From: Nitrosopumilus ureiphilus | GTDB taxonomy: Archaea > Thermoproteota > Nitrososphaeria > Nitrososphaerales > Nitrosopumilaceae | NCBI RefSeq assembly: GCF_013407185.1 | Contig: NZ_CP026995.1 | Location: 2,086,954-2,150,953, forward strand | Length of the DNA: 64,000 nt | Direction: 5' to 3' | Part shown: positions 1-64,000 of the stretch, piece by piece | How the letters are laid out: each line of letters starts with the position of its first letter | How positions within the stretch are numbered: the first letter of the stretch is position 1 | Position numbers and translations under genes: made by a program | The notes under the pieces: generated by a model | Database searches by the model: none | Seen by the model: only the letters and a program-made list of their open reading frames with translations | What the model was told of the DNA's origin: nothing

Positions 1-1
1 A

Positions 2-214
2 TTTACAGCAGTAATTAATTCTCCAGATGGATATATAGCAGTAATTGTAGATAAGGATGGATTTACAAAGGCTCAATCAAAGGCTGTTGAAAAAGAAGAA
101 GCTATATCAATTTACAAAAAACTTCGAGATACTGGAATTGAAGAATATCCGGAAAAAGAGATTCAGATTTGGTCTGAAACAAGACCGACAATTCAAAACG
201 AAATATCCGGATAA
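2..214 (+). CDS. C-terminal part of an unrecognised protein (5' end outside window)
   Basis: An open frame runs from the window edge to a TAA at 212-214 and encodes about 70 residues. The piece opens with a beta-strand-like stretch (AVINSPDGYIAVIVDKDG), followed by a charged helical segment rich in Lys and Glu (KAQSKAVEKEEAISIYKKL) and a polar tail. The product is cytosolic in character, with no membrane segment in the visible part. Its stop codon abuts the stop of the convergent UMP kinase gene. I do not recognise the family, and the start lies outside the window. Confidence 0.6.
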   Translation, partial: FTAVINSPDGYIAVIVDKDGFTKAQSKAVEKEEAISIYKKLRDTGIEEYPEKEIQIWSETRPTIQNEISG

Positions 215-898
215 TTATTTTGAACTAAGAATGATTTCTGTACCTATATTATCACCTTTAATGGCACTTTCAATATTTTTTGGAGTGGCCTTTAGAATTC
301 TTGTTTTAATTTTGGAACGCTCTATAATTTTTAGAGCTACAATATCCATCAAATCGTATCCTCCGGCAACGGAATCTTCATGAACAAGCATATTTTTTAA
401 ATTCTTAAGTTCGATTCGTCTGAATTTTTTTGCATTTTTGAATTTATTTGGATCCTTATCATATACACCATCAACATCAGTTGCATTGAGAAATTGTTCA
501 GCCTGTACTTTTTCAGCAATTAAAGCAGCAGTACCATTAGTGCTTTGACCAGGATGCAAACCTCCTGTAACTACAATTAATCCATCATCTACAGCATGTC
601 TAACTTCTTGTAAAGTGGTTGGTGGATGAGAATATGCCTTATTTTTCAGAGCATAAATCAATAATTTTGCATTGAGTCTTGAAATTTCAATTCCCAATTC
701 ATCAAGAGTTGATTCATCTGCACCTGAAGATCTAGCATGAGAAATATAGTGTCGTGCAATATTTCCACCTCCAGCAATAACTATTGGCTGACAAATCTTA
801 CTAATTTTTACTAGAAACTCTGCATAGTCTTTTAGTACTTTGGCATTATCCATACCGAAAATCTTTCCAGATAATTTGATTACAATTCTTTTTTTCAC
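215..898 (-). CDS. pyrH: Uridylate (UMP) kinase, archaeal type
   Basis: Phosphorylates UMP to UDP with ATP in the cytosol, feeding pyrimidine nucleotide synthesis. The 227 residues match the compact archaeal members of the amino-acid kinase superfamily. Visible motifs are the N-terminal IKLSGKIFG strand-loop (7-15), the GGGN loop (43-46), [10 protein letters not shown] (111-120) and the uridine/ATP-site segment [10 protein letters not shown] (141-150). The start codon overlaps the stop of the upstream HD-domain gene by four bases, and that gene in turn overlaps thymidylate kinase, so the three probably form one co-translated nucleotide operon. The family is clear from sequence. Confidence 0.93.
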
Positions 899-2130
899 TT
901 TAGATCACCAATAATTGATTTTGCGGCAATTTCAACTTTCTTTCTGTTCTTTTCGTGAGTATAAATTCTAAGAATATTCATAAAGCCAGAAATCGCAGAA
1001 ACAACTGGAATTTCTGAAATCGGCATCTCTTTAGCAGATGATTTACCATTCTCATTTGAAATCAAAATTATAGATTTAGATTCATTTTTGGATGGTGCAA
1101 GTGGAATTGATGGAGTAACTGAACTATCCACAAAGATTTCATTTTCGTCCACTTTGGATTTTTTAGAAATTACTGCTCTAAGTTCATCAGTTCTTGGTTT
1201 TTTCAGATTTGTCTGACTGGTCAATATTCTCTCAAACACACATTTTAGCAGTTTTCTATTTTGGTAGTCTTGAGCAAATTGTCTAGCACGTTTTAACTTT
1301 GTAGATTTTGATGAAACTAGAGTGGATAAAACGTATTCATCAGTGAGTTTGACAAATTCATTTAGATTAAAAGTTGTAAAACCAAATTCGTCATCAGATA
1401 ATCTCAGTGCTTCAAGTAACATGACTTCTGCTGCTCTTACAGTTTTATGAAAATAAACAGCCTTGAACATTTGATATCTCGAATGCATCATAGATTCAAA
1501 GGAATACAATGCTGATCGTTCTAAAGCTAATTTTTTCTTATGTACATCAAGGGACTGTGTGATTCTTTTATGATCAATTTTTGCATGCTCAGCTCCCGTA
1601 AAATAACCATCTCTAAGTAGATAATCCATCATGTCTGCACTAAGTGTACCTGAAACAATTTCATTTAGATATTGAAATTTAGAATCTCCAAATGCAATTG
1701 TAGTAACAAGTTTTTTGTCATAACCATTTTTTGATAATATATCGCCAATTTCAGATTTTAGAATAATTTTTCTACCAAAATCTTCATGTGAGAACTTTCT
1801 TTTCTGAATTATTTCCTCAAAAAGATGAGAAAAGGGACCATGTCCTATATCATGCAAGAGTCCAGATAATCTTAGAATTTCAATGTCATCCGATTTCAAA
1901 ATCCCTTTTTCATTTAATGCATTACCTGCTTGATTTGCAATATGCATTACTCCCAATGAGTGCTCAAATCTTGTGTGCTGAGCTGCAGGATATGTCAAAT
2001 GAGCACCTGAAAGTTGTCTTATTCGTCTTAATCTTTGAAAAATTGGATTATCAATGATAGATAATTCATGATCGTAGACACGAATAAAATCGTGAATAGG
2101 ATCAATTATGTCTGAATAATTTTTTTTCAT
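895..2130 (-). CDS. HD-domain phosphohydrolase (SAMHD1/dNTPase-like)
   Basis: A 411-residue HD-superfamily protein with HTRFEHSLG (52-60) and [12 protein letters not shown] (91-102), the metal-binding His and His-Asp pattern of the SAMHD1/YwfO group. A further conserved Asp lies in [14 protein letters not shown]. Members of this group hydrolyse dNTPs or related nucleotides to nucleosides. The C-terminal ~100 residues are less conserved and probably form an accessory or oligomerisation region. The gene sits between UMP kinase and thymidylate kinase with four-base overlaps on both sides, which supports a role in balancing nucleotide pools. The exact substrate is inferred. Confidence 0.85.
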
Positions 2131-2708
2131 AGCCCTATTTTCTTTGAAAATGTCTTCATGATTTTTTCATGTACTTCTTGTTTAGATTTTGATGCATCAA
2201 TTATTTTCCAATTTTTTTTCTTTGCAGTAGTTCGATAAATTTTAGAAATTTTTTTCAAGAATTCTTCATTTTTTTCAAATTTATCACGGTGAGTTTTTTG
2301 TCTGTGAAAAGATTCTTTTTGTGTAACATCAAGCAAAATTACAAGATCAGCTTTTGGTAGACCAGCATCAAGATTTTCAAGCCATTTGGGCTTCAAACCA
2401 TTGGCTATTCCATAAATTAGATTAGAGTGATAATATCGATTCATGATTAAAATAGAGTTTTTTTCTTGCGCTGCCAAGATTTCATTGAGTTTTTCCCATC
2501 TGTTTGCAGCCAAAAGACAATGAATTACTTGTGGAGGGAATTTTCTTTTTCCATCCAAATATTTTCTTATTTCTTGTCCTATGGGTGTTTTATAATCAGG
2601 AAAATGAAATAGTTTGGTTTTGATCTTTCTTTTTTTTAGAGCTTTTTCTAATAGTATAGATTGAGTTAATTTTCCTGCTTGGTCTCCACCTTCTATTACA
2701 ATAATCAT
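2127..2708 (-). CDS. tmk: Thymidylate kinase
   Basis: Phosphorylates dTMP to dTDP. The 193 residues begin with a P-loop, GGDQAGKLT (7-15), followed by the FPDY segment (36-39) typical of dTMP binding and LLAANRWEK (65-73). The family DR(Y/H) motif reads NRYYHS here (Asn90-Arg91-Tyr92), an Asp-to-Asn change. LILLDV (in ADLVILLDVTQKES) and a basic lid rich in Lys follow. This is the first gene of the three-gene nucleotide operon and diverges from hsp20. The family call is secure. The substituted residue is the one oddity. Confidence 0.9.
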   Translation of the reverse strand: MIIVIEGGDQAGKLTQSILLEKALKKRKIKTKLFHFPDYKTPIGQEIRKYLDGKRKFPPQVIHCLLAANRWEKLNEILAAQEKNSILIMNRYYHSNLIYGIANGLKPKWLENLDAGLPKADLVILLDVTQKESFHRQKTHRDKFEKNEEFLKKISKIYRTTAKKKNWKIIDASKSKQEVHEKIMKTFSKKIGL

Positions 2709-2753
2709 AAGTTATCAAAACTGAGAAATTAATTGATTAAAAATCTATCAAGG

Positions 2754-2760
2754 TTTATAA
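2754..2760 (+). promoter_or_regulatory. TATA-box-like promoter element of hsp20
   Basis: The sequence TTTATAA is centred about 29 bases before the ATG at 2786. This is the normal archaeal TATA-to-start distance, so it implies a leaderless or nearly leaderless hsp20 message and favours the ATG at 2786 over an in-frame TTG at 2768. Confidence 0.55.
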
Positions 2761-2785
2761 CCAAAAATTGAGCATATATCTCAAA

Positions 2786-3178
2786 ATGGGATTAGTAAAA
2801 TCTATGGCAAACGAAATGATGAAGGAAATTGGAAACAAATCAAGAGAATTTTATGAATTTGTTTTACCTCCTGTAGATATGCATCTTGATGATGACAAAT
2901 TAACAGTAGTAGTAGATATTCCAGGATTCGGAAAAAAAGACATTAAATTATCTATAAATAAAAATATTCTATCAATTCAGGCATGTAAGGAAATTTCTGA
3001 GCAAGGCAAACACAACATAATTTGTAATCAAAGACCCAACATAATTGACAAAAAAATTAGATTGCCAATTGAATTAAAAGAAGGAGAAGAATCTGTTAAT
3101 TCTGCAAAATATGAACAAGGAGTTTTGACAATTATTGTTCCTGTAGAAAAACATGGAAAAGATATCAAAATAGAATAG
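2786..3178 (+). CDS. Small heat-shock protein, Hsp20/alpha-crystallin family
   Basis: A 130-residue ATP-independent chaperone that holds unfolding proteins. A short helical N-terminus is followed by the alpha-crystallin domain, recognisable by the sequence DDKLTVVVDIPGFGKKDIKL and by the closing strand YEQGVLTIIVPVEK, a variant of the usual A-x-x-x-n-G-v-L motif with Gly and Leu kept. The start at 2786 is chosen because a TATA box lies about 29 bases upstream; an in-frame TTG at 2768 would add six residues. It is divergent from tmk and convergent with the ABC1 kinase gene, whose stop abuts its own. Confidence 0.9.
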   Translation: MGLVKSMANEMMKEIGNKSREFYEFVLPPVDMHLDDDKLTVVVDIPGFGKKDIKLSINKNILSIQACKEISEQGKHNIICNQRPNIIDKKIRLPIELKEGEESVNSAKYEQGVLTIIVPVEKHGKDIKIE

Positions 3179-4732
3179 TTATCGTTTTCTAAATATTGCA
3201 AATACACTCATTATTATCAATGAACCAATCATTCCTGTAATTCCAATTGATTCATTTGTAGCATACAAAACAGATGAGCCAATAAAAATTGCTGCTGAAA
3301 GAATACTTCCAGAGAGTAAAACATTAGACTTGGATTTTGCATTTAAGAGATTCAAGGATCTATTTTCATCTAGGAATTTTTTGAGTTCTGGTGCTATAGA
3401 AATTGTGGCGTCGATTGATTTTGCAAATCTATCAAATGAATGTTTTATTTCTTCAATGTATGCATCTTTAATTAGACTCTCTTCTTCTAAAATCTCCCTT
3501 ACAACTTTTACAAATTTGAAATTAACTTTGTGTGTTTTGTAAATTCCTTCAATAATTGATGCCATTCTCATATACAAAGCCAGGTTTTTTGGAAGAATAA
3601 AAGGAAATCTGCTCATAGTTTTGTTTGCAAGCTCCATCAAGCTTTCCACTTCCATTTCATCTGGTTTTTTTCCATGCATTGCCCGAACAGTAAGTTCAAT
3701 GCCTTTTTCAATAACTGAACGATTAAAATCAGGAGTGAGCATCCCAAGATCACTCATTGCGTTTACAGTTCTTGGAGGATCTTTCTCTACTAATGCAAGA
3801 TATAGTCGAATCAATCTTAACCTAGTTTCATTATCTAATCTTCCTACCATTCCATAGTCATATAGAATCAGCCTGCCATCATCAGTAACCGAAATGTTGC
3901 CTGGATGAGGATCGGCGTGAAATATAGAGTGCTTTAGAAGCATGGTAAAGAAAACTTTGTGGACATCAATTACGAGTTTTTGCCTATCAATTCCCTTCTT
4001 ATCTAGGGCTTCAACATTAGTTACTTTGATTCCTGGAAGGTATTCCATTGTAAGGATATTTTTTGATGAATAATCATCATATACTGAAGGGATAACAACT
4101 TTGCTATTATTTTCTAAATCATGTTTAATTTTTTTGAGGTTTTCTGATTCATGGGTATAGTCCATTTCTTCATGTATTGTTTCGATAAACTGAGAAAGCA
4201 TGGCCTTTGCTGAATAACGTAAATTTGGATCAACAAATCTCAATGCTAATGGAAGAATTTTTTTTAAAACTTTGATATCTTCTGCGACAATTTTTTCAAT
4301 TCCAGGCCTTTTTACTTTAATTACAATTTGTTTACCAGAAATAGAACCTCGATAAACTTGTCCTAACGATGCACCTGAAATAGAATTAGGATCTATCGCA
4401 TCAAATTTTTCATCAATTGGACCAAGATCTTTTTCAATAATTAATTTTGCTTCATCAAATGGAGCAGCTGGAACACTGTCCTGAAGTTTTGATAGTTCTT
4501 CCAAATATGGTTGAGGTAAAATATCTGCTCTAGAAGAAAGCCATTGTCCCAACTTTATATAGACGGGTCCTAATGAGATGAATGTATCAAGTACTTTACG
4601 TGCATTCTTTCTAAACTGTTCTAAATCTATTTCATTATTCTCATGATGAATCCATTTTTTTCGATCTTTACGTAATGCAAATATTGATGGTAAAAGTTTG
4701 ATTAAGATATGGATTGTTCTTGCAGTAGACAT
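3179..4732 (-). CDS. ABC1/UbiB/AarF-family atypical protein kinase-like protein
   Basis: A 517-residue member of the ADCK/UbiB family. The diagnostic KxGQ element appears as YIKLGQWLSSRADILP near residue 58, the Ala-rich loop as ISGASLGQVYRG, the ATP-site Lys in IVIKVKRPG, the catalytic loop as FHADPHPGN and the metal-binding DYGMVG. The C-terminus carries two hydrophobic helices in about the last 50 residues, typical of membrane-tethered members. In bacteria and mitochondria the family supports quinone synthesis; ammonia oxidisers use menaquinone-like or plastoquinone-like carriers, so a lipid role is plausible but inferred. It overlaps the next upstream gene by one base. Confidence 0.9.
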   Translation of the reverse strand: MSTARTIHILIKLLPSIFALRKDRKKWIHHENNEIDLEQFRKNARKVLDTFISLGPVYIKLGQWLSSRADILPQPYLEELSKLQDSVPAAPFDEAKLIIEKDLGPIDEKFDAIDPNSISGASLGQVYRGSISGKQIVIKVKRPGIEKIVAEDIKVLKKILPLALRFVDPNLRYSAKAMLSQFIETIHEEMDYTHESENLKKIKHDLENNSKVVIPSVYDDYSSKNILTMEYLPGIKVTNVEALDKKGIDRQKLVIDVHKVFFTMLLKHSIFHADPHPGNISVTDDGRLILYDYGMVGRLDNETRLRLIRLYLALVEKDPPRTVNAMSDLGMLTPDFNRSVIEKGIELTVRAMHGKKPDEMEVESLMELANKTMSRFPFILPKNLALYMRMASIIEGIYKTHKVNFKFVKVVREILEEESLIKDAYIEEIKHSFDRFAKSIDATISIAPELKKFLDENRSLNLLNAKSKSNVLLSGSILSAAIFIGSSVLYATNESIGITGMIGSLIIMSVFAIFRKR

Positions 4733-5115
4733 TATTTACTCCAAATATTTTTTAATTTTTTAGTTGTTGAATATCCTAGATATCCACAAATTATTGATAA
4801 AAGTAATCCAGATGCAAGCGATTTCTTTTTTGAATTTTTGTCGAGTTTTTTTATAACTTGTGAACCACTAAAGATTGCACAAACTAAACCGATTAAGATC
4901 TCTGGTGCATCATGAACTAAATGTCCAACGGGATCTTTTCTTGGATCAATTTTGTCAGTATGAACTAGAAATTTCTCATTATATTCTCTAATGTGTAAAT
5001 TACCATAACGATATTGTTTATTGGCCCCATTTTTTTGTCCAAGGAATGTTTCTTCTGCTTCTTCTAGCATGAATTCTCGCAATTCCTTTGGGACTTCAAT
5101 CTCATCCCTAGGCAT
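4732..5115 (-). CDS. Unknown protein with one or two C-terminal membrane helices
   Basis: 127 residues with no family I recognise. The N-terminal ~75 residues are polar and acidic (PRDEIEVPKELREFMLEEAEETF). A hydrophobic segment follows at about 76-90 (EILIGLVCAIFSGSQVI), and a second at about 103-117 (LASGLLLSIICGYLGYST) before a basic tail. The stop codon overlaps the start of the ABC1/UbiB-like gene by one base, so the two are probably co-translated, and this protein may help place the kinase-like protein at the membrane. That partnership is inferred from gene order. Confidence 0.7.
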   Translation of the reverse strand: MPRDEIEVPKELREFMLEEAEETFLGQKNGANKQYRYGNLHIREYNEKFLVHTDKIDPRKDPVGHLVHDAPEILIGLVCAIFSGSQVIKKLDKNSKKKSLASGLLLSIICGYLGYSTTKKLKNIWSK

Positions 5116-5352
5116 AATCGCAAGATCTAGTAATTGCTTATAATCTTACGGTCTTCAAAATGCTTCAATTTAAGACCAAAAACTAATTGTATTTTGGTGA
5201 CAGTTAGATTAAATTTTGTAAATTTGTATTTAGATCTCACAGATAATTTCTACTAGTGTCTTATATTCAAATTCAATACATTTGTATCAGATAGATAGGA
5301 TGGGCTTTTTCCCTAAAAGACCTTACACACCATCTATTGAAATAAAAAAGTA

Positions 5353-5544
5353 CTAAGATTTCAATCGATCTTTTGTAAACATTATAAAACTGATTGAGAA
5401 CGCTACTAGCATTACAATACCTGTAACATATGCATAATTAAGTCCCTCATCAGGATGAACTTCTTGATGATAGTTGTTTATCAAAAAAGTAATTACAAGT
5501 AAAACTACTCCAATTATTGTTAGTTTTTGATGAGTTTCCATCAA
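5353..5544 (-). CDS. Small two-helix membrane protein
   Basis: 63 residues with two hydrophobic segments, about 9-24 (LTIIGVVLLVITFLINN) and 38-56 (YAYVTGIVMLVAFSISFIMF), joined by a His/Asp-containing loop (YHQEVHPDEGLN). The C-terminus is basic (KDRLKS). No family is recognised. It lies in a run of very small membrane-protein genes between 5.3 and 6.1 kb on the same strand, ahead of nothing obviously related. Membrane location is supported by composition; function is unknown. Confidence 0.6.
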   Translation of the reverse strand: MMETHQKLTIIGVVLLVITFLINNYHQEVHPDEGLNYAYVTGIVMLVAFSISFIMFTKDRLKS

Positions 5545-5592
5545 GAAAAATATTCTTAGTAACTATATGAATTAAGAAAATTTCAAAATAAT

Positions 5593-5694
5593 TCAAAGAA
5601 GTGACGTTGTGATAAATCCAACTATATTACCTACTAGAAATAGAAAAACACCCTTTGCCATACCCAAATGGATTTTCTTTAGATTTGATATCAT
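5593..5694 (-). CDS. Predicted 33-residue single-helix membrane peptide
   Basis: A short reading frame with an ATG at 5694 and TGA at 5593-5595. It encodes a basic N-terminus (MISNLKKIHLGMAKG), one hydrophobic helix (VFLFLVGNIVGFITTSLL) and a stop. The positive-inside start followed by a single helix is what a real small membrane protein would look like, and it sits between two other small membrane-protein genes on the same strand. There is no independent evidence of translation, so the call is tentative. Confidence 0.4.
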   Translation of the reverse strand: MISNLKKIHLGMAKGVFLFLVGNIVGFITTSLL

Positions 5695-5728
5695 TATGAT
5701 GTAAATTTCCTAAAAATGGAATCAATAG

Positions 5729-6061
5729 TTATGGGGCAGACTCTATTTGAGATAGTCTTTCAATAACCTTTTCAAGTTCTGCTTTATTTTCGTTAATAAC
5801 ACGCTTTACTACATCAATTTCTTTACGAATCTGTTCTAGAGAAGAATCATCAGAGTTTTTAATCTGTTCTTCCAAGTCTTCTAGAATTTGTTGATTGTAT
5901 TGATTGATTTTTTCTAATTCAGTTTTGTAATTTTCTAATTTTTTATATTGATCAGAGATTTCAGAAATTTCAACATATTCTTGGTTTGTTAAAAAACCTA
6001 GAATAATTACAGTGCCACCTATTGTAATAACTGCAATTAAAACAACAATACTTAATCTCAA
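5729..6061 (-). CDS. Membrane-anchored coiled-coil protein
   Basis: 110 residues. An N-terminal hydrophobic helix (about 3-24, LSIVVLIAVITIGGTVIILGFL) is followed by a long heptad-like region rich in Glu, Lys, Gln and Leu (about 35-107) that should form a coiled coil. The topology suggests a membrane anchor with an elongated soluble part. It is encoded just downstream of the CARDB-like/ABC transporter genes on the same strand, after a 44-base gap, and could be an accessory of that system. No specific family is recognised. Confidence 0.6.
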   Translation of the reverse strand: MRLSIVVLIAVITIGGTVIILGFLTNQEYVEISEISDQYKKLENYKTELEKINQYNQQILEDLEEQIKNSDDSSLEQIRKEIDVVKRVINENKAELEKVIERLSQIESAP

Positions 6062-6105
6062 TTTGAACTGACCTTGATTCTTCGAATAGGATTAAAAATT
6101 AATCT

Positions 6106-7413
6106 CTAATTTACCTCAATTTTGGCTTTTTTACGTCTACGAATAATGTAGATTCCAGCACCAATTGCTAAAACAATTGGAATGATAATCATGGTTGAAT
6201 CGTGGCCACCCTCATTGTCATTTGTTGGTTCTTTTACAAAGATGGTTGCATCATGTGTTAAAAATATCTCATCTCTAATACTGTCTTTGTATCTTACAGT
6301 AATTGTAATTTCATGTTCTCCATATCTTGGTTCACCATCAAATTCTATTGGAACATTAAATGGAACAGGCGCATCAACTTCAATTTCATCAATAAATTGA
6401 GTATTGGAAACAATATTAGAATCACCACGAGCTTTAAGAGTTACAAATCCAAACAGTCCATCCTGATTTCCTTCGTTAATAATTTCACCAACTACCATTT
6501 GGGTTCCAGATAATTCAATTACATCTACATTGAAAACTGTAAGAACGATTAATCCTTTAATGTAAAAATCAACAATTTTTGAGATCACTTTTAGATCACC
6601 ATGTGGATTATAATATGAAATAGATAATGGAATTCGTAAGGTATCACCTTTTAGTCCTTCTGGAACATAAACAGTTGCTGTAAGATATTTTGAAGTTTTA
6701 GGATTAATTTGTCCAATATCCCAATTGGATTCTAAAATAACTACATTTTCAACGTTTGTAGTAGATGATGATGTAGATGCAAGCTCTGTTTGGGTGTTCG
6801 TAGCAACAACATCTACACCAGAAATTGGAGCAGTTCCATCATTTGAAATTTCAATTGTAACATTATTAGTTTTTAGGGATGTGAGAAATGGTTCTAGTGC
6901 TCTAACATTAATTATACTATCGCCTGTGATTTTAAAATTAAAGTCAGCAAAAGCAGTTCTCACTCCAGACTCACGTAATCTAGAATAATCTACTTTAACG
7001 GTTCCGGGATACTGTTGAATTTTCACATTTTTATCTAGATTCACAAAAAATGTAAGATAGAAATTTTCACCAGCCAAAGAATTAGAATCACTATCAGCAA
7101 AAATAATTGAACCTGGGCCATCAGATGCTGAGAATCCTAATGGCAAGGATAATTGTCCACGAATTCCCGTAATATCTTGTGTTCCTACATTTGCAAATAC
7201 TACTGTAAATGGAACATTACTATCTCCTCCTTCAATTTCGATTTTTTCATTAATTGTACCAAAATAAGCATCTAAAAATTTGACATCACCATAGTCTCTC
7301 TCAAATGGGGAATCACCAAATCCACCAGATTTTATTTGAGCATAAGAGTTTTCAAAAATAAAAGGCATCAATCCAATCACAAATAGTACAAACAATATCT
7401 TTAGAATCATCAT
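6106..7413 (-). CDS. Secreted, membrane-anchored protein with CARDB/S-layer-like repeats
   Basis: 435 residues. A signal peptide (about 1-25, ending near NSYAQ) is followed by an all-beta ectodomain with segments such as VVFANVGTQDITGIRGQLSLP and VTIEISNDGTAPISGVDVVA, the pattern of CARDB/COG1361 adhesion-like domains. A C-terminal transmembrane helix (about 408-426) ends in a basic RRRKK stop-transfer. Its start overlaps the stop of the ABC ATPase gene by four bases, so ATPase, permease and this exported protein form one operon and probably one envelope machine. Its substrate is not evident. Confidence 0.8.
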   Translation of the reverse strand: MMILKILFVLFVIGLMPFIFENSYAQIKSGGFGDSPFERDYGDVKFLDAYFGTINEKIEIEGGDSNVPFTVVFANVGTQDITGIRGQLSLPLGFSASDGPGSIIFADSDSNSLAGENFYLTFFVNLDKNVKIQQYPGTVKVDYSRLRESGVRTAFADFNFKITGDSIINVRALEPFLTSLKTNNVTIEISNDGTAPISGVDVVATNTQTELASTSSSTTNVENVVILESNWDIGQINPKTSKYLTATVYVPEGLKGDTLRIPLSISYYNPHGDLKVISKIVDFYIKGLIVLTVFNVDVIELSGTQMVVGEIINEGNQDGLFGFVTLKARGDSNIVSNTQFIDEIEVDAPVPFNVPIEFDGEPRYGEHEITITVRYKDSIRDEIFLTHDATIFVKEPTNDNEGGHDSTMIIIPIVLAIGAGIYIIRRRKKAKIEVN

Positions 7414-8114
7414 GCAATAACCTCCATTTCCGATGGTTGATCACCTTCAAATGCTCTGCCATCTTTTATAGTAATTACTTTGTCAACATCACCAAAATGT
7501 TGTCTATCGTGAGTAACTATAATGAAAGTTTGATTGAGTTTTTTTGCCATTGATTTCATTAATTGAACTATAGTTTCTGATGTGACAGAGTCAAGATTTC
7601 CAGTTGGTTCATCAGCTAAAACAATTGAAGGTTTGTTGATTAATCCTCTAGCTATAGCTACTCTTTGAGATTGTCCGCCAGAAATTTTATTTGCACGTTT
7701 AGTCATTTGGTCTTCTAATCCAACAGCCTTGAGTAAATCTCTTGCATCTTTTTCTGCAGCGTGATTTGTTCCTGCAATTTGTCTTGGTAACATAATATTT
7801 TCTAAAACTGAGAGATCAGTTAGCAAATTTGAAAATTGGAAAATAAATCCTAATTTTTTATTTCTAAATGATGAAATGTTATTGTCATCAAGTATTGTAG
7901 TATCAATTCCATCAATGAAAATTTTTCCATTTGTAGGACGATCTAATAATCCAATCATGTTAAGTAATGTGGATTTTCCAGAACCTGAGCTTCCAACAAT
8001 GAGGACGATTTCTCCTTTTTCAATTGAAAATGAAACATTATCAAGAGCCTTTACTCTATTTTCTCCTTCACCATAAATTTTGGTTAGATTGTTTATTTCT
8101 AGAGCCTTAGACAG
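7410..8114 (-). CDS. ABC transporter ATP-binding protein, LolD/MacB type (start codon non-canonical)
   Basis: About 234 residues. All nucleotide-binding motifs are present: Walker A GSSGSGKST, a Q-loop in FIFQFSNLL, signature KISGGQSQRVAIARG, Walker B IVLADEPTGNLD and the switch His in VTHDRQHF. The Walker A lies upstream of the first in-frame ATG (7958), so the gene must begin earlier, yet the open frame back to the TGA at 8118-8120 holds no ATG, GTG or TTG. A CTG at 8112-8114, overlapping the end of the permease gene, is the best candidate. It energises the adjacent FtsX-like permease. The 5' end is uncertain; the family is not. Confidence 0.85.
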   Translation of the reverse strand: MSKALEINNLTKIYGEGENRVKALDNVSFSIEKGEIVLIVGSSGSGKSTLLNMIGLLDRPTNGKIFIDGIDTTILDDNNISSFRNKKLGFIFQFSNLLTDLSVLENIMLPRQIAGTNHAAEKDARDLLKAVGLEDQMTKRANKISGGQSQRVAIARGLINKPSIVLADEPTGNLDSVTSETIVQLMKSMAKKLNQTFIIVTHDRQHFGDVDKVITIKDGRAFEGDQPSEMEVIA

Positions 8115-9294
8115 TTCTCATCGCCTCCACTGGTAACAATTTTGTTGCTCTATAAGACGGATACAATGATGCAATAATTGCCAAGGCAAATGATGTTAAT
8201 GCAGTTTGAATAATTTTTTCCCAATTATATGATACTTCAAGAGGAAGACTATTATTAAATGACATTTTTGTTTCCTTTGCATAAAATGTATAGCCTAATC
8301 CTGCTGCAGTCCCCACTCCAGCTCCTATTGCTCCAATTATCATTCCTTGGAAAATAAAAATTATCAGAATATCTTTTCTTCTAGCTCCTATTGCCCTCAT
8401 AACACCAATCTCTCTAGTTTTGCCATTTACTAGCATCATCTGAATCGTAACAATTGCAAATGCTGATGACATCATTCCAAAATATCCAATCATGTTAATC
8501 ATGGCAATACCGGATCTAAAACCAGCTAGTTGTTGTTCTGCTGATTCTTCAATTGTTTCTGCAATAAAATCATCGTTTGGAAATGATCGCAAAAAGAATT
8601 CTTTTACTTCAAATGCCTTTGATGGATCATTGAGTTTCACTATAACTGATCCCGAATCACCATGTCTATTCATCATATCACGTAAAGTATCAATATGCAC
8701 TACAGCAGTATAATCAAATCCTTGACCACCAGGTGATTGGGCAATTCCAGAAACTGTAAATCTTTTAATTTGATCTTGACCATATCTATCAACTACTAGA
8801 ACTTTAACGCTATCCCCAACTTGAGCTCCTCCAAGATCTCTTGCAACATTTGATCCTAATACAATAGAATTTCTAGAGAAAACATAAGATCCTTCTTTAA
8901 CAGTTTGAGCTACTGTAGATGCAAGAATGTCTCTAAATGGATCAACTCCAACAATAGGAACTCTAGTTTCCTCAATTAATTTTCCATTTTTAGTCATATT
9001 CATTTCTGCCGTCGATGAAAGCCGCGGTGTTGCAGCTTCAACATATGGAATTCTTTCAAACCAATTTACAAGAGACAAGTCAGATTTATCGATAAAATCT
9101 GCATCATCAGTGACAAGAATGTCACCATTTCGATAATCACTGATATCTCTAACTATTGCATCAAAGAGTCCCTGAAAAATTACAAAGTTTACATGAATAA
9201 CTAAAATTCCAATGGTTACTGCTAATACTGCACCAATCAAACTACCCTTTTTGTTAAAAAGCATCCTTTTTGCTAATCGTAACCTATATTCCAC
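8107..9294 (-). CDS. ABC transporter permease, MacB/FtsX family
   Basis: 395 residues with the FtsX/MacB layout: one N-terminal transmembrane helix (about 18-38), a large extracytoplasmic MacB_PCD-like domain (about 40-255) and three C-terminal helices (about 260-380). The cytoplasmic segment MVNGKTREIGVMRAIGARRKDIL between helices 2 and 3 is the family hallmark that contacts the ATPase. It heads the operon ATPase, CARDB-like secreted protein. Such systems are mechanotransmission complexes acting on envelope substrates rather than classical importers. An AT-rich box about 26 bases before the start supports a leaderless transcript. Confidence 0.9.
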   Translation of the reverse strand: MEYRLRLAKRMLFNKKGSLIGAVLAVTIGILVIHVNFVIFQGLFDAIVRDISDYRNGDILVTDDADFIDKSDLSLVNWFERIPYVEAATPRLSSTAEMNMTKNGKLIEETRVPIVGVDPFRDILASTVAQTVKEGSYVFSRNSIVLGSNVARDLGGAQVGDSVKVLVVDRYGQDQIKRFTVSGIAQSPGGQGFDYTAVVHIDTLRDMMNRHGDSGSVIVKLNDPSKAFEVKEFFLRSFPNDDFIAETIEESAEQQLAGFRSGIAMINMIGYFGMMSSAFAIVTIQMMLVNGKTREIGVMRAIGARRKDILIIFIFQGMIIGAIGAGVGTAAGLGYTFYAKETKMSFNNSLPLEVSYNWEKIIQTALTSFALAIIASLYPSYRATKLLPVEAMRTV

Positions 9295-9312
9295 AAAATC
9301 AGTAAAATAGTC

Positions 9313-9328
9313 TAATATTTAATATATT
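9313..9328 (-). promoter_or_regulatory. TATA-like element for the ABC permease operon
   Basis: An AATATATTAAATATT-type stretch on the minus strand is centred about 26-27 bases before the permease ATG at 9294. It fits an archaeal TATA box for a leaderless message. The Lrp-like regulator gene starts about 115 bases away in the opposite direction, so the intergenic region is a compact divergent control region. Confidence 0.5.
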
Positions 9329-9379
9329 TGATGTGTAATGCTAACATTATAGACAGTTTTATATCATATTAGTTGATTT

Positions 9380-9389
9380 CATATTTTAT
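9380..9389 (+). promoter_or_regulatory. TATA-like element for the two-HTH Lrp-like regulator
   Basis: CATATTTTAT is centred about 26 bases before the ATG at 9411, the spacing expected for a leaderless archaeal gene. It supports the chosen start of the regulator. Confidence 0.5.
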
Positions 9390-9410
9390 TGAGTTGGTCT
9401 AGGTGATATA

Positions 9411-10313
9411 ATGGACAATTTAGATATGAAAATTCTAAGCAGGCTGCTAAACAATTGCAGAGAATCAGATAGGCAAATAGGAATAGAGCTAGGAATTTCT
9501 GGCGGAGCAGTACGTGCTAGAATTAAAAAAATGGAAGAAAGAAAGATTATTGAAGAATTTTTCATAAAAGTTGAACCCCCAGTATTGGGTTATGGAGTTT
9601 TGTATTTTGTTGTGTCAGGTGAAAACATTAATGAAATTTTAGATCAGATAAGTCTTGTAGGTAAACCATTTTTTGTTGTGCCATGTGTAGGTGGAATTAC
9701 TGTTTGCAGTATTGTAGTAAAAGAGAACATGAAGCAAAAAATTCAGCTTGCAAATAAATTGATGAAAGATGTTAGAGTTTTATCAATTTTTGAGGCAGAG
9801 AATCCAGGATTTAATGCAAATCTTACAAAAACTGATTTAGAAATTCTTGAAGAATTAATCAAAGATCCTAGAGCAAGAATTGAAAAAATTGCTAAAAATG
9901 CAAATTTGTCAACAAAAACAATTACCAGATGCATTGAAAAATTACAAGAAAATGACGGAGTTCAGTTTACAATAATTTATGACCCCACAAAAATTGAGAA
10001 TTATATTCCTCATGCAATACTCACTTGGATAGATGGAGATCTTAAAGAAACATTACAAAATATGAATAAGATATTTTCTAAATCGTATTTGCAAATTCCA
10101 TTTATTGCTAAAAATCAAATTGTTTTGTTTATGTATAGTAATAATATTTTCAAAATGGATGAAATAACACAAAAAGTTAGAACAGTTAAAAATGTAAAAT
10201 CAGCAGATTTGTTTATTCCAAAGAGAATTTCATTTTATATCAAATGGTTAGAAAAAGCTATTAAAGATTTTAAGCAGTCCTCTAAATTACATCTAACATA
10301 TCAAACAAATTAA
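9411..10313 (+). CDS. Lrp/AsnC-like transcriptional regulator with two winged-HTH domains
   Basis: 300 residues. The first winged helix-turn-helix lies at about 4-50 (NCRESDRQIGIELGISGGAVRARIKKME region) and a second at about 140-185 (ARIEKIAKNANLSTKTITRCIEKL region). Each is followed by a ferredoxin-like ligand/oligomerisation half, so the protein is an internally duplicated Lrp-type unit. Such two-HTH regulators are common in this archaeal group. It is transcribed away from the ABC permease operon across a short intergenic region and may control that operon or itself; this is an inference from position. The effector is unknown. Confidence 0.85.
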   Translation: MDNLDMKILSRLLNNCRESDRQIGIELGISGGAVRARIKKMEERKIIEEFFIKVEPPVLGYGVLYFVVSGENINEILDQISLVGKPFFVVPCVGGITVCSIVVKENMKQKIQLANKLMKDVRVLSIFEAENPGFNANLTKTDLEILEELIKDPRARIEKIAKNANLSTKTITRCIEKLQENDGVQFTIIYDPTKIENYIPHAILTWIDGDLKETLQNMNKIFSKSYLQIPFIAKNQIVLFMYSNNIFKMDEITQKVRTVKNVKSADLFIPKRISFYIKWLEKAIKDFKQSSKLHLTYQTN

Positions 10314-10338
10314 ATAATAACAAATTCTAAGATTTAGA

Positions 10339-10854
10339 ATGAAGAAAAGGAAGATCTATGAAGGAAAAATTTTAGGTCTTAGTGTTTATGATGGAAAAAT
10401 AGAAGGAAGAAAAGTAAAACGTGAAATAATAGAACATCGAGGTGCTGCAGCAATGCTTGCCTTTGATGAAGAAAAAAAGGTTATTCTTGTCAAGCAACAT
10501 AGATTTCCTCATGGATATATTTTAGAAATTCCTGCAGGAACGTTAGAAAAAAGGGAAGAGTCAGTAAAATGTGCATTCAGGGAGTTGGAAGAAGAAACTG
10601 GATATAGAGCAAAAAAGATGATTCCTCTTATTACATACTATCCATCAATTGGTTATAACACAGAGGTAATTCACTGTTTTATAGCCTCAGGATTGAAGAA
10701 AATTGCTGATTTGAAGCTAGATGATGATGAGATTTTATCGGTTGTAAAAATGGATTTGAAAAAATTGTTAAAATTAATCAAAACTGGAAAAATTCAAGAT
10801 TCAAAAACAATATGTGCTGTTTTGACATATGCTGCTAAAAAGAAACTTTACTAA
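10339..10854 (+). CDS. Nudix hydrolase (ADP-ribose pyrophosphatase-like)
   Basis: 171 residues with a complete Nudix box at about 67-89: Gly67, then Glu73 and RELEEETG from Arg81. The preceding VKQHRFPHGYILEIPAGTLE is characteristic of ADP-ribose pyrophosphatases, which split ADP-ribose to AMP and ribose 5-phosphate. It probably clears ADP-ribose or related nucleotides in the cytosol. It follows the Lrp-like gene by 25 bases on the same strand and is convergent with the AbrB/PhoU gene. Substrate assignment is by similarity only. Confidence 0.88.
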   Translation: MKKRKIYEGKILGLSVYDGKIEGRKVKREIIEHRGAAAMLAFDEEKKVILVKQHRFPHGYILEIPAGTLEKREESVKCAFRELEEETGYRAKKMIPLITYYPSIGYNTEVIHCFIASGLKKIADLKLDDDEILSVVKMDLKKLLKLIKTGKIQDSKTICAVLTYAAKKKLY

Positions 10855-10858
10855 TTAT

Positions 10859-11839
10859 TTATTTATTATAAATTGGTTTTACGAGATCTGCAACATCAGC
10901 CCAAGATTGTGCAATTTTTTCATACATATATACTAAATCAAGAAATTCAATTGGAATTTGTTTTTTATTTCCTAATGTAGTTCTTAATTTACTAAGATTT
11001 TGTTCATATTTTTTATGCAATGATATTGCTTCAATAGCTAAGAGTCTATCAGGTTTTGTAAATGCATTAATAGATTTTTCTGCAAGTATACTAAAATCTT
11101 TCACTATATCAAAAATCTTTTTTGAATGTTCTTGGGATAACGATGAATTGTAAATAAAATTTGAAAGTTCAACAATAGAATCACCTGCATTTTCAAGAAG
11201 ATTTGCTGCAATTCTATAATCAAGCACATCAATATTTTCTAAATTAAATGCATTAGCTAATTTTTTATCAACAAGTGCACTACGAATTAAACGAACCAAT
11301 AAAAAATATTGTCGATTTACTTCAACATCACGTTTTGATAATGTTTCTAAATTAGATTTATCTTCTAAAGTTAATCCTTTTGATGCATCATCATACATTC
11401 CAAGTGCAATTGAACTCATTCTTTTTAGAATTTTTTCAGGATCAAGAGTTGTTGCATCTAAAAGAAATTGCATGTTGATATGAGATGCATCTTCTTCAAT
11501 AATTTCCATCCCTACTAATCTTCTCATTGAATTACGTATTTTTTCTCTATCTTCTCCCGGTATACTGGATTTAGAATTAATCTTGAATACATCATATCCT
11601 AAAAGATAAGCTCCTGTAATGTCTGCTACTATGTTTTCTTCTTTTGGTAGCGGATAAGATATTACAAGTTCTTTTGTTGGACGTGATTCTTTGTTTAGAG
11701 ATATTGAGATACTATCATGTCCAGTTTCAAGTTCAACTTGACTGCTTTTATCCAGATTATTAGCATCAATCCATTCTTTTGGAAGTGATACTAGGATGGT
11801 GCTTCCTATTTTTTGTAGGCGTCGAATGAATTTAGTCAA
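10859..11839 (-). CDS. AbrB-domain plus PhoU-like regulator
   Basis: 326 residues. The N-terminus (about 1-50) is a SpoVT/AbrB swapped-hairpin DNA-binding domain (IRRLQKIGSTILVSLPKEWI). The rest is alpha-helical and resembles PhoU, with two helical bundles (about 105-200 and 215-315). In archaea this architecture is annotated as a phosphate-uptake regulator. No pst genes lie nearby, so the phosphate link is family knowledge, not context. It is divergent from the CoA operon, with 65 bases between the starts, where it could act. DNA binding is well supported; target genes are unknown. Confidence 0.82.
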   Translation of the reverse strand: MTKFIRRLQKIGSTILVSLPKEWIDANNLDKSSQVELETGHDSISISLNKESRPTKELVISYPLPKEENIVADITGAYLLGYDVFKINSKSSIPGEDREKIRNSMRRLVGMEIIEEDASHINMQFLLDATTLDPEKILKRMSSIALGMYDDASKGLTLEDKSNLETLSKRDVEVNRQYFLLVRLIRSALVDKKLANAFNLENIDVLDYRIAANLLENAGDSIVELSNFIYNSSLSQEHSKKIFDIVKDFSILAEKSINAFTKPDRLLAIEAISLHKKYEQNLSKLRTTLGNKKQIPIEFLDLVYMYEKIAQSWADVADLVKPIYNK

Positions 11840-11904
11840 TTTATACTAATTTAATTAATTTAAACCATATTCTTATATTTTGTGTAAAATTTAAACTGAG
11901 ATTA

Positions 11905-12816
11905 ATGGAGGCTAAGGCATTTTGTCCCGCTCACATCACAGGTTTTTTTAAAGCCCATTTAGAGGATCCTCAAAGGAATTTAGAAAATTTAGGATCTATG
12001 GGAGCAGGTTTTTCAATTAAACAAGGCGTTACAACTAGAGTAAAAATCGATACAAAAAATGATCAGCAATCAAATTTTTGTATTATAGCAAAGGGATATC
12101 AATCAGATAAAACAGATGTGTCAGAGTATGTGTTAAATGAATTCCTAAAGCTTGGAGAATTTTCTGATAAATTTTTTGATATTGAACATGAAATATTGAT
12201 TCCAGTAGGATATGGTTTAGGTTCTAGCAGTGCTGTTGCTTTATCACTATCTTATGCATTGGATCAAGCTCTTAATACTAAATTAGATAAAATAAAAATT
12301 GGACAAATAGCACATAATGCAGAAGTAAATTGTAAAACAGGGCTCGGAGATGTTTTAGCATCATATCATGGAGGTTTTGAAATTCGTGTCAAGGCAGGAG
12401 CACCTGGAATTGGAAGTGTTGAAAAAATAATTACAGATAAAATTGTAATTATGATGATATGTTTTTCTCCAATTTCTACCAATAAATTCATCAAAGAACG
12501 TTTACCTCAAATCAATGGTCTTGGTGGAAAAATGGTAAACAAATTACTAGAATCAAAAAACTATGAACATTTTCAAGATATGTCTTTAGAATTTGCAAAA
12601 TATGTTGATGTTATGACTCCAAGAATGCAAAAATTAGTTGATGAATTATCTCAAAAGGATATCAAATGTGGAATTGCGTTATTTGGTGAAACAGTTTTTT
12701 CAATGATTCCTAAAGAAAAAGAAAATGATGTTTTAGAGATTTTACAGAAATATCCCGAAGGATCAATTATAAAATCAGAGTTAGATGATCAAGGAGCACG
12801 AGTTCTTTTTAATTAA
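11905..12816 (+). CDS. Pantoate kinase (archaeal CoA pathway)
   Basis: Phosphorylates pantoate to 4-phosphopantoate, the archaeal replacement for bacterial pantothenate kinase. 303 residues of the GHMP kinase superfamily. The ATP-binding loop is PVGYGLGSSSAVALS (100-114), the N-terminus CPAHITGFFKAH is typical of the PoK group, and TGLGDVLASYHGG is the third conserved motif. It is the first gene of an operon continuing with phosphopantothenate synthetase ten bases downstream, then PanB and CoaBC, which makes the assignment firm. Confidence 0.92.
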   Translation: MEAKAFCPAHITGFFKAHLEDPQRNLENLGSMGAGFSIKQGVTTRVKIDTKNDQQSNFCIIAKGYQSDKTDVSEYVLNEFLKLGEFSDKFFDIEHEILIPVGYGLGSSSAVALSLSYALDQALNTKLDKIKIGQIAHNAEVNCKTGLGDVLASYHGGFEIRVKAGAPGIGSVEKIITDKIVIMMICFSPISTNKFIKERLPQINGLGGKMVNKLLESKNYEHFQDMSLEFAKYVDVMTPRMQKLVDELSQKDIKCGIALFGETVFSMIPKEKENDVLEILQKYPEGSIIKSELDDQGARVLFN

Positions 12817-12826
12817 TTGAAATCAT

Positions 12827-13591
12827 ATGTCATTAATTCCAAAATCACATCCAAGAGCTAAATCATTATTTATTCGAGAGAAACTTGTGAAAGGATTTGA
12901 TAATGGATTAGTTGCAAAAGAAGGATTACTTGCTCAAGGTAGAGGTGAGGCTTTTGATTATCTATTAGGAGAGAAAACTGGAAAACCTGCAAAAAATGCA
13001 ATTAGGGCTGCAGCAGCACAACTTCTTATAGCAGAAAGGCCTGTCATCTCAGTTAATGGAAATATTGCAGCACTATGCCCTAAAGAAATTGTTAAACTAT
13101 CAAAGCAGATCAAGGCTAAACTTGAAGTAAATTTGTTTTATGCAAATAAAATGAGAAAGCAGGCAATCACAAAGACACTCAAAAAATCTGGTGCAAAAGA
13201 GATTTTAGGTTTAAATCCCAATACATCTACAAAATTACTTGGAATAGACTCTGCAAGAAGAATAGTTGATAAAAATGGAATTTTTGCAGCAGATGTTGTG
13301 TTAGTACCATTAGAAGACGGTGATAGAACCATAGCACTAAGAAAAGCGGGAAAAATAGTCATAACGTTTGATCTTAATCCTCTTTCAAGAACCTCACAAA
13401 CTGCAAATATAACAATTGTAGATAATGTAACACGAGCAATTAATTTACTAATAGATGAATCAAAGAAATTATCTAAAAAAAACAATACGTTACTTAGAAA
13501 AATAATTGATAATTTTGATAATAAAAAAAATCTTTCAGAAAACATACTTGAAATAAAAGAAAATCTAACAAGAGGTGTAAAGATTGCATAG
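12827..13591 (+). CDS. 4-phosphopantoate--beta-alanine ligase (phosphopantothenate synthetase)
   Basis: Joins 4-phosphopantoate to beta-alanine with ATP, giving 4-phosphopantothenate. 254 residues of the archaeal DUF137 family. Recognisable features are the start IPKSHPRAKSLFIREKLV, GLLAQGRGEAFDYLLGE, and VPLEDGDRTIALRKAGK followed by ITFDLNPLSRTS. The gene lies between pantoate kinase and ketopantoate hydroxymethyltransferase and overlaps the latter by eight bases, so translation is probably coupled. Family and pathway fit are both strong. Confidence 0.92.
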   Translation: MSLIPKSHPRAKSLFIREKLVKGFDNGLVAKEGLLAQGRGEAFDYLLGEKTGKPAKNAIRAAAAQLLIAERPVISVNGNIAALCPKEIVKLSKQIKAKLEVNLFYANKMRKQAITKTLKKSGAKEILGLNPNTSTKLLGIDSARRIVDKNGIFAADVVLVPLEDGDRTIALRKAGKIVITFDLNPLSRTSQTANITIVDNVTRAINLLIDESKKLSKKNNTLLRKIIDNFDNKKNLSENILEIKENLTRGVKIA

Positions 13592-14423
13592 ATCAATATT
13601 AGATATTCTAAAAATGAAAAAAGAAAAGAAAAAGATTTCAGTAATTACAAGTTATGATTACACTTTGGCATCATTGTGTGATAAAGCAGGGATTGATGTA
13701 CTTTTAGTTGGAGACAGCGCAGGAATGGTAATGCTCGGTTATGAGAATACAATTCCTGTAACAATGGATCAAATGTGTATGTTTACAGAAGCAGTTAGCA
13801 GAGCTAGAAAAAATGCATTACTAGTATCAGATTTACCATTTATGTCATATCAAGCTAGTATAGAAGATGCGATTAGTAATTCAGGAAAGCTAATCAAGTC
13901 AGGAGCTGATGCAGTAAAGCTTGAAGGCGGTTCGATTATGGCTGAAACAATTAGTGCTATTGTTGATGTGGGAATTCCAGTTATGGGCCATATTGGATTG
14001 CAACCACAAACAACAATGCTTTCACAAGGATACAAAGTTCAAGGAAAAACAAAAGATACTGCAATGAAGTTAATTGAAGATGCAAAAGAGCTTGAAAAGG
14101 CAGGAGTGTTTAGTATTGCACTAGAAATGGTTAGTCATGAAGTAGCAGAAATAATTTCTCAAACAGTCAGTGTACCAATTATTGGAATTGGTTCAGGTGT
14201 AGGATGTGATGGACAAGTTCTAGTTGTTCAAGATTTACTTGGAATGTATGATAAAATCAAACCCAAATTTGCTAAAAGATACATGCATTTATCTGAAGAT
14301 ATAGTGAAATCGCTTGAAGATTACAAAAATGATGTTATTTCAGGCACATTTCCTGCAGAAGAAAATTGGTTTTCTATGGAGGAAGATGAATTGAAAAAAT
14401 TACGTGAGCAAATTGGTAGTTAA
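13584..14423 (+). CDS. panB: 3-methyl-2-oxobutanoate (ketopantoate) hydroxymethyltransferase
   Basis: Transfers a hydroxymethyl group from methylene-tetrahydrofolate or an archaeal equivalent to alpha-ketoisovalerate, the first committed step to pantoate. 279 residues with the PanB landmarks: VITSYDYTLASLCDKAGID, LLVGDSAGMVMLGYENTIPV (metal-binding Asp), KLEGG, MGHIGLQPQ, and IIGIGSGVGCDGQVLVVQDLLGM. The start is a TTG at 13584 inside the end of the preceding gene. No panE reductase is seen in the window. It is part of the CoA operon. Confidence 0.94.
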   Translation: MHRSILDILKMKKEKKKISVITSYDYTLASLCDKAGIDVLLVGDSAGMVMLGYENTIPVTMDQMCMFTEAVSRARKNALLVSDLPFMSYQASIEDAISNSGKLIKSGADAVKLEGGSIMAETISAIVDVGIPVMGHIGLQPQTTMLSQGYKVQGKTKDTAMKLIEDAKELEKAGVFSIALEMVSHEVAEIISQTVSVPIIGIGSGVGCDGQVLVVQDLLGMYDKIKPKFAKRYMHLSEDIVKSLEDYKNDVISGTFPAEENWFSMEEDELKKLREQIGS

Positions 14424-15651
14424 GAAAAAAGATCACCCGTCACTTGATATTGTTTCTTCAAAAGGTGTGGAGCTTATAGATAAAAAAATAGTTCTTTGTG
14501 TTGCAGGAAGTGTTGCAGCATACAAAGCAATTGAATTAGCCAGATTATTGATGAGACATGGTGCTGATGTCACGTGTGTTGCAAGTAATGCAGTTACAAA
14601 ATTGATACAACCAGATTATTTTAAATGGGCTACTGGAAATGAAGTTATAACAAAACTCACTGGTGAATTAGAACATATCAAATTAGCAGATTATAAACAA
14701 TCAGATTTAGTAATTGTATATCCTGCAACAGCAAACACACTAGGAAAACTTGCAAATGGAATAGATGATACCCCTGTATCAACAGTACTTACTGTGGGAT
14801 TTGGTTCAAAGATTCCAATTCTAATGTGTTTGGCTATGCATGAATCAATGTATGATAATTCAGCAGTTAAAAAAAATATTGAATTTCTAAAAAATAAAAT
14901 TCAATTTCTTAGTCCACAAATGGTTGAAGGAAAAGCAAAAGCTCCAGAACCGGAAGATGTTTTAGATATTGTATTAAAAAAATTTGGATTCACATCAATA
15001 TTGAAAAATAAAAAAGTACTAATGACTGCAGGCCCTACATTAGAGTTCATTGATCCGATAAGAGTAATAACAAATCTTAGCTCCGGAAAAACTGGAGTGC
15101 TTTTAGCATCTCAATTAATTTCTGCAGGAGCTAAAGTTACTATTGTTTATGGGCCAGGAAATGAAAAACCTCCCAAGGGTGCTAAAATAATAAATGTAAA
15201 AACAAGTAAAGAAATGCTTGATGCAACTAAAAATGAGCTAAAGAAAAAATTTGATGTTGTGATTATGGCAGCAGCTGCTTCAGATTACACACCGGAAAAT
15301 GTATTTAAATCCAAAATTAAAAGTGATAAAAAATCCCTGACAATTAGGCTCAAAAAGGCACCAAAAATCATTGAACAGGTCAGAAAATTTCAAAAAGATG
15401 CACTACTAGTTGGATTCAAAGCAGAATCAAACATTTCAAAAAGTGCTTTAATCAAATCAGCTCAAAAAAAGCTAAAAGATGTTGATGCAGACATTATGAT
15501 TGCAAATGATATTGGAAGTAAATATCAAAAGAATCCTAATTACAATCAGATCTTAATTATTGATAATAAAAAAATCACATCATCAGGATGGAAGAAAAAA
15601 GAAAAGATTGTAAAATTAATCAAAAAAGAAATTGAACAGAAACTAAAATGA
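14404..15651 (+). CDS. coaBC: Bifunctional phosphopantothenoylcysteine decarboxylase/phosphopantothenate--cysteine ligase
   Basis: Adds cysteine to 4-phosphopantothenate and decarboxylates the product to 4-phosphopantetheine. The N-terminal half (about 28-195) is the flavin-dependent CoaC domain with VAGSVAAYKAIELARLL, YPATANTLGKLANGI and the active-site AMHESMYDN. The C-terminal half (about 200-410) is CoaB with MTAGPTLEFIDPIRVI, NLSSGKTG, AAASDYTP and a Lys-rich KxKxxKK loop. The start is GTG 14404 or, equally possible, TTG 14413; both lie within the end of panB. It is followed by an ATGA overlap with a 55-residue gene. Confidence 0.93.
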   Translation: MSKLVVKKKDHPSLDIVSSKGVELIDKKIVLCVAGSVAAYKAIELARLLMRHGADVTCVASNAVTKLIQPDYFKWATGNEVITKLTGELEHIKLADYKQSDLVIVYPATANTLGKLANGIDDTPVSTVLTVGFGSKIPILMCLAMHESMYDNSAVKKNIEFLKNKIQFLSPQMVEGKAKAPEPEDVLDIVLKKFGFTSILKNKKVLMTAGPTLEFIDPIRVITNLSSGKTGVLLASQLISAGAKVTIVYGPGNEKPPKGAKIINVKTSKEMLDATKNELKKKFDVVIMAAAASDYTPENVFKSKIKSDKKSLTIRLKKAPKIIEQVRKFQKDALLVGFKAESNISKSALIKSAQKKLKDVDADIMIANDIGSKYQKNPNYNQILIIDNKKITSSGWKKKEKIVKLIKKEIEQKLK

Positions 15652-15815
15652 AAAACTCTGAGTTAAAAAAATTAATATCACAGTACAAAGAGTTTAGAGA
15701 GAAAAAGAAACATGCAGATATTTTTAAAATTGAAGAAATGTTAAAAGAAATTGAACATAGATATTTTCATGAAACAGGAAGAACATTAAAATCAGATTTA
15801 AAGGAATTAGTCTAA
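15648..15815 (+). CDS. 55-residue helical protein translationally coupled to coaBC
   Basis: A short gene with an ATG at 15648 that overlaps the coaBC stop (ATGA) and a TAA at 15813-15815. The product is highly charged and helical (SELKKLISQYKEFREKKKH, then EEMLKEIEHRYFHETGR). No membrane segment or Cys motif is present. The four-base overlap with coaBC and the two-base gap to the methyltransferase gene make translation likely. I do not recognise a family. A small partner of CoaBC or of the methyltransferase is possible, from position only. Confidence 0.6.
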   Translation: MKNSELKKLISQYKEFREKKKHADIFKIEEMLKEIEHRYFHETGRTLKSDLKELV

Positions 15816-15817
15816 AG

Positions 15818-16663
15818 TTGTTAAATCCAGAATCACTTGAATATAAAAAAAGAAACATGATAATATGGAATGAAGTTGCACCACGTTATCATAAAAGATG
15901 GGCAAGTGTTAATGAAGGACCATTTCAAAGTACCTCCAAATTGATAGAACTAGTAGATATTAACAAAGGAGATTTTGTATTAGATGTTGCATGTGGTACT
16001 GGTGTTGTTACAAAAGAAATTAGGAAAAGAGTAGGAAGTTTAGGATATGTTGTAGGCGCTGATACTTCTAGTACAGCAATTAAAATTGCAAAAAAATGGA
16101 ATGATAAAAAATCAAAATTAGATTTTTTAAATATAGATGCAGAAAATTTTAGTTTTTCAAAAAAATTTGATATTATCACATGTCAGTATGCGTTGTTTTT
16201 CTTTCCCAATGCCAATAAAGCACTAAAAAATATGAAAAATAGCCTTAAAAAATCAGGTAAAATTGGCATATCAGTTCATGGTAGTAGAGAAAAAGTTCCA
16301 TTTTTTAGCAATATTTTAGACTCAGTAATTAAATTCATTCCAGATTATGTACCACCTGGTTCTCCAAATCTTGATAGATTTGGTACAAAATCTGCATTAA
16401 AAGCAGAAATTAGCAAGGCAGGTTTTTCAAAAATTTCAGTTAAAGAATTTATTTTTCATTACAGTCCTGGAAAATTTGAGGATTATTGGAAAAATTATAT
16501 CAAATACATAGCAAAGCCACTAAAAGAGAAACTAAATGAATTAGAATATTCAAAAAGAGAAGAATTGAAACAAGTTGTAAAAGATAAAACATCTCAATAT
16601 ACAAAGAAAAATGGAGAAATTCTATTTCCTTGGCAAGTTTTAATTTTGACTGCAAAATACTAG
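15818..16663 (+). CDS. SAM-dependent methyltransferase (UbiE-like class I)
   Basis: 281 residues with a Rossmann-type methyltransferase domain. Motif I is FVLDVACGTGVVTKEI (about 51-66), an acidic end of strand 2 lies near VVGADTSSTAIKIA, and FDIITCQYALFFFPN is motif IV. The layout resembles UbiE/MenG-like C-methyltransferases, which act on quinones, but the substrate cannot be set from sequence. The start is a TTG two bases after the preceding stop. It is the likely last or second-last gene of the CoA operon transcript. Confidence 0.82.
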   Translation: MLNPESLEYKKRNMIIWNEVAPRYHKRWASVNEGPFQSTSKLIELVDINKGDFVLDVACGTGVVTKEIRKRVGSLGYVVGADTSSTAIKIAKKWNDKKSKLDFLNIDAENFSFSKKFDIITCQYALFFFPNANKALKNMKNSLKKSGKIGISVHGSREKVPFFSNILDSVIKFIPDYVPPGSPNLDRFGTKSALKAEISKAGFSKISVKEFIFHYSPGKFEDYWKNYIKYIAKPLKEKLNELEYSKREELKQVVKDKTSQYTKKNGEILFPWQVLILTAKY

Positions 16664-16679
16664 GATTCAGGAAATAAGA

Positions 16680-17162
16680 ATGGTAAAAGAAAACAAGAAA
16701 AAAGAGGAAAAGCCAAAAAAGAATGATTTTAAAGCATTTCTTAAGAAAAGAGCCCCGATCTATCTTGCTATAATTGCAATGTTTGTAATATTTGTAATTC
16801 CTGAATTAACAAAAGGAGATCTTGAAAGTAGTTTTCCAGAACTTACATCTGAAGAAAGACAGGTTCTGGACATTTTGATGGATTATAACGGACCAAATGG
16901 ATCTGGTTTAACTGTAATGGATGCAATTTCAAACAAAATTAGTGAAGAATATCCTGATGAGAAAATTTATGATAATAAAAAAACTGTAGTTGATTTAACT
17001 GTCTCGAAATTAAATGATGAAGAATACAACATAGTATTAAATTTCAAATCATACAAAGGTGAATTGAATTACGATTGGAATGTAGATAAAAGTTTAGGAA
17101 AAATTATAACAAACAATCAAGATTCAAAACATATTATTGATTTAGTAAATTTTTATGATTAG
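16680..17162 (+). CDS. Unknown membrane-anchored protein
   Basis: 160 residues. A very basic N-terminus (NKKKEEKPKKNDFKAFLKKR) is followed by one hydrophobic helix (about 31-47, IYLAIIAMFVIFVIPEL), and then an extracytoplasmic acidic region of about 110 residues (from LTSEERQVLDILMDYNGPNG). The topology is N-in, single pass, soluble domain outside. It follows the methyltransferase gene by 16 bases and converges with the peptidase gene. No family is recognised. Confidence 0.7.
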   Translation: MVKENKKKEEKPKKNDFKAFLKKRAPIYLAIIAMFVIFVIPELTKGDLESSFPELTSEERQVLDILMDYNGPNGSGLTVMDAISNKISEEYPDEKIYDNKKTVVDLTVSKLNDEEYNIVLNFKSYKGELNYDWNVDKSLGKIITNNQDSKHIIDLVNFYD

Positions 17163-17164
17163 GC

Positions 17165-18229
17165 TCAAATTTGGACCAAATTCTTAGTAAATTTGTGCAT
17201 TACAATAGGTTTCTCTTTTACTATCAATGAATCTTCTATGCGAATTCCAAATTTATTTTTAATATATATTCCAGGTTCAACAGTAATCGCCATATTCTTT
17301 TGTAATTTTGTTTCACTTCTGTAAGAAATAGTTGGAAGTTCATGTACTTCTAATCCAATTCCGTGACCAGTAGAATGAATAAAGTATTTTCCATAATTTT
17401 TTTCTTCAATGTATTTTCTGCAAGCAAAATCTATATCTTTACAATCCACATTAGGTTTTACAGCTTTTAATCCAAGTTTTTGTGATTCTTTAACAATTTC
17501 ATATGCTTCATTTGCTTGTTGTGAAATTTTCCCAAGTGCAAATGTTCTAGTTGCATCAGAGACATATCCTTTGTATCGTAATGTAAGATCAATTACAACC
17601 AAATCACCTTTTTTGAATTTTCTTTGTGTAACTTGTGCATGAGGGAGTGCACCATTTGGACCTCCAGCAATAATTAGTGGATTGAGTGTAGATTTGTAGC
17701 CAGTGTCAAACATTTCTTGTTCCATTGCATATGTCATCAAAATTGTTTGTAATTCAGATTCTTTTTGACCTACTTTCATCTTTTTTGAGCAAATATTGAA
17801 CATTTCATCTATTATTTTAGATGCTTTTTTGAGAATTTGGATTTCTTTTTCATCTTTGATTATACGTGAATTATAAAATGGTTCTGTCGATGGTTTAATT
17901 TTTGGAATGGATTTTTTCAGAGACATCATTATAGAATAGTTTTGACAATCAGTACAAACCTGATTTTTTTTGATTTTTTGAATTAGAGATGGAATCAAAC
18001 CAATTCCACGTTCTGCTGCAATTACATCACAGTCTTCAGATTCTTCTCGTGCTCTGTCTACTTCTAACTCTGGAGCAATAATGGTAGTTTTGCCGTTTTT
18101 TTCTAACAATCCAATCGCTTCACCCCAAAATCCAGTCATGTAAAACAAATTTTCAGGCTCAAATGTTACTAGTGTATCACAGTCGATCTTTTGAGCAAAC
18201 TTTAGAAGATTTTTTCTTCGCTGTTTCAT
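17165..18229 (-). CDS. Xaa-Pro aminopeptidase (M24B metallopeptidase)
   Basis: Removes N-terminal residues preceding proline. 354 residues: an N-terminal creatinase-like domain (about 1-125) and a pita-bread catalytic domain. All five metal ligands are visible: the two Asp in VIDLTLRYKGYVSDATR, His in HSTGHGIGLEVHE, Glu in ITVEPGIY and Glu in GIRIEDS. The full ligand set indicates an active enzyme. It is divergent from the predicted tRNA-thiolation gene and convergent with the unknown membrane protein. Confidence 0.92.
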   Translation of the reverse strand: MKQRRKNLLKFAQKIDCDTLVTFEPENLFYMTGFWGEAIGLLEKNGKTTIIAPELEVDRAREESEDCDVIAAERGIGLIPSLIQKIKKNQVCTDCQNYSIMMSLKKSIPKIKPSTEPFYNSRIIKDEKEIQILKKASKIIDEMFNICSKKMKVGQKESELQTILMTYAMEQEMFDTGYKSTLNPLIIAGGPNGALPHAQVTQRKFKKGDLVVIDLTLRYKGYVSDATRTFALGKISQQANEAYEIVKESQKLGLKAVKPNVDCKDIDFACRKYIEEKNYGKYFIHSTGHGIGLEVHELPTISYRSETKLQKNMAITVEPGIYIKNKFGIRIEDSLIVKEKPIVMHKFTKNLVQI

Positions 18230-18272
18230 ACAAGAATAACGCTCTTATTCTCAATTTATGTATGATGTAAAG

Positions 18273-18282
18273 TTTGTATATG
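18273..18282 (+). promoter_or_regulatory. TATA-like element that favours the GTG start at 18303
   Basis: TTTGTATATG lies about 25 bases before the GTG at 18303. An ATG at 18258 is in frame, but it lies upstream of this box, so a transcript starting from this promoter would exclude it. Confidence 0.45.
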
Positions 18283-18302
18283 GAAAATTAAATTTGATCG
18301 CT

Positions 18303-19316
18303 GTGACAGAAGAAAAAGAAAAGAAAAAAGTTGTTGCATTACTTTCAGGTGGTCTAGATAGTCAACTTGCAGTACGTATGATGCAAGAACAAGGTTTTGA
18401 TGTTTCAGCTGTTGCAATAAAAACGCCATTTTGTGATTTTGATTGCGGAAGAGGATGTGGATTTGAAATTAGAGAAAGGGCTGATGAACTAAATGTTAAT
18501 TTAAAGACTGTTTATCTTGGTGACGAATACATTGAGATGTTAAAACATCCAAAACATGGAATTGGTGCCGGTTTTAATCCGTGTGTTGATTGCAGAACTA
18601 TGATGTTTGATGCTGCAAAAAAACACATGGAAGAAATTGGTGCAGAGTTTATCATATCTGGTGAAGTATTAGGACAACGTCCAATGAGTCAACATGCACC
18701 TGCATTAAGAATTATTGAAAAAGAATCAGGCCTAGTTGGAAAAATTGTAAGACCATTATCAGCTGGATTACTTCCAGAAACAGATCCTGAAAAAGAAGGA
18801 TTGATTAAAAGAGAAAATCTTGGTATGATAAAAGGAAGAACAAGACGAAATCAACTAGATATGGCAAAGAAATATGAGATTGAAAATCCGCCTAATGCAG
18901 GTGGCGGCTGTCTGTTAACAGAGCCGCAATTTGGAATTAAAGCAAAAGATTTGTTTGAACATGTTGAAACTCCGACGATTAATGATATTGATTTGTTAAA
19001 AATTGGTAGACATTTCAGATTAGATGAAGAAACAAAATTTGTTGTTGGAAGAAATAAAGATGAAAATGAAATGATCAAAGCAATTGCGTTGCCTGGAGAT
19101 ATTTTACTTGAAGCAAGAGATCATCTAGGACCAGTTTCAATTTTACGTGGCAAGAATGCAAAATCTCATGTAGAATTTGCTGCAGCTGTAACGCTGAGAT
19201 ATTCAGATGCGCCAAAAAATCAAGATTGGATTGTTACAGTAAAAAATGATAATTCGATTGAAGAAATTAGTGCTCAATGCGCAGAAGAACAATCTTACAT
19301 TAAATTTAGAATGTAG
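18303..19316 (+). CDS. PP-loop ATPase with C-terminal NFACT-R-like domain, predicted tRNA sulfurtransferase
   Basis: About 337 residues. The PP-loop is LLSGGLDSQLAVRMM near the N-terminus, and the following region resembles MnmA/ThiI-type adenylating enzymes. Cysteines occur as CDFDCGRGCG, NPCVDC and GGGCLL, enough for thiol relay or metal binding. The C-terminal ~80 residues (KDENEMIKAIALPGDILLEA and RGKNAKSHVEFAAAVTLRYS) resemble the NFACT-R RNA-binding fold. The likely reaction is adenylation and thiolation of a tRNA uridine; the target position is not set. An alternative ATG start at 18258 would add 15 residues. Confidence 0.78.
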   Translation: MTEEKEKKKVVALLSGGLDSQLAVRMMQEQGFDVSAVAIKTPFCDFDCGRGCGFEIRERADELNVNLKTVYLGDEYIEMLKHPKHGIGAGFNPCVDCRTMMFDAAKKHMEEIGAEFIISGEVLGQRPMSQHAPALRIIEKESGLVGKIVRPLSAGLLPETDPEKEGLIKRENLGMIKGRTRRNQLDMAKKYEIENPPNAGGGCLLTEPQFGIKAKDLFEHVETPTINDIDLLKIGRHFRLDEETKFVVGRNKDENEMIKAIALPGDILLEARDHLGPVSILRGKNAKSHVEFAAAVTLRYSDAPKNQDWIVTVKNDNSIEEISAQCAEEQSYIKFRM

Positions 19317-19389
19317 GCGTGAATTTTTTAAAAAATTAGTTAGAATTAAAGAAGAGTTTTTGAAGGAGTAGATCGCATTTTCAATAAGG

Positions 19390-19668
19390 ATGCAAAAACA
19401 ACAAAGCCACACATATCTCAAGGCTATAACGATTAGAGACATCAGTGATGTTCATTCCATTAAAGAAGACATCAAAAAAGAGATGATTCTGATTTTAAGA
19501 GTTACACCATTAGCTCAGAAGGATGTGGAACAATTAAGAAAAGTTGTTGAAGAATTGTATTCTATTGCAAAAGCTGCTGATGCAGATATTGCAAGGTTAG
19601 GTGAAGAAAGAATTATTGTTGCTCCATCTAACATAAAAATCTGGAAACCAGAGTATGATCTAAAATAA
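19390..19668 (+). CDS. sepF: SepF-like cell-division protein
   Basis: 92 residues of the SepF/DUF552 family. The core shows YLKAITIRDISDVHSIKEDI, MILILRVTPLAQKDVEQLR and the closing DIARLGEERIIVAPSNIKIW, which matches the archaeal SepF domain that forms dimers and, in euryarchaea, anchors FtsZ. The N-terminal amphipathic membrane helix known from some SepF proteins is short or absent here (MQKQQSHTYLK). Its 3' end overlaps the convergent FttA gene by nine bases. The fold is well supported; its job in an organism that divides mainly with CdvABC-type proteins is open. Confidence 0.85.
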   Translation: MQKQQSHTYLKAITIRDISDVHSIKEDIKKEMILILRVTPLAQKDVEQLRKVVEELYSIAKAADADIARLGEERIIVAPSNIKIWKPEYDLK

Positions 19669-21600
19669 TTTAATTGCTTCTTGAATTTGAGGATAATGAG
19701 CAGGCACTCTATACATTCGTCTAATATTCATTGCAAGATTTTCTGATTTTTTGCGTTCTCCGTGATTAACTAACACCCTTCGAAGTTTCGGTCTTAATCT
19801 TTGTACAAATGACATTAATTGATTATAATCGCTGTGACCACTGAATCCATCTAATTTTTCAACACCACAATTGATTGTAACAACTTCAACTTTCCCTTCT
19901 TTTCCTAACATAGTTGCTTGTTTAGAACCATCAAGAACTCTTCTTCCTAAAGTTCCATTAACTTGATAGGAAACAAATAGTACTTTACTTTTTTTGTCAG
20001 GAGCAATATTTTTGAAATATTCTAAAACAGGTCCACCTTCCAACATTCCTGATGTTGCCAAGATAATACATGGAGAGTTTTCCCTCATTGGTTCTTCTCT
20101 AGCGTCGCCGTGTTCAATGTTAGTGAAATATTCTGAATCAAATGGATTGTCATCAGTCTCCAAGATTTTTTGTTTTAGTTCTCTTGCAAGATATTCAGGA
20201 TACGATTCATGGATTGCAGATGCCTCAGATATCATTCCTTCTGTAAATACTGGAGCTTCAATCATTTCTCCTGATTTCATATAGTGATCAATTACCATCA
20301 TAATTTCTTGTGCACGTCCAACTGCTGGAATTGGAATCAAAACTTTACCTCCATCTGCCAAAGTGTTGTTAACTGCATTAATGAAAGCAGATTCTACCTC
20401 TTGTCTTGTTGGTTGAATGTCTTCTTTTAGTCCGTATGTACTTTCTATCAATAATGTTTCTACTCTAGGGAAATTCCAACTTGCTGCTTCAAACAAAATA
20501 CTTTTTCCAAATTTAATATCTCCTGAATAAACAAAGTTATGATCACCATTTCCAATATGAAAATGACATAATGCAGAACCAAGTATGTGACCTGCATTTG
20601 CAAGGACCAATTTGATATCCGGAGAAATATCAGTTACAGTTCCATAAGGTAATGTGATAGTCTGTCTCATGATTTGTTTTACATCTCTTTCAGAATAAAT
20701 TGGAGTTCTACCTTGAGCAGCAGCTACTTTGATTGCATCTAATTGAATCAGATTCATCATAGGCAGAGTTGGTTCAGTACAATAGATTGGGCCTTTATAG
20801 CCATATTTGCACAAAGCTGGTAAAAATCCAGTATGATCCAAGTGTGCATGTCCAATAACTATTGCATCAAGTTCATCAAGTGTGATATTTAGAGAATCTA
20901 ACCTAGGATATGCATCCATTGGAGAGCGAGCACCAGGATTTATTCCACAGTCAATTAAGATCTTGCTTTCAGGAGTAGATAATAATAAAGAAGATCTTCC
21001 AACTTGACCAAAGCCACCAAGGGTATAAAGAGAAACTTCAGTTCTTTGGGATAATCGGGGACGAAAAATTTCATCGCCTACCTGTTTGAGTTGTTTACTT
21101 CTCTCAGCAGAGGATTGTTTGAGAGTTGCATTGATTGTTTGAATTGTTCGTGAAGGTATAGTAGTAGCTTTTCTAATGCGTAATTTCCAGCCCATTTTTT
21201 CTGTAACTTCAGCATGATTGAATTCTTTTGCATTTCTTTGTAGTAACCAAGGTCTTTTTGCTTCAACTGAGACTTCGCCAGTAGCAGTATCAAATATTGT
21301 TCCCTGTAGTTTTGCTTCTTCTGGAACACATTCTGCAATTATTCGTCTTGCTTCATCTTCAGGTTTTCTAATTGATTCGTCAGTTCTTACAACAATTCTT
21401 TTTTTGATAATATTTACTAGATTTGAAATTGTTTCATTGTTTTCCATAAGATATCGAGGAGAGTTTGTATAAAGAGCAATTCTTGGTCCTTCGTATTCTA
21501 TTTTTGTAACACTTGCCTCTTTTGGTATACTTTGCAGTATGGTTGCCATTATATTCTGGCTACTAGGAGGTAATTCTTTTTGTTGTTGTTTTCTTTGCAT
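19660..21600 (-). CDS. FttA/aCPSF1 beta-CASP ribonuclease with KH domains
   Basis: Archaeal transcription-termination endonuclease and 5'-3' exonuclease of the CPSF73 family. About 646 residues: KH-type RNA-binding region (about 15-155), metallo-beta-lactamase core with the metal motif VIGHAHLDHTG, and a beta-CASP insertion with IPAVGRAQEIM and LEGGPVLEYF. The C-terminus has SGHSDYNQL and LVNHGE. The ATG at 21600 is chosen because it leaves seven bases after the proteasome gene stop; an upstream in-frame start at 21639 would overlap that gene. It is convergent with sepF. Confidence 0.93.
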   Translation of the reverse strand: MQRKQQQKELPPSSQNIMATILQSIPKEASVTKIEYEGPRIALYTNSPRYLMENNETISNLVNIIKKRIVVRTDESIRKPEDEARRIIAECVPEEAKLQGTIFDTATGEVSVEAKRPWLLQRNAKEFNHAEVTEKMGWKLRIRKATTIPSRTIQTINATLKQSSAERSKQLKQVGDEIFRPRLSQRTEVSLYTLGGFGQVGRSSLLLSTPESKILIDCGINPGARSPMDAYPRLDSLNITLDELDAIVIGHAHLDHTGFLPALCKYGYKGPIYCTEPTLPMMNLIQLDAIKVAAAQGRTPIYSERDVKQIMRQTITLPYGTVTDISPDIKLVLANAGHILGSALCHFHIGNGDHNFVYSGDIKFGKSILFEAASWNFPRVETLLIESTYGLKEDIQPTRQEVESAFINAVNNTLADGGKVLIPIPAVGRAQEIMMVIDHYMKSGEMIEAPVFTEGMISEASAIHESYPEYLARELKQKILETDDNPFDSEYFTNIEHGDAREEPMRENSPCIILATSGMLEGGPVLEYFKNIAPDKKSKVLFVSYQVNGTLGRRVLDGSKQATMLGKEGKVEVVTINCGVEKLDGFSGHSDYNQLMSFVQRLRPKLRRVLVNHGERKKSENLAMNIRRMYRVPAHYPQIQEAIKLF

Positions 21601-21607
21601 TAAATCA

Positions 21608-22240
21608 CTAAAGTTCGATAACTGCTTTCTTTTTCTCATCTGTCAAAAGACGGAATCCATCTTTATCCATTATTGCGATGTTAATCCCATCGCCTGTTCC
21701 AATGTTTCTAACAATTGCGGCTTTAACAGCTCGTAGAGCTATTTTCTTTGCTTCCTCAACTGTAAGATCTTCTCTATATTCTTCTTCAAGTAAACCATAA
21801 GCTACTGGTGAACCGCTACCTGTTGTAACATATGATTTTTCTTCAACTGAACCAAACATATCAATATTAAATAAAGCAGGACCATTTGCATCATAACCTC
21901 CAACTAGGATATCAGCCATAAATGGATAACCTCTATTTTGATGGAATATCAATGAGCAAAGTCTTGAAAGTGAGTGAATAGAAATTGGACCTTGTTTTTC
22001 AACTCTATGAAGATTTGCATGGTAACGTAAAATATCAACAATGTTTTGGGCATCTGCAACACCACCAGCCAGAGTCAATCCTGCATGTAAATCAATTTTC
22101 TGGATTTTCATTGTGTTGTTATTTGCGATAAAATAGCCTGCACTGGCTCTCATATCAGCACATAATACAACACCATCTTTAGCCTTGATACCTACAGTGG
22201 TAGTCCCGTGCAGAATTTTTTCTTCAACATTGTTTGACAA
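21608..22240 (-). CDS. psmB: 20S proteasome beta subunit (catalytic)
   Basis: 210 residues. A 12-residue propeptide ends in Gly12, so autocleavage would expose Thr13 (HG/TTTVG). The active-site set is intact: mature Thr1, Asp17 (Asp29 in CADMRASAG) and Lys33 (Lys45 in MKIQKI). The later GSGSPVAYG and GDGINIAIMDKDG are standard beta-subunit segments. The subunit assembles with alpha rings into the 20S protease for regulated proteolysis. It lies directly upstream of FttA on the same strand, seven bases apart, so the two may share a transcript. Confidence 0.95.
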   Translation of the reverse strand: MSNNVEEKILHGTTTVGIKAKDGVVLCADMRASAGYFIANNNTMKIQKIDLHAGLTLAGGVADAQNIVDILRYHANLHRVEKQGPISIHSLSRLCSLIFHQNRGYPFMADILVGGYDANGPALFNIDMFGSVEEKSYVTTGSGSPVAYGLLEEEYREDLTVEEAKKIALRAVKAAIVRNIGTGDGINIAIMDKDGFRLLTDEKKKAVIEL

Positions 22241-22316
22241 AAATACACCTTTTAAGATAAAGTGAATGGCATCTCACCCTTTTAAATAACTTTTTGATCA
22301 CTTGAAATCATAAATA

Positions 22317-23381
22317 ATGACAAAAAATCAGGATCGCATGCAATCACATACTATGGAATTGCCAAGACAGATTGTTGTGGGTGAAAAAAATATCTCTGAA
22401 TTTGGTGATTTTCTCTATAATCTAACTAAATCAAAAAAAGTATCCCTCATATCAGGAATTCATGTAAAAAAAATTCTTAAAGAAAAAATTGAAAAATCAC
22501 TAAAATCAAAAAAAATTCAGTTTGTTTGGCATTTATCAAAAGACAATCAGATTGCTAATCTAAATAAAATTGAAAAAGACGTCAAAAAAGATCATAGTGA
22601 TATTGTAGCAGGAATTGGAGGAGGTCGTTCTGTAGATACTGCCAAAATGGTTTCTTTTAATTTAGATATACCATTTGTCAGTGTACCAACTGCAGCATCG
22701 CATGATGGAATGGCAAGTCCATTTGTTTCAGTAAAAACAGACAAGCCTCATTCTATTGTTGCAAGTGCCCCATTAGGAGTTTTTGTAGATATTGATATTA
22801 TAAAAAAAGCACCTACTAGATTGCTTTCAAGTGGATGTGGTGATCTAATTGCAAACATTATCGCAGTAAAGGATTGGCAATTAGGTCATGAAAAAACTGG
22901 GGAGTATTATGGTAGATATTCAGCAAATTTGGCACTAATGAGTGCAAATATAGTAATGGAAAATTCAAGCAAATATGCCAAAAAAGGACTTGATGCAAGA
23001 GTGATTGTAGAAGCTCTCATTAGTGCAGGAGTTGCATCATGTATAGCAGGTAGTAGTAGACCATGTTCGGGTGCAGAACATCTTTTTTCTCATGCATTAG
23101 ATAAGATTGCACCTGGAAAAGGATTACATGGTGAAAAATGTGGATTAGGCTCTATTATGATTGCAAAACTTCAAGGTCAAGATTGGAAAAAAATTGTCAA
23201 GACTCTCAAAGATCTTGGTGCACCAACAACTGCAAAACAAATTGGCTTGAAAAATGAACAAATTATTGATGCACTAGTAATTGCACAAGAGTTGAGGCCT
23301 GAAAGGTATACAATTCTAAAAGAGATCGAAATGACAGAAAACAAAGCAATGAATCTTGCAAAGAGCACTAAAGTAATTTAA
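22317..23381 (+). CDS. egsA: sn-glycerol-1-phosphate dehydrogenase
   Basis: Reduces dihydroxyacetone phosphate to sn-glycerol 1-phosphate, which sets archaeal lipid stereochemistry. 354 residues of the iron/zinc alcohol dehydrogenase-like family: NAD-site GIGGGRSVDTAKM, VPTAASHDGMASPF, and the metal ligands in SGCGDLIAN, GAEHLFSHALD and LHGEKCGLG. The ATG at 22317 is used; MELPRQIVV at 22353 is a possible internal start. It is divergent from psmB and overlaps the end of the FKBP gene by four bases. Confidence 0.94.
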   Translation: MTKNQDRMQSHTMELPRQIVVGEKNISEFGDFLYNLTKSKKVSLISGIHVKKILKEKIEKSLKSKKIQFVWHLSKDNQIANLNKIEKDVKKDHSDIVAGIGGGRSVDTAKMVSFNLDIPFVSVPTAASHDGMASPFVSVKTDKPHSIVASAPLGVFVDIDIIKKAPTRLLSSGCGDLIANIIAVKDWQLGHEKTGEYYGRYSANLALMSANIVMENSSKYAKKGLDARVIVEALISAGVASCIAGSSRPCSGAEHLFSHALDKIAPGKGLHGEKCGLGSIMIAKLQGQDWKKIVKTLKDLGAPTTAKQIGLKNEQIIDALVIAQELRPERYTILKEIEMTENKAMNLAKSTKVI

Positions 23382-24124
23382 GTGGTTTTTTGTTCAGGGG
23401 TTTTTTCTATTTTTTCATCTTTCTTTTCTTGAATTTGTTTATTTACATGTGTTTCAATGAAATTCACTTTTTCCAATGTTGGAACAAACTTGAAAATATC
23501 TAATTGAATAAAATGTTTCATAATTTGTAAGCCATCAGCACGTAAAATTTCTTCAGGAATTGTGATACTTACTTCTTTATCCTTCAAATCAAATGAAATT
23601 TTTGTATCTTCTACTGGTAGTCTATTCTTTAGAATTCCATCAATTTTGTCACTTGGAGAATCAAGAGATTTAATTACATTTACATCAAATAGAATAGTTT
23701 TTCCAGCATATCGGTGGTTGTAGTCTATTTGCACTCTACCAGAACCGATAAAACGAATAATTCCTCTTTTATTATCAACTTCAATTGTATCACCTACAGA
23801 AACTTTCTCTGCATCCTCACCTAGTTTTCTAAGTGGAATCATTCTGACTTTACCAGAATCTCTTTCACCGAAACCTTTGTCGGGTGTAACTTCTACTGTG
23901 AGTTTATCTCCAGCTGATGTTTTTGCAAGTGCTTCATCCAATCCTTTTAGAACAGGATAACTTACTTCTCCAATTGAAACTAATTTTGGTTGATATTTTA
24001 CATTTTGTTCATGGATAGAATGTTTTTTTGCATCTTCTTCAATAGTGGTATCAAAAATTTCATCAGTGTCTTTTACCTTTGCAGTATAATCCACTAGAAT
24101 TAATGATCCTTTATTGAAAGTCAA
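23378..24124 (-). CDS. FKBP-type peptidyl-prolyl cis-trans isomerase (SlyD-like)
   Basis: 248 residues. The N-terminal part is an FKBP fold with an inserted-in-flap domain (GSLILVDYTAKVKDTDEIFD, then VSYPVLKGLDEALAKTSAGD, and VDYN-like IDYNHRYAGKTILFDV), as in archaeal long FKBPs that fold proteins at the ribosome. About 90 residues follow, ending in a Lys/Glu-rich, Thr-ended tail. It catalyses prolyl isomerisation and chaperoning. It lies 41 bases downstream of the aminotransferase gene on the same strand. The tail function is unknown. Confidence 0.88.
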   Translation of the reverse strand: MTFNKGSLILVDYTAKVKDTDEIFDTTIEEDAKKHSIHEQNVKYQPKLVSIGEVSYPVLKGLDEALAKTSAGDKLTVEVTPDKGFGERDSGKVRMIPLRKLGEDAEKVSVGDTIEVDNKRGIIRFIGSGRVQIDYNHRYAGKTILFDVNVIKSLDSPSDKIDGILKNRLPVEDTKISFDLKDKEVSITIPEEILRADGLQIMKHFIQLDIFKFVPTLEKVNFIETHVNKQIQEKKDEKIEKTPEQKTT

Positions 24125-24165
24125 TGTGATCGGTCTCGAATTTCCTTATATTAAGTTAACAGGGT

Positions 24166-25311
24166 TTAGAGAGCTTTTAGTTTTTCTTCTGCAGTTTTTA
24201 GTCCTGCTTGAGCATCGATATCATATCCCATCATTGCTAATGTAGATGAAATTGCAGAAATAGTTCTCATTACATGATATGAACTGACTTCTCCCATACA
24301 TCCAACTCTGAATACTTTACCTTTAAGATTACCAAAGCCACCAGCAACTAAAACTTTGAATTTGTCAGCAAGTGTATTTCTGAATGTTTTGTCTTCAAGT
24401 CCATCCAAGTAATTTAATGCAACAATTGAGATTGAACGATCTTCTTCTTTTGCAAATGGAGTAAGACCCATTGCACTTAGTCCAGAGTATAATGCATCTG
24501 AACAAACTTTATGACGTTTAAAGACATTTTGTAATCCTTCTTCCAGCATTATTGATAATGCTTCTCTGTATGCATAAAGTAATGGAAGTGCAGGTGTGAA
24601 AGGAGTGTGTTTTTCCTCATCATAATATTTGAAATATCTTGCTAAATTGAAATACATTGTAGATGGTGGATTTTCTATCATGTATTTTTTGGCTTTAGGA
24701 CTAACAGAGATTGGTGAAATACCAGGTGGAGCAGCTATTGCTTTTTGTGCACCAGTCATACATACATCAATATTCCATTTATCGACTGGTAGTTGAGCGC
24801 CACCAAGTAATGAAACAGAATCTACAACATAGAATGCATCGTTTCTAGATGTCAAGTCAGATACTTTATCGAGATAATTCACCATAGTTCCAGTAGAAGT
24901 TTCATTGTGGACAACATAAAATGCTTTTACATCTTTATTGTTATCAAATGCCTCTTTAACTTGATCAAACGTTGCATTTTCTCCCGGTGGGGTTTGAAGT
25001 TTAACAACATTAGCTCCTTGTCCTTCAATAAGTTGGGCCAATCTATTACTAAATTCTCCATTGACAGGAATGATGATTTTATCACCTTTTTTAACTAAAT
25101 TTACAACTCCTGCTTCAACAGCACCAGTTCCAGATGCAGATAAAGCTACAATATCATTTTTTGTTTCAAATACTTGTTGAGTTTTTTCTACTACGTCAGT
25201 GTATAGTTCAACAAAATCATCGCTTCTGTGATTAATAATGGGTGCAAGCATTGCCCTCATTACTCTATTAGGTACATTTGTAGGACCTGGAAGCATTGAA
25301 AGATATTCCAT
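24166..25311 (-). CDS. Class V aminotransferase (serine/alanine-glyoxylate type)
   Basis: 381 residues, PLP-dependent fold type I. The start LPGPTNVPNRVMRAM is the AGXT/SPT signature, SASGTGAVEAG binds the cofactor phosphate, VDSVSLLGG carries the cofactor Asp, and MTGAQKAIAAPPG contains the Schiff-base Lys. The reaction is amino transfer among serine or alanine and glyoxylate or pyruvate-type acceptors, relevant to glycine/serine metabolism. The exact pair cannot be told from sequence. It is followed by the FKBP gene and preceded by nadM on the same strand. Confidence 0.9.
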   Translation of the reverse strand: MEYLSMLPGPTNVPNRVMRAMLAPIINHRSDDFVELYTDVVEKTQQVFETKNDIVALSASGTGAVEAGVVNLVKKGDKIIIPVNGEFSNRLAQLIEGQGANVVKLQTPPGENATFDQVKEAFDNNKDVKAFYVVHNETSTGTMVNYLDKVSDLTSRNDAFYVVDSVSLLGGAQLPVDKWNIDVCMTGAQKAIAAPPGISPISVSPKAKKYMIENPPSTMYFNLARYFKYYDEEKHTPFTPALPLLYAYREALSIMLEEGLQNVFKRHKVCSDALYSGLSAMGLTPFAKEEDRSISIVALNYLDGLEDKTFRNTLADKFKVLVAGGFGNLKGKVFRVGCMGEVSSYHVMRTISAISSTLAMMGYDIDAQAGLKTAEEKLKAL

Positions 25312-25352
25312 ATGTTATCTATCTGTCAGTGTAATATGGGGTTTATTTATAA

Positions 25353-25847
25353 TTAGAGATTTTTCAAACGATCATTAGCGCTAGTGTTAATCAAAAAATT
25401 TTTTGTGCCTTTAGGAACAAGATGATCCCATTTTTGATCGCTAATAATCAGATCTCGTATATTGGTTCCAGATAATTCATCTCTTTTTAAAAATGGAATT
25501 GAAATAACTTGAACAGTCCTTTTTGAATACAGATGTTTTGTTAATTCATCATTTGAGAAAACTATATCAAATTTTGGTACAATTGTATCGATCTTTTCAA
25601 TCCATTTTACATGATTATCCAAATCAGGAATAAAATAAATTGAAATTCTATTTTTCATTGCATCATCAATTGAAGATAGAATCATTTCTTTACGTTCTTC
25701 AGCAGAAAAAGGATTATTTTTTTCTGGAGGTTTGTTGGAGCTGCCTAAACCAATCCATAATTTATCCACTTTAGATAATGCAAAGCGTAATGCCTCAAGA
25801 TGACCCAAGTGAAAAGGTTGGAATCTTCCTATTAATAGTCCATTCAT
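25353..25847 (-). CDS. nadM: Nicotinamide-nucleotide adenylyltransferase
   Basis: Condenses NMN with ATP to NAD. 164 residues from the ATG at 25847; the upstream extension to 25895 is Phe-rich and unlike the family. The nucleotidyltransferase signature GRFQPFHLGH is at residues 7-16 and the second motif is LSGTNIRDLI near the C-terminus (S-G-T-x-I-R). GLGSSNKPPEKNNPFSAEER is the archaeal NadM pattern. It is divergent from rtcA with 63 bases between the starts. The assignment is secure. Confidence 0.94.
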   Translation of the reverse strand: MNGLLIGRFQPFHLGHLEALRFALSKVDKLWIGLGSSNKPPEKNNPFSAEERKEMILSSIDDAMKNRISIYFIPDLDNHVKWIEKIDTIVPKFDIVFSNDELTKHLYSKRTVQVISIPFLKRDELSGTNIRDLIISDQKWDHLVPKGTKNFLINTSANDRLKNL

Positions 25848-25910
25848 ATAGAAATATAGAAAATTTCTTTGTAAAAAAAGTATCATAAAGAACACTACTG
25901 AGAAAAAATT

Positions 25911-26936
25911 GTGGAATTTTTAAAAATTAATGGAGGATATGGTGAAGGAGGTGGACAAATAATTCGATCAGCAGTCGCACTTGCATGTATTACAAAACAA
26001 TCAATCCATTTAGAAAATATAAGAAAGAATAGGAAAGTTCCTGGATTAAGACCACAGCATCTAACAGCTATTACAATTCTTCAAAAAATTTCAAATGCCA
26101 AAGTCATTGGGGCAGAAATAGGCTCAACTGATTTGAAATTCATTCCAGGTAATACTGAAAGTTTAGAATTAAGTGAGGATGTTGGAACTGCTGGAAGTAT
26201 TGCTTTAATTTTACAAGTTTTAATTCCCGTAGTTGCAATTTCTCAAAAAAAACTGAGTTTAACTATAAAGGGTGGAACAGATGTTCTTTGGAGTCCTAGT
26301 ATTGATTATACACAATATGTGCTAAAAGAAGCATACTCTAGAATGGGAATAGAATTTTCCCTTGAATTAATTAAACGAGGTTATTATCCAAAGGGTGGTG
26401 GAGAAGTAAAATTACAAGTTTATCCTTCTCATTTAAAATCAATATCATTTTCAAAAAGAAAAACAAATAATGTAAAATTAATTTGTACATTTTCAAAGAT
26501 TTCAGTTGAAATAATTGAAAAAGAAATTGAACGAATTAAAAAGAAATTAACTGATGAGAGTTTTAATGTTGAAATAGAAATTGAAAATCAAGAGGCATTA
26601 GATTCTGGCGCATCGTTATTAATTTACAGCATTGATGAAAATTCTATTATTGGAGTAGATTCTTTATTTGACAGAAAAACACAAAGTTTTGATTTGAATT
26701 TTGAGAAATTTATTAAAAATTCACAAGGAATAGATGAGAATTTAGCAGACATGATTGTAGTTCCTGCAAGTTTAGGTCCCGAAAAAACAACATTTTTGAT
26801 AAAAGATATCACAAAACATTTAGAGACAAATTTGTTTGTGACATCAAAAATTACAGGTTGTAAGTATGGAATTGGAAAGTTAGCTGATGGGTTTGAAGTA
26901 ATAATTGAGGGAATTTCAAACTCCAGCGTCAAGTAA
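25911..26936 (+). CDS. rtcA: RNA 3'-terminal phosphate cyclase
   Basis: Converts RNA 3'-phosphate ends to 2',3'-cyclic phosphates through an AMP-enzyme intermediate. 341 residues with the family signatures GGYGEGGGQIIRSAVAL near the N-terminus, RKVPGLRPQHL, KRGYYPKGGGEV, and the C-terminal catalytic segment ITKHLETNLFV, where the His is the adenylation site. It acts in RNA repair or processing. No RtcB ligase lies in the window. Its 3' end overlaps the convergent CopD-like gene by 21 bases. The start codon at 25911 is a GTG. Confidence 0.93.
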   Translation: MEFLKINGGYGEGGGQIIRSAVALACITKQSIHLENIRKNRKVPGLRPQHLTAITILQKISNAKVIGAEIGSTDLKFIPGNTESLELSEDVGTAGSIALILQVLIPVVAISQKKLSLTIKGGTDVLWSPSIDYTQYVLKEAYSRMGIEFSLELIKRGYYPKGGGEVKLQVYPSHLKSISFSKRKTNNVKLICTFSKISVEIIEKEIERIKKKLTDESFNVEIEIENQEALDSGASLLIYSIDENSIIGVDSLFDRKTQSFDLNFEKFIKNSQGIDENLADMIVVPASLGPEKTTFLIKDITKHLETNLFVTSKITGCKYGIGKLADGFEVIIEGISNSSVK

Positions 26937-27413
26937 AGATGCAAAAAATAAAATTGCTACAGACAACATTACTGTAATTTCTCCAAGAATGATAATTTTT
27001 TTTCTTAATTTTTGAATTTGAGGTTCTGGCATTTGGTTTGACATTATTTTTTCTTCAATGTCTTTACGAATTACCCTTACGTGTATTGCATATATAATAA
27101 TTAATGCAATAACAAGAATGATTTTGATAATAAGAAATGTTCCATAGCTTGTTGCGACAAGTAGTTCAGGTTTACCAAGTAACATATGTGAACTGTATAA
27201 TCCTGTAGCCATCAAAATAATTAATGATGGAACAGCAATTTTGTTAAATCGTCTTCCAACACGAATCATAATTTGCATTCTTTCTTCGATTGAATTAGTC
27301 ATGGTTTTTAGAAGTGGAGAAAATACAATTCCAATGAAAAGTGAACCACCCACCCATATTGCAGCTGAAACAAGATGAATCCATGTTAGAATTGCTTGTT
27401 CTAGTGCAGACAT
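26916..27413 (-). CDS. CopD-like integral membrane protein
   Basis: 165 residues with four hydrophobic segments: about 8-32 (LTWIHLVSAAIWVGGSLFIGIVF), 58-78, 90-112 and 140-160. The first helix contains the WIHLVSAAIWVGG pattern of the copper-resistance CopD/YtkB-type family, with a His and Trp in the membrane. Members help copper movement across the membrane or act as terminal-oxidase assembly proteins. Ammonia oxidisers are copper-rich, which fits, but function here is inferred. It is convergent and overlapping with rtcA by 21 bases. Confidence 0.78.
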   Translation of the reverse strand: MSALEQAILTWIHLVSAAIWVGGSLFIGIVFSPLLKTMTNSIEERMQIMIRVGRRFNKIAVPSLIILMATGLYSSHMLLGKPELLVATSYGTFLIIKIILVIALIIIYAIHVRVIRKDIEEKIMSNQMPEPQIQKLRKKIIILGEITVMLSVAILFFASLLDAGV

Positions 27414-27494
27414 AGATAATGATATTTCAGATTAAATATTATGTATTTGGATCTTGACAACGTTTTTTAGTTGTACATAATCTGATACAATGGA

Positions 27495-27989
27495 ATGGCT
27501 CTTCAAAGCAAAATGACAGTTTATGCAGCAGTAGCTGGTGTTTTAGCATTAATGGGAGGAATTGTTTACTACGCTAGTCTTGATAATGTAGATCTTAATC
27601 AAGTTGAGATAGAATTAACAAATGTAGAATTGAGAGATGTAAGTACAATAAACAATCAAGCAAAATTTGATGTGACTTTTCTTGTAAAAAATCCAACTGA
27701 TAAAACATTCACAGTTTCAGTAATAGAATACAAGATTTATGGAGATGGGACATTATTAGGTTCAGGAATCTATTCAACAGCAGATATTGCATTACCGGGA
27801 AGGGCTTTGTTTAGTGCAGGTGCTGAAATTCCTTTAAAAAATACATTTGTTCTAAGTAAGGGAGATGTTAATTCAGAAATTTATGAAGCAATGATAGATA
27901 ATAGAATCACTAGTTTTAGTGTTGAAGGAAGCATCACTACCCAATCTTCATGGAGTGAAACACAAAAAGAATTCAAAACTGGTTATTAA
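27495..27989 (+). CDS. Membrane-anchored LEA14-like protein
   Basis: 164 residues. An N-terminal hydrophobic helix (about 10-27, YAAVAGVLALMGGIVYYA) is followed by a beta-sandwich of the LEA14/WHy type, visible as KFDVTFLVKNPTDKTFTVSV and YKIYGDGTLLGSGIYS. The protein should be exported and membrane-tethered. The WHy domain in other organisms is linked to desiccation or osmotic stress, though here the role is not known. A related secreted protein occurs at 33549-34001. It is transcribed toward the tRNA-Val gene. Confidence 0.72.
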   Translation: MALQSKMTVYAAVAGVLALMGGIVYYASLDNVDLNQVEIELTNVELRDVSTINNQAKFDVTFLVKNPTDKTFTVSVIEYKIYGDGTLLGSGIYSTADIALPGRALFSAGAEIPLKNTFVLSKGDVNSEIYEAMIDNRITSFSVEGSITTQSSWSETQKEFKTGY

Positions 27990-27992
27990 AAG

Positions 27993-28066
27993 TGGGCCGA
28001 GTGAGATTCGAACTCACGATCACCGCCGTGTCGAGGCGGTATCCTAACCAGCTAGACTACCGGCCC
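27993..28066 (-). tRNA. tRNA-Val (GAC), with C at position 33
   Basis: A complete 74-base cloverleaf. The acceptor stem GGGCCGG/TCGGCCC closes with a G-U pair, D-stem GTCT, anticodon stem CCGCC/GGCGG, variable loop TGATC, T-arm GTGAG-TTCGAAT-CTCAC and discriminator A. The seven-base anticodon loop is TCGACAC, so the anticodon is GAC and position 33, nearly always U in elongator tRNAs, is C. Reading CGA (Ser) instead would break the anticodon stem, and no long variable arm is present. No CCA is encoded. Confidence 0.92.
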
Positions 28067-28133
28067 ATTGAAGTACAAAACTAAAGATTGACATTATTAA
28101 CGTTTAACAAAAGAAGAATGAGGGAGAAATGTA

Positions 28134-28844
28134 TTGACAGATGATTTTACTGATGACGAAAAACGAGGCTTCTATAAGGCAATTTATTCAAGAAGAGACG
28201 TTAGATCTCATTTTACCTCAAGATCCATAGAGGATGAGATTTTGTCAAAAATTCTTCATGCTGCACATCATGCTCCATCCGTAGGATTTTCACAACCGTG
28301 GAATTTTATTTTAATTAAAGATGATCAAACAAAAAAGAAGATAAAAGAATCTTTTCAGGAAGAAAAGAAACGTTCATCACAACTAATTGAAGAGCCAAAA
28401 AGATCAAAGTATCTTTCATTCAAGTTAGAAGGAATTTCAGAATCTCCAGTAAATTTGTGTGTAACATATGATCCTACAAAATTTGGTCCATTTGTAATTG
28501 GTAGATCAAGTATTCCTGAAGCAGGTCTTTACAGTGTGTGTTGTGCGATCCAAAATTTATGGTTATCAGCAAGAACGGAAGGTGTAGGTCTTGGATGGGT
28601 AAGCATTCTATCAAATGAAACTCTAAAAAAGGTTCTAGAATTACCTGAGCATGTAATTCCTGTTGCATACTTGTGTTTAGGATATGTTGATGATTTTGCA
28701 GAAAAACCAGATCTTGAAACTGCAGGTTGGTTACCAAGACTTGAATTAAAAGATGTTGTATATTTTGAAAAGTGGAATGATAAAGAAAACAAAGATTGGA
28801 TGAACATTCAGAAAATGATCAAAGAAAATCTTGATTACGCTTAA
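28134..28844 (+). CDS. bluB: 5,6-dimethylbenzimidazole synthase (BluB), nitroreductase fold
   Basis: Fragments reduced FMN with O2 to make the lower ligand of cobalamin. 236 residues. The sequence matches BluB rather than general nitroreductases: FYKAIYSRRDVRSHF, AAHHAPSVGFSQPWNFILI, RSSIPEAGLYSVCCAIQNLW and GVGLGWVSIL. The start is a TTG at 28134; a weak TATA-like CGTTTAAC lies about 27 bases upstream. Ammonia-oxidising archaea make cobalamin de novo, and a corrin methyltransferase (cobJ) is also in this window. An 8-T run after the stop could end the transcript before the tRNA gene. Confidence 0.9.
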   Translation: MTDDFTDDEKRGFYKAIYSRRDVRSHFTSRSIEDEILSKILHAAHHAPSVGFSQPWNFILIKDDQTKKKIKESFQEEKKRSSQLIEEPKRSKYLSFKLEGISESPVNLCVTYDPTKFGPFVIGRSSIPEAGLYSVCCAIQNLWLSARTEGVGLGWVSILSNETLKKVLELPEHVIPVAYLCLGYVDDFAEKPDLETAGWLPRLELKDVVYFEKWNDKENKDWMNIQKMIKENLDYA

Positions 28845-28857
28845 ATAATTAAGAGTA

Positions 28858-28865
28858 TTTTTTTT
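28858..28865 (+). terminator. T-run terminator after bluB
   Basis: Eight consecutive T follow the bluB stop by 13 bases, immediately before the tRNA-Arg gene on the same strand. Short oligo-T tracts in the non-template strand are the usual intrinsic termination signal in archaea. Confidence 0.4.
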
Positions 28866-28868
28866 GCT

Positions 28869-28961
28869 GGGCTTGTAGCGCAGAGTCATTTTGACGCGCA
28901 ACATGGATAGCGCAGTAGCCTCCTAAGTTACAGGTCGAGGGATCGAAGCCCTCCAAGCCCG
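28869..28961 (+). tRNA. tRNA-Arg (CCT) with an 18-base intron in the D-loop
   Basis: The 93-base gene folds to a normal 75-base tRNA once 18 bases are removed from the D-loop. Acceptor GGGCTTG/CAAGCCC, D-stem GCGC/GCGC, anticodon stem GTAGC/GTTAC with loop CTCCTAA (anticodon CCT, U33 present), T-stem GAGGG/CCCTC, discriminator G, no CCA. The predicted intron is 28884-28901. The T-loop reads ATCGAAG, so position 54 is A instead of U. It lies between bluB and the flavin reductase gene. Confidence 0.9.
28884..28901 (+). other. tRNA intron at a non-canonical D-loop site
   Basis: GCGC of the D-stem 5' side (28878-28881) pairs with GCGC at the intron 3' end (28896-28899). Three-base bulges AGA (28882-28884) and AAC (28900-28902) flank this four-pair helix, and an inner GTCA/TGAC hairpin with a TTT loop closes it. 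Cutting after the second base of each bulge removes 18 bases and leaves D-loop AGCATGGATA, the standard form. The outer helix of the motif is weak, so this is a relaxed bulge-helix-bulge. Confidence 0.8.
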
Positions 28962-29014
28962 TTTAATTTTAAAAATTTTTTGAGACTTAAATACAAAAAC
29001 AAATTGCTTGATAC

Positions 29015-29539
29015 ATGAAAGTTGTAGTGATTTCTGGCAGTCCAAGAAAAAATGCCAATACCCAAATTATTATGAAATATGTTTACGATTATGCAAAATC
29101 AAAAAATCAAGATACAAAATTAATTAATCTATCAGAAGATCAAATCGAATGCTATAGAGGACCTGATGAGAAATATAATGAATCTACAAAGACTGCGGCA
29201 AATGACATAATGGATGCAGATGTATGGCTGATTGGCTCACCAATTTATAATTCATTTTTTAGTTCATCATTAAAAAATTTGTTTGAGTACATCAATTATA
29301 AAAAAACTGCTGGAAAGGTTGCAGGAATAGCAATTTTGGCTTCTGGAAATATTGGTTTTGTTAATGTACAGACGTTAATCACTCAGTTATTATCATATTT
29401 TAGAGTAATAACAAATCCAAAGGCCGTGTTTTTGACCACAGAATCTGTTAAGGAAAACACTGTATCAGATACTGATGCACAAAATAGACTAAAAGAAATG
29501 GTAGATGAAACTTTAGAGATGGCCTCTAAATTTCGTTAA
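29015..29539 (+). CDS. NADPH-dependent FMN reductase / flavodoxin-like oxidoreductase
   Basis: 174 residues of the flavodoxin-like NADPH:FMN reductase family. The FMN phosphate loop is VVISGSPRKNANTQ at the N-terminus. DADVWLIGSPIYNSFFSSSLKNLFEYI is the second FMN-binding segment, and GIAILASGN follows. It transfers electrons from NAD(P)H to flavin or quinone-like acceptors in the cytosol. It stands alone after tRNA-Arg and before a long AT-rich gap. BluB, two genes upstream, consumes reduced FMN, so a supply role is conceivable but unproven. Confidence 0.85.
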   Translation: MKVVVISGSPRKNANTQIIMKYVYDYAKSKNQDTKLINLSEDQIECYRGPDEKYNESTKTAANDIMDADVWLIGSPIYNSFFSSSLKNLFEYINYKKTAGKVAGIAILASGNIGFVNVQTLITQLLSYFRVITNPKAVFLTTESVKENTVSDTDAQNRLKEMVDETLEMASKFR

Positions 29540-30024
29540 GATTAGATTTTAGAGATGATTTTAAGATTTTCAAAAAAAGAATTATCAGTGAGAATTATTT
29601 TAATTTTGTATTAGAATTCTGAATTGGCATATATGATCATAATAATTTAGAGTTTTTTCAGAATAAATTTCTAAGATTGTTTTAGATTACAAATTAAAGA
29701 TTATCAAAAATCTGAATTATGGAAATAATAAGAAATGAAGAAAGAGTTTTACTTTAACTAATTTCCTTTAGAAGACTATTTTTGTGATATTGATATGAAT
29801 AGGAAGTTTTTTAATTGTAGAATTATTAATAATATTTTAGTAATTTTTAGTTGATTCCACAAGTTTAATTTTTTAGAAATTCCAAGAATTAACAATCTAA
29901 TATAACAAAATTTGTAAAAATAGGCTTTAGATTTGTATAATGACTACAGATTATGATTAAAAAAATTATTTCATTTGGCTTGAAATTGTAAGAGTCAAAT
30001 AGTAACATTATTTCATATTATTTA
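29540..30024. other. AT-rich intergenic stretch without a supported gene
   Basis: About 485 bases, very AT-rich, with stop codons frequent in all frames. I see many short runs of A and T and repeated TTAGAA/TTAGAT-type words, but no tRNA, clear inverted repeat, tandem array or coding signal. A TTTGTATAAT motif near 29931-29940 could be a promoter for an untranslated RNA or for the Cys-rich microprotein gene downstream. It is the longest gene-free part of the window. Confidence 0.5.
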
Positions 30025-30030
30025 TTGAGT

Positions 30031-30144
30031 TTGAAAAAAGAACCTACTGAATTATGTTCTTGTAAATGTCATTACGGAGGAGCAGTTAGTTGTCCTAGTT
30101 GTAAGGAAAATCATGATGTAGAGTGTTGTCATTGCAAGAATTAG
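30031..30144 (+). CDS. Cys-rich 37-residue putative zinc-binding microprotein
   Basis: A short frame starting with TTG at 30031 (or TTG 30025, two codons earlier) and ending with TAG at 30142-30144. The product carries seven Cys and two or three His in 37 residues: CSCKCH, then CPSCKENHD and CCHCKN. Such density is unlikely by chance and looks like a zinc-ribbon or metallothionein-like peptide. It lies 12 bases from the convergent gene at 30156. There is no ribosome-binding site or homologue to confirm it, so the call is tentative. Confidence 0.45.
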   Translation: MKKEPTELCSCKCHYGGAVSCPSCKENHDVECCHCKN

Positions 30145-30155
30145 ATCTGATTGTT

Positions 30156-30626
30156 TTATTTCCTTTTAGAGGCTAACATTTTCAGATTGGCTAATTCTGT
30201 TTTTAATGATTCAATTTGAACAAGTGTTTGTAAATTAGAAATTTCTTGGTTCAATCTTTCAATTTCACCATCTTTTAGTTTTACAGATTCTTTGAGATTG
30301 TTAAGTTCTGCAGATAATTCAGATTGAACTTGTTTTATTTCTGAAAGACCAATTTGATTACCACTGGTTGTTGTTTGAATGGTTTGTGTATTACTCAAGC
30401 TTTTTTTTTCGGTTTGAGCATGAGATGATGCATGTTTGTGCATATAGTCATTACTTTTTTGTGAAATCCAACAAGTGAATGTCAAAAACCATGTAATGGG
30501 AACTGCCATGATGAATACAAAGTTTAGAATTGGTGCAAAGTCAACAAAGTATGGCCATAGTCCGGTTAGAACCGCAGCAAAAATACCGGTTATGATAGTA
30601 GCCAAATGGTTGCCCAGATATCCCAT
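30156..30626 (-). CDS. Two-helix membrane protein with C-terminal coiled coil
   Basis: 156 residues. Two hydrophobic helices (about 8-27, and 32-55 ending in TFTCWISQ) precede a Ser/Thr/Gln-rich linker with His residues (HKHASSHAQTEKK) and a coiled coil in the last ~60 residues (QVQSELSAELNNLKESVKLK and onward). The soluble part is probably cytoplasmic because the C-terminal region is charged and long. No family is recognised. It is encoded 86 bases downstream of the small HTH gene on the same strand and may be regulated with it. Confidence 0.65.
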   Translation of the reverse strand: MGYLGNHLATIITGIFAAVLTGLWPYFVDFAPILNFVFIMAVPITWFLTFTCWISQKSNDYMHKHASSHAQTEKKSLSNTQTIQTTTSGNQIGLSEIKQVQSELSAELNNLKESVKLKDGEIERLNQEISNLQTLVQIESLKTELANLKMLASKRK

Positions 30627-30711
30627 GATAATTTAAAAAATTCATTATTTATAACAGTAATGCTGAATACCACAAAATGGTATAATAATTAAAAAGAAAA
30701 AGGAGCCGAAT

Positions 30712-30942
30712 TTATTCGTCTTCTTCAGAGGTTGTTGCTACTTTAGGCATATCAGATTGTAAGATTTGGATTTTTTGCAATAGTTCAGTTCTCAGATCTC
30801 TTGCAACTCTTCTTACAGTTGGTCTTGGAACACCAAGTTCATCAACCACTTTGGTGTAGATATCCTGTTTGTCCGTTACCCCTTTGTCAAGATAAGAATT
30901 AATTGCTTCTTTAATTATCGTGCTTTGGTTTGTACGATTCAA
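30712..30942 (-). CDS. Small winged-helix DNA-binding protein
   Basis: 76 residues. The central part (about 5-52) reads as a helix-turn-helix: TIIKEAINSYLDKGVTDKQD, then VVDELGVPRPTVRRVARDLR, where GVPRPTVRRVAR is the probable recognition helix. The C-terminus is acidic (ATTSEEDE). It is probably a chromosomal DNA-binding or regulatory protein of a type common in this group. The region upstream (30943-31187) is AT-rich intergenic sequence shared with the cyclophilin promoter. Function is not known beyond DNA binding. Confidence 0.75.
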   Translation of the reverse strand: MNRTNQSTIIKEAINSYLDKGVTDKQDIYTKVVDELGVPRPTVRRVARDLRTELLQKIQILQSDMPKVATTSEEDE

Positions 30943-31187
30943 CAGATTCTAAACTTTAATTGTTCTATATAAGACTATAACTTTTGGAATTCTAAAAAGT
31001 AACATATAACAAATTCAGGTTTTTAATTTTTGAAAAAATAATAATTTTTTCAAGTCCTCAATAAAAAATTCATCAACGAAAAACGTACTGATAGTTATGA
31101 ATTTTTCAACATAGTTAAAATAACAAATAGAATTTTTAAATTAAATTTCACAAAAGACTCTTATGATAAGACAATAAAATAGTTCTA

Positions 31188-31664
31188 TTGAGTACAGTAA
31201 ATATTGAAACCAATCTTGGAAATATCACATTTAAACTTCTACCTGAATTAGCACCTGAAACAGTTAGAAATTTTGAAAAATTGGCTAAAGATGGATTCTA
31301 TGTTGGTACTCTTTTCCACAGAGTTATTCCTGGATTCATGATTCAAGGAGGAGATCCGAATACAAAAACAGATAACAAAGGTTCATGGGGAATGGGAGGA
31401 CCTGGATACAACATCAAGGCTGAATTTAATTCAAGATCTCATTTGCGAGGCATAGTTTCTATGGCTAGATCACAAGATCCTGATAGTGCAGGTTCTCAAT
31501 TTTTCATAGTCATTACAGATAGTGTATTCTTAGATAGACAATATACTGTATTTGGAGAAGTAATAGATGGTATGGATGTTGCAGATAAAATTGTAAATCT
31601 TCAAAGAGACGGTAATGATTGTCCTTTGGAAAAAGCACAAATGCTTCATGTAACAGTGGAATAA
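31188..31664 (+). CDS. Cyclophilin-type peptidyl-prolyl cis-trans isomerase
   Basis: 158 residues, a short single-domain cyclophilin. The catalytic and binding segments are LFHRVIPGFMIQGGDP (catalytic Arg), ARSQDPDSAGSQFFI (Gln, Phe) and the shortened loop before LDRQYTVFGEVIDGMDV (His is missing from the usual LDGKHTVFG, replaced by Gln). It speeds prolyl isomerisation in the cytosol. The start is a TTG at 31188; CTTATGAT about 26 bases before it may be the TATA box. The downstream secreted-protein gene starts immediately after the stop. Confidence 0.92.
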   Translation: MSTVNIETNLGNITFKLLPELAPETVRNFEKLAKDGFYVGTLFHRVIPGFMIQGGDPNTKTDNKGSWGMGGPGYNIKAEFNSRSHLRGIVSMARSQDPDSAGSQFFIVITDSVFLDRQYTVFGEVIDGMDVADKIVNLQRDGNDCPLEKAQMLHVTVE

Positions 31665-32561
31665 ATGAATAGCAAGATTTGGGGATTTTTAGTAGTTTTA
31701 TTGATAATATCAATTATTCCTGTAGCTTATGCTCAAATTTCATTTGGTGAGAAAGCCATACAAAAATCTGTAGAAGTGAAAATAAATTCAGTAGGAGATG
31801 TTCATGTTAAGCATATTGTTAAATCATCAAATGTACCTAAACAAATTGAATTCATAGATGGAACTGTTTCAAATATTTCAGTTACAAATGAGAATAATGA
31901 AGAAATGCAGTTCGTAGTAATTGGAGATAATGATGGGTTGATGATTTTACCATCTAAAATCAATTCTATTGTAGAGTATGACCTTGATGATGTATTATCT
32001 CAAATAGATAAGGTATGGACATGGGATTTTAGATATCTTGAAACAACTAGTTTTATTTTACCAAATGAAGTTGATTTGTTATTTTCGAATGAAAGACTAG
32101 TGTATTTAGATGAAAAAAAAGGAATTAATTGTCATGGGTGTGAAATGATTTTAGAATATTCAATTGATGAACCAAAAATTTATCAAAACATAAAATGGGA
32201 AGATAAAGAATTTCTAGTTGAAATGAGAAGTCATTCAAATATTGATGAATTTACATTTGATCAACCAACAAAAAGTATTACATTTGATGTTTCTGAAAAA
32301 AATAGATTTGTTACAACAATAATTCCATTAGAGTTGTTATGGGGACCATATGCGGTATTTCTTGATGATGAAAAAATTTACTTTAATGCATACATCAATA
32401 ATGGAACTCATGTATGGCTTAACATAAGACCTGAAACTACTGGTGAAGTTACAATTATTGGGACTACGGTAGTTCCTGAATTTCCAATAATAGCACCATT
32501 GGTAATTGGATTTTTGGTAATTGTTATTGTTCCATTAATTAGAAAAGTTAATCTCCACTAG
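31665..32561 (+). CDS. Secreted protein with C-terminal PEF-type anchor
   Basis: 298 residues. A signal peptide (about 1-23, ending PVAYAQ) precedes a beta-rich domain with one CHGC motif near residue 158. The last ~30 residues form a tripartite tail: the motif VVPEFP, a hydrophobic helix (IIAPLVIGFLVIVIVPL) and a basic end (IRKVN). This resembles the PEF-CTERM sorting signal of archaeosortase substrates. It starts directly after the cyclophilin stop and overlaps the end of a convergent zinc-ribbon gene by 14 bases. No function is recognised. Confidence 0.75.
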   Translation: MNSKIWGFLVVLLIISIIPVAYAQISFGEKAIQKSVEVKINSVGDVHVKHIVKSSNVPKQIEFIDGTVSNISVTNENNEEMQFVVIGDNDGLMILPSKINSIVEYDLDDVLSQIDKVWTWDFRYLETTSFILPNEVDLLFSNERLVYLDEKKGINCHGCEMILEYSIDEPKIYQNIKWEDKEFLVEMRSHSNIDEFTFDQPTKSITFDVSEKNRFVTTIIPLELLWGPYAVFLDDEKIYFNAYINNGTHVWLNIRPETTGEVTIIGTTVVPEFPIIAPLVIGFLVIVIVPLIRKVNLH

Positions 32562-32724
32562 AGCCACATGAGCAAAAACCATATTCATCAATTCTAACTT
32601 CACAAACAGGGCATTTTTCACCATAATCTACTTCCCATGGCTCTTTTCCAAAAAGCTTGAAATGATCATCAATTTCTATAGGAATTTCTCTTTTCTTTTC
32701 CAATGATTTGTATAGGTATTGCAT
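32548..32724 (-). CDS. 58-residue zinc-ribbon miniprotein
   Basis: A short gene with an ATG at 32724 and TAA at 32548-32550. The product has a charged N-terminal half (YKSLEKKREIPIEIDDHFKL) and a C-terminal CPVCEVRIDEYGFCSCGSSGD, which gives CxxC and CxC pairs 10 residues apart: a zinc ribbon. It is divergent from another Cys-rich small gene, whose ATG is at 32751, leaving a 26-base divergent space. The family is unknown; the Cys pattern and clean start support it as real. Confidence 0.6.
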   Translation of the reverse strand: MQYLYKSLEKKREIPIEIDDHFKLFGKEPWEVDYGEKCPVCEVRIDEYGFCSCGSSGD

Positions 32725-32750
32725 CTATACATGAATATCGGATAGAAATC

Positions 32751-32939
32751 ATGAAAATTGAATGTGGCTGTCATTGCATAAATTGTAAGAGTACAGATCT
32801 TGAATCTAATAGAATAGGGGAACTTGAAAAGGACGGATATTTTGATATGCATCATACATGTAATCAATGCAATACACATTTTGATCACTTGGATGGTGAG
32901 GCTTTTTCTAATTGTGAAAAATGTAATTTTTTTAGTTAG
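32751..32939 (+). CDS. Small Cys/His-rich zinc-binding protein
   Basis: 62 residues from the ATG at 32751 (an in-frame earlier TTG at 32703 would lie inside the divergent gene). Metal-ligand pairs are CGCHCINC at 5-12, then HHTCNQCNTHFDH and CEKC near the end, consistent with one or two zinc ribbons. The polypeptide is acidic and cytosolic. It overlaps the 3' end of the convergent gene at 32932 by eight bases. It may be a partner of the divergent zinc-ribbon protein. No function is recognised. Confidence 0.65.
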   Translation: MKIECGCHCINCKSTDLESNRIGELEKDGYFDMHHTCNQCNTHFDHLDGEAFSNCEKCNFFS

Positions 32940-33420
32940 CAACTAATGCTTCTTCAACAAAATAGTGAGTTCTATTTTCATAGGAATTTTTCATGATTTC
33001 TTTATTTGATGCCATCTTAGCCAAAGCCTTTGAGACATCCAATGGACTTGCAGACCAACCATATTCTCTAAGCTGTTGAACAGTTTCAGTTACTGTTCTT
33101 GGCGAATCAAAAAATCGGCTTGTTTCTAAAATTCGTAATTTTGCTTTAATTTCATCAGATGTGATGTATTTTGGCTCATCAAATTCTGGTTCGTTTACTT
33201 CAGCATTATCTAAATATTCTAAACCGTATTGAGTCACTTGTTCAGTTTGAGATGGTTTTTGAACAGACTCTGTTTCATAAACAATTTTTGCTTGGTTTTC
33301 TGGCAAATGATTTGAAATACTATCAATTATTTCACCTAATGTCTGATTATCAACATAGAAATCTCTAGAATCAACTTCAATTTCGTTCTCCCCTAGCTTC
33401 ACTTTAATTCTAGCCAACAA
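32932..33420 (-). CDS. Protein with a C-terminal winged-helix-like domain
   Basis: 162 residues. The N-terminal ~45 residues are beta-rich (ARIKVKLGENEIEVDSRDF), a Gln/Glu-rich linker follows, and the C-terminal part (about 90-160) has DEIKAKLRILETSRFFDSP, RTVTETVQQLREYGWSASP and a closing hairpin NRTHYFVEEA. That pattern is a winged helix of the kind seen in DNA- or protein-interaction domains of this group. It lies between two small genes. The biochemical role is unknown. Confidence 0.68.
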   Translation of the reverse strand: MLARIKVKLGENEIEVDSRDFYVDNQTLGEIIDSISNHLPENQAKIVYETESVQKPSQTEQVTQYGLEYLDNAEVNEPEFDEPKYITSDEIKAKLRILETSRFFDSPRTVTETVQQLREYGWSASPLDVSKALAKMASNKEIMKNSYENRTHYFVEEALVAN

Positions 33421-33548
33421 AAAATAATCGCTTAATTTTGATTTATTCTGGTAGCTCTAAGGAGCTTAAAGATTAGATCAAAACTTTTACACAATTTATT
33501 GGAATTTTTTCCCTTTTGAGTTAAAATGTAATTTTACTATTACTAGTC

Positions 33549-34001
33549 ATGAAATCATCTAAAAAAGGCGGTCTAATTGTTCTCTTTGTATTAGGCATGA
33601 GTATTTTTGGATATTCACAGTATGCTTCAGCATCACAAATAGGAGTAAGTGTTGTTCAGAGTGAATTATTATATGAAAATGACAAGAGTTCAAACTATAA
33701 TATAGAATTACGTTTTGAGAATCCATCATTATTAATTATGACTGCAGGTGAGACAGAATTCTTTGTGATTTCAAATAATGAAATGATTGGTAAAGGAAAG
33801 TTAGAACCTTTCACATTGCATCCATTAGATAGCAGTTATGTAAAAGGTACATTTCATACAGATTCTAATGATAATGCAGAATCTCAATCAGTTAAAATCA
33901 CTGGTATAACAAAATATGATTTACTGATAACATCTATTGATGTTCCATTTGTTTACTATCCAACAGAAGAACAGGCAAGAGAATTTATACATCAAAATTA
34001 A
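33549..34001 (+). CDS. Secreted LEA14-like protein
   Basis: 150 residues. A signal peptide (about 1-28, KKGGLIVLFVLGMSIFGYSQ then ASA) is followed by a single beta-sandwich with IELRFENPSLLIMTAGETEF and YVKGTFHTDSND, the LEA14/WHy pattern. No C-terminal anchor is present, so it is probably released or bound to the cell surface. It resembles the protein at 27495-27989 in fold. It ends 11 bases before the PfkB-family kinase gene on the same strand and may be cotranscribed with it. Confidence 0.68.
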   Translation: MKSSKKGGLIVLFVLGMSIFGYSQYASASQIGVSVVQSELLYENDKSSNYNIELRFENPSLLIMTAGETEFFVISNNEMIGKGKLEPFTLHPLDSSYVKGTFHTDSNDNAESQSVKITGITKYDLLITSIDVPFVYYPTEEQAREFIHQN

Positions 34002-34012
34002 TTTCTTTGTAA

Positions 34013-34906
34013 ATGCTTACTGTTTTTGGTTCTACAGCATTAGATACAATTAGAACTCCAAAAAAAACATTAAAGAATGTTTTAGGGGGAGCAGCAACTT
34101 TTGCTGCAATCTCAGCAAGTAATTTTGTAAATACAGGATTAATTGCAGTAGTTGGCAAAGATTTTCCAAAAGAACATCATAAAATTTTATCAAAACATTT
34201 GGATTTACAAGGATTGACTATCAAAGATGGTAAAACATTTCGTTATGATGGGAGTTATGATGATACACTAAGTACTCGATCGACTTTAAAAACTGAATTA
34301 AATGTATTAGCTGATTTTAAACCAACTGTACCAGAAGATTACAGAAAATCTCAATTTGTATATCTTGCAAATAATGATCCTGAACAAAATACATCATTAA
34401 TCAAAGAATTTGATAATGTAAAATTTTCTATGTGTGATACAATAGATTTCTGGATTTCTACCAAACGCGATGCAGTAATTAAGATGATAAAAGCTGTTGA
34501 TGCAGTTGTGATAAATGATGAGGAGGCCAAACTCCTTACAAAAGAATTCAACTTGATAAAATGTGCAAAAAAAATGATGAAATGGGGAGCAAGATATGTA
34601 ATTATCAAAAAAGGTGAGCACGGTTCTCTAATGTTTTATGATGATGTAATTTTTCCTACAGCGGGTTTTTCGTTAGAAGATGTAGTAGATCCTACAGGTG
34701 CAGGAGACTCTTTTGCAGGAGCCATGATAGGTTATCTTGCAAACAAAAAATCAATCAATATGTCTGAAATAAAAAAAGCGGTGGTTTATGGAAATGTATT
34801 AGGATCTTTTGCAGTTGAAAAGTATGGTTTAGATGGATTGCTCAAGATCAAAAATGGGGATATTGTAAAACGGGTTAAAATTTATGAAAAAATGATCCGT
34901 TTCTAA
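34013..34906 (+). CDS. PfkB-family carbohydrate/nucleoside kinase
   Basis: 297 residues of the ribokinase superfamily. It starts with MLTVFGSTALDTIRTP, and the substrate loop is VLGGAATFAAISAS. The C-terminal signature DPTGAGDSFAGAMIGYL carries the catalytic Asp and anion hole. It phosphorylates a sugar or nucleoside with ATP; in archaea related genes act on adenosine, cytidine or fructose 6-phosphate, and the substrate cannot be set here. It follows the LEA14-like gene closely. Confidence 0.88.
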   Translation: MLTVFGSTALDTIRTPKKTLKNVLGGAATFAAISASNFVNTGLIAVVGKDFPKEHHKILSKHLDLQGLTIKDGKTFRYDGSYDDTLSTRSTLKTELNVLADFKPTVPEDYRKSQFVYLANNDPEQNTSLIKEFDNVKFSMCDTIDFWISTKRDAVIKMIKAVDAVVINDEEAKLLTKEFNLIKCAKKMMKWGARYVIIKKGEHGSLMFYDDVIFPTAGFSLEDVVDPTGAGDSFAGAMIGYLANKKSINMSEIKKAVVYGNVLGSFAVEKYGLDGLLKIKNGDIVKRVKIYEKMIRF

Positions 34907-34945
34907 AAAGACTTAAGTTCAATTATTTCTCAAATTAATTTATCC

Positions 34946-35293
34946 TTGACACAAGAAATGTCTGAAGATAGATTAGATGCAATATTCAAACTTCAGGAAG
35001 GTCTATCCAAAATGATGAATTTAGATAGATATCCAAAAGATTCAGAAGGAAGAGTTTCTGCATTGTGTACTGCAATAATGCATGAAGCAGTAGAATTGCA
35101 AAGGACTACAAATTGGAAATGGTGGAAAACGCCAACAAAATTTAATGAAGCTGAAGCAAGAGAAGAATTAATTGACATATGGCATTTTGTTGTTCAAGCA
35201 TCACTTGAACTTAATCTTACACCAGACGATATTGTAGAAGAATACAAAAAGAAAAATGAAATCAACAGAGAAAGACAGAAAAACGGATATTAG
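34946..35293 (+). CDS. Dimeric (all-alpha) dUTPase-like pyrophosphohydrolase
   Basis: 115 residues. The all-alpha dUTPase/MazG metal pattern is present: EAVELQRTTNWKWWK (first Glu helix) and EAREELIDIWHFVVQASLEL (Glu and Asp of the second helix). The likely reaction is dUTP to dUMP plus pyrophosphate, keeping uracil out of DNA. Length is that of a minimal subunit, so it should dimerise or tetramerise. The start is a TTG at 34946. It overlaps the end of the convergent MtrA-like gene by four bases. Confidence 0.82.
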   Translation: MTQEMSEDRLDAIFKLQEGLSKMMNLDRYPKDSEGRVSALCTAIMHEAVELQRTTNWKWWKTPTKFNEAEAREELIDIWHFVVQASLELNLTPDDIVEEYKKKNEINRERQKNGY

Positions 35294-35766
35294 GAAAAGT
35301 TGATTTTAGATAGAATTCTTTCATAATCAATTTCATTAATCAAATTTACAAGATTTACATTATTTTGAAAATATTTTATCTTAAATTCAGAAACTGTAAG
35401 ATATGGATCAGGACTAGACGAATTAATTATCCTACTGTTTTTATCAATGCCATTTTTATGTAATTGAAATAACGAGTGTCCAGCTTTATGACCACAAACT
35501 TCTTTTCCACAAACTACGATTGTGTTAATTTTTTGATTATTGTGTACATATTCAATAACAGAATCAATTCCTTTATTTTCAGATAACAGTCGTCCTACTA
35601 TAGAAATGTCATTGAGAATTTCAGAATTGGAGAATTTTTTGAGTAAATCCATACTTGAAAGAGTACAAATTGCTATTGACGAATTTGGATTTCCCTTGAA
35701 ATACTCTTCAGGTATAGGTAAAACAGCCTTACAGATTTCTCCAATGGCCTCTGCTAATACATTCAT
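35290..35766 (-). CDS. MtrA-like protein (DUF4346-type, corrinoid-associated fold)
   Basis: 158 residues resembling the soluble domain of MtrA, the corrinoid subunit of methyl-H4MPT:CoM methyltransferase. The strongest match is INTIVVCGKEVCGHKAGHSL with LHKNGIDKNSRIINSS, and the end NNVNLVNLINEIDYE. Unlike methanogen MtrA it has no C-terminal membrane helix. Similar domains occur in non-methanogens next to folate or pterin genes. It overlaps the DegT aminotransferase start by four bases, so the two are likely coupled. The cofactor and reaction are not known. Confidence 0.68.
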   Translation of the reverse strand: MNVLAEAIGEICKAVLPIPEEYFKGNPNSSIAICTLSSMDLLKKFSNSEILNDISIVGRLLSENKGIDSVIEYVHNNQKINTIVVCGKEVCGHKAGHSLFQLHKNGIDKNSRIINSSSPDPYLTVSEFKIKYFQNNVNLVNLINEIDYERILSKINFS

Positions 35767-36845
35767 AGTATTTCATGCAGGGTTTTTGCAATAAATTCAA
35801 TATTTTTTTTAGTTACACCTGGATGAACTGGCAAAGAAATTACATGAGAAGCTGCCCAATCAGTAGTAGGAAGTTTAGTTTTTAGTTTGTAAAATGGTGT
35901 TTTGTGAACTGGTATTGGATAGTAAGATGCAGCACCAATTCCTTTTTCATTGAGTTTTTTTAAAATTTTATCACGTTCTTGTGTTGCAATTGTATAGAGA
36001 TACCAATTTACATTTTCATTTTTTCTTTGTTTTGGAAGTATAACATCAAGATCAGAGATTAATTTAGATAATAGCTCTGCATTTTTTTTTCTAGATTTTA
36101 AAAAGTTTGGAAGTTTTTTCATTTGAACAGTTGCAATTGCAGCATTTATTTCAGGTAATCGTAAATTTAGACCAAACATTCTAGTATCATATCCGTGAAC
36201 CATGCCATGATTTCTAATCATCAATAATTTATCTCGGAGTTTTTTATTATTAGTTACAATAAATCCACCTTCACCAGCAGTCATTACCTTTGCAGGATAC
36301 ATGCTATAGCAACCCATTTCAAAGAAAGTACCTGTATGTTTTCCTTTGTAGGTTGTTCCTAATGATTGTGCAGAATCCTCAATGATAGGAATATTATGTT
36401 TTTTAGAAATTTCAGAAAGTCTTTCAACATGTGCTGCATTTCCATAAAGATGAACAGGGATAATAGCACAAGTTTTTTTGTTAATCTTTTTTTCTAAATC
36501 ATCAGGATCAATAGTATAATTTTCTTTGAGAATATCAACAAAAACTGGTTTAGCTCCAATTGAAACAACAGCATTTGCAGTTGCAACAAAAGTAAATGAT
36601 GGAACTAAAATTTCATCTCCTTTTTTAATATCTAATGCATATAGAGCAGCCTGGAGAGCAGCAGTACCTGAATTTACTGCAATAGCATATTTTGATTTTA
36701 CAAAAGAAGCAGCAGCTCTTTCAAACTCTTGTACATGTTTTCCACCTTGACTAGCAGATGAGGTTAAAGCGCCATTTTTTAGAATATTGGTAACTGCAGA
36801 TATCTCTTCTTTGCCTATAATAGGGATGTTAATTGCAATCTTCAA
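35763..36845 (-). CDS. DegT/DnrJ/EryC1/StrS-family aminotransferase
   Basis: 360 residues, PLP-dependent nucleotide-sugar aminotransferase family. Seen are NSGTAALQAALYALDIK (phosphate loop), PSFTFVATANAVVSIGAKPVF, EDSAQSLGTTYKGK, and the Schiff-base Lys in SMYPAKVMTAGEGGF, with late SLPVHPGVT. It would transfer an amino group to a keto sugar for glycans of the S-layer or lipids. No other sugar-pathway genes adjoin it, so the substrate is open. The MtrA-like gene is coupled to its end by a four-base overlap. Confidence 0.9.
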   Translation of the reverse strand: MKIAINIPIIGKEEISAVTNILKNGALTSSASQGGKHVQEFERAAASFVKSKYAIAVNSGTAALQAALYALDIKKGDEILVPSFTFVATANAVVSIGAKPVFVDILKENYTIDPDDLEKKINKKTCAIIPVHLYGNAAHVERLSEISKKHNIPIIEDSAQSLGTTYKGKHTGTFFEMGCYSMYPAKVMTAGEGGFIVTNNKKLRDKLLMIRNHGMVHGYDTRMFGLNLRLPEINAAIATVQMKKLPNFLKSRKKNAELLSKLISDLDVILPKQRKNENVNWYLYTIATQERDKILKKLNEKGIGAASYYPIPVHKTPFYKLKTKLPTTDWAASHVISLPVHPGVTKKNIEFIAKTLHEIL

Positions 36846-36895
36846 CAGTAATGCTGTTTATAACTAGTCTATAAATCTCATCGATTAAACATGAA

Positions 36896-36906
36896 TTTTT
36901 ATATTT
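36896..36906 (+). promoter_or_regulatory. TATA-like element for the four-helix membrane protein
   Basis: TTTTTATATTT is centred about 27 bases before the ATG at 36928, supporting that ATG over an in-frame TTG at 36913. Confidence 0.5.
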
Positions 36907-36927
36907 CAAAATTTGGCAAACGGCATT

Positions 36928-37500
36928 ATGAAACCACGTCATCTTGAAAAAACAGATTCAGGCTACAAAGTGTATCTGTATATTTTCTATATCTGTGGAT
37001 TCATTATGTTATCATCTCTAGTTTTTGGAGTATATGTTACAATGATAGAATGGATTGAAAATGGAACTTATGTGATGGGAGAGGCAATTCATAATACAAC
37101 AATTCCATTTGAAAATTTTGCACGAGTATCTACATGGATATTTTTTTCCACAATTATTGGGTGGTACTGTGTTTCAAGAATTGGCTGGAGGAGAACTGCA
37201 GGAAATAAAATTATTGGAACAAAGATGGCATTACTTCAGTTAATGTTACTAGGATTTTCAATCATTACACTCTATGAAGTGATATACAATTTTACAGTAT
37301 TAAATGCACAAATAACAGCAGGGATTATTGATGGAGTAGTTCCAGATATCGATAGATTATCAATTGCTTATCCAGATCTGGATAGACCATGGAATTTGAT
37401 TTTTGCAACTAAGGTATTTCTTGCAGCCTTTATCATTAGTACACATGCATTTTATCTTAGCACAAAACCCAGAAAAAACCTAGATGAATCAGTAGAATAG
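36928..37500 (+). CDS. Unknown four-helix membrane protein
   Basis: 190 residues from the ATG at 36928. Four hydrophobic helices are visible: about 18-43 (VYLYIFYICGFIMLSSLVFGV), 70-92 (ARVSTWIFFSTIIGWYCV), 106-132 (LLQLMLLGFSIITLYEVIY) and 165-185 (IFATKVFLAAFIISTHAFYL). Loops include VIYNFTVLNAQIT and a basic SRIGWRRTAG cytoplasmic turn. It is not a known transporter family that I recognise. The TATA spacing indicates a leaderless message. It is divergent from the DegT-family gene. Confidence 0.75.
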   Translation: MKPRHLEKTDSGYKVYLYIFYICGFIMLSSLVFGVYVTMIEWIENGTYVMGEAIHNTTIPFENFARVSTWIFFSTIIGWYCVSRIGWRRTAGNKIIGTKMALLQLMLLGFSIITLYEVIYNFTVLNAQITAGIIDGVVPDIDRLSIAYPDLDRPWNLIFATKVFLAAFIISTHAFYLSTKPRKNLDESVE

Positions 37501-37510
37501 ATAATTTAGG

Positions 37511-37520
37511 ATTATTTTAC
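37511..37520 (+). promoter_or_regulatory. TATA-like element for the zinc-finger gene
   Basis: ATTATTTTAC is centred about 27 bases before the ATG at 37543, consistent with a leaderless start for the C2H2 protein. Confidence 0.4.
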
Positions 37521-37542
37521 GTAAAAACTATTTCTAGTATGT

Positions 37543-37746
37543 ATGAGTATTTTCAGTATGGGATTATTTGGTTCTAGTAGTAATGAATTAAAATGTAAAA
37601 AATGTGGGACAGTTCTTTCTGATTCTGAAAGATTAAAGAAACATCAAGAAAAGGCTCATAATAAGAAAAAAGAAAAGTGTAGAGTATGTGGAACTGAATT
37701 TGATACTCAAGAGGATTTGAGAAAACACAAAAAGAATTGCAAGTAA
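37543..37746 (+). CDS. Small protein with two C2H2-like zinc fingers
   Basis: 67 residues. Two Cys2-His2 units are visible: CKKCGTVLSDSERLKKHQEKAH and CRVCGTEFDTQEDLRKHKKNC, the second ending in Cys rather than a second His (C2HC). Each follows C-x2-C-x12-H-x4-H/C. A short hydrophobic N-terminal segment precedes them (SIFSMGLFGSSS). It probably binds nucleic acid or protein. It converges with a 69-residue gene, 11 bases apart. Archaeal C2H2 miniproteins are known, but this one has no assigned role. Confidence 0.8.
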   Translation: MSIFSMGLFGSSSNELKCKKCGTVLSDSERLKKHQEKAHNKKKEKCRVCGTEFDTQEDLRKHKKNCK

Positions 37747-37757
37747 GATTTAGAAAA

Positions 37758-37967
37758 TTATTCTGATAAACCAGATTCATATTTTGTTGGTTTTTTGAGG
37801 GCTTTTTCAATTGCATCCAAGTTTGCAATTTCATTTTTAGAATTCATTGTAAGGGTTTTGATCATTTCTGAGCCTAATTGAACTGATTGTTCAGGTAATG
37901 TATCTAGAAATTTTTGGAGTGCTTTCTTGTAATTTTCTATTAAATTCAATCCGTCTTGAAGAGTCAT
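37758..37967 (-). CDS. 69-residue helical protein of unknown function
   Basis: A short acidic-to-neutral protein that should be all-helical: LQDGLNLIENYKKALQKFLD, then SEMIKTLTMNSKNEIANL and AIEKALKKPTKYESG. No membrane helix or metal motif. The ATG lies 94 bases from the TTG start of the divergent TyrRS gene. No family is recognised, and coding status rests on length, a clean start and composition only. Confidence 0.5.
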   Translation of the reverse strand: MTLQDGLNLIENYKKALQKFLDTLPEQSVQLGSEMIKTLTMNSKNEIANLDAIEKALKKPTKYESGLSE

Positions 37968-38027
37968 AAAGAGAATAGTGATATCCCATATTCAAAGTTT
38001 CCAAATTCATCTAGATTTTTTGAATAA

Positions 38028-38036
38028 CTTTATACG
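38028..38036 (+). promoter_or_regulatory. TATA-like element that sets the TyrRS start
   Basis: CTTTATACG lies about 30 bases before the TTG at 38062. An ATG-type start at 37978 upstream of this box would add 28 residues not expected in the family. Confidence 0.5.
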
Positions 38037-38061
38037 TTTAGATCATAAAAGTTGTTTTGAT

Positions 38062-39108
38062 TTGGATATTACAGAAAAAGTAGATCTGATTGAACGACCA
38101 CCAACTGAAGAAGTAGTGACTCACGATGAATTAATTGAGTTATTCAAATCAAATTCATCACCTAAACATTACATTGGCCTTGAAATTTCTGGTTTCTTAC
38201 ATCTTGGTAGTTTAATCAGTACAGGTTTCAAAATTAATGATTTTGTAAAAGCTGGTGTCAAGTGTACAGTATTTCTTGCAGATTGGCACACGTTGATTAA
38301 TGATAAGCTAGGCGGTGATTGGGAAACAATATCAAAAGTTTCAAAATATTACCAAGACGCATTCAAGTTAGTTTGTCCAGATGCACAAATTATCTTAGGA
38401 TCAAAATTGTATGAAGAAAAAGCTGAATATTGGTCTGAACTTGTTAGATTTACAAAACATATGTCAATTGCTAGAACCATGAGAACTCTTACAATAATGG
38501 GACGTTCTGAGGATGATAAAAAAATTGACTTGGCTAAATTACTCTATCCTGCAATGCAAGCAGTAGACATTCACTCATTAGATGTAGATATTGCTCATGC
38601 AGGAATGGATCAAAGAAAAATCCATATGTTAGTTAGAGAGATTTTTCCTAAAATGAAATGGAAGGTTCCTGTGGCAGTACACCACAAGCTGTTACCTGGA
38701 CTTTCAAAACCTGCAGACATGAGTGATTCTCAAATATTGGGTAAAATGAGTAAATCTGATCCAAACTCAGGTATTTTTATTCATAATACTGATGACGAAA
38801 TAAAGAAAAAGATTAGCAAGGCATGGTGTGAAGAAGCAAATATTCAAAATAATCCATTATTAGAGATTGTAAGAACTGTAATTTTTCACGATTTTGATGA
38901 GATGAAAGTTGAGAGGCCTGAAAAATTTGGTGGAAACGTATCATATTCTGATTATAACCAACTGGAAACTGATTTTGTTCAAAAGAAACTACATCCAAGT
39001 GATTTGAAACAAACAGTTGGGAATTATTTAGTTAAAGTGATTTCTCCCATAAGAGAAAAGCTAAATCTGAGTGAAGAAGTTAATGATGCAATAAAGAAAA
39101 GCTATTAG
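38062..39108 (+). CDS. tyrS: Tyrosyl-tRNA synthetase (archaeal/eukaryotic type)
   Basis: Charges tRNA-Tyr. About 348 residues from the TTG at 38062, close to the normal archaeal length. The HIGH-type motif is ISGFLHLGSL, and the KMSKS loop is KMSKSDPNSGIF. The Tyr-binding segments FLADWHTLIN and the acceptor-binding C-terminal helices follow. The start is placed by a TATA box about 30 bases upstream; an extension to 37978 would not match the family. It overlaps the convergent cobJ by four bases. Confidence 0.93.
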   Translation: MDITEKVDLIERPPTEEVVTHDELIELFKSNSSPKHYIGLEISGFLHLGSLISTGFKINDFVKAGVKCTVFLADWHTLINDKLGGDWETISKVSKYYQDAFKLVCPDAQIILGSKLYEEKAEYWSELVRFTKHMSIARTMRTLTIMGRSEDDKKIDLAKLLYPAMQAVDIHSLDVDIAHAGMDQRKIHMLVREIFPKMKWKVPVAVHHKLLPGLSKPADMSDSQILGKMSKSDPNSGIFIHNTDDEIKKKISKAWCEEANIQNNPLLEIVRTVIFHDFDEMKVERPEKFGGNVSYSDYNQLETDFVQKKLHPSDLKQTVGNYLVKVISPIREKLNLSEEVNDAIKKSY

Positions 39109-39899
39109 ACTTTGAGATCCGGATTAGTTTGTTCTTCTAAATTGTATTTTGATTTGTATCCTCTTGGATTTATCATCAAATCTTTGTAAGTGTATGTTGA
39201 TGAATTTCCAATAATTACAGTACTAATCATCCCTAATTTATCAGAATGGTTAGGTAGGTTTTCCAAATCAGTCATAACAATTGTTTCAGATTCTCTAAAT
39301 GCTCCCTTGATTATTGCTACAGGAGTTGTAGATTTTCTGTATTTTAGAAGAACTTTTCTTGTATCTTGTAATTGATGAATTCTTTTCTTGCTTGCAGGAT
39401 TGTAAATGACAATTACAAAATCACCTTGAGCTGCTGCCTCAACTCTTTTTTCAATTATTTCCCATGGAACGAGTAAATCACTCATGCTAACTACTGCAAA
39501 ATCAGTCATTAATGGTGAGCCAATAATTGAAGCGCATGAATTTAGCGCAGATACGCCTGGTACAATTTCTACTTGGAGACCATCTTTAGGATTCCAATTA
39601 GACTCTGCAAGGGTTTCGTAAATTAAACCTGCCATTCCATAAATTCCGGGATCTCCACTCGATACTAGTGAGACAATTTTTCCAGATTTTGCAAGATCAA
39701 TGCATTGATGGGCTCTTTCAACTTCTTGTGTCATTGCATAACGGTAAACTGTTTTACCTTCAATTAGATCCTGAACTAAATTTACATATGTTTCATAGCC
39801 AACAATAGTATCACTTTCTTCAATTACTTCTTTGGCTCTAAATGTCATATGATCATGATGTCCAGGGCCAACACCAACAATGTAGAGTTTACCAGTCAA
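39105..39899 (-). CDS. cobJ: Precorrin-3B/cobalt-factor III C17-methyltransferase
   Basis: SAM-dependent ring-contraction step of cobalamin synthesis. 264 residues of the tetrapyrrole methylase fold: LYIVGVGPGHHDHMTFRA at the N-terminus, SSGDPGIYGMAGLIYE (SAM site), VPGVSALNSCASIIGSPL, and VIYNPASKKR with VAIIKGA. The pattern matches CbiH/CobJ rather than other corrin methylases. No other corrin genes adjoin it, although bluB is 11 kb away. It shares a four-base convergent overlap with tyrS. Confidence 0.92.
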   Translation of the reverse strand: MTGKLYIVGVGPGHHDHMTFRAKEVIEESDTIVGYETYVNLVQDLIEGKTVYRYAMTQEVERAHQCIDLAKSGKIVSLVSSGDPGIYGMAGLIYETLAESNWNPKDGLQVEIVPGVSALNSCASIIGSPLMTDFAVVSMSDLLVPWEIIEKRVEAAAQGDFVIVIYNPASKKRIHQLQDTRKVLLKYRKSTTPVAIIKGAFRESETIVMTDLENLPNHSDKLGMISTVIIGNSSTYTYKDLMINPRGYKSKYNLEEQTNPDLKV

Positions 39900-39947
39900 T
39901 TTTACAATAATTTTTTTGCCAAGTAATTTATCCCTTTAGTGGGAATT

Positions 39948-41411
39948 CTATTGAAATGGATCTATGAATGGACAATTTACTATGTGATCACTGTTTAGTG
40001 GTCTGGCAATACTAACAGATAACAAACCATCAGCACGAAATGAGTCAATATCAGACTTTGTTTCCAAAATTTTTGCGGATTCTGGATCATTCCATTCGAC
40101 TAGATAAATTCGCCACATTGGACTATAATTTTCATCATCAAGAGAAGCACCAGCGATTCCTGCTTGGAATCCTAATGGACCAGATCCTTTTACTCCATTT
40201 TTAAATTGGAAAAGGTCAACTGCTCCAGAATGTGCAATAAGATTAGCAGAAGTTGGAGATGAAACCACACCCATTGTCTCTGCAGGTCCTAATGGAGTAG
40301 CATCAGTTACAATATAGTAAATCGTTCTTCCATCAGGTCCCCAGCCTCTATGGGCAACAAAAGTTACAGTCAATTCTTGTTTGTTAATTTCAATTATTTG
40401 TCCTCCGCCATATGGCATATCATCAGTAATTTCTTTGTCAGAACGTATCTTCATCTGTCCATCAGGCCAAGTAATTTGAGGAGTATTAAGTACAATTCCT
40501 GTTTCATTAAACTCGATTCTGCCTTTTTCTTGAGCATCAATAATATCAGTTGCAGATTCAAATACTATTTCTTTTTGACCTTTTTTCCATGTAACTTCAA
40601 TTACAGAATTTAATGCACTGTATTGAGATTCTTGTGAAGGTGTACTAGAAAATACTTCGTCTTGAAATCCATAGATCCCATCACCCTTTACTCCATTTTT
40701 AAAAATGAATATTTTTTGTAGAGTATCTTCTGGAATGTTCGAGATAGCTGGAGCAAGTTCAATATTCCATCCTTGTTTTTCTGAGATTGTTTTTGCATAT
40801 TCTTCATCACTGCCATCAGTAATGATGTACAGAACTTGATTTCCATTGTAGATTCCTTTATGCATTGGAATAGTAACTGGTACATTAGTTCTAGAAAGTA
40901 GTGATGTTGGTTCTTCTTTTTCTGATTCAATTTTTTGCATCATCACTTCAGTAGGTTGTCCTCGTATCCAACCATCTACACTTACTGTTGAAGTAAATTC
41001 TTTTGAGGTTGAAGAATGTAATGCAAGTGCAGCTCCTGTAAACTCAAAAGATCCAGATTTTTCCTGTAAATCAATTAAAGATAATCCATAGACTGTTTTT
41101 CCATCAACAGTCCAGGTTGGTTGTCCCTTTGCATCTTGTGAATTAATTTCATGTAATACAACTATCTGAACAGGTACACTTGAGGTAAATGTCATAGAAC
41201 CATCATACAAGGTTCCTTCATTTGGAGAAAGAATTAGTGCTAATTGATGATTTTCATGTCCTCGTCCAGGATCTTGAGAAGATGTTATAGTTTGAGTGAA
41301 ATGAATTTTTTTTCTTGAACCTGCATCTGCAAATTGATCAGATATTAAAGAGACTGAAATAAGACCAATTATAAAAATTCCAATTAGTATAATGGCAATT
41401 AGTTTTTTCAA
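39948..41411 (-). CDS. Large secreted protein with duplicated C-terminal domain
   Basis: 487 residues. A signal peptide (about 1-28) is followed by a beta-rich ectodomain. Two copies of a ~115-residue unit are visible: one with YIITDGSD and FIFKNGVKGDGIYGFQ, then the repeat with YIVTDATP and FQFKNGVKGSGPLGFQ. Each continues with an acid-rich strand and a SATDIID or TKSDID-type segment. The C-terminus has HIVNCPFID. No C-terminal anchor is visible, so it may be free or surface-bound. The family is one common in this archaeal group but functionally unknown to me. Confidence 0.75.
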   Translation of the reverse strand: MKKLIAIILIGIFIIGLISVSLISDQFADAGSRKKIHFTQTITSSQDPGRGHENHQLALILSPNEGTLYDGSMTFTSSVPVQIVVLHEINSQDAKGQPTWTVDGKTVYGLSLIDLQEKSGSFEFTGAALALHSSTSKEFTSTVSVDGWIRGQPTEVMMQKIESEKEEPTSLLSRTNVPVTIPMHKGIYNGNQVLYIITDGSDEEYAKTISEKQGWNIELAPAISNIPEDTLQKIFIFKNGVKGDGIYGFQDEVFSSTPSQESQYSALNSVIEVTWKKGQKEIVFESATDIIDAQEKGRIEFNETGIVLNTPQITWPDGQMKIRSDKEITDDMPYGGGQIIEINKQELTVTFVAHRGWGPDGRTIYYIVTDATPLGPAETMGVVSSPTSANLIAHSGAVDLFQFKNGVKGSGPLGFQAGIAGASLDDENYSPMWRIYLVEWNDPESAKILETKSDIDSFRADGLLSVSIARPLNSDHIVNCPFIDPFQ

Positions 41412-41449
41412 TAAATCTGATTTAGTTTATACCCTTAAATGATTTTGTC

Positions 41450-42853
41450 TCAATTGATTTTATCTAGTTCAAATGCGTCATGTAGTGCTCGTACAGCTGA
41501 ATTTGTATCAGAGTTTTTTACCACAAATGCAAGGTTAAGCTCTGATGATCCTTGTGTTATCATTGACACATTGATTTTATTTTTCTCTATTGCCCCAAAT
41601 ACCCTTGATGCAACTCCTATTGTTCCTCTCATGCCAGAACCAATCAATGCAATAATGGCCACATTAGTAGTAATTTCTAATTTTTTGATAATTTTTCCTA
41701 ATAATTCCATCTCTAATGCACTAACTGCTTTATCAAGATCAGTGTTTTTTACCACAATTGTAATACTTGATTCTGAAGGATTTTGTGAGATCATCATTAC
41801 ATTAATTCCAGATTTTGCCAAAGTTTCAAATATTTTAGCTGCAGTTCCTGGGGTTCCAACCATACTGCCTCCTCGAATATCAATTAGGCCATTATTTTGA
41901 ACATTACTTACACATTTTACAGTATTTTTTGCAGAAGCTGATGGAGATACAGTTACCAAAGTTCCTTCATTTTTTACATTAAAGGAATTTCTAATCTTCA
42001 TTGGAATTTTTTTTGATAGTAAGGGCTCAAATGTTCGTGGATGAATTTGCTTTGCGCCAAACATAGCCATTTCTATTGCTTCAATGTATGATACTTCCTT
42101 GAGTAATTTTGCATTTTTTACAATTTTTGGATCTGCAGTCATTAGTCCATCTACATCACTCATCAACCAAATTTCATCTGCCTTGACACAAGAACCAATA
42201 GTTGTTGCAGAATAATCAGAACCTCCTCTACCAAATGTAGTTACATGTCCGTGTTGATCTGCACCTGCAAATCCTCCTACTACAGGAATTGTTTTCTTTG
42301 AAAATAAATCGTCTACAGTCTTTGATACTCTAAGTCTAGTTGTATCCATTAATGGTTTAGATTCACCAAAATTAGAATCAGTAATTATTCCAATTTCTTT
42401 TCCAGTAAGAGGAATTGATTTTTTTCCTGAATCATTAATTGCTGATGAAACTAACTTTATTGATAACCTTTCACCAAATGAAATTAGATAATCCATTGAT
42501 CTCGATGTAACTTCACCAAGCAATACCATTCCATCAATTAAAGCAAGTAATTCTGCAAAATCTTCATCTAGTTTCCTTAGCAATTTTTTTTGTAAATCAG
42601 ATTTTTTGATTGTTTGTTTTGCTAATTGTTTATGTCTATTAGTAATCTTTGATGCAAGTTGTTCAGCTTTTGATTTATTTTCTTTTTTAATTGATTCTGA
42701 TATTTCTATTAGATCATCGGTGGTTCCACTTGTTGCAGAACAAACAACTACAATTTGATGTTTCTTTGATAACGAGTCAATGTGTTTAGCTATGGCTTGG
42801 ATATCTTTGGAAGCAGAAATTGATGTTCCACCATATTTTATTACGAGTCTCAA
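41450..42853 (-). CDS. lysC: Aspartate kinase with two ACT domains
   Basis: Phosphorylates aspartate, the entry step to lysine, threonine and methionine. 467 residues: kinase domain opening with VIKYGGTSISAS, SFGERLSIKL, FGRGGSDYSATTIG and SDVDGLMTADPKIV. Two ACT domains form the last ~150 residues (TVKCVSNVQNNGLIDIRGGSM and later AIIALIGSGMRGTIGVASRV), allowing allosteric feedback by an end product. It is the third gene of a cluster rpoL, tfs, pcn, lysC; a 35-base gap separates it from PCNA, so shared transcription is possible. Confidence 0.93.
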   Translation of the reverse strand: MRLVIKYGGTSISASKDIQAIAKHIDSLSKKHQIVVVCSATSGTTDDLIEISESIKKENKSKAEQLASKITNRHKQLAKQTIKKSDLQKKLLRKLDEDFAELLALIDGMVLLGEVTSRSMDYLISFGERLSIKLVSSAINDSGKKSIPLTGKEIGIITDSNFGESKPLMDTTRLRVSKTVDDLFSKKTIPVVGGFAGADQHGHVTTFGRGGSDYSATTIGSCVKADEIWLMSDVDGLMTADPKIVKNAKLLKEVSYIEAIEMAMFGAKQIHPRTFEPLLSKKIPMKIRNSFNVKNEGTLVTVSPSASAKNTVKCVSNVQNNGLIDIRGGSMVGTPGTAAKIFETLAKSGINVMMISQNPSESSITIVVKNTDLDKAVSALEMELLGKIIKKLEITTNVAIIALIGSGMRGTIGVASRVFGAIEKNKINVSMITQGSSELNLAFVVKNSDTNSAVRALHDAFELDKIN

Positions 42854-42888
42854 TTCAAAGTACCTGAATTAGTTAATCTTTAAATGCT

Positions 42889-43635
42889 TTAACTTTCCAC
42901 GCGCGGAGCCAAGTAGAAGTGAATTCTGCCAATATTTGCTACTTTAAATTCAATTCTAAGAGGTTTTGCGCTTGAAAACTCACATGTGATAAAGCCTGCA
43001 GTAGTACCTACTGCCTTTACTACAGGATTAAGATATTCAAGGCTGTAAGTACCAACACTATCTTCTTTTGAAGAAATTTCTTCAATCTCTTCATCTTCTT
43101 TGTCTAAATCAATTACTACCTCTCCAGAATCACCCTTGCCTGAAAAGTCACCTTTTGAATCAGATGTATGAATTGTTAGATAATCAGATACTACCTGTAC
43201 ATCACCGAGAATCTTGTCAAACTTTGAAGAAGATAATACGATTTTAGAATCATAGGGAATTTTTGGTAACGGGGTATCTGTTGCAGAACTTTCAATTAAA
43301 CGCATTTTGTATTTTTTATTTTTTCCAACTGTAACAAGTAACATATTCTGTTCAGAGATACTAATCTCTATGCTATCTTTTTTATCTGCTCTTTTGATAA
43401 GTTTTGAAAACTCATCTATTCTAACTCCAAATTTAATATCGCTATCACATTCATATTTTTCAAATGCAGAATTAGGCCACGATATATCAATTAGAGCAAC
43501 ATGTGATGGATCCATTCCTCTAAAGGTAATTCCTTCTGCTGTTGCAACAAAAGTAGCTTCTTCAACAAGTGTAGATATTGCAGAGATAATTGCCTTTAGA
43601 TCATCTGAACCACTTGTTTTTGCTCCAAAAGTCAA
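42889..43635 (-). CDS. pcn: DNA polymerase sliding clamp (PCNA)
   Basis: 248 residues, a homotrimeric ring that tethers polymerase and repair factors. Seen are LVEEATFVATAEGITFRGMDPSHVA near the N-terminus, the basic channel helices, and the C-terminal LAPRVES region. The interdomain loop contains an acidic insert (DLDKEDEEIEEISSKEDS). The start is a TTG at 43635, supported because an in-frame stop lies six codons upstream. It adjoins the genes for transcription factor S and RNA polymerase L. Confidence 0.94.
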   Translation of the reverse strand: MTFGAKTSGSDDLKAIISAISTLVEEATFVATAEGITFRGMDPSHVALIDISWPNSAFEKYECDSDIKFGVRIDEFSKLIKRADKKDSIEISISEQNMLLVTVGKNKKYKMRLIESSATDTPLPKIPYDSKIVLSSSKFDKILGDVQVVSDYLTIHTSDSKGDFSGKGDSGEVVIDLDKEDEEIEEISSKEDSVGTYSLEYLNPVVKAVGTTAGFITCEFSSAKPLRIEFKVANIGRIHFYLAPRVES

Positions 43636-43669
43636 ATCAATTTTCTTGACTTAAAGTTCCAGTTAAACG

Positions 43670-43987
43670 TTATGTGTAATCACGCCAGGTGTATTTACAT
43701 TTCTGACAACGATAAAATCTAGTTGTGGGTTCATCTGCACTTCTAGTTTGAAACATCCACCAAACTGCCTCATCATGACCACATTTTTCACAGTCTAATT
43801 TGATTGTTGGATGTGTGTCTTCTCCTTCATTCCCTTCAAAAGCTAAAAGTGAAAAATCTGGTTCTTCTTCATCAACAATTTTTTTTGTCTGTGTTACTTT
43901 TTGTCCTTCCACATAGCCACATTTTGAGCATTCAAGACCAGAAGTCCCCTTCTTTAATTTGACCTCACATTCGGGGCAAAATTTCAA
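43670..43987 (-). CDS. tfs: Transcription factor S (TFIIS/RPB9-like cleavage factor)
   Basis: 105 residues. N-terminal zinc ribbon CPECEVKLKKGTSGLECSKC, acidic linker, and C-terminal ribbon CEKCGHDEAVWWMFQTRSAD with YRCQKCKYTWRDY. The RSADEPTT tip carries the Asp-Glu pair that enters the polymerase active site and stimulates RNA cleavage in backtracked complexes, so it is a TFS rather than a plain RPB9. The start is a TTG at 43987, one base after the rpoL stop. It is cotranscribed with rpoL and probably pcn. Confidence 0.93.
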   Translation of the reverse strand: MKFCPECEVKLKKGTSGLECSKCGYVEGQKVTQTKKIVDEEEPDFSLLAFEGNEGEDTHPTIKLDCEKCGHDEAVWWMFQTRSADEPTTRFYRCQKCKYTWRDYT

Positions 43988-43988
43988 T

Positions 43989-44267
43989 CTAATTTACCTT
44001 GATTTTAGAATTAAATAGTTGTTTGAATTCTTCTGCCATTTTTATTGCGGAATTTGTTGCTTTTTTAATTTCTCCTAGAGGTTTTGTACTGGAGTTAATT
44101 CTCATCCAGCATTCATTGGTAAGAGGATGCTTTACTATAACCCCTGCAAAATCAATATTTGATCCTTTTAGGAGTTCATGTTGAATAATATATAAAATTC
44201 CTATATCAGTCTCAGTGATTGAAAGGCTGATTTCCTTTGGTTCAGAACTGATCACTTGTGCGTTCAT
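43989..44267 (-). CDS. rpoL: DNA-directed RNA polymerase subunit L
   Basis: 92 residues, the archaeal equivalent of Rpb11/AC19, which dimerises with RpoD to nucleate polymerase assembly. The conserved core is DIGILYIIQHELLKGSNIDF, GVIVKHPLTNECWMRI, and the C-terminal helix with AIKMAEEFKQLF. Its position directly upstream of transcription factor S fits polymerase-related function. It is divergent from the unknown three-gene operon, with 51 bases between the starts. Confidence 0.9.
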   Translation of the reverse strand: MNAQVISSEPKEISLSITETDIGILYIIQHELLKGSNIDFAGVIVKHPLTNECWMRINSSTKPLGEIKKATNSAIKMAEEFKQLFNSKIKVN

Positions 44268-44318
44268 GTATTCAGAAAAAGCACTTATTGCGGATATAAA
44301 TCATTATGAGCGGTAAGA

Positions 44319-44855
44319 ATGGCAGAAAGTAAGATTTCAGAGATAAAACTAGTAAATTCCAAGGATGAGTACTCATCTGATGAAAATGTAGAGATTAATG
44401 TCCAATTTTCAGTTGAAGGAGACCTTAGAAATGCGTTCAATGAAGCAAATTGGACTAAAGCTTACAATAACAATGATGTTTCATTCAAAATGAAATATGG
44501 TATTAAATTGATAACAGGTGGATTCAGAAAGAAGGAATTAGGTAGGACCATCGATACCTATAGAAAGGCATCAATCTTTTGGACCAGAAATCCTAAACTT
44601 GTTAACCCAATGAAAGATAGGAGAATTTGGGTTCAGGTAGCTAAAAATTTTGAACCATTTATCAGACTAACTGAAGAAGAGGTAAGACAGGAGCTTTTCG
44701 ACTTTGATGAGAAATTTGTTTTCAAAGCATCAGACTTGGGAAAAGGTAAACACAAGATTGGTGCTGAAGCATTTGCATCCTGGCAAAAGCATGACTATAC
44801 AGAAACTGGAAGTATCAAGAATAATTCTAGTGAAATTGAAATAACAATCAATTAG
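44319..44855 (+). CDS. Unknown intracellular beta-sandwich-like protein
   Basis: 178 residues without a signal peptide. The ends look like an Ig or arrestin-type beta-sandwich: SDENVEINVQFSVEGDL at about 20-36 and HKIGAEAFASWQKHDYTETG near 147-166. The middle holds a charged Arg/Lys stretch (KKELGRTIDTYRKASIFWTR). Codons include more C-ending choices than nearby genes, which hints at high expression. It heads a three-gene operon with two 48-50-residue paralogues and diverges from rpoL. No family is recognised. Confidence 0.72.
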   Translation: MAESKISEIKLVNSKDEYSSDENVEINVQFSVEGDLRNAFNEANWTKAYNNNDVSFKMKYGIKLITGGFRKKELGRTIDTYRKASIFWTRNPKLVNPMKDRRIWVQVAKNFEPFIRLTEEEVRQELFDFDEKFVFKASDLGKGKHKIGAEAFASWQKHDYTETGSIKNNSSEIEITIN

Positions 44856-44886
44856 GGATATAAGGAACTTTTTAAGGGAATCAATA

Positions 44887-45039
44887 ATGGCAAAATATGA
44901 TGGTCTGTTAGGACAACCAGTTCTTGAAGTTGAAGAACCTGATAAAGAAGAAGGAATTACCTTTATCTTTAAAGACAACCGGTTTTTGTTTATCAAAGCA
45001 GTTGATGGAAAAATTGAGACCGTATCAATTCCAGAATAG
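44887..45039 (+). CDS. 50-residue miniprotein, first tandem copy
   Basis: A short gene with an ATG at 44887 and TAG at 45037-45039. The product is MAKYDGLLGQPVLEVEEPDK followed by EEGITFIFKDNRFLFIKAVDG and KIETVSIPE. Its pattern of strands matches the next gene over ~38 residues (LE-E/D-PD, GIT-IF, N-L-IK-VDGK), so the two arose by duplication. It reads as a small SH3- or KOW-like beta protein, but the fold is only a guess. The two small genes follow the 178-residue gene by 31 and 10 bases. Confidence 0.6.
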   Translation: MAKYDGLLGQPVLEVEEPDKEEGITFIFKDNRFLFIKAVDGKIETVSIPE

Positions 45040-45049
45040 GTGAATATGA

Positions 45050-45196
45050 ATGGAAAAATTTGATACAATCAAAATGTTAGAACTTGTTAAAGTTGAAGAT
45101 CCTGATTCAGATGGTGGAATAACTATGATTTTCCAAGAAAATAAAACTTTGAAAATTAAAGTTGTAGATGGAAAATTAGTTTCTGAATTTGTTTAA
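45050..45196 (+). CDS. 48-residue miniprotein, second tandem copy
   Basis: A short gene with an ATG at 45050 and TAA at 45194-45196, ten bases after its paralogue. Product segments are LELVKVEDPDSDGGITMIFQ and ENKTLKIKVVDGKLVSEFV. Compared with the first copy it keeps the PD turn, GIT-IF strand and VDGK hairpin but ends differently. Both lack Cys and membrane segments. Duplicated short proteins under one promoter point to a homo- or hetero-oligomer. Function unknown. Confidence 0.58.
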   Translation: MEKFDTIKMLELVKVEDPDSDGGITMIFQENKTLKIKVVDGKLVSEFV

Positions 45197-45198
45197 AA

Positions 45199-45693
45199 CT
45201 AATTTCTCACATGTTTTTCATAAAAACCTATAGCTAGTTCTTGTACTTCAGATTGAATAGAGCCCGGTCTTTCATCTCGAATTTTTTTAATTGCATCTTT
45301 TGCTGTATATTTTTTATATTTTACAAAATAACATGCAAGGATTGTTCCTGCTCTTCCCATTCCAGCTGCACAGTGAACCATCACAGATTGATTATTTTGA
45401 ATTTGTTCATGAATGAAATCTACTGCTGAATTTATTTTGTCCATATCAGGAGCAGTAAAATCAGGAGTCGGAATATGCAGATAACCAATATTTTCTACCC
45501 AATTATCAGGTAATGCATTCTCAGTCATAGTAACAATTGATTTTACTCCTTGATCTAAAAGCCAATTGAATTCATCAAAACTTGTGGGAATTCCTGAACC
45601 AGCTAATTTGTTTTCAATTAACCAAGAAAAGTTTGTAGGTTTTTTTGTAATTCTTCCATGAACTTTTCTCCATAAATTTCCAGGTTTGCTCAT
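45199..45693 (-). CDS. Dual-specificity protein phosphatase
   Basis: 164 residues with the PTP-superfamily P-loop VMVHCAAGMGRAG (HCxxGxxR, catalytic Cys and Arg), the general acid region near TPDFTAP (an Asp), and the family start NFSWLIENKLAGSGIP. Archaeal members remove phosphate from Ser/Thr/Tyr residues or from small phosphorylated ligands. It is convergent with the miniprotein operon (stop two bases away) and downstream of the cyclase-family gene on the same strand. Confidence 0.88.
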   Translation of the reverse strand: MSKPGNLWRKVHGRITKKPTNFSWLIENKLAGSGIPTSFDEFNWLLDQGVKSIVTMTENALPDNWVENIGYLHIPTPDFTAPDMDKINSAVDFIHEQIQNNQSVMVHCAAGMGRAGTILACYFVKYKKYTAKDAIKKIRDERPGSIQSEVQELAIGFYEKHVRN

Positions 45694-45745
45694 ACTAATT
45701 ATTGGAATTTGCTATATTTTTAGCATTGCGAAATAGTGAAGAAAA

Positions 45746-46402
45746 TTATGAAGCTATTGCTCTTACAGGTGAGCCTGTTGCATCTTTGAGTTTTAATGGT
45801 AGAATTGTAAAATTAAATTCCTTAGAAGAAATTTTATTGAAATTTATTAAATTTTCTACAATCAAAATATTGTTTTTTGAGAAAAGATGGTGAGCAGTGA
45901 ATGATTCATCTTTTCCGAGATCTATGCTTGGAGAATCTATTCCAACTAGATTGATCTTTTTTGATACAAGATAGTTTGCAGCTGATTTGTCTAATCCAGG
46001 ATTTTGAGTAAAATAATTGTCTTTTTTTAGATTTTTTTGCCATTCAGTAAAAAGGAAGACTGATGAATGATTTGGAATAATTCCATTCTTTTTTTCAAAT
46101 AAAATAATATCTCCCTTTGTTATTGGAGAGTTTTTAGTTTTTTTGAGTTTAATTAGAATAGCTCTTCCAATTAGTCTATCAAGTGGAATTTGATGAATTT
46201 TGATGCCGTTTTTAACAAAATGATATGGCGCATCAAGATGGGTTCCAGTATGAGAACTTAGGAATAATAATTCAAGATTATATCCATCATCTTTGATATC
46301 AGACCATAAAATGAATTGAGGTTTTGGGGATCCTGGAAAACTTGGAATAGATTTTGATATTGTAAGTGTAAGATCTATTGGTTTCATACCAATAGAATCC
46401 AT
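45746..46402 (-). CDS. Cyclase/kynurenine formamidase-like hydrolase
   Basis: 218 residues of the metal-dependent cyclase family (KynB/arylformamidase-like). The metal motif is SSHTGTHLDAPYHF (HxGTHxDxP), followed by GIKIHQIPLDRL, and later VGIDSPSIDLG and TAHHLFSKN near the C-terminus. It hydrolyses an amide or lactone with Zn or Mn; the substrate is unknown. The ATG at 46402 is listed, and MKPIDLTLTI at 46387 is an equally possible start that fits the family better. It is divergent from the AsnC-type gene. Confidence 0.82.
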   Translation of the reverse strand: MDSIGMKPIDLTLTISKSIPSFPGSPKPQFILWSDIKDDGYNLELLFLSSHTGTHLDAPYHFVKNGIKIHQIPLDRLIGRAILIKLKKTKNSPITKGDIILFEKKNGIIPNHSSVFLFTEWQKNLKKDNYFTQNPGLDKSAANYLVSKKINLVGIDSPSIDLGKDESFTAHHLFSKNNILIVENLINFNKISSKEFNFTILPLKLKDATGSPVRAIAS

Positions 46403-46433
46403 TAGTAATTAATCAGTTTTTGAACTATGAAAA

Positions 46434-46442
46434 GTTAAATAC
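46434..46442 (+). promoter_or_regulatory. TATA-like element for the AsnC-domain gene
   Basis: TTAAATACT is centred about 26 bases before the GTG at 46463, in line with a leaderless transcript and supporting that start. Confidence 0.4.
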
Positions 46443-46462
46443 TGTTTGATGAAAATCATCCT

Positions 46463-46720
46463 GTGCCTACTGCATATGTTCTATTAAATTCTGATTTAGG
46501 ATCAGACGAGTCAATTATCGCCGAAGTAAAACAGATTCTTTCTGATGAGGATATCAAATATGAGGTTCAGGGAGTCTATGGAGTATATGATATTGTCTTA
46601 AAATTGTCATCTGATGATGCAGAGAAACTACGCGCAATTATCACCAACAAAGTCAGAAAAATCAGTAAAGTTCAATCAACATTGACTATGATGGTCATAG
46701 AAGAACAAGAAAACCTATAG
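46463..46720 (+). CDS. Stand-alone AsnC/Lrp ligand-binding (RAM) domain protein
   Basis: 85 residues with the alpha/beta RAM fold: TAYVLLNSDLGSDESIIAEV, VQGVYGVYDIVLKLSSDD, and RAIITNKVRKISKVQSTLTM. The DNA-binding half of Lrp is missing, as in the SraA-like stand-alone effector proteins that bind amino acids and pair with full-length Lrp proteins. It could therefore modulate other Lrp-type regulators. The start is a GTG at 46463. It overlaps the class V aminotransferase 3' end by six bases. Confidence 0.88.
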   Translation: MPTAYVLLNSDLGSDESIIAEVKQILSDEDIKYEVQGVYGVYDIVLKLSSDDAEKLRAIITNKVRKISKVQSTLTMMVIEEQENL

Positions 46721-47866
46721 TTTCTTTATTTTATCAATTACCTGAAGCATTTCAGATTCAGTGTTAAAAAAGTGAGGAGATGCTCGAATAATTTTTTGCT
46801 CCATAATTTCCCTCACTGCTAAAACGATATTTTGTTTTTCAAGTTTATCTACTATTTCTTGGGGGTCATGTCCTTTAAGATTAAAAGATACAATGCTGGT
46901 TCTTTGATTTGGATCATCAGGCCCATATAAAATAATACTTGGAATTTTTGATAATTCTTCTCTGAGAAGATTTGACAAGTATAGATTTTTTTCACGAATA
47001 TTTTTCATACCAAAATTCATCAAATATTTTATAGATGATTCCAAACCAACTATTCCAACATAATTTCTAAACCCAGTTTGAAATTTGTCTGGTAGTTCTT
47101 TGAAAGCAAGATTAGTTTCATCATAAATTATTGCAGATTCACCACCAATTGTCATAGGTTTTAGTAACTCACTTGATTTTCTATCACAATAAAACAATCC
47201 AGTACCCATAGGACCACAAAGCCATTTTGAACCATTAAAAGACATAAAATTACATTTAATCTTAGATACATCCATTTCCCCAATACACCCTACTGTTTGT
47301 GCACTATCAATAAAAAATGGAATTTTATTATTAAGAATTTTCCCAATCTCGTCTACAGGCAATATTGAGCCGGTATTGTATAATGCATGACTCAATGCAA
47401 CTAGTTTTGTGTTATTATCAATGAAAGATTCTAAATCATCTAATTTGAAAAAACCATTTTTATCTATAGGGAGATTTTTTATCGAGGTCTTTTCTTTGAG
47501 TTGAATCCAAGGGTAATAGTTTGCATGGTGTTCATGTCCCATTCCACGAATGATAATGTTAGATTTATCATCAAAAGAAAGACCATTTGCGACGAAATTT
47601 ATTCCATCAGTTGTACTTTGAGTAAGAACCACTTCGTCAGGCTGGCATGATATGATTTTTGCAATTATTTTTCTTACATTTTGTAGTTTTTCAGTTACAA
47701 ATGGTTCTGAATTCTTTGAATCAGGACCAATTGAATTGTATGAGATTAAAAATTCTTTCATGGCGTCTATACTTTGAGTAGGCATCAAAGATACTGATGC
47801 ATTGTTTAGATAGATTTTGTTTGAATCTGGAAAATCATCAGAAATATCTTTTGATGTTAAATTCAT
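46715..47866 (-). CDS. Class V aminotransferase (cysteine-desulfurase/epimerase-like)
   Basis: 383 residues, PLP fold type I. Seen are IYLNNASVSLMPTQSIDAM at the start, LTQSTTDGINFVANGL, SHALYNTGSILPVDEIG, FIDSAQTVGCI (cofactor Asp and His-like region) and the Schiff-base Lys in SFNGSKWLCGPMGTG. The closest groups are SufS-like desulfurases and isopenicillin-N epimerase-like proteins. The conserved C-terminal active-site Cys of desulfurases (RSGxHCA) is absent; the equivalent reads IIRASPHFF. So desulfurase activity is doubtful and the reaction is open. Confidence 0.82.
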   Translation of the reverse strand: MNLTSKDISDDFPDSNKIYLNNASVSLMPTQSIDAMKEFLISYNSIGPDSKNSEPFVTEKLQNVRKIIAKIISCQPDEVVLTQSTTDGINFVANGLSFDDKSNIIIRGMGHEHHANYYPWIQLKEKTSIKNLPIDKNGFFKLDDLESFIDNNTKLVALSHALYNTGSILPVDEIGKILNNKIPFFIDSAQTVGCIGEMDVSKIKCNFMSFNGSKWLCGPMGTGLFYCDRKSSELLKPMTIGGESAIIYDETNLAFKELPDKFQTGFRNYVGIVGLESSIKYLMNFGMKNIREKNLYLSNLLREELSKIPSIILYGPDDPNQRTSIVSFNLKGHDPQEIVDKLEKQNIVLAVREIMEQKIIRASPHFFNTESEMLQVIDKIKKL

Positions 47867-47889
47867 TATTATATCTGTAAAATGCTAAT

Positions 47890-48507
47890 GTGGTGTTGGA
47901 TAAAAGTCCTGAGTTGATTTTAGATAATAATTTGGCACATATTAAAAATGAATTTGAGCTGAACATACCAAGTTTAGTTTTATGCTCTGAGCCTTTTCAC
48001 AAGATAGAATTTCTTTATAGATTAATGAATTCTATTGAAAATCAAATAGTCTTTGTAGATATGGATTTGCTTTATACAGGATATGTTGAATCTGGCATGA
48101 TCCCAAAAAAAAATAATGTAATGATTTTTCATCCAGAAAAGGAAAATTGGGAAGAAAAATTAACTGAAATTATCTCCAAAGTTTCAAAAGAGAAATTTTT
48201 AGTTGTGATTGATTCATTTAATGGGGTTTACAATATGTTTGATGATCTTGAATCTGCAAGATTTGTCAATTCATGTATTATGTTGCTATCATCTCTTGCA
48301 AATCAAATAGGTTCATCAGTTATTGTCACTGGAATGGCAAGAAAGAAAGAAAATGTTGGATGGGTAATATCACCAGGGGGAAAACAGATCATAAAATCGG
48401 AAAAAACAGGTGTCTATTTTATTAAAAAAAATCAAAACGATCTGATTTTTACTACTTTAGAGGGAATTGATCGCAAAGCATTCAAAATAGAACACGAGAA
48501 TATTTAG
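47890..48507 (+). CDS. RecA/KaiC-fold protein lacking a P-loop
   Basis: 205 residues that read like a KaiC/RadA core without its nucleotide loop. A Walker B-like strand is FLVVIDSFNGVYNMFD, with QIVFVDMDLLY before it and SSVIVTGMARKK after. Where Walker A would sit there is LCSEPFHKIEFL, so no GK(T/S). Such degenerate members often act as partner or regulatory subunits. The start is a GTG at 47890, divergent from the aminotransferase by 23 bases. Family placement is tentative. Confidence 0.58.
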   Translation: MVLDKSPELILDNNLAHIKNEFELNIPSLVLCSEPFHKIEFLYRLMNSIENQIVFVDMDLLYTGYVESGMIPKKNNVMIFHPEKENWEEKLTEIISKVSKEKFLVVIDSFNGVYNMFDDLESARFVNSCIMLLSSLANQIGSSVIVTGMARKKENVGWVISPGGKQIIKSEKTGVYFIKKNQNDLIFTTLEGIDRKAFKIEHENI

Positions 48508-48523
48508 CAGTAATGCGATCATG

Positions 48524-48563
48524 TTTTAAACGCCGTTATAAGATTTGAAACGCCGTTATAAGA
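48524..48563. repeat. Two tandem copies of a 16-base direct repeat, 20-base period
   Basis: AAACGCCGTTATAAGA occurs at 48528-48543 and again at 48548-48563, exactly 20 bases apart (about two helical turns), starting 52 and 32 bases upstream of the TATA-like TTATATTAAG of the ferredoxin gene. It is more GC-rich than its surroundings. The spacing places both copies on one face of the DNA, typical of a tandem regulator site. No match is known to me. Confidence 0.55.
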
Positions 48564-48580
48564 CGAAATTTTTAGGCAAG

Positions 48581-48590
48581 TTATATTAAG
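48581..48590 (+). promoter_or_regulatory. TATA-like element of the ferredoxin gene
   Basis: TTATATTAAG is centred about 30 bases before the ATG at 48615, just downstream of the tandem repeats. It supports transcription starting near 48610 and the ATG at 48615 over an in-frame TTG at 48603. Confidence 0.5.
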
Positions 48591-48614
48591 AACAATTCAA
48601 GATTGAATTCTGTT

Positions 48615-48914
48615 ATGCCAGTAGGAATTATTCCAGACATCAGCGAACAAATGTGTATCGGATGTGCACTATGTGTAGAAATCTGTACAACATTAGGTCC
48701 AGATGTCCTTAGAGTAAAACCAGTTGAAGGCTGGAAGAGAGGTAAAGCATTTGTTTTCTACCCAGAAAGATGTATTTCTGATGGTGCATGCATAGGTGTA
48801 TGCCCAACAAAAGCAATCTTTTGGATGAGACCAATGGACTTTACTGTTGGACAACCAGTTCCACTCTACAAGAACTCAGTCTTCGTCAAAGGTTGGACTG
48901 AATTAATCGATTAG
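48615..48914 (+). CDS. Dicluster ferredoxin with an Asp-substituted cluster motif
   Basis: 99 residues from the ATG at 48615. The first cluster site is CIGCALCVEIC (C-x2-C-x2-C-x3-C). The second is CISDGACIGVCP: an Asp stands where the second Cys of C-x2-C should be, as in some archaeal ferredoxins whose [4Fe-4S] has an Asp ligand or becomes [3Fe-4S]. An Arg/Lys-rich loop (EGWKRGKAFVFYPERC) lies between. It carries electrons in the cytosol. It has richer codon choice than its neighbours, fitting high expression. Confidence 0.92.
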   Translation: MPVGIIPDISEQMCIGCALCVEICTTLGPDVLRVKPVEGWKRGKAFVFYPERCISDGACIGVCPTKAIFWMRPMDFTVGQPVPLYKNSVFVKGWTELID

Positions 48915-48949
48915 ATTAATTCATCAATTTTTAATTTCTTTTTATTATT

Positions 48950-49942
48950 TTAGATTTTAACAGCACCAGGCTTTTCGTGTGAAATATTTGGTTTTTTCTT
49001 TAACCAAATCATTGCTCCAATAAACAAAACACCAGGAACAAGAATAATGAACAGCATTAATTCGTAATAAGTTGTAAGTCTTTGAGCAGGTTTTATGTGA
49101 TAGGTTTCATGAGATGTTCTTTCTGGATTGTCATAAACTGCAGTAGTAAAATCAACTGATCTTTGTTCTTTACTTTCTATATTTCCAAATACAGTGACAC
49201 TTTCTTCAGCGAAGATAGAAGGTGTGTGAATTCCTTCTATCCTTATTATGATTGAACCTGAATCGCTAAAGACAAAATTTCTATAATCACCACCAATTTG
49301 ACTTAGTCCTTCATCTCGGAAAATCTCTTTTCCATTTTGAAATATAACAAAATTGTATTTCATTTCTGCAAGATTAGAATTTGTTTGAGGATCATAGAAT
49401 TGATATACAAATTGTATTTTTTCATGAGTTTTAATCACAGGTGGATCCCATGATAGGTTAACTTCTAAGGCTAAATCTGGAGTGTATTGTAATAGTGGAA
49501 ATTCTATTTTTGCACCAGTTGCATCATGAGGATAGTCTGGAATTGCTTTTTCAATAATTAGAACGCCTTCCATCCAAGGGTGAATGGTACAATAATATGA
49601 AAAAGTGCCAGATTCTTCAAATTTGTAAGACCATGATTCTCCTGGCATGAATCTGCCACTATCAAAAATTCCGTTAGGAGTTCCAAAATTATCACTCATC
49701 CATCCAAATCTTCCTGAACCCTCTCCACTGGTAACTGTATGACCTTCTTTGTCATCATTATACCAGGTAATTGTATCACCAACTGTAGCGTATAGTTGTG
49801 GTGGATCATACCATACTTCAGCAGGAGTATTTAATTCAGGATTATACGCTCCCAGTGGAATATCAATTATGTATTCATCTGCATATGCAATAGAGGCTGA
49901 GGCTAAAATTGCTAAAATTGCTGAGAAAATTAAAAATTTCAC
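48950..49942 (-). CDS. Membrane-anchored blue copper (plastocyanin-like) protein
   Basis: 330 residues. A signal peptide (about 1-21) precedes a cupredoxin domain (about 25-130) with a type 1 copper set: His in DKEGHTVTSGEG, and Cys, His and Met in YYCTIHPWMEG. A second beta domain follows (about 140-260), then a C-terminal transmembrane helix (LMLFIILVPGVLFIGAMIW) and a basic tail. It is outside the cell, facing the pseudo-periplasm, and probably carries electrons; many such proteins occur in ammonia-oxidising archaea. It converges with the ferredoxin gene. Confidence 0.9.
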   Translation of the reverse strand: MKFLIFSAILAILASASIAYADEYIIDIPLGAYNPELNTPAEVWYDPPQLYATVGDTITWYNDDKEGHTVTSGEGSGRFGWMSDNFGTPNGIFDSGRFMPGESWSYKFEESGTFSYYCTIHPWMEGVLIIEKAIPDYPHDATGAKIEFPLLQYTPDLALEVNLSWDPPVIKTHEKIQFVYQFYDPQTNSNLAEMKYNFVIFQNGKEIFRDEGLSQIGGDYRNFVFSDSGSIIIRIEGIHTPSIFAEESVTVFGNIESKEQRSVDFTTAVYDNPERTSHETYHIKPAQRLTTYYELMLFIILVPGVLFIGAMIWLKKKPNISHEKPGAVKI

Positions 49943-50090
49943 ATTTTAGAATCGTTAATTCATTAATTAAATACTTGATGTAATTTCCATCAATGAGAAG
50001 TGATTATCAAGTTAAAAAAAAATTCTTAGGTACAGCATACACAAGAATCTTAGAAGCCTTGATATTCATATAAAATTAACATAGAGTAAA

Positions 50091-51860
50091 ATGTCGATTT
50101 CATTTAATCTTGGTAAAAAACTAATCTTACTGGTACTAATTGTATCAGTTGTCACTCTTTCAATTACAGGATTTCTTAGTTTCAATTATGCTGATCAAAT
50201 TCTAAAACAAAGAGCCGCAGATCAACTACTTGGAGAATCAACAGTACGTGGAGATACACTTAGGCTTCTTTTTGAATCAAGAATTGAGCAAAATAATATT
50301 CTTGCAAGTGATCCAATGATTCAACTTTTAATTTCAGAAATGAATCAATCATCTGAAAACGAATTTCAAGAATTAAAAGAAAATAATCGTAGAGATTTCT
50401 TAATTCAAGTTCAAGCATTTCAAGAACTAATTGGGTTTTCCATAGGATTTGAAGATGTAAAAATAATTGGCGCCAATGGAAAAGTTTTCTTTTCTCTAGG
50501 AGGAAAGATTGATGAAGATTTTACTGAAAACCCATTTTTTAAAAGAGGATTAATAGAATCTTTTACTGAATTTGAACCAGTTGAATCTGGTAAGAAAATG
50601 GTTGTAGTTTCACCAGTTTTTGCTGATGATAGTAAAAAAGGCGACGAACCTATAGGGGTAATAATTTCAAGAATGAGAACAGCTTCTATTGATAATGTTT
50701 TGATTAATAGAAGCGGTTTAGGAGAAACAGGAGAAGTATACATTGTAAGCGATCAGTTTTTGATGTTATCCGAGTCTAGATTTTTTGAAGATGCAGTATT
50801 TTCACAAAAAGTAGATACTTTGGGAGTTCAAAAATGCTTCAATGAAGGAGAAGAGTATGTAGGATTCTACAAAGATTACAGAGGAATCCCAATTTTAGGA
50901 TCATCTTATTGTGCAGATGATTTAGGGATTGTTTTGCTAGTAGAAATTGACGAATCAGAAGTAGAAAAACCAATAATAATTCTACAAGAGAGAATTCTTC
51001 AAACAGGAATAGTAATTACGATAGTAATGGGAATTGTTGCTTTTGTAATATCAAAATCCCTTTCAAGACCACTAATTAAATTGAAAAATGCTGCCAATAA
51101 AATTTCAAGTGGAGACTTTGATGTAAGAACCAAAATTGAGACAGGAGATGAAATTGGGGAGTTATCTCATGCATTTAATTCAATGGCACAAAAGCTACAA
51201 GAGTCATTAATTGAAATTAAACAGAAAGAAGAAGTCATCAAACAGCTTGAGGGCAACATGTTGTTGAAATTTTCTCAGCATGAACAAAATGATTGTGTTG
51301 GAGTGATTGACATGTCAGATTCAACTAGAATATCATCTAAATTATCTGATCAGGATGTCACCAAATTGTATGAAATATTTCTAAACTTTATGGCAAAAAT
51401 TATTCAGGAATACAATGGTCAAGTAGTAAAAAATATTGGAGATGCTCTAATGTTTAGATTTGCAAATGTCGATATCAAAGATGAAAAAGTATTGAAAAAC
51501 ATCTTAGAATGTTCCTTATCTATGATAGAGTCTCATGGTAAATTACAAGAGCAACTCAAAGCAGAGAATATGCCTCAATTAGATTACAAGATCAGTTTAA
51601 CATTTGGTTCTGTTAAAGTAGCTGAGAGTACTACTTCTAATATTAGTGATATTTTTGGTCCAACAGTAAATCGATGTTTTAAGATTAATTCACTTTGTCC
51701 GAAAAATAGCTTGGTAATTGGTGAGAATATGTATAAAATTTCAAAGAAGTTTGATGAATATGATTTTATTGAATTATGTGTCATTGAACTAAAGCAGAAA
51801 TATGATTACAATGTTTTTGAAGTTAAAAGAAAAGGATTAGATGGGTTTGGAAAGAAATAA
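50091..51860 (+). CDS. Membrane receptor with HAMP and class III nucleotide cyclase domain
   Basis: 589 residues. Helix 1 (about 11-30), an extracytoplasmic Cache-like sensor (about 31-300) with two Cys (QKCFNEGEE, GSSYCADDLG), helix 2 (about 305-325), HAMP (about 327-380), a coiled coil, and a C-terminal cyclase homology domain. The cyclase shows DMSDSTRIS and GDALMFRF, with two metal-binding Asp, and Lys in VVKNIGD. The transition-state pair N-x3-R appears as VNRCFK (Asn with Lys in place of Arg), so activity needs testing. It would link an outside signal to a cyclic nucleotide. Confidence 0.85.
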   Translation: MSISFNLGKKLILLVLIVSVVTLSITGFLSFNYADQILKQRAADQLLGESTVRGDTLRLLFESRIEQNNILASDPMIQLLISEMNQSSENEFQELKENNRRDFLIQVQAFQELIGFSIGFEDVKIIGANGKVFFSLGGKIDEDFTENPFFKRGLIESFTEFEPVESGKKMVVVSPVFADDSKKGDEPIGVIISRMRTASIDNVLINRSGLGETGEVYIVSDQFLMLSESRFFEDAVFSQKVDTLGVQKCFNEGEEYVGFYKDYRGIPILGSSYCADDLGIVLLVEIDESEVEKPIIILQERILQTGIVITIVMGIVAFVISKSLSRPLIKLKNAANKISSGDFDVRTKIETGDEIGELSHAFNSMAQKLQESLIEIKQKEEVIKQLEGNMLLKFSQHEQNDCVGVIDMSDSTRISSKLSDQDVTKLYEIFLNFMAKIIQEYNGQVVKNIGDALMFRFANVDIKDEKVLKNILECSLSMIESHGKLQEQLKAENMPQLDYKISLTFGSVKVAESTTSNISDIFGPTVNRCFKINSLCPKNSLVIGENMYKISKKFDEYDFIELCVIELKQKYDYNVFEVKRKGLDGFGKK

Positions 51861-51908
51861 TCCTAATTAATAGAATTTCCTTTTGTGATTTAGAAAAATG
51901 TGAATTAG

Positions 51909-53060
51909 TTAATTTTTTGAAAAACTAAATTTTGATTTCCAACTACTTTGTTTTTTAGATGGTTTTTTTGAGAGATTATCTAGCATATCATAAGTAATTG
52001 TAAATCCATGTCCTACTAATGTATCATCTTTTCCATAATTTTCCTTATTGAGCACAAACTCATCAGCTAAATCTCTAATTTTTTTGGTTTTTAGATCAAA
52101 CAATCTAATTTTTTTGCCATTTTCAAGTTTGATTATTGCATCACCACTTAATCCTTGAATTGAAAAGTTTTCAAAAAATCGAATTAAACCACCTTGTTTC
52201 AATTCAATTATAGAATCATATGTGAATTTTCCCCCATAGATCAAAATTTCACGCGCAGAGATTTTTACATCATCTTCTACATTAAGAACAATAACAGAAT
52301 CGGCCTCAACAGATACTGTATTTACAAGATTTTCAGCAATAACTTTTCCTTTAGGAGCTGAAATGTGTGTTCTATGCTCTTGAATTTGAAATATCCCAAC
52401 TTTTCCGTCCGGATCTTCTACTCTGAACTTTCTACCAAAAATATTTCCAACTATAATGTTTCCATTATCTACAATAATTGTAGCACCATTATCAATTCTG
52501 TATTTATTTTCTATAGGATCAATAAATTTGAAATCTCCTGAAGTGAGATGAATGTTTGTTTTAAATTCCTGCGTCCATGATGGACTTGTAATACTTCCTT
52601 GCATGATTACTGAACCATTGTAAGTTAGATTTCCAGCCATGAAATTTCCTTTAATTGATAATGCACCATTTGCTTTTCGTTCAAGTTCAATTTCTCCAAG
52701 AGTTTTTGATCCAAACAGTCTTGTTCCAGTAGTATTTGATCTGTTCAAAGCTGCGGCCCATTCTTCAGCAGTTTTCATTTCTTTTGATAATTCTTGACCT
52801 AAGATCTGATTTTTTCTTCTAATATCAGCTTCAGAATCACCAGAATACACTCTTGAATTTTTTATTTTTTCAATATCTGTATCAGGATATTTTTTACCAA
52901 TTTTGAGATCTTCATATGCTTGTTTAATTTTGATAAATTGATCGTTTTCTCCTCCACGATCTGAATGATATTGAAGAGCTAATCGTCTAAAGGCATCTCT
53001 AATTTCCTTCTCTGTAGAGCCTTCCACTATTCCTAAAATATCATAATTACTTTCCACCAT
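51909..53060 (-). CDS. J-domain protein with a beta-solenoid-like C-terminal region
   Basis: 383 residues. A J-domain occupies about 4-60 (YDILGIVEGSTEKEIRDAFR and the following helix III). Its HPD tripeptide reads HSD in ALQYHSDRGG, which should weaken DnaK stimulation. After a helical linker, about 250 residues of short beta-strands repeat the pattern G-x-N/D-hydrophobic with many Gly and Asn (TYNGSVIMQGS, VDNGNIIVGNIFGRKF), resembling a bactofilin-like or pectate-lyase-like solenoid. No Cys-rich zinc finger region is present. The role is unknown. Confidence 0.8.
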   Translation of the reverse strand: MVESNYDILGIVEGSTEKEIRDAFRRLALQYHSDRGGENDQFIKIKQAYEDLKIGKKYPDTDIEKIKNSRVYSGDSEADIRRKNQILGQELSKEMKTAEEWAAALNRSNTTGTRLFGSKTLGEIELERKANGALSIKGNFMAGNLTYNGSVIMQGSITSPSWTQEFKTNIHLTSGDFKFIDPIENKYRIDNGATIIVDNGNIIVGNIFGRKFRVEDPDGKVGIFQIQEHRTHISAPKGKVIAENLVNTVSVEADSVIVLNVEDDVKISAREILIYGGKFTYDSIIELKQGGLIRFFENFSIQGLSGDAIIKLENGKKIRLFDLKTKKIRDLADEFVLNKENYGKDDTLVGHGFTITYDMLDNLSKKPSKKQSSWKSKFSFSKN

Positions 53061-53161
53061 ATTTTACACCATCAAAATTAAATTTTCATATTCCTTATAC
53101 TTGTAGGTTATTACATACAGAATATCAAGGATCTGAAAAAATGAAAAAAGTTTGAAATGAA

Positions 53162-53584
53162 CTATTTTACTACTAATACAGGAATCTTTGTTTTGTGCAT
53201 GACATAATTTGAGGTACTTCCAAGGAATGTTTCCTTAGCTCCACCTACGCCTCTTGCGCCAATAACTATCATGTCAAATTTTCCGTTTTGTGCAAATTTG
53301 ACAATTTCAGATCCGGTATGACCACCGCCAGTTTTGTATTTGAACGTGGCACCAGCCTTTTGAGCTCTATTCATTGCAGGACCAATTGCTTTGACAGCTT
53401 TTTTCTGTGCTTCATCTTTCATTTTTTGTGTATATTTTATTCCTGCTGTTATTGGTAAATGAAATACATAGAATCCAGTGATTTCAGCATTACCACCTTT
53501 TGCAATTTCAATTGCTCTATCTAATCCTCTAATTGAGTTTGCAGAACCATCAAGAGGTACCAGAATTTTATTGAATTTAGCCAT
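53162..53584 (-). CDS. Universal stress protein (UspA family)
   Basis: 140 residues. The fold is N-terminal KILVPLDGSANSIRGLDRAI and C-terminal nucleotide-binding MIVIGARGVGGAKETFLGSTSNYV, which has the G-x2-G-x9-G-S/T pattern of ATP-binding members. It should dimerise and bind ATP; family roles include stress tolerance and regulation of membrane transporters. The CBS-domain and transporter cluster begins 123 bases away on the other strand. The gene stands alone. Confidence 0.92.
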   Translation of the reverse strand: MAKFNKILVPLDGSANSIRGLDRAIEIAKGGNAEITGFYVFHLPITAGIKYTQKMKDEAQKKAVKAIGPAMNRAQKAGATFKYKTGGGHTGSEIVKFAQNGKFDMIVIGARGVGGAKETFLGSTSNYVMHKTKIPVLVVK

Positions 53585-53707
53585 GTTTCAAATTCAGAAC
53601 CTTCCAATATAAAAAGAGTCATTATTTTCAATGTTGAAATTGTAAAATATAATCAAAATTGAAAATTATACTTTAGTTTTTATACAAAAAACCTATCAAA
53701 AAAAGAA

Positions 53708-54538
53708 TTGTCAATATCACAAATAGCAAACAAACCGATTTCAATTCTAAAAAATTCAACAATTTCAGATGCAATTAGAATGCTATTGAATACAAAAATT
53801 AGCAGGTTAATTGTTATTGATGATGGAAAACATGTTGGAATAATCACAGAGAAAGACATAGGATTGTTTTTATTTTCAGAAACTTCAATGCAGGGACTTG
53901 ATGACATACCTATTACTAAAATTATGAAACCAATAGAGTTTGTAGATCAGGAATTAAATCACAAAGATTCAGCGAAAATTATGGTTGAAAAAGGAATTAG
54001 CTCATTAGCAGTTGGAGAAAATGGGGAGGTTAGAGGAATTATTACAAAAAGCGATTTAATATCATTTGTTGCTCAAAACTTTTCAGGTAAAAAGAAAGTT
54101 GTAGACTTTATGACTCATGATTATGAATTTACTCATACTGCTGCTCCGTTGTATAAAGTTGTAAGGAAAATGTTAGAAAAAAAGATCTCAAGAATTATTG
54201 TGAAAAATCAAAATGAAGAAGCAGTTGGAATTATATCGTTTAGAGATTTATTTAGAATTTCAATAGAACTTGGTAGTGAAGAGGATTATTCTGGATTTAA
54301 TCTTTCACAGAACATTAGACGGGGATTTCTATCTGAAGAGGGATTTGGAAATATTTCTTTGGCAAGAGATGTAATGACTAAAGGATTAATCACTGTAAAA
54401 TTTAATGAAGATTTAGGCGTAGCATGTGAAATTCTCTTGGAAAATAATGTTAGTGGTTTAGTTGTTCTTGATGGCAATGATAGTATTTCAGGAATTTTTA
54501 GTAAGACTGATGTAACAAGAGCTCTTGCATCAATATGA
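53708..54538 (+). CDS. Protein with four CBS domains
   Basis: 276 residues made of two tandem CBS pairs. The domains begin near [56 protein letters not shown], and [19 protein letters not shown]. The usual GI(I/V)T(D/E)KD loops appear as [30 protein letters not shown] and [13 protein letters not shown] pairs bind adenine nucleotides or SAM and gate partner proteins. Its stop overlaps the VIT-family gene ATG by four bases, so it probably modulates that transporter. Start is a TTG. Confidence 0.9.
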
Positions 54539-55218
54539 AATGGTATTTCGATGATTTTGTTTATGGCTCAATTGATGGTGCTGTAACAACTTTTGCTATA
54601 GTTGCAGGAGTAGTTGGAGCATCATTATCTCCAGGAATTATTTTAATTTTAGGATTTGCAAATTTATTTGCAGATGGATTTTCAATGGCCACTGCAAATT
54701 ATCAAGCATCAAAGGCAAGAAATGAATTTGTTCAAATGAAGAGGAGACAAGAAGAATGGGAGATTGATAATCTAGCAGAACAAGAAAGAAACGAGATAAG
54801 AGAGATTTATAGAGAAAAGGGATTCAAAGATGAATTATTAGAAGATGTTGTACGAATTATCACATCTAGAAGAAAAGTTTGGATAGATACCATGATGAAA
54901 GAAGAGTTAGGGCTAATCGAGGATGAAAGGAATCCATTTGATAGTTCTGTTAGTACTTTTGTTGGTTTTAATATCATTGGACTAATTCCATTAATTCCAT
55001 TCATGATCTTTATGATGATTGGAATTGATCCAAATTCAGAAGCTTTTACTTATTCTACAGTATCGGTTCTCGCTGCATTTTTTCTAGTAGGAATGATTAA
55101 AGGAAAAATTGTTAAAAAATCAATGATGCGTTCAGGAATTATAACATTAATCATTGGCGGTATTGCAGCAAGTGTTGCATATATGGTAGGACATGGATTA
55201 AATTTTCTGGTTTCTTAG
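54535..55218 (+). CDS. VIT1/CCC1-family Fe/Mn transporter-like protein
   Basis: 227 residues. Transmembrane helices at about 8-28 and 35-50 start the VIT-type fold ([18 protein letters not shown] and [17 protein letters not shown]). A charged cytosolic metal-binding loop (about 60-125, rich in Glu) separates them from three C-terminal helices. FADGFSMA is the family motif. The fold moves Fe2+ or Mn2+ across a membrane against protons. It is translationally coupled to the upstream CBS gene by four bases and followed 12 bases on by an amino acid permease. Confidence 0.88.
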
Positions 55219-55229
55219 GTTAGCGATAA

Positions 55230-56534
55230 ATGTCTGAATTAAAGCGGCACATGGGACTCTTTCATCTTACCATGTATGGTGTGGGTTTGATTCTGGGTGC
55301 AGGCATCTATGTCTTAATTGGAGAAGCTGTAGGTATTGCAGGAGATTCTGTATGGATTGCATTTGCATTAGGATCAATAGTTGCATTGTTTGCAGGATTA
55401 AGTTATGCTGAATTATCATCAGTATTTCCAAAAGCTGCTGCAGAATATGTTTTCATTAAAAATGCATTTAAAAATAATTTTTTTGCATTTATAATAGGAT
55501 GGTTAACTGCAATCACATCAATAATTACTGCTGCAACAGTGGCATTAGGGTTTGGTGGGTATTTTGCTGAATTTGTAGATATTCCGATTATTACTTCTGC
55601 TATGGGTTTGTTAATTATTCTTTCAATTGTAAATTTTGTAGGAATTAGAGAGTCATCGTGGACTAATACTATTTTTACGATAATTGAAGCTTCAGGATTA
55701 ATACTGATAATTATTATTGGCTTTACATTTAGTAGTCCAGAACCTGTAAATTATCTTGAAAGTCCATCTGGATTTACTGGAATTGCTATTGCGTTTGTCT
55801 TGATATTTTTTGCATTTATTGGATTTGAAGATATGGCAAATATTGCTGAAGAAGTGAGAAAACCTAGAAAAACAATTCCTAGAGCAATAATTTTATCAGT
55901 TTTAATATCTGGGATAATATACATTCTAGTTTCATTAGCTGTAGTACGAGTTGTAAATTGGGAAGAACTTGCAACTTCAGCTGCTCCAATAGCACTAGTA
56001 GCTGAAAGGGGATTAGGTTCAGAAGCACATATTTTACTTTCATCAATTGCTCTTTTTGCCATAACAAATACTGTTTTGATTACACTTGTTGCAGGCTCTA
56101 GAATGTTTTATGGAATGGCAAGAGAAAAAGTATTTCCATCAATATTAGGAAAAATTCATTTTAAAACAAAAACTCCTTGGATTGCAGTTTTTATGATTCT
56201 GATAATTTCATTGGCTTTTACATTAATTGGGGATATTGTAATTGTTGCAAACATTACAGTTTTTGCAATTGTGATAACTTTTGCTGCAGTAAATTTGGCA
56301 GTTATTGTTTTACGTTATACAGAACCTGATATGGAACGAAAATTCAGAATTCCTATAAATATTGGTAAATTCCCAATTCTTCCGCTATTTGGATTAGGGA
56401 TTTCAATCTATATGGGATTTCAATTTGAAATAGAGGTTGTGCTTGTAGGATTGGTAATTATTGGAATTGGTGCAGTTTTCTACAAGATTTCTAAAAATTC
56501 CACAACTAAATCCAGTAATATATCTCAAATTTGA
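55230..56534 (+). CDS. APC-family amino acid permease
   Basis: 434 residues, about 12 transmembrane helices. Family landmarks are the start MYGVGLILGAGIYVLIG (helix 1 unwound Gly-rich segment), VFPKAAAEYVFIKNAF, and FFAFIGFEDMANIAEEVRKP (helix 6 region). It takes up or exchanges amino acids or polyamines by proton or sodium coupling; the substrate cannot be set. It is 12 bases after the VIT gene and 44 bases before the antiporter gene, all on the same strand. Confidence 0.92.
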   Translation: MSELKRHMGLFHLTMYGVGLILGAGIYVLIGEAVGIAGDSVWIAFALGSIVALFAGLSYAELSSVFPKAAAEYVFIKNAFKNNFFAFIIGWLTAITSIITAATVALGFGGYFAEFVDIPIITSAMGLLIILSIVNFVGIRESSWTNTIFTIIEASGLILIIIIGFTFSSPEPVNYLESPSGFTGIAIAFVLIFFAFIGFEDMANIAEEVRKPRKTIPRAIILSVLISGIIYILVSLAVVRVVNWEELATSAAPIALVAERGLGSEAHILLSSIALFAITNTVLITLVAGSRMFYGMAREKVFPSILGKIHFKTKTPWIAVFMILIISLAFTLIGDIVIVANITVFAIVITFAAVNLAVIVLRYTEPDMERKFRIPINIGKFPILPLFGLGISIYMGFQFEIEVVLVGLVIIGIGAVFYKISKNSTTKSSNISQI

Positions 56535-56578
56535 TTTTTAAAATTAGTTTTAATAATTCAATTCAATCTTAATGGTCA

Positions 56579-57787
56579 ATGGTTCTAGAATTTGATGCAA
56601 TTCCCACATTGATTGGTATATTGATTTTAGTTATTCCTTCAATGTTATTAGGTAGAATTTGTAAACATTTTGGAATTTCTGAAATTATTGGTTTTGTAAT
56701 TGGTGGAATAATCTTTAGTCCATTTGCGTTGGGAGGATGGATTCAATTCTTTGATAGACCAATTGTAGAATTAAATGAATTGATTTTATCATTTTGGCAA
56801 ATTGCTGGAATTATAATTTTATTTTCAGCTGGTCTTCATTTTCCTTTTTCTAGTTTAAAGAATGCAGGAATCAAAGCTATGATAGTTGGTGTAACAGGAG
56901 TAATTGTTCCACTAGCACTTGGATATGGAATTTCTGTTTTACTTGGAATTGAGTGGATGGTTGCAATGATTATTGCTGCAACTCTAAGTGCAACAAGTAT
57001 TGCAGCAGCTGTAACTATTCTAGATGAATTAGGTAAGGAGAAAACTCAGGAAGGAAATATTTTGGTTAATGCTGCAGTTCTTGATGATGTATTAGGATTG
57101 GCAATTTTATCATCTATAATTTCAATAGTAATTGCACATGCATTACCATCTCTGGAGTTAGTATTGTTTGAGATATCAGAATCATTGATTTTATGGATTG
57201 TTATTTTATTAGGTTCTGTATTTTTACTTCCTAAGATGGTTCATGCTGTAGCAGCTATGAGACCTACCTCCCTTGAATCACGAGGTACAAAACAAGCAAC
57301 TGCATTAGGTTCAGCATTTGGTATAGCAGCCATTGCTGCAAGTATTGGTCTTAATCCGATAGTAGGAGGATTTGCAGCAGGAATGGGACTTGCAGGTTCA
57401 AAGTTAGCAAGGCAAGTTAAAGAATTTGTTGGGGAATTACAAATTATTTTTGCACCATTCTTCTTTGCAATAATAGGTGCACATATCGATATTGCAAATA
57501 TTCTGAGTGTAGATCTAGTCTTATTTGTTGTAATATTGATTATTGCAGTTCTTGGTAAAATTTTGGGTGCTGGAATTCCAGCTATCATACTACTCAAAGA
57601 TAAAAACAAAGGTTTACGAATAGGATACGGAATGGTTGTTAGAGGCGAGATTGCAGTTATCACGGCAGGGTTGGGATTAGCTTATGGAATTATTTCAGAA
57701 AGCATTTTTTCAACATTAATTTTTGTAATATTAGGCACAATTATTATTGGACCAATATTACTAAGGCATTCATTTAAAAAAACATGA
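56579..57787 (+). CDS. Cation/proton antiporter (CPA2/KefB-type)
   Basis: 402 residues, 12-13 transmembrane helices. Core features are GRICKHFGISEIIGFVIGG (helix 2-3), the ion-binding region ATSIAAAVTILDELGKE, and NAAVLDDVLGLAILS with the paired Asp of the active site. GEIAVITAGLGLAYGII is a later conserved stretch. No cytosolic NAD-binding domain is fused, unlike full KefB. It exchanges Na+ or K+ for H+, serving pH and salt homeostasis. It is the last gene of the transport cluster. Confidence 0.9.
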   Translation: MVLEFDAIPTLIGILILVIPSMLLGRICKHFGISEIIGFVIGGIIFSPFALGGWIQFFDRPIVELNELILSFWQIAGIIILFSAGLHFPFSSLKNAGIKAMIVGVTGVIVPLALGYGISVLLGIEWMVAMIIAATLSATSIAAAVTILDELGKEKTQEGNILVNAAVLDDVLGLAILSSIISIVIAHALPSLELVLFEISESLILWIVILLGSVFLLPKMVHAVAAMRPTSLESRGTKQATALGSAFGIAAIAASIGLNPIVGGFAAGMGLAGSKLARQVKEFVGELQIIFAPFFFAIIGAHIDIANILSVDLVLFVVILIIAVLGKILGAGIPAIILLKDKNKGLRIGYGMVVRGEIAVITAGLGLAYGIISESIFSTLIFVILGTIIIGPILLRHSFKKT

Positions 57788-57805
57788 TGAAATTTCAAAT
57801 TCTAC

Positions 57806-58444
57806 TTAGTTCTTTTTAGATTTTACAAGTGCAGTTATAGCAATTCCAATACCAACTATACCAACTCCAATACCAATGTACCCTACATTCATTTGTTGTC
57901 TTAATTCTTGAAGAGAATTAACTGATTCTTTCAAATCATGTATATCACCAATTAATGTAGTATGCCCATCAATAATTTGAGTTAATGTAAGATCTGATGG
58001 TTCAGGAAATTCAATGTAAGCACGTTCTTCAACTTTTGGTGGATGCATTGACAAACTAATTGGAGTATCTTCAATTGTTCCTAAAATATTTGCTTGATAA
58101 AATCCAGAAATGGTTGGATTGATAAATGCATAATATTTTCCTGGAATGTTATGATCAGGAGACAAAGGTAGTGTTATACTCTCATCTTGGTAGTTTAATT
58201 TTATTTTAATTGTTTTTTTTAATCCTGTAATTCCATTTTTAAAAACTTGATCTTTAAGTTCTAATGCAGGTTCAAGTGGACTAACATAAAATTCAATTGC
58301 ATTAGTTTCTCCAGAAACTACCGGTTCATTCATCCAACCTATTTCTACTCTATATTCACCAACAGAGTCAACTGTATGGCCATATGCAATTCCTGCTAAA
58401 CCTGGAATAATTAACAAAAATAATAACAAGAGTTTTATTTTCAA
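57806..58444 (-). CDS. Exported, membrane-anchored beta-sandwich protein with predicted N-terminal His
   Basis: 212 residues. The signal peptide (about 1-22, KIKLLLLFLLIIPGLAGIAYG) would leave His23 as residue 1 of the mature chain (HTVDSVGEY). Beta-rich ectodomain to about 175 with further His (SPDHNIPGKYY, SMHPPK), then a helix and a C-terminal membrane helix (GIGVGIVGIGIAITALV) with a basic end. CopC/YtkA-like folds with a free N-terminal His can hold Cu(II) by a histidine brace; that is an inference, and the cleavage site is a prediction. Confidence 0.72.
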   Translation of the reverse strand: MKIKLLLLFLLIIPGLAGIAYGHTVDSVGEYRVEIGWMNEPVVSGETNAIEFYVSPLEPALELKDQVFKNGITGLKKTIKIKLNYQDESITLPLSPDHNIPGKYYAFINPTISGFYQANILGTIEDTPISLSMHPPKVEERAYIEFPEPSDLTLTQIIDGHTTLIGDIHDLKESVNSLQELRQQMNVGYIGIGVGIVGIGIAITALVKSKKN

Positions 58445-58501
58445 TACTAAAAAAACTTAATCTGATTTTAAAAACCTTCTACTAATTTTCAGAAATAAAT
58501 T

Positions 58502-59866
58502 CTAAGATTCAGGATAGTCATCAAGGGGGTTTGATTTTTTGAAATTTTTCATCTCTTCATCAAAGAAGAATTTTTCAGTTAGTGCAGGTTTTAAATCATC
58601 TAACCAAATTGCATTTTCATCGTATTTAGCAAAAAATGGAACTTGTACCCAGTTAGGATTTCTACCTTGTAAAAATCTCAAAACAATTACTTTTTGATCA
58701 TGTAAATCTGCAGTTCCAATAACATGTACTTTTCCTGGAGTTGCAGACATACTAGGTCCTCTAACAGTTCTTGCTAATCCACTAACTGAAGAATATGCTT
58801 TTTTGAAAATTTGATATGCCTTTACTAAAGGAACACCAAAGTAATGCTGAGCGCCAGTATCTCTTACAACGAACATGTAATATGGAATACATCCCAATTG
58901 AACTTGTTTGGTCCACATTTTTGCCCACATTTCAGCATCATCGTTTATGTGTGCTAAAAGTGGAGATTGTGTTCTAATTATTGCACCAGTAGATCTAACT
59001 GCTTTTATTGCATTTTTTACTGCATCTGTTGATAATTCATTCAGATGATTAAAGTGACCCATGATTGCAAGATGTAATCCGCTATCAACAATTTTTCTAA
59101 AAACATCTAGCATTTCTTGAGAATCAGAATCTGTTAAAAATTTGTAAGGCCAATATGATAGAGCTTTTGTTCCAATTCTAATTGTTTTCAGATTTGGAAG
59201 TTTTGCATCAAGTAAAGTATCAATATATTTTGAGAAAATTTTTGCTTTCATAATCATTGGATCCCCGCCGGTAAATAACACGTCACTAATCTCTGGATGT
59301 TCTTTAACATACTGAACTAGTTGTTCTCCTTCTTGCATTGCAAATTTCATTTCATCCATTCCTACAAATTGTGGCCATCTAAAACAAAAGCTGCAATATG
59401 CATGACATGTTTGACTTTGACTTGGAAAGAAAAGACAGGTTTCTTTGTATTTGTGTTGCATTCCATATAATTTTGTTCCATCTTTCAATGTTGGAACATT
59501 TAGTTCCATTTGACCTGCAGGATGTGGATTTAGTTGTAAACGAATTTCATTTGCAATAGATGTAATTTCTTTTTTATCTAAATTGTTTTTTAATGCTGTT
59601 GCCATTTTTTCATAATGTTCAGGTTTTAACATTCCTTTTTGAGGAAAAGTTAGTACAAACATCGGATCATTAGGAATGTTATTCCAATCAATTAATTGCT
59701 CAACAACATAGTTGTTTGCTTTAAATGGTAAAACATTTCCAACAACTTCCATTTCAAATTGAGTTTCTTCTCCAAGATTCTGAATTTGTGGAATGGTTCG
59801 AAAATTAGATAATGTGTAAGATTTTAGTGATGGTGAATTATCCCAAATGGTTTCTTGATAGGTCAC
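58502..59866 (-). CDS. kamA: KamA-family radical SAM enzyme (lysine 2,3-aminomutase-like)
   Basis: 454 residues. The radical SAM cluster motif is CHAYCSFCFRW (C-x3-C-x2-C), followed by FTGGDPMIM (SAM-binding) and a Lys in SATPGKVHVIG that corresponds to the PLP Lys of KamA. The PLP loop GGGGK of classical enzymes is altered (SATPGK). The reaction is lysine to beta-lysine in relatives, which serves the osmolyte N-acetyl-beta-lysine in some archaea. No acetyltransferase (ablB) adjoins it. It is divergent from the MscS-type channel with 152 bases between. Confidence 0.83.
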   Translation of the reverse strand: MTYQETIWDNSPSLKSYTLSNFRTIPQIQNLGEETQFEMEVVGNVLPFKANNYVVEQLIDWNNIPNDPMFVLTFPQKGMLKPEHYEKMATALKNNLDKKEITSIANEIRLQLNPHPAGQMELNVPTLKDGTKLYGMQHKYKETCLFFPSQSQTCHAYCSFCFRWPQFVGMDEMKFAMQEGEQLVQYVKEHPEISDVLFTGGDPMIMKAKIFSKYIDTLLDAKLPNLKTIRIGTKALSYWPYKFLTDSDSQEMLDVFRKIVDSGLHLAIMGHFNHLNELSTDAVKNAIKAVRSTGAIIRTQSPLLAHINDDAEMWAKMWTKQVQLGCIPYYMFVVRDTGAQHYFGVPLVKAYQIFKKAYSSVSGLARTVRGPSMSATPGKVHVIGTADLHDQKVIVLRFLQGRNPNWVQVPFFAKYDENAIWLDDLKPALTEKFFFDEEMKNFKKSNPLDDYPES

Positions 59867-60018
59867 TTTGTTACTAGTACAAATACCATTGTTAAAGGTT
59901 ACAGGTTTTTTTATGCGTGAAAATTTTAAATTTTATAATAGTTTTATTAAAGATTCTAACAGGAATGAGAGTTCAGGTTACCTATGTATGATAGAAAAAA
60001 AGAGAAAAAGTGATCTAA

Positions 60019-61764
60019 ATGGCTGAAGAAATAATTGATGCAGTAACAGGTCAAGTAGACCAATTTCAAGGTATTTCTCAGCTTCTAGCTTCGTCTGAAT
60101 CTCTTCAGGCAGCATTTATTGTATTAATTGTAGGAATTATTGGAATCGTAGTAATTTATCGTACATTTTCAAAATGGGTAAAGAAGCAAAAATTGAATTA
60201 TGTACGACCACATCTTTCAAGATTTATCAGGGTGGTGGTTTTACCATTTTTTGCTATTATATTAATTACCTCAGTAAATTTCTACATACAATCATTTGCT
60301 CTGTTTGAAAATGATGTTTTAGATTATGCAAAGGAAAAACTAAATCCTAGTGAAACATTTGCAAAGATTCTCAATACAATAAATATTCTTGTTATTGGAT
60401 ACTCTATTGCTCATATAATTCCAATAGTACTTCGTAAAAAAGAAAAATCTAATTTGGAGAAAGAAGATTTTGAGGCATGGAAAGAGTTACGTGGATTTTT
60501 AGATGATGATAATGATCTTTTTCATAAATTCTACAGGTGGGTTCCTCCAAAACACACACCAGAAGAACTAACAGGTGAAGAATTTGAAAAAAATCTCAAG
60601 ACAGAGGAAGGTAAAAAATTCCTTGAAGAATTTAGAACAACAAAAGGACTACCTATTGGTAGCTATGAACAATTAGTTAAAGATCCATTTGAAGAATGGA
60701 AAAAATCTGAGAGAGTCAAGTATCAAAAATATTATGATGATTGTATTTCTGGAAATAATGAATCTGGAAAAAAGCTAAAACCTGGACAAGACGTTGAGGA
60801 AATTTTCCCTATAGATACATGGAGAGAAGAAAAAAGATTTAGCGGATTTGATCCAGTAGTTTCTGGATCAAAACCACCAGGTTATGCAAAAAGAAAAAGA
60901 AAAGATCTTCCAAAATCAATTTCTCAGATTTTACCACTTGGAATTTTTGTTGCAGTAATACTTGGAGTAATTAGTTGGTGGGGAATAGATTTGATAATAC
61001 TTGCAACTGCTACAGGAGGATTTGCCATAGGTATAGGATTAGCACTACAAGAAACCATGCAAAATTATTTTGCATACATATTGATTAGAAAGGACAAGAT
61101 TTTTGCAGAAGGTGAGCGTGTTCAATTAGATACTGGATATAATGGATATGTGCATAAAATCACTCCTAGAGTAACTTTCATTCGTGATGCATTAAATGAA
61201 TCATATGCAGTAATTCCAACAAGGCAGCTTGTTAATTCTCAAATTATTAATTATTCAAAAGAAATCAAAATGGTACCAGCAATTGTTGAAGTAGGAGTTT
61301 CTTATCTCAATAATCCAAAGCAAGTCGCTGCAATTTTAGTTAAGATTGGAAAGCGGGCTATGAAAGAGGTTATAGATGAAAGAGGAAGACATCTAGTCAG
61401 GCAGCAAAGATGTCCTTATTTGGATAACAATAAGCCTAGTTGTGGATGTGACAAAGATATTCATGTTGAAATAAATCAACCTGTTGTTAGATTTAACAAA
61501 TTTAATGATTCATCACTTGATTTTTCATTATGGGTTTATGTTAGAGATTATGGTGCACAATTCAAAACTAAAACGGACATTAGGGTAATTATGTATGAAG
61601 AATTTAAAAAATATGATATCAGAATTCCATGGCCAATTAGAACAGTGTATCAAGGAGATGAAAAGCGGGAGGATGAGGAAATCAGAAAGCTTGATGACAA
61701 AAGAAACAAAGTTGTTGATGAATTTGGTATAGGAGATATAGGTCGTGGAGGCGGAGAGGATTAA
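60019..61764 (+). CDS. Large MscS-family mechanosensitive channel
   Basis: 581 residues, twice the size of E. coli MscS. Helices at about 31-50, 71-91 and 118-138 precede a soluble ~160-residue insertion (140-300, highly charged). Then come helix 305-325 and the pore helix LATATGGFAIGIGLALQETM (328-347). The MscS beta-domain follows, with Cys465, Cys475 and Cys477 in RCPYLDNNKPSCGC. It opens when membrane tension rises on hypo-osmotic shock. The start codon is ATG at 60019. The insertion and Cys group are unusual. Confidence 0.87.
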   Translation: MAEEIIDAVTGQVDQFQGISQLLASSESLQAAFIVLIVGIIGIVVIYRTFSKWVKKQKLNYVRPHLSRFIRVVVLPFFAIILITSVNFYIQSFALFENDVLDYAKEKLNPSETFAKILNTINILVIGYSIAHIIPIVLRKKEKSNLEKEDFEAWKELRGFLDDDNDLFHKFYRWVPPKHTPEELTGEEFEKNLKTEEGKKFLEEFRTTKGLPIGSYEQLVKDPFEEWKKSERVKYQKYYDDCISGNNESGKKLKPGQDVEEIFPIDTWREEKRFSGFDPVVSGSKPPGYAKRKRKDLPKSISQILPLGIFVAVILGVISWWGIDLIILATATGGFAIGIGLALQETMQNYFAYILIRKDKIFAEGERVQLDTGYNGYVHKITPRVTFIRDALNESYAVIPTRQLVNSQIINYSKEIKMVPAIVEVGVSYLNNPKQVAAILVKIGKRAMKEVIDERGRHLVRQQRCPYLDNNKPSCGCDKDIHVEINQPVVRFNKFNDSSLDFSLWVYVRDYGAQFKTKTDIRVIMYEEFKKYDIRIPWPIRTVYQGDEKREDEEIRKLDDKRNKVVDEFGIGDIGRGGGED

Positions 61765-61803
61765 TCTTCTCAAAACTTAAGAATCCCATTAAATCACATT
61801 TTC

Positions 61804-62682
61804 TTGTTGAGTAATATATCAATAATTTCAGGAAAAACATCTGAGGATTTAGCAAGAAAATTATCTAAGAAGATAAAGGCAAATCTAGTAAAATCGGAGA
61901 TTAGAGTTTTTGCTGATGGGGAAAGTAAAATTACGTTAAATGGAAATCTATCAAAGAAAAAATCAGTTGTGGTACAGTCAATTTATCCGCCAGTTGATAC
62001 CAATTTGATACAAGTATTATCATTGATTTCAAAAGCTAAAGAAATTTCATCACAAGTAATTGCTGTAATTCCATACATGGGATATGCAAGACAAGATAGA
62101 GAGTTTTTGCCTGGCGAAATTGTAACGATGAAAGTTCTAGGGAAATTATTCAAAGGTGCAGGTGCATCAAAAGTTATCGTAGTTGATATTCACAGTATGA
62201 TTGGATTTAAGCACTTTACTATAAAGACAAAAAATGTAACTGCAATTTCAGATCTTGTACAGTATTTTAAGAAATTGAGGCTAAAAAATCCTCTGATTGT
62301 ATCCCCTGATCAGGGTGGAAAAGAAAGGGCAAGGGAATTCGCAAGGGAATTCGGTTCAGAGTTTATCGCTTTAGAAAAAAAGAGAGATAGAAAAACAGGT
62401 AAGGTACAGATTCAAACTAAAAATGTAGAAGTTGCAGGAAGAGATCTAATTCTAGTTGATGATATGATAAGTACTGGTGGAAGTATTGTTAAAGCTACAC
62501 AATTTCTCAAAAAACAAAAATGCAAAAGAGTGTATGTTGCATGTACACATGCACTTTTAATGAATGATGCAGAAAATAAAATTAGAAAAGCAGGAGTCAC
62601 AAAAATTGTTAGTGCAAATACAATTCCAGGTAAAACATCAATAGTAGATGTTTCAAATACAATTGCAAAGGCAATAGCATAA
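61804..62682 (+). CDS. prs: Ribose-phosphate pyrophosphokinase (PRPP synthetase)
   Basis: Makes PRPP from ribose 5-phosphate and ATP, for nucleotide, NAD and amino acid synthesis. 292 residues with ADGESKITLNGNLSKKKSVVVQS, IPYMGYARQDREFLPGE (ATP site), VVDIHSM, and the PRPP-binding loop LVDDMISTGGSIVKAT. The start is TTG 61804 or 61807. The short archaeal length and lack of a bacterial regulatory flap suggest class with phosphate-independent control. It is one base upstream of the tRNA methyltransferase gene (ATGCC overlap). Confidence 0.93.
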   Translation: MLSNISIISGKTSEDLARKLSKKIKANLVKSEIRVFADGESKITLNGNLSKKKSVVVQSIYPPVDTNLIQVLSLISKAKEISSQVIAVIPYMGYARQDREFLPGEIVTMKVLGKLFKGAGASKVIVVDIHSMIGFKHFTIKTKNVTAISDLVQYFKKLRLKNPLIVSPDQGGKERAREFAREFGSEFIALEKKRDRKTGKVQIQTKNVEVAGRDLILVDDMISTGGSIVKATQFLKKQKCKRVYVACTHALLMNDAENKIRKAGVTKIVSANTIPGKTSIVDVSNTIAKAIA

Positions 62683-63629
62683 TGCCAGAAAGTTTTTTTA
62701 TTTTATCTAAAGATTATCTAGAACTTGCTACTGATGAAATAATTGCATTATCAAAAATGTATGATAGATTTTCTAAAGTTAAAATAATTTCAAATCTAGT
62801 AATTATCCAATCAAAAACAAACTGGGAAAAAATTTCAAAGCGTGCGTCATTTGTAAAAATTTCTGGTCAGATATTAAGAAAGATGTCAGGATTATTTTTA
62901 GATGAAGAAAATTTGGGGGTGTTAAAAAATGCTAAAACCTTTGTTTGTAGAATAATCAATTTGTCATCCAATCAATTCAATATTCCCGAATTGGAGAGTT
63001 CTATGGGAGATATGGTATCAAAGTTTTCTCATGCAAAAGTAAAATTGGAAGATCCCGACATTACGGTATATCTAATTTTTACAGATAAAGAAAACTTTTT
63101 TGGATTTTCAAAAAGAGTCAAAAAAGAGAGTAGACCTAAAAAGATTACAAAATATCCTCATGAATTAGATTGGAAATTAACAAGAGTCATGATAAATTTA
63201 ATAGGAATGAGAGAAGGAAAAACTATTTGTGATCCATTCTGTGGTACAGGTACAACTCTTTTAGAAGCCAAATCAATGGGAATTCATGCAATTGGATTAG
63301 ATTTTGATGAAAAGATGTGTGCAATTTCAAAAGAAAATCTTGTGACAAATGGCTATAAATCAAAAGTATTCAACTCAGATTTTCAAGAATTATCAAAGAT
63401 TTCTGAAGAATTTGACGGTATTGTTACTGATTTACCATATGGAAGATCTTCAAGGGCGTCAGAAAAACCAGAGGAGATCCTGAGGAGATTTTTCTCAATT
63501 TTGCCTAAACGTAAAAGAATTGCAATCATGTACAAAAAAGAATTGGATAGTAAATTGAGATTAAAGGGACTAAAAAAATATGAAATCTATAGGCATAAAA
63601 GCTTGACAAGGACAATTTTGATAAAATGA
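62682..63629 (+). CDS. tRNA guanine-N2 methyltransferase, Trm-G10 type
   Basis: 315 residues. An N-terminal THUMP-like RNA-binding part (about 1-150) precedes a SAM-dependent methyltransferase core: [17 protein letters not shown] (motif I), GLDFDEKMC and the catalytic DLPYGRSS (D-x-PYG), characteristic of N2-guanosine methylation. The closest type is archaeal TrmG10 modifying G10 in the D-arm; a related Trm14 role at G6 is an alternative. It is coupled to RNase Z downstream by an ATGA overlap, joining two tRNA-processing genes. Confidence 0.88.
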
Positions 63630-64000
63630 AACTCGTGTTTTTAGGTACATCAGCAGCCCAACCTACTGAGAAAAGAGGATTGTCCTGTATTTGTTTAGAA
63701 AGAGAAGGTGAAATTCTAATGTTTGATGCAGGAGAAGCAACACAAATTTCCTATATGAAATCAGGTTTAGGGTGGAATAAAAAAATGAAATTGTTTGTAA
63801 CGCATCTACATGGAGATCATTGTGTAGGGATTTTGGGATTGCTGCAAACAATGTCTATGCAAAATAGAACAGAAACTTTGGAAATTTTTGGACCAAATGG
63901 AATTGAAGAATTTATTGCTGCTAACATCAAAGTATTAAATTTTGGATTATCATTTCCTGTTTTAATTACTATTATTAAAGAAGGGAAAGTTTTTGAAGAT
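63626..64000 (+). CDS. rnz: tRNA 3' processing endonuclease RNase Z (N-terminal part)
   Basis: 125 codons are inside the window; the gene runs off the edge. Start [19 protein letters not shown] and metal motif [15 protein letters not shown] (HxHxDH, metallo-beta-lactamase) identify RNase Z, with FDAGEATQI typical of the short form. It cuts the 3' trailer of tRNA precursors so CCA can be added, which matters here since neither tRNA gene in the window encodes CCA. It overlaps the methyltransferase stop by four bases (ATGA). Confidence 0.93.

Follow-up and report, generated by a model that had tools for sequence, protein, structure and literature searches.

A conserved relaxed bulge-helix-bulge intron in the D-loop of a single tRNA-Arg(CCT) gene of Nitrosopumilus ureiphilus

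The window, meaning the whole 64,000-nucleotide stretch of DNA analysed here, from an ammonia-oxidising archaeon, carries a gene for tRNA-Arg(CCT) on the forward strand at positions 28869-28961. Its 5' exon (28869-28883), delimited from the sequence and from intronless orthologues, contains the acceptor strand GGGCTTG, the dinucleotide TA, the D-stem 5' strand GCGC (28878-28881) and A14 G15. The 18-nt sequence AGTCATTTTGACGCGCAA (28884-28901) interrupts the gene at position 15/16. The 3' exon (28902-28961) contains the remainder of the D-loop, the D-stem 3' strand GCGC (28910-28913), the anticodon arm with CCT (28922-28924), which reads AGG, the T-arm, the acceptor strand and G73 (28961); CCA is not encoded. 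A first-pass annotation had described this gene as a tRNA-Arg(CCT) with an 18-base D-loop intron, and all of its coordinates were confirmed. ARAGORN missed the gene, and the Rfam match begins only at 28891; in it the D-stem 3' strand finds its partner in the GCGC of the intron, which leaves the 5' exon outside. The true ends of the gene, where both programs are wrong, are now fixed. The T-loop (28942-28948) reads ATCGAAG, not the usual TTCGAAT. This form is kept across the tRNA-Arg(CCT) genes of the family, while those of more distant families carry TTCGAAT.

The gene is the only one of its kind found in the genome. A second tRNA-Arg(CCT) gene was sought with Rfam, an Arg(CCT) model and an anticodon-arm pattern, and none was found. 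AGG accounts for ~10% of the Arg codons in the window, and the genome contains two tRNA-Arg(TCT) genes that might read this codon if the CCT gene were a dead or unused copy. The absence of a second CCT gene argues against such disuse, as does a family-wide search of 200 genomes, of which 193, including all 119 of good quality (≥ 90% complete, ≤ 5% contamination), yielded a tRNA-Arg(CCT) homologue; the exons are nearly invariant across the family. A dead copy is therefore scarcely credible.

The intron is retained across most of this archaeal family, as established by comparing the gene among relatives. Pooling the family loci with those from model searches yields 48 distinct inserts, 16–22 nt long and all at one place, which follow the pattern A-GTC...GAC-GCGN-AR or a compensated variant of it. 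The proposed structure is a relaxed bulge-helix-bulge (BHB) in which the D-stem 5' strand pairs with GCGC at the 3' end of the intron (28896-28899). This central helix is flanked by the 5' bulge AG^A (28882-28884; the caret marks the cut, after the second base) and the 3' bulge AA^C (28900-28902; likewise cut after the second base), and encloses the inner hairpin GTCA-TTT-TGAC (28885-28895; GTCA at 28885-28888, loop at 28889-28891, TGAC at 28892-28895). At least three central and at least three inner pairs were found in register in 48/48 distinct introns, with an inner helix of 3–5 bp, as were both 3-nt bulges. Among 1000 composition-preserving shuffles, the mean number of introns in register was 0.04 and the maximum was 1. 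The AG of the 5' bulge is invariant in alignment A2 and its third base is A in 47 of 48 introns; the 3' bulge takes the forms AA^C, AG^T, AA^T, AG^C and AT^A among relatives.

The inner helix covaries. GTC/GAC is replaced by GCC/GGC, GTT/AAC or ATC/GAT, and longer forms such as ATCAA/TTGAT and GCCGC/GCGGC occur. In an alignment of 50 precursors, all four inner pairs show changes on both sides, and the covariation score of the helix was reached by no shuffle. The bulges AGA and AAC and the GTCA/TGAC hairpin, as originally described, are thus borne out by the homologues. Central pairs 2–4, present in all relatives, are invariant in the same alignment because the exon strand is the tRNA D-stem; since the central helix hardly varies, covariation cannot support it. 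Of the 50 relatives, 21 form the outermost (fourth) central pair, as G-C or G-U, and the other 29 leave it unpaired, so the GCGCA direct repeat at the intron ends is a trait of some lineages and not of the intron class.

The motif in a single sequence was rejected as proof of a BHB. About 210–270 places per strand of the AT-rich window form an in-register 4+4-bp motif with a loop of 3–8 nt; the shape is common by chance, which makes any one sequence weak evidence. It is conservation across homologues, not the single-sequence motif, that makes the case for the intron.

Thermodynamic folding was likewise rejected as proof, since rival folds lie close together. At 37 °C, ViennaRNA gave −31.0 kcal/mol for the BHB fold of the precursor, −29.1 kcal/mol for the D-stem with the intron hairpin, and −31.5 kcal/mol for a pseudo-D-stem, formed by the intron GCGC and 28910-28913, with the hairpin. 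The minimum free energy structure contains the true D-stem while the centroid contains the BHB. The thermodynamic competitiveness of the pseudo-D-stem, and the alignment of the gene by Rfam with this same pairing, would be compatible with the 18 nt not being removed at all, leaving either a 28-nt D-loop or a pseudo-D-stem closing the loop AACATGGATA. Most relatives, however, have GCGA at this place, which weakens the pseudo-D-stem, and its D-loop would be without G15. Covariation of the inner helix and the exact absence of the insert from intronless orthologues also speak against retention, which we regard as very unlikely.

A covariance model of the spliced tRNA recovered orthologues without the intron, which belong to other genera, families and orders. 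Their D-loops, AG-Y-N-TGGAYA, equal the predicted spliced products and read CAG-CATGGATA, CAG-TATGGATA, CAG-CTTGGATA or CAG-CCTGGATA, with GGACA variants. These readings were taken without any D-loop constraint, and among the orthologues so read CAACATGG occurred 0 times. In three intronless loci (L171-L173) the tRNA is letter for letter identical to the exons of the intron-bearing locus L055. By sequence, the intronless D-loops match the product predicted when both bulges are cut behind their second base, so that the junction and restored D-loop first proposed agree with naturally empty sites. The accompanying argument, that the GCGCA repeat leaves several equivalent junctions among which the bulge rule chooses, did not hold. 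All cuts equivalent by the repeat give the D-loop AACATGGATA, with A15 in place of G15. The BHB cut falls one base beyond the repeat, and its product is AGCATGGATA. The spliced junction predicted from the BHB cut is accordingly GCGCAGCATGG, not GCGCAACATGG. This cut keeps G15 opposite C48 (28936), a combination known as the Levitt pair.

The genome encodes the enzymes that such an intron would call for. Two proteins match PF01974 (L200 and L201), and both match tRNA-intron lyase models. L200, of 178 amino acids, has the Tyr, His and Lys that a catalytic subunit should retain (motifs AVYEKG, DHAPFL and TVRKQ), and as the EndA alpha subunit it is best matched by the crenarchaeal heterotetramer-type chains 2cv8 and 3p1z. 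Its loop GYYGKPIGIPKPK, with K-P-K, aligns at the place of the Crenarchaea-specific loop; by the offset of the 3p1z match, K35-P36-K37 would be the counterpart of K44-P45-R46 in the Aeropyrum enzyme (PMC12397907). L201, the EndA beta paralogue, is without the K-P-K loop and without the histidine, as a structural beta subunit would be. The two subunit types suggest an alpha2beta2 assembly. Two RtcB genes are also present.

The gene, its homologous introns, their covarying inner helix, the exact empty sites and both enzyme subunits with RtcB were observed directly. The best explanation, to which we assign a probability of about 95%, is a single tRNA-Arg(CCT) gene interrupted at 15/16 by a short non-canonical archaeal intron of the relaxed BHB (HBh') type, excised as proposed. 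In the transcript, the GCGC at the 3' end of the intron would pair with the D-stem 5' strand, and the small intron hairpin would stack on this central helix, so that two bulges of 3 nt remain. Each bulge would be cut behind its second base by a splicing endonuclease of the alpha2beta2 type, and RtcB would ligate the exons, after which the freed D-stem strand could pair with 28910-28913 to give the D-loop with its G15-C48 pair. We infer transcription, cleavage and ligation of this precursor. Against this explanation stand a folding analysis that does not clearly favour the BHB, the absence of an outer helix, and the missing fourth central pair of most relatives.

Non-canonical tRNA introns of thaumarchaea are a recognised class for which tRNAscan-SE 2.0 has a dedicated model, and 107 examples are reported in Thaumarchaeota (PMC8450103). 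The present intron resembles those examples in being short, in lying outside 37/38, in its BHB secondary structure and in its phylum, and it differs from them in nothing of kind. The main text of PMC8450103 does not list this gene or the position of its intron, which may be catalogued already. An archaeal tRNA-sequencing preprint mentions neither thaumarchaea nor introns. Introns in the D-arm have been described, as have enzymes that act on relaxed motifs (PMC3293823; PMC12397907). HBh' sites of archaeal pre-tRNAs (Marck and Grosjean, as reviewed in PMC4090602) share with this intron a central helix, 3-nt bulges and only one flanking helix. Here the intron lies outside 37/38, with its 15/16 borders taken from intronless orthologues; a 4-bp central helix (GCGC/GCGC in the window) joins the 5' exon to the 3' end of the intron; two 3-nt bulges, AGA and AAC, lie on opposite strands; the covarying 3–5-bp inner helix is the one flanking helix; and RtcB accompanies an EndA with two subunit types, from which its alpha2beta2 form is predicted. 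It differs from HBh' sites in that, among relatives, the central helix often consists of 3 bp and a G.A mismatch. A full canonical BHB (hBHBh') has helices on both outer sides, and here 28876-28877 (TA) and 28903-28904 (AT) cannot pair in the needed order. The intron is real and well conserved, and an ordinary example of a described type, which archaeal tRNA-splicing enzymes are known to excise.

The first-pass annotation had gone further, holding that the precursor cannot form a D-arm until it is spliced and that this switch-like geometry is striking. The folding results do not support the first statement: rival folds lie within ~2 kcal/mol, the minimum free energy structure contains the D-stem, and a D-arm in the precursor is not forbidden in these models. 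The precursor would be better viewed as a mixture of folds, of which the endonuclease presumably picks out the BHB. The second statement is overstated. In every BHB intron the central helix joins the 5' exon to the intron, and canonical ones tie up anticodon bases (PMC4090602). The tRNA-Val(CAC) gene of the same genome (L103 101-195; G000:C1:1527253-1527347) has a 20-nt non-canonical intron at 44/45, with a TGCG/CGCA central helix, bulges TA^A and AA^G, and an inner GGAA/TTCC helix. It is alike in its exon stem strand paired with the intron, its 3-nt bulges, its inner hairpin and its length of ~20 nt, and ties up the anticodon stem where the tRNA-Arg(CCT) intron ties up the D-stem. Because the pairing is inherent in every BHB central helix and is repeated in tRNA-Val(CAC), and with the fourth central pair absent from 29 of 50 relatives, the geometry does not mark a special switch.

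A regulatory switch that deliberately delays D-arm folding, for example to order splicing relative to G15 modification, could draw on the placement of the D-stem strand in the central helix and of the cut directly after G15. Such a role is very improbable given that the exon-intron pairing is common to all BHB introns, that several lineages retain the tRNA without the intron, and that the 48 distinct introns contain no conserved element beyond the needs of splicing. A related proposal is that the tRNA matures in an order dictated by the intron. Since G15 lies in the 5' bulge and the D-stem strand is tied up, steps that need the D-arm, G15 modification for instance, might in intron-bearing lineages be confined to the time before splicing or to the time after it. 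We consider this very unlikely; if true, these steps would differ in lineages that lack the intron.

Two further tRNA-like genes of the genome contain insertions. A tRNA-Glu(TTC)-like gene on the minus strand (L115; G000:C1:334510-334569) has a T-loop insert of ~14 nt that is probably another non-canonical intron. A tRNA-Trp(CCA)-like gene (L114; G000:C1:1877431-1877678) has a long intron 3' of the anticodon with box C/D-like motifs, which are also held by other archaeal tRNA-Trp introns.

The distribution of the tRNA-Arg(CCT) intron was followed in a named genome collection, where, among the matches listed, it is present in the Nitrosopumilus, Nitrosarchaeum, Nitrosotenuis and Nitrosotalea records and absent from 6 of 7 Nitrosopelagicus records and from Nitrosocaldus; the search pattern required GCGCAG, and these records are no renewed test of the junction. 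The intronless loci L122, L169, L170 and L175-L185 are flanked by nitroreductase-like and FMN-reductase-like genes, as is the gene in the window, with similar spacing; the intron-bearing loci L021 and L188, of the same genus as these intronless loci, have these neighbours too. That genus also has the tRNA in a second gene neighbourhood, again in both versions and with near-identical exons: L186, L187 and L189 carry the intron, and L171-L174 lack it. Mapped on a tree of neighbour proteins, which has much missing data and gives no direction of change, intron presence and absence requires 7 changes, and well-supported branches force 5 of these. The lack of the intron in the outgroups suggests a single gain within the family and several exact losses afterwards. 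This repeated presence and absence at one locus is the most useful aspect of the finding. It offers a clean natural experiment: among closely related marine archaea, in some cases with identical exons, one tRNA locus occurs in versions that have the D-loop intron and in versions that lack it. Such cases are of use for work on the loss of introns of this kind and on any function that they may have.
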